A stretch of DNA of 22,515 nucleotides from positions 1 to 22,515 of IMG/VR virus record IMGVR_UViG_3300028925_012358. One strand, written 5' to 3'. Positions 1-22,515 of this stretch are shown here, one piece after another (within the stretch, counting starts at the first letter, position 1; every line of letters begins with the position of its first letter). The position numbers and the translations under genes are program-made. Below the pieces are notes generated by a model. That model searched no databases. It worked only from the letters and a program-made list of their open reading frames with translations, and had not been told where the DNA came from. The DNA is from a virus.

Positions 1-255
1 GTAACACTAGGTGGGGCAGCTTCTAAAGTTATCCAGCCTAATATGTTCTGGAACAAGCAAGCGTTCTCAGTAGGTTCAGTACCTATGAAGAAACTTTACA
101 GCACTGATACTATTGCAACTACAGAAGATGGTTTGCAAATGCGTATTAGTCGCGGTGCTTCATTCTTAGCTAATGAGCAAAAGGTGCGTATTGATTTCCG
201 TCCTGCTTATGGTGTGATGAACCCGTTCTTTGCTGGTCAAGGCTTCGGACGATAA
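1..255 (+). CDS. P22-like major coat protein (C-terminal fragment)
   Basis: The frame is open from the first base, so the 5' part of this gene lies outside the window. The visible 84 residues include a hydrophobic/aromatic stretch (QPNMFWNKQAFSVGSVPMKK) that resembles the conserved C-terminal segment of P22-type coat proteins, where an 'N-(L/M)-F-hydrophobic-(K/R)-x-AF' pattern precedes the last beta strands. The end of the protein (KVRIDFRPAYGVMNPFFAGQGFGR) fits the family, though this rests on memory of the pattern. The role would be the main capsid shell subunit. Its position supports this: a gp4-like tail accessory gene and gp10-like gene follow, as in P22 after gene 5. A strong terminator follows directly, which would suit a gene needing more transcript than its neighbours. 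A start at the first ATG (base 43) is unlikely because upstream codons fit the same protein. Confidence 0.75.
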   Translation, partial: VTLGGAASKVIQPNMFWNKQAFSVGSVPMKKLYSTDTIATTEDGLQMRISRGASFLANEQKVRIDFRPAYGVMNPFFAGQGFGR

Positions 256-262
256 ATAGATT

Positions 263-289
263 GGGGTGGCTTCGGCTGCCCCTTTTTTT
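263..289 (+). terminator. Intrinsic terminator after the coat gene
   Basis: An 8-bp GC-rich stem (GGGGTGGC / GCTGCCCC, two G-U wobbles) closed by a TTCG tetraloop is followed by seven T residues. It sits 7 bases after the coat stop codon and before the ribosome-binding site of the next gene. Since the same-strand late genes continue, it probably works as a partial terminator or needs antitermination. Confidence 0.85.
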
Positions 290-307
290 ACTATAAGGAA
301 AAATATC

Positions 308-472
308 ATGGACACTATGAAAGCAAAAACTAAACCCAAAGCAAAAGCAAAAAAAAAAGACCTACAGGATATTAATGGTTTGTATTTAATGACTAAGCCA
401 AGCGGTGCAGACATAAAAGTAAGCATTGATAGCGTTGAACATGCTTTATCAATCGGTTGGAAATATCAATAA
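308..472 (+). CDS. Small lysine-rich phage protein
   Basis: A 54-residue protein with a very basic N-terminus (repeated K/A/P up to about residue 18) and a C-terminal half (DINGLYLMTKPSGADIKVS) that looks like a small beta-strand unit. The start at 308 is chosen because AAGGAA lies 7 bases upstream; a longer reading from 266 would begin inside the terminator hairpin. Its stop overlaps the ATG of the next gene (TAATG), so the two are translationally coupled. I do not recognise a family. The basic tail in a virion-gene neighbourhood could bind nucleic acid or the capsid, but that is inference. Confidence 0.6.
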   Translation: MDTMKAKTKPKAKAKKKDLQDINGLYLMTKPSGADIKVSIDSVEHALSIGWKYQ

Positions 473-645
473 TGAAAAATGTAAATCATTACGACAAAGG
501 CGGTAAGTTGTTTTCTGGTAAAACACATAAACACGCTGATGGAACTGTGATGAGTGGCGTTAAGATGGGAAAAACTTCTAAGCCTTTACTTCATTATGGT
601 GAGCTTAGTAACGCATCAAAAAAGAAGGCCAGATCACAATGGTAA
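472..645 (+). CDS. Small conserved head-region protein
   Basis: A 57-residue basic protein, starting at the ATG that overlaps the previous stop codon. Its central pattern, KLFSGKTHKHADGTVMSG followed by SKPLLHYGELS, resembles small proteins often seen in phage head gene clusters ('GKTHKMxDGTLMTGxxHTxxSKxLxH'). No function is established for that group as far as I know. It lies between the coat and gp4-like genes, so a role in capsid decoration or head completion is possible. A strong AAAGGAAG ribosome-binding site for the following gene starts at its stop codon. Confidence 0.6.
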   Translation: MKNVNHYDKGGKLFSGKTHKHADGTVMSGVKMGKTSKPLLHYGELSNASKKKARSQW

Positions 646-659
646 AGGAAGCATAAATA

Positions 660-1148
660 ATGGCTACAGTATCGCAAGTCGCAACAGCATCATTGCAACG
701 TATTTTGGTGCAAGCAAGTGAAGCCGCACTTGAACCATCAGAGTATCAAGATTTTATCTTTGCTATGAACAATTACATGTTGTCGTTAGATGCTGACGGA
801 GTGACATTAGGCTATACAGAAGTTGCTAATTTAGGTGATGAAGTAACTATTCCAACAGGAGCTTTACGAGGCTTGATAGCTAATATGGCTATAGAAGTAT
901 CTCCTGATTACAACGGCACTATCAGCCCTGGTTTAATAGCCGCTGCTACTGAAGGCTTAAAGGTAATGAGAAAAATAGGCCAACGCATACCTACATCTTT
1001 TATGCCATCAACTTTGTCTATAGGTTCTGGGAACGAAAGTGATGATGAAGGATTAACAGGTCATTTTTACCCTGACAAAGAAGCATCAATACTAGCAGAA
1101 ACCACAGGCGCAATTGGTTTAGAACAAAACACGAACAAAACAACATAG
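660..1148 (+). CDS. P22 gp4-like tail accessory factor (head completion)
   Basis: A 162-residue protein matching the layout of P22 gp4, the first tail factor added to the portal after packaging, which makes the collar on which gp10 assembles. Matches by position: an N-terminal alpha-helical part with 'DFIFAMNNYMLSLDADGVTLGY' corresponding to the gp4 'LEAMMAEWYQDGIITGY' region; 'ALRGLIANMAIEVSPDY' corresponding to 'AVFHNLACRIAPDY'; then a helix, a proline-containing turn, 'GSGN' and 'GHFYPDKE' near residue 139, as in the gp4 C-terminus (GSGN, HYFPGE). Length is close to the 166 residues of P22 gp4. It starts 7 bases after an AAAGGAAG site. In P22, gp4 also has peptidoglycan hydrolase activity; I see nothing that confirms it here. 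Confidence 0.85.
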   Translation: MATVSQVATASLQRILVQASEAALEPSEYQDFIFAMNNYMLSLDADGVTLGYTEVANLGDEVTIPTGALRGLIANMAIEVSPDYNGTISPGLIAAATEGLKVMRKIGQRIPTSFMPSTLSIGSGNESDDEGLTGHFYPDKEASILAETTGAIGLEQNTNKTT

Positions 1149-1157
1149 GTGGCATAA

Positions 1158-2732
1158 ATGTCTAATAGAGCAAACGGGCGGAAAAAAAGTCTCTTTCCTG
1201 CACAAACAACAGTTTTAACTAATGCCAGTATGGATTACTTTGTTAACGGTGTTAACTATAAAATACCTTATGCAAATTTTGTATCCGGACTAGGCGTTAC
1301 AGGCTCGTTAGTACAAGATGGTGCCTCAGATGGTGTACCAGTATTAAATACGCAAGGCAGCGTTAATAACATTAGAAACTTAGAGCCAGGCGCGGGTATC
1401 AGTGCCAGCATATCAGCAGAAGACGGCATTACGCTCAAGCATAACTTTACTCAAGACACAACTGGCTCACCTGTTTTAGTCAATCCTACAGCAACATCAC
1501 CTGCTATAGCTTCTATTGTAGCGGGCAGTGGCATTAGTGTTACAGCAGCATCAAACAATATAACCATTGCTGCTTCTGGCGTGGCAAAGCCTAGTAAGCA
1601 AATATTAATTAGTGTTGTTGGGGACTTGCCAAGCGCAGTAGCTAATGTCATTACTTTAGTAGCAAATACAGAATATCTAATACTACAAAGCATTAGCATT
1701 GGTGCAAATAGACTAGCCATGTCAGAAGGTACGGTGTTAGCTGGCCTCGATAATACTTTAGTTGCAATTACCTACACTGGCACTGGTGACATGATAACTT
1801 CAGGGGATAAAAACTTTGTTGTTAAAGATATCGCTTTAACTTGTGCTAACGGTAGAGCGTTTAAGGTTACAGATACATCTGCTAAAACAATCGGCCTAAG
1901 AAACATTACTATTACTACTTGCAAAAAAGTAGGCATATTTGTATCTACTGCTAGTGACTACACTTTAAATAATGTAAACAGTTTAATTACCGCTACTACG
2001 GGCATGGAATTTAGTGGTGCATTTAGTCGTTTTACTCATTCACAATCAACCATTAACTTGTCAGCAGGAACTATTTATAGTTTAGCAACGGCAACCTTTA
2101 AGTCTTTTGTAAGCAACGAAATATCATCAACATTGGCTTCTGGTGCAAAGCTGTTAACGGGCGCTGCAAGCTCTGCTAATCTTATTGCTGGTCAATTAGG
2201 TTTGGTTATTGCTCCTTTCTTACAAGGCGCTGGGGCTGCTGCACCTTTAACAACTATTGCTCCTACAGACACTAGATGGAATTTTGCAGGGGCAAATACT
2301 ATTGCTGATACTAGAACTTCTGGTTTAGTGTCAATGCAAGGAAATTCAACTAATACCGCTATTGCATCAGCGGGTACACCTGTTCTTGTAGCGGGTACAT
2401 TTGTTGTTGGATCAACTAGTCAAATGACAGGAACAACGGCTGGGAGAATAACGTATAACGGGGCTAAAAACTTAAATGCCTCTGTAACGGCTAAAATATC
2501 GGTAGAGCCTGTAAGTGGTAGCTCAGTAGATATCTCTGCACAGGTGGCAATTAATGGATCTCTAATTGCTAATTCTGTTGCTATAGGCAGTGCGGCTGCT
2601 AATGCACCTGCATCTATTACTGTTGTTTGGGCGCAAGAACTAGCTGCAACAAATTACGTAGAAATATTTATATCCAACTTAGATTCTACTGTTAACTTGT
2701 TAGCGGCAAGCGCTGTTGTGAGTATTAACTAA
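1158..2732 (+). CDS. Beta-helix structural protein (putative tail spike or fibre)
   Basis: A 524-residue protein rich in Thr, Ala, Ser, Asn and Gly with almost no Cys or Trp, as is usual for trimeric phage fibres. The N-terminal region (about 1-140) has two copies of a turn motif: 'NLEPGAGISASISAEDGITL' near 74-93 and 'IVAGSGISVTAASNNITIAA' near 120-139. Residues about 150-345 show repeated short strands with Asn-rich turns (KDIALTCANGRAFKV, RNITITTCKKVGIFV), typical of a right-handed parallel beta-helix. The last 150 residues look like a beta-sandwich. It lies between the gp4-like and gp10-like genes, where P22 has nothing comparable. The stop overlaps the gp10-like start (TAATG). A receptor-binding or depolymerase role is inference; no catalytic residues can be assigned. 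Confidence 0.65.
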   Translation: MSNRANGRKKSLFPAQTTVLTNASMDYFVNGVNYKIPYANFVSGLGVTGSLVQDGASDGVPVLNTQGSVNNIRNLEPGAGISASISAEDGITLKHNFTQDTTGSPVLVNPTATSPAIASIVAGSGISVTAASNNITIAASGVAKPSKQILISVVGDLPSAVANVITLVANTEYLILQSISIGANRLAMSEGTVLAGLDNTLVAITYTGTGDMITSGDKNFVVKDIALTCANGRAFKVTDTSAKTIGLRNITITTCKKVGIFVSTASDYTLNNVNSLITATTGMEFSGAFSRFTHSQSTINLSAGTIYSLATATFKSFVSNEISSTLASGAKLLTGAASSANLIAGQLGLVIAPFLQGAGAAAPLTTIAPTDTRWNFAGANTIADTRTSGLVSMQGNSTNTAIASAGTPVLVAGTFVVGSTSQMTGTTAGRITYNGAKNLNASVTAKISVEPVSGSSVDISAQVAINGSLIANSVAIGSAAANAPASITVVWAQELAATNYVEIFISNLDSTVNLLAASAVVSIN

Positions 2733-4156
2733 TGCCTACAGCAATATTACCTATTGCCAATGGTTTTTATATGTCAGATTCTTTGCCTATATCAGCACAA
2801 GAATGTACTAATTTTTACCCTAACAAAATAACGGCTGCACCCGCTTTGTCTACAGAAACACTGTTTGGCACTGCTGGCTCTACACAGTTAGCAACAAGTG
2901 GTGTGATATTGCAGCAAAATAGAGGCAGTCACACAATGGCTGGTATAGCTTATTTTGTTAATGGCAATGCCATATATCGGCTTAGTGCTGACAACACGTT
3001 ATCTAACTTAGGTGAAATATCTGGCTCTGGTCGCGTGTCAATGGCTGATAACGGCACACAGTTATTAATATTAGTGCCTGGAGGTGAAGGTTTTATCTTA
3101 ACGGATGATCCACCGGTATTAACAAAAATTACTGATGCTGATTTTACAGCTAACGGTAACCCACAATACGTAGTCTTTATAGATGGTTATTTTGCACTGA
3201 CAACAGATTCCAAAAAGTTTATTGTGTCAGCTATTAATAACGGGCTAAGTTACAACGCTTTAGATTTTGGAACAGCAGAAGCCGATCCAGACAAAATAGT
3301 AGCTCCTGTTGTATTCAATAATCAATTATTTATTGCAGGTAGTGAAACAACAGAAGCCTTCCAAAATCAAGGAGGTACAGGTTTTCCATTCCAAAGGTCA
3401 GGCTTGTTTATGGCAAAAGGCGTTAAAGCACCTTTTTCTATTGTTAATTCTAGTGACACTTTTATGTTTATTGGTGGCGGAGAAAATGAGTCACCAGCAA
3501 TATGGGCGTACCAGGGCAATAGTTATATCAAAGTTAGCACAACGGCTATAGATTCTATTTTATCTTCTACTTCAGAAGCAGATGTTGTAAGTGCTTTTGC
3601 TTGGTCTTACGCTCAAGATGGTGCGTATTTTGTAGGGTTCTCACTTCCTAACACTACGCTAGTTTTTGACACTATTAGTGCAAAGTGGCACGAAAGAAAA
3701 TCAAATGTTAATGGCGATACTATTCGGTCAAGGATCAACTCAGTCACTTCGGCTTACGGATTAATTTTAGTAGGTGATTCGCAAGATGGTCGCATAGGTA
3801 ATTTATCTACAGAAGTTTATACAGAGTATGGCAATAACATTGTTCGCCGTGTTGCTACGCAACCATTTCAAAACAATATGGAGTCATTTACCGTCCCATC
3901 GTTAGAGTTAACTATGGAAGCTGGTGTAGGTAATGAGGCAGTAGTTAACCCGCAAATTATGATGGATAGAAGTACAGATGGTGGAAAAACGTTTGTTGAT
4001 CAGCGTACTCGCTCTATAGGAAAAATAGGCCAGTACAACAAAAGAACTATCTGGCGTAGAAATGGACGGACAGCAAGGTTTGAGGTTTTTCGTTTTACGC
4101 TTTCAGATGCAGTTAAACCTGTAATTATTCAATTAACAGCAGATTTAATGCAATGA
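2732..4156 (+). CDS. P22 gp10-like packaged DNA stabilisation protein
   Basis: A 474-residue protein, nearly the same length as P22 gp10 (472). Gp10 adds to the gp4 collar, closes the portal channel after packaging and supports the needle. The N-terminus (GFYMSDSLPISAQECTNFYP) fits the family opening, in which a short hydrophobic stretch is followed by 'xxxCxNxYP'. Several later segments are also family-like: repeated beta-propeller-like strands, 'VVFIDGYF' near 140, 'NQLFIAGSETTEAFQNQGG' near 198-216, and 'SDTFMFIGGGENESPAIWAY' near 243-262. The C-terminus (RRNGRTARFEVFRFTLSDAVKPVI) resembles the closing strands in related proteins. It follows the beta-helix gene by TAATG overlap and overlaps the next gene by ATGA. 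Confidence 0.88.
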   Translation: MPTAILPIANGFYMSDSLPISAQECTNFYPNKITAAPALSTETLFGTAGSTQLATSGVILQQNRGSHTMAGIAYFVNGNAIYRLSADNTLSNLGEISGSGRVSMADNGTQLLILVPGGEGFILTDDPPVLTKITDADFTANGNPQYVVFIDGYFALTTDSKKFIVSAINNGLSYNALDFGTAEADPDKIVAPVVFNNQLFIAGSETTEAFQNQGGTGFPFQRSGLFMAKGVKAPFSIVNSSDTFMFIGGGENESPAIWAYQGNSYIKVSTTAIDSILSSTSEADVVSAFAWSYAQDGAYFVGFSLPNTTLVFDTISAKWHERKSNVNGDTIRSRINSVTSAYGLILVGDSQDGRIGNLSTEVYTEYGNNIVRRVATQPFQNNMESFTVPSLELTMEAGVGNEAVVNPQIMMDRSTDGGKTFVDQRTRSIGKIGQYNKRTIWRRNGRTARFEVFRFTLSDAVKPVIIQLTADLMQ

Positions 4157-4398
4157 GATTAAACGCCGCACAGCCTATTGTTAATGACAACGGCGAAATG
4201 CAGCAAACATTTCGTAGCTGGGCTTTAGAGGCTTCAAACAATATGCCTATTATTGGTACTGGCTCACCAGAAGGTGTTGTTAGCGCTGCTCAATACAGTT
4301 TGTATATTGACGAGGCTGCACCATTGAGTCCTGTTCAATATAGAAAAATGCTCAGTGAAGTTGGCGGCAACAGATTAAAAGGATGGGCTGCTCTATGA
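4153..4398 (+). CDS. Small protein with stand-alone fibre-type 'GSPEGVV' motif
   Basis: An 81-residue protein whose start overlaps the gp10-like stop (ATGA). From residue 35 it carries a compact motif: 'GTGSPEGVVSAAQYSLYIDE', then 'LSPVQYRKMLSEVGGNRLKGWAAL'. This matches the short unit often found inside phage tail fibres and collars (GSPEGVVxAxxGSxYxD...LYVKExGxGxxGWxA). Here the unit is a separate gene. It occupies the position of the needle gene 26 of P22, but it is far shorter than gp26 (233 residues) and has no coiled-coil. A small tail or collar component is the most that can be said. Confidence 0.6.
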   Translation: MRLNAAQPIVNDNGEMQQTFRSWALEASNNMPIIGTGSPEGVVSAAQYSLYIDEAAPLSPVQYRKMLSEVGGNRLKGWAAL

Positions 4399-4865
4399 AA
4401 ATAGAAAGAACATTTGATTATGACTTAATTATGAGCATAGCAGCTATGCCAGAATTTGATGCATGTATTGAGGATGGAATGTCTGTAAGCAATTATGTAC
4501 CGGATAAAAACAGCGCATGGCTTCTCGTTACAGAAAATAATGATGTGATAGCTCTAGCAGAATTAAAACCGTTAAATTCTATTAGTTTAGAGGCTCATCC
4601 TCAAGTATTAAAAAAACATAGAGCTAAATATAACAAGCTGGTTATGTATGAAATGTACAAGTGGGTTTTAGAGTTTGGCAGTCAATACAAAAAGTTTAAT
4701 GCTGAGATACCAGTTATCTATCCGCATTTAAAACGCTTTATGCTTTCTATTGGCTTTACCCTTGAAGGCGTTAACCGTAAAAGCCATATTAAGAACGGTA
4801 AAATTGTAGATAAATGGATATTTGGCATGACTAAAGATGAATTAAAAGAGGTTATATATGGGTAG
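4395..4865 (+). CDS. P22 gp14-like GNAT-fold protein
   Basis: A 156-residue protein. I chose the ATG at 4395, which overlaps the previous stop as ATGA; an ATG at 4383 would add MGCS. The order of elements is that of a GNAT acetyltransferase: N-terminal helix and strands (WLLVTENNDVIALAELKPLN), a helix after 'HPQVLKKHRAKYNKLVMYEMYKWVLE', a strand with 'FNAEIPVIYPHLKRFMLSIGFTLEGV', and a last strand 'KIVDKWIFGMTKDEL'. The 'Y..L.RF....GF..EG' end is the most GNAT-like part. The acetyl-CoA loop (Q/RxxGxG/A) is degenerate, so it may have lost catalysis. P22 gene 14 has the same place, upstream of the ejection genes, and its product is an assembly factor of unclear mechanism. The stop overlaps the next gene by 8 bases. 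Confidence 0.65.
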   Translation: MKIERTFDYDLIMSIAAMPEFDACIEDGMSVSNYVPDKNSAWLLVTENNDVIALAELKPLNSISLEAHPQVLKKHRAKYNKLVMYEMYKWVLEFGSQYKKFNAEIPVIYPHLKRFMLSIGFTLEGVNRKSHIKNGKIVDKWIFGMTKDELKEVIYG

Positions 4866-5445
4866 CTCAATAGATAAGATGTTTGGCGGCAGCGAGTCAG
4901 AAGTTCAGAAAAAAGAGAACTCTGACAATCGAGGTTATTTTGATGACAGAGCAGCGGAAGCAAGAGATGATTCTCTTCAACTGTTTCCTGCTGCTGATGA
5001 AAACCGAAATATGGGTTATCAAGCTGCTTTAGATCTTTTAAAAATGTCTATGCCTGAACAGTCTAAACAATTTAGACAGGGTAATGTAGCTTCTCAAAAC
5101 TTAATTAAAGCCTCTATGCCTCAATATCAAAATGCAATACTAGGTAATAGAGTAGATTATAGAAAGCTACAGCCTACATTACTATCAGACAATACAATTT
5201 ACCGAAACCAAAACGTACCTGATTTTATTAAAACTGGTGATCTTCCATTAAGAAACCAGCCTAACTACGCTCCTGGCAGCAGAATATATGCAGGGCCAGA
5301 AAAAAGCGGGTTCAATAAATATGATAATAGGGGTATTCGTACAGAGGGTGAACCTGTTTATGACAGATACAGGCCAAAAACAGCAGAAGAACAAGCAATG
5401 TTAGATCTAATTACCGATCCTGTTTCACAATTGGGAGAGTATTAA
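4858..5445 (+). CDS. Internal virion/ejection-cluster protein (195 aa)
   Basis: A hydrophilic 195-residue protein. It begins with a charged, flexible N-terminus (MGSSIDKMFGGSESEVQKKE), has a helical segment 'AALDLLKMSMPEQSKQFRQGN' near 56-76, and then a Tyr/Pro/Asn-rich low-complexity tail without clear folds. It starts inside the end of the GNAT-like gene. Its place between the gp14-like gene and the large helical proteins corresponds to that of P22 gp7, which is of similar size (229 residues before processing) and is ejected with the DNA. The sequence itself does not identify it, so the ejection role is an inference from gene order. A GGGAG site at its 3' end serves the next gene. Confidence 0.55.
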   Translation: MGSSIDKMFGGSESEVQKKENSDNRGYFDDRAAEARDDSLQLFPAADENRNMGYQAALDLLKMSMPEQSKQFRQGNVASQNLIKASMPQYQNAILGNRVDYRKLQPTLLSDNTIYRNQNVPDFIKTGDLPLRNQPNYAPGSRIYAGPEKSGFNKYDNRGIRTEGEPVYDRYRPKTAEEQAMLDLITDPVSQLGEY

Positions 5446-5447
5446 AC

Positions 5448-7331
5448 ATGCCTAGCTTATTAGAAACAGCTTACCAAGAAACACTAGGCAGATCAGGTGA
5501 TGCTGGCGGCCTACAATATTATCAAGATTTAATTGATAGTGGCGATACTACTATTGAGCAAGTTAGACAAGAACTTGCTACTTCTGACGAGTCAGACAAT
5601 TTATTATCCAAGAACTATTCAACTGCATTAGGTCGTGATATTGACGCTGGTGGTCAAGAGTATTATCAAAATGAGCTTGCTTCAGGACGTATAAACCGCG
5701 GTCAGATCAGACAAAATTTAGCTCAGTCAGCAGAAGGTCAAGGATTACTAGAGTCAGTATATCAAAATCAGCTAGGCAGAGATTCAGATGCAGGTGGCCT
5801 AGCTTATTATACTGGTACGCTAGGTGGTGGCCGCACAATAGACGAGATCAGAGATGAAATAGGCCAATCCGTTGAGGGCCAGCAATACACCAATAATCAA
5901 GACTCAGTACAAGCAGATGAAGATGCTTTTAATGAAACCGCTAAATATGGTCTTGCTGGTTCTGAAGAAGCGTTAGAGAACTCATTACGAGCAGCATTAG
6001 GTCTTATTGAAAGCTCTGCAATGACTGCAAGGGACGATCTTACCGGCGGCAGGGATTTATCAAACGCAGAATATCAAAGAGCTTTAGCAGAAGCAACTGG
6101 CACTATAAACACGGCTAACACAGAAGGTCGTGCTGACTTTGCAGCGGCTCAAGATTATTATGATCCATATGTAAATGCTGGCAACCAAGCGTTTCAACAA
6201 ATGGCTGATTATACGGGCGCTTCTGGTGTAGCGGCACAACAAGCAGCGTATGACAATTACAGATCATCACCAGGGCAAAACTATTTAGTACAACAAGCAG
6301 AAAACGCATCACTACGTAACGCAGCGGCAACTGGTGGTTTAGGTGGTGGCAGAGTACAGCAAGAACTACAAACTCAGGCAATGGGCTTGGCACAACAAGA
6401 TTTTGCTAATAGCTTTGACAGACTAGGCCGTATAGCTGATACAGGTCAACAAGGAGTATCGGCTCAAAGTAACCTGCAACAACAAATGGGTGCTAACAGG
6501 CTTAATCAAGGCATCAACCTTGCTAACCTGCAAACACAAGCAGGAGCAGCGGTTGCTGGCAATCAATTTGGTACTGGCGCAAACATGGCTAATATAGCCT
6601 CTAACGCTGGAGCTAACGCTTCTAATAACGTTATGAACACCGGACAGTTATTGTCAGGCGGCAGAACAAGGGCGGGTGAAATGATAGCCGCAAACCTAGC
6701 AGGGCAGACCACCAATATGGCAAACATGATAAACAATCAGGGTATTGGTTTATCTAACATGACAGGCACTAATGCAGGTCAACTAGCTGGTATCTTGTCA
6801 GGCTCTGGTGAGAACCAAGGTATAAGCCAGCAAAAACTAGCAGAAATTTTAAGCGGTCTAAGCGAAGCACAAATAACTGCTGTTGCAGGAGCTAAAGCAG
6901 TTCCAGCTAATTCTAGCGGCATACAAAACTTAGGTAGTCTTGCAGCGGGTGCAGGGGGGCTAATGCAAGGAATGGGTGGAATGGGTGGCGCAGCAGCGCA
7001 AGCTGGACGAGGTATAGCGAATGGACAATATACTGATAGTTATGCTTCTGGTGGCGGTGGCGGTAACGATATGATGGATATGGCTAAAATGGGCATGCAA
7101 ATTTACGCCATGATGAGTGATGAAAGACTTAAAACTAATATTGTAAAAGTTGGCGTGATTGGTAGGCATAATCTGTACACATGGGATTGGACAGAAAAAG
7201 GCAAAGAGATTGCAGATCCTAAACAACCTAGAATTGGTGTAATGGCTCAAGAAGCTATGAAACTAAACCCAGAAGCAGTTGTTATGGGGAAAGAAGGTTA
7301 CTTGCAAGTTAAATATTCGGAGTTAACATAA
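5448..7331 (+). CDS. DUF4214-repeat ejection-type protein with C-terminal S74 domain
   Basis: A 627-residue protein with three parts. Residues 1-150 hold three copies of a repeat of about 46 residues ('LGRSGDAGGLQYYQDLIDSG', 'LGRDIDAGGQEYYQNELASG', 'LGRDSDAGGLAYYTGTLGGG'), the DUF4214 pattern. Residues about 150-545 are Ala/Gly/Asn/Gln-rich and mostly helical, as in injected virion proteins. From residue 557 the sequence is 'SDERLKTNIVKVG', followed by 'YTWDWTEKGKE', 'RIGVMAQEAMKLNPEAV' and 'GYLQVKYSEL': the peptidase S74 intramolecular chaperone core, with the expected Ser557/Lys562 pair. Only 71 residues remain after that Ser, so the usual long C-terminal helices are missing. The neighbours are other putative ejection genes. 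The stop overlaps the next ATG. Self-cleavage is likely from the family but not shown. Confidence 0.7.
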   Translation: MPSLLETAYQETLGRSGDAGGLQYYQDLIDSGDTTIEQVRQELATSDESDNLLSKNYSTALGRDIDAGGQEYYQNELASGRINRGQIRQNLAQSAEGQGLLESVYQNQLGRDSDAGGLAYYTGTLGGGRTIDEIRDEIGQSVEGQQYTNNQDSVQADEDAFNETAKYGLAGSEEALENSLRAALGLIESSAMTARDDLTGGRDLSNAEYQRALAEATGTINTANTEGRADFAAAQDYYDPYVNAGNQAFQQMADYTGASGVAAQQAAYDNYRSSPGQNYLVQQAENASLRNAAATGGLGGGRVQQELQTQAMGLAQQDFANSFDRLGRIADTGQQGVSAQSNLQQQMGANRLNQGINLANLQTQAGAAVAGNQFGTGANMANIASNAGANASNNVMNTGQLLSGGRTRAGEMIAANLAGQTTNMANMINNQGIGLSNMTGTNAGQLAGILSGSGENQGISQQKLAEILSGLSEAQITAVAGAKAVPANSSGIQNLGSLAAGAGGLMQGMGGMGGAAAQAGRGIANGQYTDSYASGGGGGNDMMDMAKMGMQIYAMMSDERLKTNIVKVGVIGRHNLYTWDWTEKGKEIADPKQPRIGVMAQEAMKLNPEAVVMGKEGYLQVKYSELT

Positions 7332-8707
7332 TGGCGGCTTATCAAAACGCAAAAATGGCGGAGCAGTTGGCAAAGGCAATGGCCGGTAGAAATGACATAG
7401 CTACAAATAATGCAGATCCAGTAAGTCAAATGCAAGGTCAGGGTGGTATGCCACAACAGGTTGCTGCTAGTCAAGAGCCAGCAGGGGGGCGTTATGCAAA
7501 CTATACTGCACCTCCCGCAAATGAAGGTATTGATTTTGCTAGGATAGGCCGAGGACTTAGCGGTTTAGGAGCAGGTATTCAAGGTAGGGGAGCAGAGTTT
7601 TCTAAAGGTTTACGAGAAGAAAAAGAGCAGAAACAAAAATTAAGGCAAGAAGCGTTAATCACAGACACTATGTATTCAAAACGTGCTTTAGATTCAGGTG
7701 ATATGCCAGGCTTTTTAAGTCGCATGCAAAGCAGGATTGATGCAGGGACTAAAATGGGTATGGATATGACTGATTCTGTCCGGCTATATAATTTAGCTGA
7801 AACAGATCCAGAAGCGGCAAAAGCTCAAGTCAATGAGGTCTACATGAACCTTATTGACAGGAAACTGGTTGATGCGCCTGCTGCAGTAAAAACAATAAAA
7901 ATATTCAACGAAGCAACAGGTAAAAATGAAATAAGAGTAATGAAGTCCAATGGACAAATAGGGCCGCTTGTAGGGCAAGCTCCAGTAACAAAACCTACAA
8001 CACAAGTTAACGTGGGTGCGGGTGAAACGTCAGAACTAAAAGAAATGGGGAAAAGGCTAGCGGAAAACTTTTACGAAACTCAAAACAAAGGTGAAGTAGC
8101 AAGAGACATGCTGTTTAGCCTCGATAAACTTTCGGGAATGGACGATTTACCTACAGACGCACTGGCACCGTTAAGGCTATCTGTGGGGCAGTTAGCTAAT
8201 GCGGTAAATATACCTGATGAGACTATAAAAGAATATCTAAATACTAATCCTTCACAAGGTCAAGCCTTTATCGCAGAAACGGCAAGCATGGTATTAAAAA
8301 TCATGGCTACTCAAAAAGGCCCGCAAACCAATGAAGATAGGATTCAGATACAAAAGACTATTGCAGATCTTGGTAACACGCCACAAGCAAACAGGTTTAT
8401 TAATAACTCTGCTAGAGCAATTGCTAGGCGTGACGTTGATCGTGCAGAATTTGAACAAGAGCATTACGACAAAACAGGCAGCGCTAAAGGTGCAACGAAA
8501 GCGTGGAGAAAGAGCCTAGGAGGCGCACCAATGATCTCAAAATATCAAAAAAGCTCGACAGGTTTACCGTTGTTTTACCATGATTTTGTTGATGCCGTTA
8601 AAAACGAGCCTAAAAACATAGACGTATCAAATAAAGACATTCTTGCCGCATGGAAAGAACAAGAAGAGAAAGCAAAAAAAGATATGGCTAAGCCAGGTGG
8701 TAAGTAA
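7331..8707 (+). CDS. Putative ejection/internal virion protein (458 aa)
   Basis: A 458-residue, charged, largely helical protein with a Gln/Gly/Pro-rich N-terminal stretch (about 35-75) and no visible enzyme motif. The middle (ELKEMGKRLAENFYETQNKG, about 235-255) and the long helices after it suggest a coiled or rod-like protein. Its size and place match P22 gp20 (471 residues), one of the three ejected proteins that let DNA cross the envelope. There is no clear sequence match I can point to, so the call rests on order, length and composition. It is coupled on both sides through TAATG overlaps. It could also be a scaffold-like internal protein. Confidence 0.55.
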   Translation: MAAYQNAKMAEQLAKAMAGRNDIATNNADPVSQMQGQGGMPQQVAASQEPAGGRYANYTAPPANEGIDFARIGRGLSGLGAGIQGRGAEFSKGLREEKEQKQKLRQEALITDTMYSKRALDSGDMPGFLSRMQSRIDAGTKMGMDMTDSVRLYNLAETDPEAAKAQVNEVYMNLIDRKLVDAPAAVKTIKIFNEATGKNEIRVMKSNGQIGPLVGQAPVTKPTTQVNVGAGETSELKEMGKRLAENFYETQNKGEVARDMLFSLDKLSGMDDLPTDALAPLRLSVGQLANAVNIPDETIKEYLNTNPSQGQAFIAETASMVLKIMATQKGPQTNEDRIQIQKTIADLGNTPQANRFINNSARAIARRDVDRAEFEQEHYDKTGSAKGATKAWRKSLGGAPMISKYQKSSTGLPLFYHDFVDAVKNEPKNIDVSNKDILAAWKEQEEKAKKDMAKPGGK

Positions 8708-10812
8708 TGAATGTATTCATTCCACCAGAAGTTAACGGCATACCAGACGGGGATAGTGTAACGCCTAGGAACGAGACATCAAGCAACACACCATCTAATG
8801 CAAAAGTTTTTATTCCTAAAAGTGTAAGTGGTGTTGCTACGCAAGACACAGAACAGTTAGAAGCTAGGCCTGGCTATGGTAGTAGCGGCTTAGGGTTTAT
8901 TTATGATGCTTTTACAGGGGAAGACAGAGAAACAAAAGAAACGCGAAAATTGCCCGAAGTTTTGGGCATGTTCAAAGATTTAAGCACAGAGCAAGAGCTA
9001 CAAATTATGTCGGGGCTATTAATCGAAAATAACCCTATCCAACAAATGGAGATAATAAAGGAAGCCGCACCTGAAACTGTTTTTAGAAAAGATGAGAAAG
9101 GTAATACTATTGTTGATTTTAAGAACGGCAAAAGTGGGATATTAAACAAGCCAGGTATGACTAGTCAAGATTCGGCACAAATGGCAACAGATATCGTTGC
9201 TTTTATGCCAGCAGGTAGGTTGGCATTGCTTGCAACTTCACTTGTAGCAAAAATGGGTCTGGGCTTGGCTTTAGCATCAGCTACGGAACTTTCTAAACAA
9301 GCAGCAACAGACAAATTAGGTGTTATTGACCCTTATGATGCAAGTGAAGTTCTTGTTGCTGGAGCGCTGCAGGCTGGCGGTGAAGGATTTCAGCAAGGCG
9401 TTAATAAATTTAGAAATTCACGGCAGGCTATAAATACAGGATCAGAAGTAGGACAAGTTGCTAAAACACAATCAAATGTGGCAACAGCGGAAGAAGCACA
9501 AAAAGCCATAAAAGAACTAGGCATTGACGTTCCTTTGTTTAAAGGTCAAAAAACAGTCAATCCAAAGACCCTAGAAGAAATGCAAACCGTAACGCAGTTA
9601 GAGGGAGGCGCAACTAAGGCAATGAGCCTGCTTGATGAGCAAAACATACAAGCTGAAAAAGCAGTTGACCTTGTTTTAAATATAATTAGTGATGGGGCTG
9701 AAGATGCTTTAGTTATTGCTCCAGATATATTTAGGGCAGCGGCAAGAGATGCGGTTGAAACTCCTAAAAGATTACGGTCTAAAGAAGCAGGCCCTCTATA
9801 TAGCCAAGCTAGAAGAAGGCAGAGACAAGGCAAAGCGCCTCCTATTAACACAAAAAGACTTGGCGATAAAGTTTCTAATATGCTCAACGAAGAAGGCTCT
9901 AACAGTGATGCTGGAATAATGTTAAGTCGGGTTTTGGAGAGGATCAAAAGTTCCGAAGGTAAAATTAACAAATTGCAAGCAGTTAAAAAAGATTTAGATG
10001 GAAAAATCGATCCTGGCAACATGAGTACAGATAACAATATAAAAAGAATTTTAGGAATAGTAAAAAAAGAGCTAGTAGAAACAATGGACAAAGGCAGCCC
10101 GTCTTTAAGGGCTGGTAAACAAGTGTTTGAGGAAATGTCACCTGCTGTAGATGAGGTAGAGAAGTCGATTTTAGGAGTAATTGCTGAAACTAAAGACGTT
10201 AACCTTAAAGGCATTTCAAAAGCCATGTTTAATCCAGCCGAGACTAATATAAAAACAATCAAAATAGCCAAGGCCAAGATTAATGCTGCTGATCCAGGCG
10301 CGTGGAACCTGCTGCTTCGTAGCGAGGTAGAACGCAGAATGGGATCAATTAAGCTAAATATGGATGATATGACTAATCAAAACGTGCCTTTAATGTTAAA
10401 AAATGCAATTTTTGGGAACAATAGAAATACAGAAATTCTTTACGCTGGCGCAGAGGGTGAGGCGCTAAAAAACCTTAAATACCTAAATGTAGTTTTAACA
10501 AGAGCAGCAAAAGGGCGTATGGCAGGCTCACCAACCGCAACAAGAAAAGAAATTATTGATGAATTAAAGGTGAAAGGTGTAGGCGGTAAAATTATAGATA
10601 TGCTCACTTCTCCGCTTGAGACAGTAGGCGCGGTTGTAACGGGGCAAACTACAAAACAACGACAAATAAACAATGTGAGTAAATTAACAGATTTAGTTTT
10701 TGATTCAAAATTTACGGCAGACATGAAAGAGTTGAGAAGCTTAAACCCTAACACTTCTGCTGCTTTAAAATCGTTTTTGCAGTTATTAAATACACCAGAC
10801 GCAGGGATATAA
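8707..10812 (+). CDS. Putative large ejection protein (gp16-like position, 701 aa)
   Basis: A 701-residue protein. The N-terminus repeats a short unit: 'VFIPPEVNGIP' (3-13) and 'VFIPKSVSGVA' (34-44), which could be a docking motif. Residues about 162-194 form a long hydrophobic, small-residue-rich stretch (DIVAFMPAGRLALLATSLVA onward) able to enter a membrane. The rest is mostly charged helices (for example VKKDLDGKI, VKKELVETMDKG near 430-470). This combination fits the largest P22 ejection protein, gp16 (609 residues), which interacts with the inner membrane, and gene order agrees. Recognition is by position and architecture, not by a diagnostic motif. The gene starts in a TAATG overlap and ends 1 base before the next start. 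Confidence 0.55.
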   Translation: MNVFIPPEVNGIPDGDSVTPRNETSSNTPSNAKVFIPKSVSGVATQDTEQLEARPGYGSSGLGFIYDAFTGEDRETKETRKLPEVLGMFKDLSTEQELQIMSGLLIENNPIQQMEIIKEAAPETVFRKDEKGNTIVDFKNGKSGILNKPGMTSQDSAQMATDIVAFMPAGRLALLATSLVAKMGLGLALASATELSKQAATDKLGVIDPYDASEVLVAGALQAGGEGFQQGVNKFRNSRQAINTGSEVGQVAKTQSNVATAEEAQKAIKELGIDVPLFKGQKTVNPKTLEEMQTVTQLEGGATKAMSLLDEQNIQAEKAVDLVLNIISDGAEDALVIAPDIFRAAARDAVETPKRLRSKEAGPLYSQARRRQRQGKAPPINTKRLGDKVSNMLNEEGSNSDAGIMLSRVLERIKSSEGKINKLQAVKKDLDGKIDPGNMSTDNNIKRILGIVKKELVETMDKGSPSLRAGKQVFEEMSPAVDEVEKSILGVIAETKDVNLKGISKAMFNPAETNIKTIKIAKAKINAADPGAWNLLLRSEVERRMGSIKLNMDDMTNQNVPLMLKNAIFGNNRNTEILYAGAEGEALKNLKYLNVVLTRAAKGRMAGSPTATRKEIIDELKVKGVGGKIIDMLTSPLETVGAVVTGQTTKQRQINNVSKLTDLVFDSKFTADMKELRSLNPNTSAALKSFLQLLNTPDAGI

Positions 10813-10813
10813 A

Positions 10814-12391
10814 ATGAGTAGATTCGGCAATTTAGCAGACCAATATTTTGATGATGCAGGTGATCCATTAGTTAACGGTAAAATTACATTTTACCAGACC
10901 AACACCACAACATTAAAAACAACTTTCGCAGATATTAATTTATCCATTGCTAATGCAAACCCTGTTCTTTTATCAGCAGCAGGTCGGCAACCTAATATCT
11001 TTTTTGATGGTGTTGCAAAAGCAGTCCTGGCAACTTCATCGGGTGTACAAATAGAAGTACGCGATCCAATAGGTGACACATCATCTAGCTTTGGTGCGGC
11101 TTGGCTTGCAAGTAAAATATACTCAGCTAATGATGTAGTGCGTGGTAGTGATGGTGTTTATTATGAGTCACTAGTTAGTGGTAACCAGAATAACGACCCT
11201 ACCAGTGCAAGCTCTGCAAGTTTTTGGTCTTTGCTTTACTCAATAGCATGGTCAAGCTCGCAAACTTATCAAACTGGTTTTATGGTAACAGGCTCAGATG
11301 AAGTCTTGTACCAATCATTAACTACAAATAACATCGGTAACAATCCTGTATCTTCTCCAGCTTTTTGGGCAAATCCAGCTACAGTAGCATGGCAAGCAGC
11401 TATTACTTACGGACTTGATGCTAACGTTACAGGTTCAGATGGTATTATTTACACTTCTACTGGCGCGGGCAACCTTAATAAGAACCCTATCTCCAATCCA
11501 TCTAATTGGATCAGAATTAACATTAGCTGGAAAGCTACAGTTACTTACCCGTTAAAGGCTAATGCTATTGGTGCAGACGGCATACTTTATCAATCATTAG
11601 TGGCTAACAATATTAACTTTGAACCGTCAGCAAACGCTAATAAATGGGTAGCAGGTTCACAAGCAGCGGCAAGTTCAGCAGCAGCAGCTCTAGTTAGTGC
11701 AAATGCAGCCGCCGCAAGCGCTACTACTGCTACAGCTATGACAGGGACTAGCACTACTAGCCTAGCTATAGGGACTGGTTCAAAAACGCTTACTACTCAA
11801 GCAGGTAAAACATTTACAGTAGGCCGTTACATTCAGATTGGCGTTACAAATTCTGGTGCTAACTTTATGAATGGACAAATAACGTCATATTCTGGCACTA
11901 CGCTTGTAGTTAATGTTAACTCTATTGGTGGTAGTGGTACTCATAATACTTGGACGTTAGACTTATCTGGTGTAAAAGGAGCAACGGGTAACACGGGTGG
12001 TGGACTTGCTGCTGTAGTAGATGATACTAGCCCTGAATTGGGTGGCAACCTAGCATTGGGTTCGTTTGATATACCAGTGTCACCAACACAACAAACCGCG
12101 TTAAACTTAAAATTCCCTGCACCTGTTCTTACAGGAACATCACTAACTGCTGTTAAAGGAAATTATTACATAGCAACTGCTGGTGGCATAACTATTACAT
12201 TACCATCAAGCCCAAGTGCGGGTGATTATCTTGCTATTAAAGATGGTACTGGAGCAGCGGAGACTACTACTTTTACTGTGGCTCGTAATGGTTCTAAGAT
12301 AGCAAGCTCTGCAACTGATTTAGTGTTTGATAAAAACTTTGCAGACATTGTGATGATTTATGTAAACAGCACTATCGGCTGGAGCGTATAG
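10814..12391 (+). CDS. Tail fibre/spike with head-binding domain and four sugar-binding-like repeats
   Basis: A 525-residue fibre. Residues 1-90 form a head-binding-type domain: 'YFDDAGDPLVNGKITFYQTN', 'ANPVLLSAAGRQPNIFFDG' and 'VEVRDPIG'-like strands match the common phage N-terminal pattern (GxPLxxGKIxxYxxGT, NPVxLDxxGR, DPIG). Then come four repeats of about 45 residues (about 96-142, 144-188, 191-234, 237-281), each with an entry Trp, 'Y', 'G(S/A)DGxxYxSL', 'NxxNxP' and a closing 'W'. They resemble chitin/carbohydrate-binding type 5/12 modules. An Ala-rich linker (283-310), a beta domain and a short collagen-like 'GVKGATGNTGG' follow, then 'DDTSPELGGNLALGSFDI', often seen in fibres. It lies directly after the ejection genes. 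Host recognition is the likely role. Confidence 0.75.
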   Translation: MSRFGNLADQYFDDAGDPLVNGKITFYQTNTTTLKTTFADINLSIANANPVLLSAAGRQPNIFFDGVAKAVLATSSGVQIEVRDPIGDTSSSFGAAWLASKIYSANDVVRGSDGVYYESLVSGNQNNDPTSASSASFWSLLYSIAWSSSQTYQTGFMVTGSDEVLYQSLTTNNIGNNPVSSPAFWANPATVAWQAAITYGLDANVTGSDGIIYTSTGAGNLNKNPISNPSNWIRINISWKATVTYPLKANAIGADGILYQSLVANNINFEPSANANKWVAGSQAAASSAAAALVSANAAAASATTATAMTGTSTTSLAIGTGSKTLTTQAGKTFTVGRYIQIGVTNSGANFMNGQITSYSGTTLVVNVNSIGGSGTHNTWTLDLSGVKGATGNTGGGLAAVVDDTSPELGGNLALGSFDIPVSPTQQTALNLKFPAPVLTGTSLTAVKGNYYIATAGGITITLPSSPSAGDYLAIKDGTGAAETTTFTVARNGSKIASSATDLVFDKNFADIVMIYVNSTIGWSV

Positions 12392-12426
12392 CTTGAGCAA
12401 AATACAATTAATGAAAGGATATACGC

Positions 12427-13965
12427 ATGTCTAATTTATCGGATTTATTACCAGCAGGTGGTGGTGGTTTAACAAAAGAGTTTGTAGCCTCAGGTAATTT
12501 AAGCAATGGACAAACTTTAATACTAAACTCTGATGGTACTGTTACTGCTGTTGCTGGCTCTGGCTCTGGGGCTAGTGTCCCTGCTGGTTCAGTTTCCAGA
12601 TTCGACGTAGGTGCTACTAAATTTCCAAGCAGTCATTATGATGGCTCAACTGGTCGTCTTGTTGTTGTCTTTGCGGATCAAACTAACGGTTACTATGGCA
12701 CAGCTTGCGTTGGGACGGTCACTGGAACATCGATTGTTTTTTCTACCTTAACTGTGTGGAATAGTGCTAGTTCAAGAAACGTCAAATTTGCCGTAGATCC
12801 AAATACTGCTGGTAAAATGATGATTGTGTTTACTCAAAGTCTTGGAACATTAAGCGGGGTGGTGGGTACGTACACGGGTACTGGCGCAAGTGCCAGCATG
12901 AGCTTTGGTTCTGCGGCTGTCGTATTAAACTACGATATGCCTGGCGATTTAGCCATTACTTACGACAAAAACACGGCAGGTCGATTCGTAATTATGGCTC
13001 ACGCACCTACGAACTCAGGCAAAGGAATTGTCGGGAATATTGCTAGTGGTTCAACAACAGCAAGCATGGGAAGCGCTGTGGATTGGGCGGGAAGCCAAGC
13101 TGCTGCACCGAAACCAAGAGGCGTTGACTACATAGCTTATGATAAAACTGCTGATAAGTTTGTAACTTCTTTTGCTGATAACGCCAATAGTGATTATTTG
13201 AACGCAATTGTAGGTACAATTTCGGGAACAAACTCGCTAAGTTTTGGGACACGAACCGCATCAACGATAGTTACTAACGCCTTGACAAGCATTGCTGTTG
13301 ACCCCTTGCGGTCAGGTTCTTTTTTAATCGCATATGTTGATCAGCCAAACACATACACTGGCAGGGCTCTCGTTGCAACACTGTCTGGAACAACCGTGTC
13401 TTTTGGAACTCCCGTAGCATTTAACTCAGGTTCGGCGGGCGGAGCAGGAAACACAAATAGGCCACAGGCTTTTATGGGTAGCGGTATACAAGATTTAGGC
13501 GCAATTACGTGGTCAATAGGAGAAAATCCATTTACGATCAAGACTCGTCCATTCACAATTAGCGGTACATCAGTTAGCTTTGGGACTACTTATAATCTGC
13601 TTGCAGATACAGATCATAATGAGTTGTTTTCGGCATTTAACCCTGCACAATCGGGCCAATTTACTACTAGCTATGTACAATTAACCGGCACTAATGGCGG
13701 TGACGTTAGCATAGGTCAGCTTAGTACGCTTGCAACAAACTTAACGTCTACGAATTTTGTAGGTATGCCTGATGCTGCATACAGCAGTGGCGCTACAGCT
13801 ACAGTCACTCTACAAGGAGGGGTGTCTCTTAATCAATCAAGCCTCGTCATTGGAAGCACTTATTATATTCAGTCTAATGGCAGTTTAGCCACGAGCGAAG
13901 GAACACCATCCGTAGAAGCAGGAAAAGCAATATCCGCCACATCATTATTACTTAAAGGAGTTTAA
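12427..13965 (+). CDS. Tail fibre with beta-propeller-like repeats
   Basis: A 512-residue fibre with an AAAGGA site 7 bases upstream. After a short N-terminal fibre motif (FVASGNLSNGQTLILNSDGT) there are about six repeats. Each ends in a signature such as 'GTVTGTSIVF', 'GTISGTNSLSFGT', 'ATLSGTTVSFGTPV' or 'FTISGTSVSFGT', separated by 'AxDxxxxGxxxxxF' strands, suggesting six propeller blades. The last 70 residues ('GATATVTLQGGVSLNQSSL', 'GSTYYIQSNGSLATSE', 'AGKAISATSLLLKG') are a well-known C-terminal fibre module near the distal tip. It follows the other fibre gene and precedes lysis genes, so the two fibres may form a branched or alternate receptor-binding set. The receptor is unknown. Confidence 0.7.
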   Translation: MSNLSDLLPAGGGGLTKEFVASGNLSNGQTLILNSDGTVTAVAGSGSGASVPAGSVSRFDVGATKFPSSHYDGSTGRLVVVFADQTNGYYGTACVGTVTGTSIVFSTLTVWNSASSRNVKFAVDPNTAGKMMIVFTQSLGTLSGVVGTYTGTGASASMSFGSAAVVLNYDMPGDLAITYDKNTAGRFVIMAHAPTNSGKGIVGNIASGSTTASMGSAVDWAGSQAAAPKPRGVDYIAYDKTADKFVTSFADNANSDYLNAIVGTISGTNSLSFGTRTASTIVTNALTSIAVDPLRSGSFLIAYVDQPNTYTGRALVATLSGTTVSFGTPVAFNSGSAGGAGNTNRPQAFMGSGIQDLGAITWSIGENPFTIKTRPFTISGTSVSFGTTYNLLADTDHNELFSAFNPAQSGQFTTSYVQLTGTNGGDVSIGQLSTLATNLTSTNFVGMPDAAYSSGATATVTLQGGVSLNQSSLVIGSTYYIQSNGSLATSEGTPSVEAGKAISATSLLLKGV

Positions 13966-13967
13966 TC

Positions 13968-14249
13968 ATGCAAACAATTACTAACGAAAGCGGTGTATCT
14001 GCTTATATTTTTGACGATTCAACAGCAATCGAAGTGACAAGCACTAACATTGTATGTCCTGAATTTATTGTGGGAGATCTAAATGAAACTAACTCTACTG
14101 TTCATACTGGCGTAACACCACCAGCAGATTGGATGGGTGGTCGATACACATTTGATGGCTCTGTGTTTACTCAAGTAGAAGGATGGGTAGATCCGAAAGT
14201 AGCTGAGATTGCCAGACTACAAGCTCAAATAGATGAATTAAATGCCTAA
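13968..14249 (+). CDS. Small fibre-associated protein (93 aa)
   Basis: A 93-residue acidic protein with an AAAGGAG site 7 bases upstream of its ATG, starting 2 bases after the fibre stop. Residues 50-72 contain 'PPADWMGGRYTFDGSVFTQ', a pattern seen in small proteins encoded next to phage fibres and endolysins. The C-terminus (VAEIARLQAQIDELNA) is a short coiled-coil. There is no membrane segment, so it is not a holin. It could be a fibre assembly chaperone or a small tip protein; neither is shown. It overlaps the next gene by 8 bases. Confidence 0.6.
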   Translation: MQTITNESGVSAYIFDDSTAIEVTSTNIVCPEFIVGDLNETNSTVHTGVTPPADWMGGRYTFDGSVFTQVEGWVDPKVAEIARLQAQIDELNA

Positions 14250-14589
14250 ACTGTTTGAACCGGAGGGCTACAAGGCTCTCTCTGCCGTTGAAAAGTCTCG
14301 CCTATGCAATGGTTGCGGGGCAAAAGGCTCGATCAGTGGTTTGTTTACACCATCTACGTTATATGGCTTATCGATACACGAGTCATGCCTGATCCATGAT
14401 TATGAATATTTTTTTGGGGTAGATGATACCGATAAACAAGCTGCTGATAGAACGTTTTTAAATAACATGAACAGGCAAATTGATGGATCTAGTAAAAAAT
14501 GGCTTATATGGCTACGTAAAAGACGCGCATTAAAATACTATTTTGCCGTTAAATGGTTCGGTGGCAGCGCCTTCTGGGATAAACAGTGA
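14242..14589 (+). CDS. Phospholipase A2-like lysis-cassette protein
   Basis: A 115-residue basic protein. Three elements together resemble the PLA2 core. A Cys/Gly-rich loop 'NGCGAKGS' (23-30) sits where PLA2 enzymes bind calcium. 'SCLIHDYEY' (48-56) carries the His52-Asp53-x-x-Tyr56 arrangement of the catalytic HDxxY motif. 'DKQAADRTFLNNM' (64-76) has the Asp69 that would complete the dyad network. There is no signal peptide or membrane helix, and a basic C-terminal part (LRKRRALKYYFAVKW) could touch membranes. It overlaps the gene before it by 8 bases, and its TGA overlaps the GTG start of the endolysin. A membrane-lipid hydrolase helping lysis is the natural idea but is inference. It might instead be a structural PLA2-fold protein without activity. 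Confidence 0.55.
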   Translation: MPKLFEPEGYKALSAVEKSRLCNGCGAKGSISGLFTPSTLYGLSIHESCLIHDYEYFFGVDDTDKQAADRTFLNNMNRQIDGSSKKWLIWLRKRRALKYYFAVKWFGGSAFWDKQ

Positions 14590-14984
14590 ACCTTGTTGAC
14601 AGTATAAAAAAACACGAAGGTCTAAAACTGACTGTTTATCAATGTGTAACAGGGGCGAATACCATTGGGTACGGACGCAATCTGGACACAAATGGGATCA
14701 CCGAACAAGAAGCTGAACTGCTGTTAATGAACGATATTAAAACCGCTACAAAGCAAGCAAAAACTTTAGACTTTTACCAGGGACTAACAGCGGCTAGGCA
14801 AGAAGTAATAATTGAACTTGTCTACAATTTAGGGTTGAAAGGTTTTAAAACTTTTACTCGCGCTATAAAAGCGATAGAACGTGCTGACTACGAAGTTGCT
14901 GGTAATGAGCTATTAGATTCAAAATGGTGCCGTCAGGTAGGACTGAGAGCGCTTACACTATCCAATACAATGAAAAACGGCTAG
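14586..14984 (+). CDS. Endolysin, T4-type lysozyme (GH24)
   Basis: A 132-residue muramidase-like protein that would cleave the glycan strands of peptidoglycan at lysis. The catalytic Glu11 lies in 'KKHEGLKLTVYQ', Thr26 lies in 'ANTIGYGRNLD', and the usual 'LVYNLGLKGFKTFT' helix and 'SKWCRQVGLRALT' end are present. At the position of the T4 lysozyme Asp20 there is a Cys (Cys20); E-8-(D/C)-5-T variants are known and a D20C T4 lysozyme is active, so this need not inactivate it. It is shorter than T4 lysozyme (164 residues). The start is GTG, overlapping the previous stop (GTGA). It has no signal or SAR segment, so export would need a holin, which I cannot find in this window. Confidence 0.88.
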   Translation: MNLVDSIKKHEGLKLTVYQCVTGANTIGYGRNLDTNGITEQEAELLLMNDIKTATKQAKTLDFYQGLTAARQEVIIELVYNLGLKGFKTFTRAIKAIERADYEVAGNELLDSKWCRQVGLRALTLSNTMKNG

Positions 14985-15154
14985 TAGTCTTTTGTTAGCT
15001 TTTTAATAAACTTATCTAGCGTAATTTTGTCGTCCGGTGTTACCCAGGTATGAACCTCAACTAGCCCCGCTTCTCTCCTGGCAGTCCTCATACGCTTCAT
15101 CATTTCAGCGGTAGTTAACGGGCTGGGCTTTATATATCGTACTCTTTTTACCAT
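14981..15154 (-). CDS. Small ribbon-helix-helix-like protein
   Basis: A 57-residue basic protein on the opposite strand, overlapping the last 4 bases of the endolysin gene in a convergent arrangement. An in-frame stop lies 15 bases upstream of its ATG, which fixes the start; the ribosome-binding site is weak. The core, 'MRTARREAGLVEVHTWVTPD' followed by 'DKITLDKFIKKL', resembles small Arc/MetJ or MazE-antitoxin-like proteins ('RxRxAGLxxVxxWVP...'), in which one beta strand (VEVHTWV) precedes a helix. A DNA-binding regulator is likely. In an integrated prophage it would sit at the very edge, next to the tRNA, so it may be expressed from the lysogen. There is no toxin partner beside it. Confidence 0.65.
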   Translation of the reverse strand: MVKRVRYIKPSPLTTAEMMKRMRTARREAGLVEVHTWVTPDDKITLDKFIKKLTKDY

Positions 15155-15260
15155 TGGCTCAACCAGAAGTTATAAGGATTGATTAATAATAACACGTTGC
15201 TATTGTTTAAGTAAAATAACCACATACAACGAATGATGTTTTGTAAGCCATTGATAATGT

Positions 15261-15301
15261 ATTGTGCCTAGCATTGTGCCTAAAGCTGTTTTTAGGCACA
15301 A
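15261..15301. repeat. attP-side repeats (candidate arm sites)
   Basis: ATTGTGCCTA occurs twice as direct repeats (15261-15270 and 15273-15282), and the inverted form TAGGCACAA lies at 15293-15301. The second and third copies form a perfect 11-bp inverted repeat (TTGTGCCTAAA / TTTAGGCACAA, 15274-15301). A second motif, TTGTAAGCC, is at 15241-15249, inverted at 15307-15315, and with one mismatch at 15320-15328. Repeats this close to a tRNA-derived core suggest integrase arm-type or excisionase sites. Confidence 0.5.
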
Positions 15302-15328
15302 AAAAAGGCTTACAATCTCTTGTAAACC
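15300..15328 (-). terminator. Intrinsic terminator just beyond the tRNA-Asn core
   Basis: Read on the minus strand, GGTTTACAA, loop GAGA and TTGTAAGCC form a 9-bp stem (one U-G pair), followed by seven T residues. It lies 11 bases after the CCA end of the tRNA fragment, so after integration it would end the transcript of the rebuilt tRNA-Asn. In the free phage it would end integrase transcripts. Confidence 0.8.
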
Positions 15329-15339
15329 CTTGGTATGCT

Positions 15340-15384
15340 TGGCTCCTCGACCAGGACTCGAACCTGGGACCCATTGATTAACAG
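15340..15384 (-). other. attP core: 3' part of tRNA-Asn (GTT anticodon)
   Basis: On the minus strand, the anticodon loop CTGTTAA, the variable region, a perfect T-arm (CCAGG, loop TTCGAGT, CCTGG), the 3' acceptor strand TCGAGGA, discriminator G and CCA follow in order. The GTT anticodon with this GTTAATC context and TTCGAGT loop matches bacterial tRNA-Asn. The sequence upstream of the anticodon loop does not pair with the TCAAT stem strand, and no D-arm is present, so this is a partial gene. It lies 31 bases downstream of the integrase stop. The host tRNA should start with TCCTCGA to pair with the acceptor strand. Identity may extend a few bases beyond these limits. Confidence 0.8.
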
Positions 15385-15415
15385 GCAGTTAGTTTTTGTT
15401 AATTAATTCAATGCC

Positions 15416-16636
15416 TTAGATGTTTTTATTTAATAAAACTTTCAAGTTTGTGCTTTTTATCTTATAGTTTATTGTCTTTAAACCTTTTTCATTTGCGGGC
15501 TGTACTTCAATTGGTTTTTTTGAATAAACCAGCACACTTGCATCACTAGCATGGCCACCTGCATCTTTTTTATCAGACCCGCTACCTAAAGTATCACTGA
15601 TGCCTTTTCGCTTTAAATCATGTAGTGAGAAACGCTGGTCATTAGTAATAACTTTATCAGCAATAGCGAACTTGATAAATTTTTGCCACGCACTATGATA
15701 CGCCGATGCGCTTATTTTCTGACCGTCATTGTTTACTATTAAGCACCTATCGCTTGCGCTGATAGGTACTGCTGAATTTTTTGTTTTCCATATATTGTTA
15801 CGCTTTATTATTGTATGGTCTAAAACACTAAGCAATCTGTCAGAATAAAGAATAATATTTGTTAAGCTGCCTTTGCGCCTTTCACATTTGACTCCATGAG
15901 GGAGTAAAAAATCTTCTGTAATAGTTCTTACTTCTACGCCTCTTAGCCTACATAGATATGCAATTTCCATTACGCTATAAATGTAATAAGGGCTGCTACC
16001 TTTTGTTTTGGGCATTATTGAGCCTCGATGCTTCGCGTAGGCTAGTAGTTTGTTGTAAATATTGTCTTGTACGTATTGTTGTTTACTTCTTTTTTTTGAT
16101 GTGTACACGCCTGTAGCATGGTTCGTGGGTACGTAGTCGTAGTTTTTAGCAAAAGTAAATGTGAGCGATAGAAAGCTATGCACGTGCTTTGCTATAGATA
16201 ATCCATTGTCGGTTTCTATCTTTGTAATTAATCGTTGGCAAAGACCTGTAGTCCAGTTTTTCAGGAGAACATTACCTATTGAGCCATCTTTTGTTTTTTG
16301 TTGTTTGAGTAGTTTAAAATAGTAGCGATAATCTTTTTGAGTATTACCTTTTAAGTCTAAAAAGCGAGTGCTTTTCATGTATTCTTCAATAAGCCAGTTA
16401 AATGTCTCTGGCTTTTCAATGCCTAGCCTGTCTATATTGCTCAGTAGTTGTTTAAGTGTGCTTGTTTTACTGCCAACTCTTCTCCAGTGCCTTTTGCCCA
16501 AGTTGTCAAAATAATTAAAACGCCATCTTGATCGGATGGGATCATAGGACAATCCTTCAGGCAGATCTGTTTGATTAATGTGGGCTGGAATGGTTTTCTG
16601 AAAATTTCTTGTCCTGCCTTTTTTATTTTGTTCCAT
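15416..16636 (-). CDS. int: Tyrosine recombinase (phage integrase)
   Basis: A 406-residue site-specific recombinase acting on attP/attB. The start is the ATG at 16636, with GGAG 6 bases upstream; a TTG at 16687 is open in frame and would add 17 residues. The N-terminal half has the arm- and core-binding parts (YDPIRSRWRFNYFDNLGKRH, then a SAM-like helical domain 'FNWLIEEYMKSTRFLDLKGN'). The catalytic domain has Arg232 in 'AYLCRLRGVEVRTIT', His339 in 'FSLHDLKRKGISD', His362 in 'GGHASDASVLVY', and the nucleophile Tyr371. Box II reads HDLK-R rather than HxxR, as in the subgroup of integrases with 'HDLxxKGxSD'. The tRNA-Asn core follows at once, the usual layout. The DUF4224 gene is directly upstream. 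Confidence 0.93.
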   Translation of the reverse strand: MEQNKKGRTRNFQKTIPAHINQTDLPEGLSYDPIRSRWRFNYFDNLGKRHWRRVGSKTSTLKQLLSNIDRLGIEKPETFNWLIEEYMKSTRFLDLKGNTQKDYRYYFKLLKQQKTKDGSIGNVLLKNWTTGLCQRLITKIETDNGLSIAKHVHSFLSLTFTFAKNYDYVPTNHATGVYTSKKRSKQQYVQDNIYNKLLAYAKHRGSIMPKTKGSSPYYIYSVMEIAYLCRLRGVEVRTITEDFLLPHGVKCERRKGSLTNIILYSDRLLSVLDHTIIKRNNIWKTKNSAVPISASDRCLIVNNDGQKISASAYHSAWQKFIKFAIADKVITNDQRFSLHDLKRKGISDTLGSGSDKKDAGGHASDASVLVYSKKPIEVQPANEKGLKTINYKIKSTNLKVLLNKNI

Positions 16637-16690
16637 TAAAAACTCCAATATGCTGGATTTTCTAAACCATACTCCAGGGCTAGGCAATAC

Positions 16691-16906
16691 TCAAGATATT
16701 AAAATAATTTCGCTCTCTTCATCTTTGTCAATATTTTGAACCAAGCCACCTGCTGAATTTAACAGTTCAATTGTCGTGTAGATGCTACGTGGTGTTTCAA
16801 AAAACCTAACACCAGAAGCAGTGAGGTGTCGCTTAATTGCTCCCTTTTGTTCAAATCCAGTAATTTTCTGAAGTTGTTCAAAAGCAATAATTGTATTGTC
16901 AGACAT
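16691..16906 (-). CDS. DUF4224-like protein next to integrase
   Basis: A 71-residue protein. The start at 16906 is preferred because AAAGGA lies 8 bases upstream; a longer reading from 16936 has no such site. The sequence 'FEQLQKITGFEQKGAIKRHL', then 'SGVRFFETPRSIYTTIELLN', fits the DUF4224 pattern (L..(I/L)TG, (L/I)...GI.F, G.(I/V).T...). Members usually sit just upstream of phage integrases. The fold expected is a short winged or helix-turn-helix-like unit, so it is a candidate excisionase or int-coupled regulator; that function is inference. Its stop lies 55 bases before the integrase ATG and only 3 bases before the alternative TTG. Confidence 0.75.
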   Translation of the reverse strand: MSDNTIIAFEQLQKITGFEQKGAIKRHLTASGVRFFETPRSIYTTIELLNSAGGLVQNIDKDEESEIILIS

Positions 16907-16989
16907 AATTTTAATCCTTTGGAAACATTGGGCCAAGCAGCAGTCTCAAACAGACAATAACTAAAATGGCTTGTAAAATAAAACTCAAC

Positions 16990-17508
16990 TCAACCTCTCA
17001 TATGGTCGCGATCAACAGTTAACAAGCTGGTATGTTCCGCGTATGTTCTATTGTAGACAATAAAACAAGAACCTCTGGTGTTGCCTTTGATTTCTTTTTG
17101 GCTACCATCTTTCATTGGTGTTTCAAAACCGATACGTCCATTTATAAAGATCACTTCAGAAGCCTTTCCGAATACAAAATCACGATAATGATTTTCGCCG
17201 TTGGGCGTAGGGACAAGCATGACTATTTTCATGCCTTTTTGTGCTTCTTGCCACGCCTTAGACAGCCAATCTCCTGTTTTTGAATAGGGAGGGTTGCACC
17301 AGCCGCTAACACCTCTATCAGTCCAAGACATTTCAAGTGAGTTAGCTTCTTTGTCGATAAAATTTTCACATTTTTTATTAGCACTATCAGCAGCTAGATC
17401 AACGTCAAAGTTGTGACGGTTGTTTGCCCAACTGTAAAGCCAATCGGGTGTCTGCCAGCTATCACGTTTGCTGATAGGTGTTGTACTTGATTGTTGTTGT
17501 GATGCCAT
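16990..17508 (-). CDS. Phage Dam-type DNA N6-adenine methyltransferase
   Basis: A 172-residue protein of the phage DNA N-6-adenine-methyltransferase family, which would transfer a methyl group from S-adenosylmethionine to adenine. The start at 17508 follows an AAAAGGA site; a longer frame from 17586 would begin at TTG and run through a terminator hairpin. Visible motifs are 'DSWQTPDWLYSWANN' near 16-30, the SAM-side 'NFDVDLAADSANKKC' near 33-47, and the catalytic 'WCNPPYS' (NPPY, 72-75). A C-terminal 'GSCFIVYNR' strand is also present. Its likely use is to protect phage DNA or shift regulation; the target site cannot be read from sequence. It follows a structured leader (17529-17675), unlike its neighbours, and so may have separate control. 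Confidence 0.88.
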   Translation of the reverse strand: MASQQQSSTTPISKRDSWQTPDWLYSWANNRHNFDVDLAADSANKKCENFIDKEANSLEMSWTDRGVSGWCNPPYSKTGDWLSKAWQEAQKGMKIVMLVPTPNGENHYRDFVFGKASEVIFINGRIGFETPMKDGSQKEIKGNTRGSCFIVYNRTYAEHTSLLTVDRDHMRG

Positions 17509-17527
17509 CTTAAAAATCCTTTTTAAT

Positions 17528-17571
17528 AAAAAATTAACGCGGCTACCAGGAGAGTATGTAACCGCGCTAAT
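17528..17571 (-). terminator. Intrinsic terminator between the SSB-like and methyltransferase genes
   Basis: On the minus strand a 14-bp stem (ATTAGCGCGGTTAC / GTAGCCGCGTTAAT, two G-U pairs) with an 11-base loop is followed by six T residues. The loop contains ACTCTCC. It lies about 20 bases upstream of the methyltransferase start, so it can act as the end of the recombination operon or as an attenuator in the methyltransferase leader. Confidence 0.75.
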
Positions 17572-17573
17572 TG

Positions 17574-17675
17574 TTGTAGTTAGCAATATTTCCGCAAGTT
17601 AAAATCTATAGCTGAAAACGGATACTGCTTTTGGCTTAGAGGCCACAACTCCCCATTACAAACTTCAGCTATATT
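17574..17675 (-). promoter_or_regulatory. Structured leader RNA candidate upstream of the methyltransferase
   Basis: On the minus strand, TATAGCTGAA and TTCAGCTATA form a perfect 10-bp inverted repeat (17664-17673 and 17607-17616), enclosing about 47 bases. The enclosed part has a small hairpin (TGGC / GCCA around CTCTAA) and an unpaired GGGGAGT. That GGGGAGT can pair over 7 bases (one G-U pair) with ACTCTCC in the loop of the terminator just downstream. Closing stem, inner hairpin and terminator together resemble a cis-acting regulatory leader. No known riboswitch class is recognised, and the pairing could be chance. Confidence 0.35.
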
Positions 17676-17996
17676 TTAAAAAGGTATATCATCATCTAAA
17701 TATTCTTGGCCTTGCATGCCCGCTTGTGCCGGTGCAATAGGGGCAGGGGTAGATTTACGATCAATGTTTGCGCCTTCTCTGGTGTCATAAAAGATGTTGA
17801 CATTGCCAATATAGTCAAGCTCTAGCCCCCCATCACGTTCTTCTTTAGAGGCGCGTTGTTTGATCCCACCGTTGTTATCAAACTGATCTTTCTTGTCAAG
17901 GTCTATAAACACTGTGCAATTTAGCCAACCTTTTTCGATTCTCGATTGATCAATTTTTGCTTTGTTGATTCCAAAATTTACGCCGATAGTAGCCAT
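17676..17996 (-). CDS. SSB-like single-stranded DNA-binding protein
   Basis: A 106-residue protein ending in 'EYLDDDIPF', the acidic tail with terminal Pro-Phe that SSB proteins use to hold replication and repair partners. The N-terminal 75 residues alternate strands (GWLNCTVFIDL, LELDYIGNVNIFYD), consistent with a short OB-like fold, and are followed by a Pro/Ala/Gln-rich flexible linker (SKEERDGG... APIAPAQAGMQGQ). It is shorter than E. coli SSB (178 residues). It would coat single strands during recombination or replication. AAGGAG lies 7 bases upstream of its ATG, inside the end of the exonuclease gene. Together with the Erf- and YqaJ-like genes it forms a recombination set. The OB fold is inferred, the tail is seen. 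Confidence 0.7.
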   Translation of the reverse strand: MATIGVNFGINKAKIDQSRIEKGWLNCTVFIDLDKKDQFDNNGGIKQRASKEERDGGLELDYIGNVNIFYDTREGANIDRKSTPAPIAPAQAGMQGQEYLDDDIPF

Positions 17997-17997
17997 G

Positions 17998-18828
17998 TTA
18001 TTGCTCCTTGTTAATAGTTATTCTTGATGAAAAGGTAGGTTCTAAATTTAAATCTGGTAACTCAATGTCCTGCTCTTTGATGTAAGCGCTAGCCGTTTGT
18101 TTGTTGCTTTTTTGATGCCAAGTTAGTGACAGTCTGCCAATAGTCATGTTTCTATTTTTAGAATGTTTTTCGACACGATGGCGCACGATCTTTAATTTTT
18201 GCTCTCTTACATTAATCTCATGTAACAAATTAATATATTCATCCTCAAGATCGAGGCTCTCATCATCAGTTCTGTTTCTACAACTGCAATCATCTATCCA
18301 TTGCAGCCAACCTTTGACAAGATCGCTTCGTCTTTCTGGCACACTTTTATAATAAATGTGTCTAATTTTGCTAGCATCATCAGTAATAGTCAGCAAAGAG
18401 CTTTCCGTATTGGCAACAATCATTTGATGTTCCATCTGCCAATAATAAAGAGGTGGGATTTCATCAAAAACCTTGTCTGTTTTTTTGTGTTCCCAAACCA
18501 ATTTGTTATCAAAAGTTAAACCGTCAAAAGAGGCAAAAAACATAAGACCGCAGTGTTCTCGCGTGCCAGTAATTGGTGATAAACTCTCGCCGATTAATTG
18601 CTCAGCTACAGGTCTAGCATTGGCCTCAGCAACGTGACCTTGTTCAAACTTATTTTTCATAAATAAACTTAACTCTTCTGGCTCGCTCAACCCTAAAAAA
18701 GAGCGCATAGCTTTGTCCCTTGACTGATAGCCGTGGCCCATCATGGCAGGAGCTAGAGAGGCTGTAAGCTGGCCTTCTCTAGCGGTCAACCATTCGGGGC
18801 TACCTTGGCTAAGATCTAAGGACTTCAT
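17998..18828 (-). CDS. YqaJ/lambda-type 5'-3' exonuclease
   Basis: A 276-residue member of the YqaJ viral recombinase family (PD-(D/E)xK fold), which would resect double-stranded DNA ends to leave 3' tails for the annealing protein. Visible motifs: 'GSPEWLTAREGQLTAS' near 9-24, 'EQGHVAEANARP' near 62-73 (Glu68), 'ASFDGLTFDNKLVWEHKKTD' near 99-118 with Asp102, Glu113 and Lys115 as the metal site, and 'YYWQMEHQM' near 128-136, where Gln131 matches the family's QxE/QxQ. The C-terminal 80 residues are a charged helical extension (NLLHEINVREQKLKIVRHRV). It overlaps the Erf-like gene by 4 bases (ATGA) and is 1 base from the SSB-like gene, so all three are coupled. Confidence 0.88.
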   Translation of the reverse strand: MKSLDLSQGSPEWLTAREGQLTASLAPAMMGHGYQSRDKAMRSFLGLSEPEELSLFMKNKFEQGHVAEANARPVAEQLIGESLSPITGTREHCGLMFFASFDGLTFDNKLVWEHKKTDKVFDEIPPLYYWQMEHQMIVANTESSLLTITDDASKIRHIYYKSVPERRSDLVKGWLQWIDDCSCRNRTDDESLDLEDEYINLLHEINVREQKLKIVRHRVEKHSKNRNMTIGRLSLTWHQKSNKQTASAYIKEQDIELPDLNLEPTFSSRITINKEQ

Positions 18829-19421
18829 GCTGCCTCACTTTTTTTGTTAAGGACAGCTACAGCCTGCTCAAACAAGTCTTTAGGGAATTGGTTTAACTCT
18901 GTAATTTTAGATCCAGCCCTAGTCGAGTAATAATTAAGGAACTCAACCTTGTCCGTTCCCGTCCCTTCTATTAGCAGGCTAATTTCTTCGGCTTGTTTTT
19001 TATTGATCGGCGCAACCTTTGGTGCTGCAACACGCTTAACGGCTTCTTGCCCATCATCATCTACGGATGGAACACCGCACAATGCTTGAAGGCCGTAACG
19101 CTTTGCGTAGGTAATAGCTGATCCCCAGCCTTGAGCATCAGCCTTGGTGGGCGGAAGCTCTGTGGTAGCTTCTAACCATTGACCTGAAGTATGGATAATT
19201 CGTGTTGTAACCGAAACCCGCTGCTCGCTTGCTTCTGCAGCTTGGACAAAACAAAGGCCGTTAGCTGCAAAAGGTAAGCTGATCGCTTCCATCACACTTG
19301 CAAGGTCTGAATAGTTGCTTTTAAAAAAAGGGTTTTTGCTGTCCTTTTTTGCACCAGTCATTGCTGATTGTGCCAAGCAAAGCGCTTTAGCAATTTCATT
19401 TATTTCATTTGACGTTTTCAT
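18825..19421 (-). CDS. erf: Erf-family single-strand annealing protein
   Basis: A 198-residue protein of the ERF family, the P22-type annealing protein that pairs complementary strands and makes ring structures. The signature is clear: 'KNPFFKSNYSDLASVMEAI' near 29-47, a strand series with 'SVTTRIIHTSGQWLEATT' near 70-87, and 'GWGSAITYAKRYGLQALCGV' near 98-117 followed by 'DDDGQEA'. The C-terminal 70 residues form a charged helical tail that would contact partners. It overlaps its neighbours on both sides (ATGA). With the YqaJ exonuclease it forms a two-part recombination system likely to circularise or replicate terminally redundant phage DNA. Confidence 0.92.
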   Translation of the reverse strand: MKTSNEINEIAKALCLAQSAMTGAKKDSKNPFFKSNYSDLASVMEAISLPFAANGLCFVQAAEASEQRVSVTTRIIHTSGQWLEATTELPPTKADAQGWGSAITYAKRYGLQALCGVPSVDDDGQEAVKRVAAPKVAPINKKQAEEISLLIEGTGTDKVEFLNYYSTRAGSKITELNQFPKDLFEQAVAVLNKKSEAA

Positions 19422-19660
19422 TTTAAATTCTCCTTTAACATTGGGCCAATGGTGGCTTCAAAGTTATACCCATTACTATAAGAAAGGGACTTGTCTTTGC
19501 TAGGCAAGCCATTTCGGCTGTCTCGTTGACCGCTTGCAAAATCAGCCACGGTCAATTCATTATTTAAACTATCTTTCCTGTTCTTAATATCATACTCAGC
19601 GCCACGTTTAGCCATGTAAGACTCAGCAGCTTGCTCATATAAGTTATTTATTTTGCTCAT
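19418..19660 (-). CDS. Hypothetical early protein (80 aa)
   Basis: An 80-residue charged, mostly hydrophilic protein. AGGAG lies 7 bases upstream of the ATG. It has a helical start (KINNLYEQAAESYMAKRGAEYD) and a Ser/Asn-rich middle. No family is recognised. It is directly upstream of, and overlaps, the Erf-like gene (ATGA), so it is expressed with the recombination set. A GCCGC / GCGGC hairpin (19674-19693) precedes its ribosome-binding site by 3 bases and could limit translation. Confidence 0.55.
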   Translation of the reverse strand: MSKINNLYEQAAESYMAKRGAEYDIKNRKDSLNNELTVADFASGQRDSRNGLPSKDKSLSYSNGYNFEATIGPMLKENLK

Positions 19661-19734
19661 ATCAAACTCCTATGCCGCAATAATCTGGGCGGCAAAAAAA
19701 ACGGCAACAAAAATTAACGCCTGAAATAGATTCG

Positions 19735-19893
19735 TCACAATTGCTTTTTTAGCTCAGCTATTTCTAGCTTGCCAGCGGCAACGTCTTCGGCTAAGGCGAC
19801 AATGTTTTCCAGGCACAATGAAAAGCTATCATCAAGCCTGCTGTTCTCAGCTTTTAGTGATGCTATTTCTAAATTTAATTGCTCAGTATTCAT
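19735..19893 (-). CDS. Small coiled-coil early protein (52 aa)
   Basis: A 52-residue protein with heptad-like leucine spacing over most of its length (MNTEQLNLEIASLKAENSRL, then LENIVALAED, AGKLEIAELKKQL), so a parallel coiled-coil is likely. GAGGTGA lies 4 bases before the ATG, a strong ribosome-binding site. The gene overlaps the previous one (stop at 19883) by 11 bases. No family is recognised. A dimerising adaptor or inhibitor is possible; nothing in the sequence decides. Confidence 0.6.
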   Translation of the reverse strand: MNTEQLNLEIASLKAENSRLDDSFSLCLENIVALAEDVAAGKLEIAELKKQL

Positions 19894-20137
19894 GGTTCAC
19901 CTCAAAATTTTGTTCGCTTTGTTCGGCAATGTAGTCATCTATTTCTTGATCGGTGAAGATCACACGCTCGTTAATGATCTCGTCGTGATCACACCAAACT
20001 CCGTGGAGCTTGAGTCTCTCGCCAGCAGCGAGGGTGTTCAGCATATCTATCATGGCCTCTTCTCTCGCAGTTTCTAGCTCACAAGATTGTTCATATTCGT
20101 GATCCACCAAGCTCGGTGAATAATTAAAATAGTTCAT
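19883..20137 (-). CDS. Hypothetical acidic early protein (84 aa)
   Basis: An 84-residue, strongly acidic protein with an isolated 'GERLKLHGVWCDHDEI' strand-turn unit in the middle and a His/Asp/Cys group that could bind metal. The start has GAGGTGA 5 bases upstream. It is the first gene of the leftward early operon and follows the regulatory region 20138-20400. Early acidic proteins of this type sometimes mimic DNA or block host defences, but I see no specific motif. It overlaps the next gene by 11 bases. Confidence 0.55.
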   Translation of the reverse strand: MNYFNYSPSLVDHEYEQSCELETAREEAMIDMLNTLAAGERLKLHGVWCDHDEIINERVIFTDQEIDDYIAEQSEQNFEVNHEY

Positions 20138-20228
20138 AAGTCACCTCAATTAACGTGTTGCAATAGTATACTTGTATAAAGACTAACATGTTATAACAGT
20201 ACAATCAATGTTATTTCAATAATCTTCA

Positions 20229-20262
20229 TTTTTAAGCTGTATTTATTTTTAAGCTGTATTTA
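20229..20262. repeat. 17-bp perfect tandem repeat
   Basis: The 17-bp unit TTTTTAAGCTGTATTTA occurs twice without a gap (20229-20245 and 20246-20262), upstream of the leftward operon. In the leftward transcript this gives two AAUACAGCUUAAAAA units in the 5' leader. A binding site for a regulator or an antitermination signal is possible. Confidence 0.75.
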
Positions 20263-20291
20263 CTTTAACATTATTAAACTTTAAATAGCAA
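20262..20291 (-). promoter_or_regulatory. Candidate leftward early promoter with operator-like site
   Basis: On the minus strand, TTGCTA and TAAAGT are 18 bases apart, each matching consensus at four of six positions. The 17-bp operator-like sequence CTTTAACATTATTAAAC (20263-20279) covers most of this candidate and agrees with the operator pattern found beside the repressor (GTTNAATNNNATTNAAC) at 10 of 12 fixed positions. The leader to the first gene would be about 115 bases. An alternative -10, TATACT (20166-20171), has no good -35. Confidence 0.3.
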
Positions 20292-20372
20292 GTTTATCGG
20301 TATTTGCTGGTATTTGTTAGTATTTGTTGGTTTTTTTCTAAGAGTATCATTAAACTAAAAAAGTTTATCGGT
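20290..20372. repeat. 10-bp tandem repeats and 12-bp direct repeat
   Basis: Three 10-bp units close to TATTTGTTGG run in tandem (20301-20330). They are flanked by AAGTTTATCGGT at 20290-20301 and again at 20361-20372, a perfect 12-bp direct repeat. The AT-rich stretch 20138-20436 holds no convincing gene. The repeats may be protein-binding sites for replication, partition or control. Confidence 0.6.
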
Positions 20373-20437
20373 TCTTTGTAAATGGAAATAGTTTATTTTT
20401 TTTGCGGGAATTTGAGGGGTCTTGGAATGACAGGCAC

Positions 20438-20478
20438 AAAAAAACCGCTTGGGATAAATTCCAAGCGGTTACTTTTTT
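20438..20478. terminator. Bidirectional intrinsic terminator
   Basis: A perfect 10-bp stem (AACCGCTTGG / CCAAGCGGTT) with an 8-base loop is flanked by seven A residues on the left and six T residues on the right. It can therefore act in both directions. On the minus strand it ends the repressor transcript. Confidence 0.88.
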
Positions 20479-20493
20479 GTACTATTTATGTTT

Positions 20494-20688
20494 TTATTGT
20501 TTTTTGTTTAGTGGATGCATGTCGCAGACCATTACGTGCATTGTATTGTTGAGTAAACTTCTTTCTCGTTGCGGTAAAGAACAGAATTGTTTAAACGCAA
20601 TGCTGGTGTCCAACATGTTGGGTACTACTTCATTTTGTTCGCTTTTTAATTTATTAGCACTAACATTCCTTTTGTCTAGAGCCTCCAT
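20494..20688 (-). CDS. Hypothetical protein downstream of the repressor (64 aa)
   Basis: A 64-residue protein. The start at 20688 is preferred because GGAAGG lies 9 bases upstream; an ATG at 20736 gives 80 residues with a Asn-rich, less likely N-terminus. It has a Lys/Asn-rich N-terminal half and a C-terminal 'RERSLLNNTMHVMVCDMHPL'. No family is recognised. It is 59 bases after the repressor stop, in the same direction, and a strong terminator follows, so it is probably expressed in the lysogen. A superinfection or immunity helper is possible but not supported by a motif. Confidence 0.5.
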   Translation of the reverse strand: MEALDKRNVSANKLKSEQNEVVPNMLDTSIAFKQFCSLPQRERSLLNNTMHVMVCDMHPLNKKQ

Positions 20689-20747
20689 ATTTGCATACCT
20701 TCCTTGAAATTTTTTATTATTATTATTAAAACACAAGCTGTACGCTT

Positions 20748-21104
20748 TTATTCTTCTTGCATTGTTTCCATGAGCTGTAAGATCATGGTCTTTTGCTCAT
20801 CATTTAATCTGTTATATCCATTTATAAACTTTTTAGCCTCAACCTGTCGACCTGTTTGTGCCAGGTAGTTTGGGCTATCGGCTAATAATTGATCAACGGT
20901 TATATCCAACATCGATGCAATAATCAATATTTCATCGGCGTTACACGCAACCTTCCCGTTTAACTTCAGACTAATAGATGAACGTTTTAAGTGCATACGT
21001 TCGCCTACCATATCCATTGTTAACTTTTTCTCACGCAACATTCTTTTGGCTTTAAGTTGCCACCTTTCAGTATTCATGCTGTTGAGTATATATCTTGTTT
21101 CCAT
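20748..21104 (-). CDS. Short HTH (CI-like) repressor
   Basis: A 118-residue protein with an N-terminal XRE-type helix-turn-helix. The helices 'WQLKAKRMLREKKLTMDMVG', 'ERMHLKRSSISLKLNGKVAC' and 'ADEILIIASMLDITVDQLLA' show the usual order, with the recognition helix at about residues 36-44. The C-terminal part (RLNDEQKTMILQLMETMQEE) is a short helical dimerisation tail of the kind found in small phage repressors. There is no LexA/S24 self-cleavage domain, so induction would not use RecA-driven self-cleavage. The ATG at 21104 follows AGGGTGG by 5 bases; a GTG at 21113 is also open. It is divergent from the Cro-like gene across the operators, the normal immunity layout. Confidence 0.78.
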   Translation of the reverse strand: METRYILNSMNTERWQLKAKRMLREKKLTMDMVGERMHLKRSSISLKLNGKVACNADEILIIASMLDITVDQLLADSPNYLAQTGRQVEAKKFINGYNRLNDEQKTMILQLMETMQEE

Positions 21105-21117
21105 GAAAACCACCCTA

Positions 21118-21216
21118 GTTGAATTTAATTAACCTGTCAAATTTAATTTAACTCACGTTAAGTTTTAATCAGTTTTTAATTAAGAGGGGTTGACAAGTTG
21201 TTGAATTAGATTAAAC
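21118..21216. promoter_or_regulatory. Operator cluster between repressor and Cro-like genes
   Basis: Three sites agree with the pseudo-palindrome GTTNAATNNNATTNAAC: GTTGAATTTAATTAAC (21118-21133, one base short), GTCAAATTTAATTTAAC (21136-21152, one mismatch) and GTTGAATTAGATTAAAC (21200-21216, full match). The third overlaps the -10 of the rightward promoter. The second contains a TTGACA (minus strand) that may be the -35 of the repressor promoter, with TAGGGT 17 bases away. Confidence 0.55.
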
Positions 21217-21217
21217 T
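21190..21217 (+). promoter_or_regulatory. Rightward early promoter
   Basis: A perfect -35, TTGACA (21190-21195), is followed after 16 bases by TAAACT (21212-21217), which matches the -10 at four of six positions. The expected start lies at about 21224, the A of the ATG of the Cro-like gene. The transcript would then have no 5' leader. The full-match operator lies between the two boxes. Confidence 0.6.
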
Positions 21218-21223
21218 AATGAC

Positions 21224-21412
21224 ATGACTAAATTACAGCTAAAAATAAAAGAATACGGCCAGCAGCGCCTCAGTGATACTGCTGGTATTAATAAATCTCA
21301 AATATCTACGGTGATGAACGGTCACACTAAGGGTTTTGGAAAGAAGCCTGGTTATCGAATATCTAAAATTTTAGATGTAGACCTGGCAATCGCGCTTGGG
21401 CTTGAAAATTAA
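21224..21412 (+). CDS. Cro-like HTH regulator
   Basis: A 62-residue protein with a single helix-turn-helix: 'LKIKEYGQQRLSDTAGINKS', then 'QISTVMNGHTKGFGKKPGYR', then 'ISKILDVDLAIALGLEN'. The spacing fits Cro/YdaS-type small repressors, with the recognition helix at about 24-33. It has no ribosome-binding site; the promoter just upstream would place the transcript start at the ATG, as in leaderless lambda cI mRNA. It is divergent from the repressor and is the first gene of the rightward replication operon. It likely turns off early transcription and favours lytic growth. It overlaps the O-like gene by up to 17 bases. Confidence 0.72.
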   Translation: MTKLQLKIKEYGQQRLSDTAGINKSQISTVMNGHTKGFGKKPGYRISKILDVDLAIALGLEN

Positions 21413-22115
21413 TTATCACTTTGACGTAGAAATGGCAACCAGACATGGTGTTGGTGAAGCCATTATGCTGAGTAATTTTGAATACTGGCTGGCAAAAAAT
21501 AAAGCAGATAATCGGCATTACCATGACGACCGAACTTGGACATACAACTCGGTCAACTCGCTGACTAAGCTTTTCCCATTTTGGTCGATCCGTCAGGTTC
21601 GCCGCATTTTAAAAAGCTTGCTAGATCAAGAGGTGCTGATTAAAAGCACACACAATAAACACGCCTACGACAAGACTAATTGGTACGCGTTAACCGATGA
21701 AAGCAAGCTATTGCTCATTGGTCAGAAAGGGCAAATGGATTTGTCAGAAAGGGCAAATGGACTTGTCAAAACTGACAAACCTATACCAGATAGTAAACCA
21801 TTAATAACCACAGATATAAAAGACTACCCGAATATCAACCTAGAGTCTTGGCTTGAGTTTGAGGCGCATCGAAACGGCATGAAACCTAAAATGACTGAGT
21901 TGGCACGTAAAAAACTTCTTAAAAAACTATCGCAATTATCACTTGACGAGCAATCATCGTGTATAGACGAGTCTATTGAGAATGGATGGAAAGGATTGTT
22001 CCCCAAAGGAAATTCAAATGCACGAAGAAACGAAAGCACATTTAGCGGCCTTACGGGCGCGGCAAGGCAGAACGTCGAACTCTTCGAGCGAATTAAAAGA
22101 CGGGGTTCTCGGTGA
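21402..22115 (+). CDS. O-like phage replication initiator
   Basis: A 237-residue protein. I choose the TTG at 21402 (a TTG at 21396 adds two residues; the first ATG, 21432, would cut conserved sequence). The N-terminus 'KINYHFDVEMATRHGVGEAI', then 'NFEYWLAKNKADN' and 'WTYNSVNSLTKLFPFWSIRQ' to 'YDKTNWYALT', fits a winged-helix replication domain. The C-terminal 'LESWLEFEAHRNGMKPKMTE' to 'SIENGWKGLFPKG' matches the last domain of phage O-type proteins. The linker between them is encoded by 22-bp iterons (21721-21764), a lambda-ori-like arrangement. The protein would bind the origin and recruit the loader encoded next. The stop lies in the P-like gene. Confidence 0.78.
   Translation: MKINYHFDVEMATRHGVGEAIMLSNFEYWLAKNKADNRHYHDDRTWTYNSVNSLTKLFPFWSIRQVRRILKSLLDQEVLIKSTHNKHAYDKTNWYALTDESKLLLIGQKGQMDLSERANGLVKTDKPIPDSKPLITTDIKDYPNINLESWLEFEAHRNGMKPKMTELARKKLLKKLSQLSLDEQSSCIDESIENGWKGLFPKGNSNARRNESTFSGLTGAARQNVELFERIKRRGSR
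21721..21780. repeat. Iterons inside the initiator gene (candidate replication origin)
   Basis: GTCAGAAAGGGCAAATGGA occurs at 21721-21739 and again at 21743-21761, a 22-bp period. A third, diverged start (GTCAAAACTGAC, 21765-21776) contains an inverted repeat (TTGTCA / TGACAA). AT-rich sequence follows to about 21840. The period is not a multiple of three, so the two copies are read in different frames and encode different peptides (GQKGQMDL and SERANGL), which points to DNA-level function. Confidence 0.6.
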
Positions 22116-22458
22116 TTATGATTCGATTTTTGATGAGCTATTGATGGCTCTTTCTGCAAATTACGATCCTTTCGGAGCTAAACTTGCGACCGAAGATCTT
22201 TACAACGTACAAGCCGCTTTGTGGATAGAAGGCTTAAAAGGTTTGACACGAACACAGATTAAACACGGAATGAGAAACTTCAAAGGCCAATTTAGACCAA
22301 CGCCGGACACCTTTAGAGCCTGGTGCGGCGAAAAGGCGGAAACACATAAGTCTGCAGCTTACAGTCCTTTTGATAAAACGAAGGCTATCGAGAAAAAGGG
22401 CGATCCTGAAGTTGCTAGACAGAAGCTATCAGAAATAAAAGAAATGTTACGAAAATGA
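22018..22458 (+). CDS. P-like helicase-loading replication protein
   Basis: A 146-residue protein. The ATG at 22018 has AAAGGA 7 bases upstream and is preferred to 21976, which would read inside the O-like coding region. Residues 30-105 carry 'DSIFDELLMALSANYD', 'LYNVQAALWIEGLKGLTRTQ' and 'IKHGMRNFKGQFRPTPDTFR' followed by AWC. The last part fits the phage P family signature (W...L.GLT..QI..G......F.P.P..F..WC). P proteins bring the host DnaB helicase to the O-bound origin. It is shorter than lambda P (233 residues), lacking most of the C-terminal part. It overlaps the O-like gene by 98 bases and the next gene by ATGA. A tyrosine or ATPase motif is not seen. Confidence 0.65.
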   Translation: MHEETKAHLAALRARQGRTSNSSSELKDGVLGDYDSIFDELLMALSANYDPFGAKLATEDLYNVQAALWIEGLKGLTRTQIKHGMRNFKGQFRPTPDTFRAWCGEKAETHKSAAYSPFDKTKAIEKKGDPEVARQKLSEIKEMLRK

Positions 22459-22515
22459 CAAAAGTTATGCTCAATTATTCTGGCGGTAAAGATTCTACAG
22501 CTATGCTGCTGTTGG
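22455..22515 (+). CDS. PP-loop protein, PAPS reductase-like (start only)
   Basis: The ATG at 22455 overlaps the previous stop (ATGA). The 20 residues visible include 'MLNYSGGKDSTAMLLL', with the SGGKDS pyrophosphate-binding loop of N-type ATP pyrophosphatases. Phages often carry such a gene, usually named phosphoadenosine phosphosulfate reductase-like (CysH family), in the replication region. The rest is cut by the window edge, so the active-site Cys and the exact class cannot be checked. DNA sulfur-modification and tRNA-modifying enzymes share this loop. Confidence 0.6.
   Translation, partial: MTKVMLNYSGGKDSTAMLLL

Follow-up and report, generated by a model that had tools for sequence, protein, structure and literature searches.

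Tailed phages that infect Gram-negative hosts are known to breach the outer membrane via spanins or disruptins. A phospholipase A2 (PLA2) has been proposed as a lysis factor in the Wolbachia phage WO, in which a patatin-like gene lies next to a holin-like gene (PMC9203015); this lysis role is a proposal only, and the patatin family is unrelated to the protein described below. Functionally, the closest precedent is TtaP of Salmonella Typhi, a DUF1353 protein without a signal peptide, whose proven PLA2 activity was abolished by mutation of the Asp of its His/Asp dyad. Deletion of ttaP gave no envelope phenotype, the protein stays cell-associated without a lysis phenotype, and the authors of that study anticipate PLA2 activity in further DUF1353 proteins (PMC11525133). 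In phages, a DUF1353 gene is located two genes before the amidase of FNU1 (PMC6591296), and in a Francisella phage another adjoins a gene for tail-fibre assembly (PMC7924643). PLA2-annotated phage genes are already known, and the recurrent lysis-cassette place of the family reported here is undescribed in the literature searched, in which no experiments were found that address lysis by a phage PLA2 of this kind.

The PLA2-like gene in the window

The window, which is the whole stretch of viral DNA analysed (22,515 nt; IMG/VR record IMGVR_UViG_3300028925_012358), contains a plus-strand ORF of 115 amino acids (14242-14589) that the preliminary description had read as a PLA2-like protein coupled to the endolysin. 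The overlapping start and stop codons reported there were confirmed. The stop of a 93-aa gene upstream (13968-14249, plus strand), for which no family match with E below 0.01 was obtained, overlaps the start of the ORF by 8 nt, and the stop codon of the ORF is overlapped by the GTG start (14586) of a T4-type lysozyme (14586-14984, plus strand; PHROG 7 endolysin, E 3.4e-19). Further upstream, a 512-aa protein (12427-13965, plus strand) occupies the tail fibre gene position, and its putative function follows from this position and from the preliminary reading. The triad of T4 lysozyme is Glu11-Asp20-Thr26; the window lysozyme has Glu11, Cys20 and Thr26 at these positions, and other endolysins with Cys at position 20 are known.

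The PLA2-like protein has a net charge of +5 and a maximum 19-residue hydropathy of 0.81. A signal peptide, a transmembrane (TM) stretch, a lipobox and a hydrophobic N-terminal stretch for secretion or activation were looked for in it, and none was found. A spanin identity was ruled out, as the protein has neither a TM anchor nor a lipobox. The comparison with the 77% identical homologue of L002 gave a dN/dS of about 0.12, indicating purifying selection on the gene.

The absence of a visible holin, also claimed earlier, was confirmed; no holin-like ORF was found on the plus strand between 13.9 and 15.4 kb, and no holin or spanin is visible in the window. The window is probably a fragment, since the virus record has no end repeats and expected genes are absent at both ends, and a holin may thus lie outside it. 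In a close relative (G003; L041, 2631-3304), a 690-aa ejection-type protein is followed by a 95-aa gene with a holin-like C-terminal hydrophobic stretch and then by an endolysin-like gene; the endolysin thus has no fixed place in the phage group of the window. Between the lysozyme and the integrase of the window, a minus-strand sequence (15341-15384) resembles the 3' part of a tRNA, including the T-arm GGTTCGAGTCC. ARAGORN detected no complete tRNA at this position, and the sequence is likely an attP core.

Relationship to PLA2s and conserved residues

Scans of the lone sequence against Pfam, PHROG and NCBIfam were too weak for a decision. DUF1353 (PF07087) was matched with 19.8 bits, below the gathering cut-off of 22.5, Phospholip_A2_3 (PF09056, group XIV) with 15.0 bits, below the cut-off of 29.4, and Phospholip_A2_4 at the borderline, while the best match in the PDB was the PLA2 of Streptomyces violaceoruber (E 0.87). 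The libraries searched hold no named model for this protein family. A match to IDO (E 0.003) was rejected, as it makes no sense in the context and was seen in only 3 of the 24 family members.

Homologues from IMG/VR were compiled into a 24-row alignment, and its profile was searched against the PDB. As a result, four PLA2s were retrieved (1FAZ, E 5.6e-8; 4AUP, 3.9e-6; 8K1W, 3.3e-5; 7YGK, 3.7e-4), with no other match below E 0.7, which indicates that the resemblance to PLA2s is more than chance. A 31-row profile ranked the PLA2s in the same order, with a best E-value of 1.3e-7. Phospholip_A2_3 was matched by 17 of the 24 members (E up to 1, best 2e-7), as was DUF1353 (17/24, E up to 1, best 1.7e-4). 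A scan of genome contigs for relatives yielded only two, one of them in Sulfurimonas.

The Cys/Gly loop and the His, Asp and Tyr residues noted earlier do lie in PLA2-like order, and the His, Asp and Tyr residues align with the PLA2 of S. violaceoruber. The catalytic His52 and the Ca-ligand Asp53 (14395-14400) correspond to His64 and Asp65 of that enzyme, Tyr56 (14407-14409) to Tyr68, the catalytic dyad partner Asp69 (14446-14448) to Asp85, and Cys49 (14386-14388) is aligned with Cys61. His52 and Asp53, whose conservation had been proposed as a check, are invariant in all 31 homologues together with Cys49. Most of these homologues were found via the CNGCGAK loop motif, which is located elsewhere in the protein than the three invariant residues. 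The loop itself, C22-N-G-C25-G-A-K-G29 (14305-14328), is the family signature and a putative Ca2+ loop; its CNGCG is likewise invariant (31/31), which is partly a search effect because the motif also served as the seed. The position of Tyr56 is occupied by Tyr in 24 and by Phe in 5 of the 31 proteins, and that of Asp69 by Asp in 23, Asn in 7 and Ala in 1.

The best sequence and fold matches of the window protein are group XIV secreted PLA2s (1FAZ; TbSP1 of Tuber borchii, 4AUP; PF09056), with which it shares the His/Asp dyad, the HD pair, the Tyr, Cys49 and the core helices. It differs from them by the CNGCGAKG loop, a score below the Pfam cut-off and the lack of a signal peptide, and it contains three cysteines (22, 25 and 49), of which C25 may pair with C49, whereas the group XIV enzymes have four in two disulfides. 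TtaP and the window protein are alike in size, in the absence of a signal and in the His/Asp dyad, and both match strongly to group XIV PLA2s only. The islet that encodes TtaP also carries a phage-type muramidase, just as the window protein is encoded beside a lysozyme. However, TtaP lacks the conserved group XIV cysteines, and the window protein stays under the DUF1353 cut-off. The gene product is most likely a PLA2 of the group XIV / DUF1353 (TtaP-like) branch.

Two AlphaFold2 models built from family alignments, one of which left out two phage-collection rows, had mean pLDDT values of 82 and 85 and showed long helices at residues 46-58, 62-83 and 86-106. The third helix (14491-14559, plus strand; KKWLIWLRKRRALKYYFAVKWF) is cationic and aromatic and could form a membrane-binding face. 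The fold check suggested earlier returned only PLA2s at high probability: the top PDB matches of both models in Foldseek were 4AUP, 8K1W and 1FAZ (probability 0.94-1.00, TM 0.52-0.59), and all non-PLA2 matches had a probability of 0.35 or less. The Foldseek E-values were modest (best 0.013, none below 0.01), so neither the fold nor the sequence evidence should be read without the other. In the search of viral models, the top hit was the 'Phospholipase A2 domain protein' of Vibrio phage 1.097.O (AUR87155.1; E 9.4e-7), a direct homologue with 40% identity. The next hits were a phage protein without characterisation, a further phage protein labelled as a PLA2 and weak matches to densovirus VP1. 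At the putative calcium loop of the preliminary description, a conserved Cys/Gly loop is present but residues 27-35 were modelled poorly (pLDDT <50), and a role of CNGCGAKG in Ca2+ binding is the least certain part of the assignment.

Consistent with the profile search, the fold search and the His-Asp conservation, which together make a strong case for PLA2 identity, the window protein very probably belongs to the PLA2 superfamily. Neither outcome named beforehand as speaking against the PLA2 reading, a model without a PLA2 fold or a loss of His52/Asp53 among homologues, was observed. The protein is also probably an active enzyme.

Genes adjoining the homologues

The genes around the homologues were surveyed for the proposed coupling to the endolysin. 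No single partner emerged from the widely scattered PHROG assignments of 172 neighbouring genes, so named neighbours were scanned and distances were computed. Four unrelated kinds of endolysin were found beside the PLA2-like gene: a lysozyme in the window, L006, L008, L023, L024 and, weakly, L040; M15 peptidases in L005, L007 and L010; Amidase_2 in L009; and GH108 in L015 and L017. An endolysin of PHROG 465 adjoins it in L038. An endolysin was detected on 16 contigs of 15 kb or longer, and on 9 of these 16 it was located within 1.3 kb (1.5 expected). After removal of the window and one weak match, this was the case on 7 of 14 contigs against 1.3 expected (P = 7e-5, an indicative value because uniform placement on each contig was assumed and the endolysin families were partly picked after viewing the neighbours). 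In the closest long relatives, L003 and L004 (75-77% identical), the PLA2-like gene is located in the fibre region with the endolysin about 12 kb away, which rules out a strict rule that the PLA2 always lies beside an endolysin. The coupling is real in this genome and enriched among the homologues, but it is not strict in the family.

Profile-supported holins were found one or two genes from the PLA2-like gene in L010 and L017, and further small TM proteins occur near homologues. Lipoproteins were enriched as well (11 of 114 near genes vs 2 of 190 further away, Fisher P 5e-4). With two more recognised by eye, they are present at 13 of the 31 homologous loci, directly beside the PLA2-like gene in L008, L010, L011, L015, L020, L021, L034, L036 and L038. 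Many of them form one alignable family of 73-109 aa in very different phages. The lipoprotein of L034 matched weakly to PHROG 1275, Rz-like spanin (E 0.0013), and the neighbouring lipoprotein could be an o-spanin, a tether or an inhibitor.

Possible roles of the PLA2-like protein

A main role in lysis is plausible, at about even odds (roughly 0.5). The points counted for it were the endolysin proximity, the holins in L010 and L017, the adjoining lipoproteins, the muramidase of the TtaP islet and the gene order of FNU1. Counted against it were the distant endolysin of L003 and L004, the Vibrio phage gene at the terminase, the 8 of 31 homologues without the dyad Asp, the ttaP deletion without an envelope phenotype, and the window without a visible holin or spanin. 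Secreted PLA2s require approximately millimolar Ca2+, and the cytosol holds little free Ca2+. The protein would be produced late, along with the lysozyme and the products of the fibre-region genes. Lacking a signal, it would remain in the cytosol in a latent state, since little free Ca2+ is available there and the putative Cys25-Cys49 bond would be reduced. Once a holin, none of which was found in the window, had opened the inner membrane, the enzyme would meet Ca2+ and the oxidising periplasm and could cleave host phospholipids to lysophospholipid and free fatty acid. In this way it would contribute to membrane disruption, with the outer membrane as the most plausible target, after the lysozyme had cut the wall.

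Alternatively, the protein might be a virion-associated PLA2 that acts at entry and eases the passage of DNA or ejection proteins through the membranes; the PLA2 domain of parvovirus VP1 has a comparable part in endosomal escape. In the window and in many homologues the gene follows fibre-region or tail genes, in L002-L004 it adjoins structural genes, in Vibrio phage 1.097.O the homologue adjoins the terminase with no endolysin next to it, and the window protein matched weakly to PHROG 1158 (tail). However, the structural neighbours vary widely among the phages, and the proximity to endolysins, holins and lipoproteins also argues against this role, which we consider unlikely.

A moron that serves lysogenic conversion is also unlikely; as such, the protein would be an accessory PLA2 with no part in the phage cycle, directed at the host envelope, at competitors or at grazers. 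Streptococcal prophages with a PLA2 gene adjoining the lysin provide a precedent, and the gene is located between the fibre-region genes and the integrase, a usual moron place, where the partial tRNA-like sequence could be attP. Nevertheless, the protein has no signal peptide, the gene overlaps translationally with flanking late genes on both sides, and the related loci examined have lysis or structural genes, not an integrase, beside it.

A non-catalytic or altered protein of PLA2 fold, such as a membrane-binding or assembly factor, would be in line with weak hits to phage families annotated as tail assembly and with a coherent subfamily in which Asp69 is replaced by Asn or Ala and, mostly, Tyr56 by Phe, while His-Asp is kept (L018, L020, L021, L028, L034 and L040). 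Of the eight homologues without the dyad Asp, five also have Phe at Tyr56, and one member of the subfamily is from a Sulfurimonas genome; their residues suggest that these are possibly altered or inactive enzymes. The window protein, by contrast, has the full His-Asp-Asp set, the dyad is kept in 23 of 31 homologues, and such a function is improbable here. Late lipid remodelling apart from lysis, for instance a membrane change against superinfection or fatty acid release, would agree with the cell-associated TtaP that gives no lysis phenotype (PMC11525133), but it is very unlikely, given that the gene sits with the late genes at the endolysin and not with early or takeover genes.

If the lysis role is true, an enzyme that cleaves lipids would give lysis cassettes a chemically different way of opening the outer membrane, which could serve phages without a recognisable spanin, and a function would be suggested for DUF1353-like genes beside phage endolysins. 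There would also be a lead on why the typhoid toxin islet of Salmonella pairs a muramidase with a PLA2. A broader and more doubtful proposal is that the unnamed phage PLA2 family (CNGCG...HD...D) is a widespread extra lysis component in phages of Gram-negative hosts, often encoded along with a small lipoprotein, and that its enzymatic attack on the outer membrane replaces or supplements spanins. Under this proposal, a cassette of this type would have been domesticated to give rise to the muramidase and PLA2 of the typhoid toxin islet. Outside this context, a 1715-aa Verrucomicrobia protein (L035, 1183-6330) carries a PLA2-like stretch at its C-terminal end and is possibly a large secreted protein tipped with a PLA2-like part.
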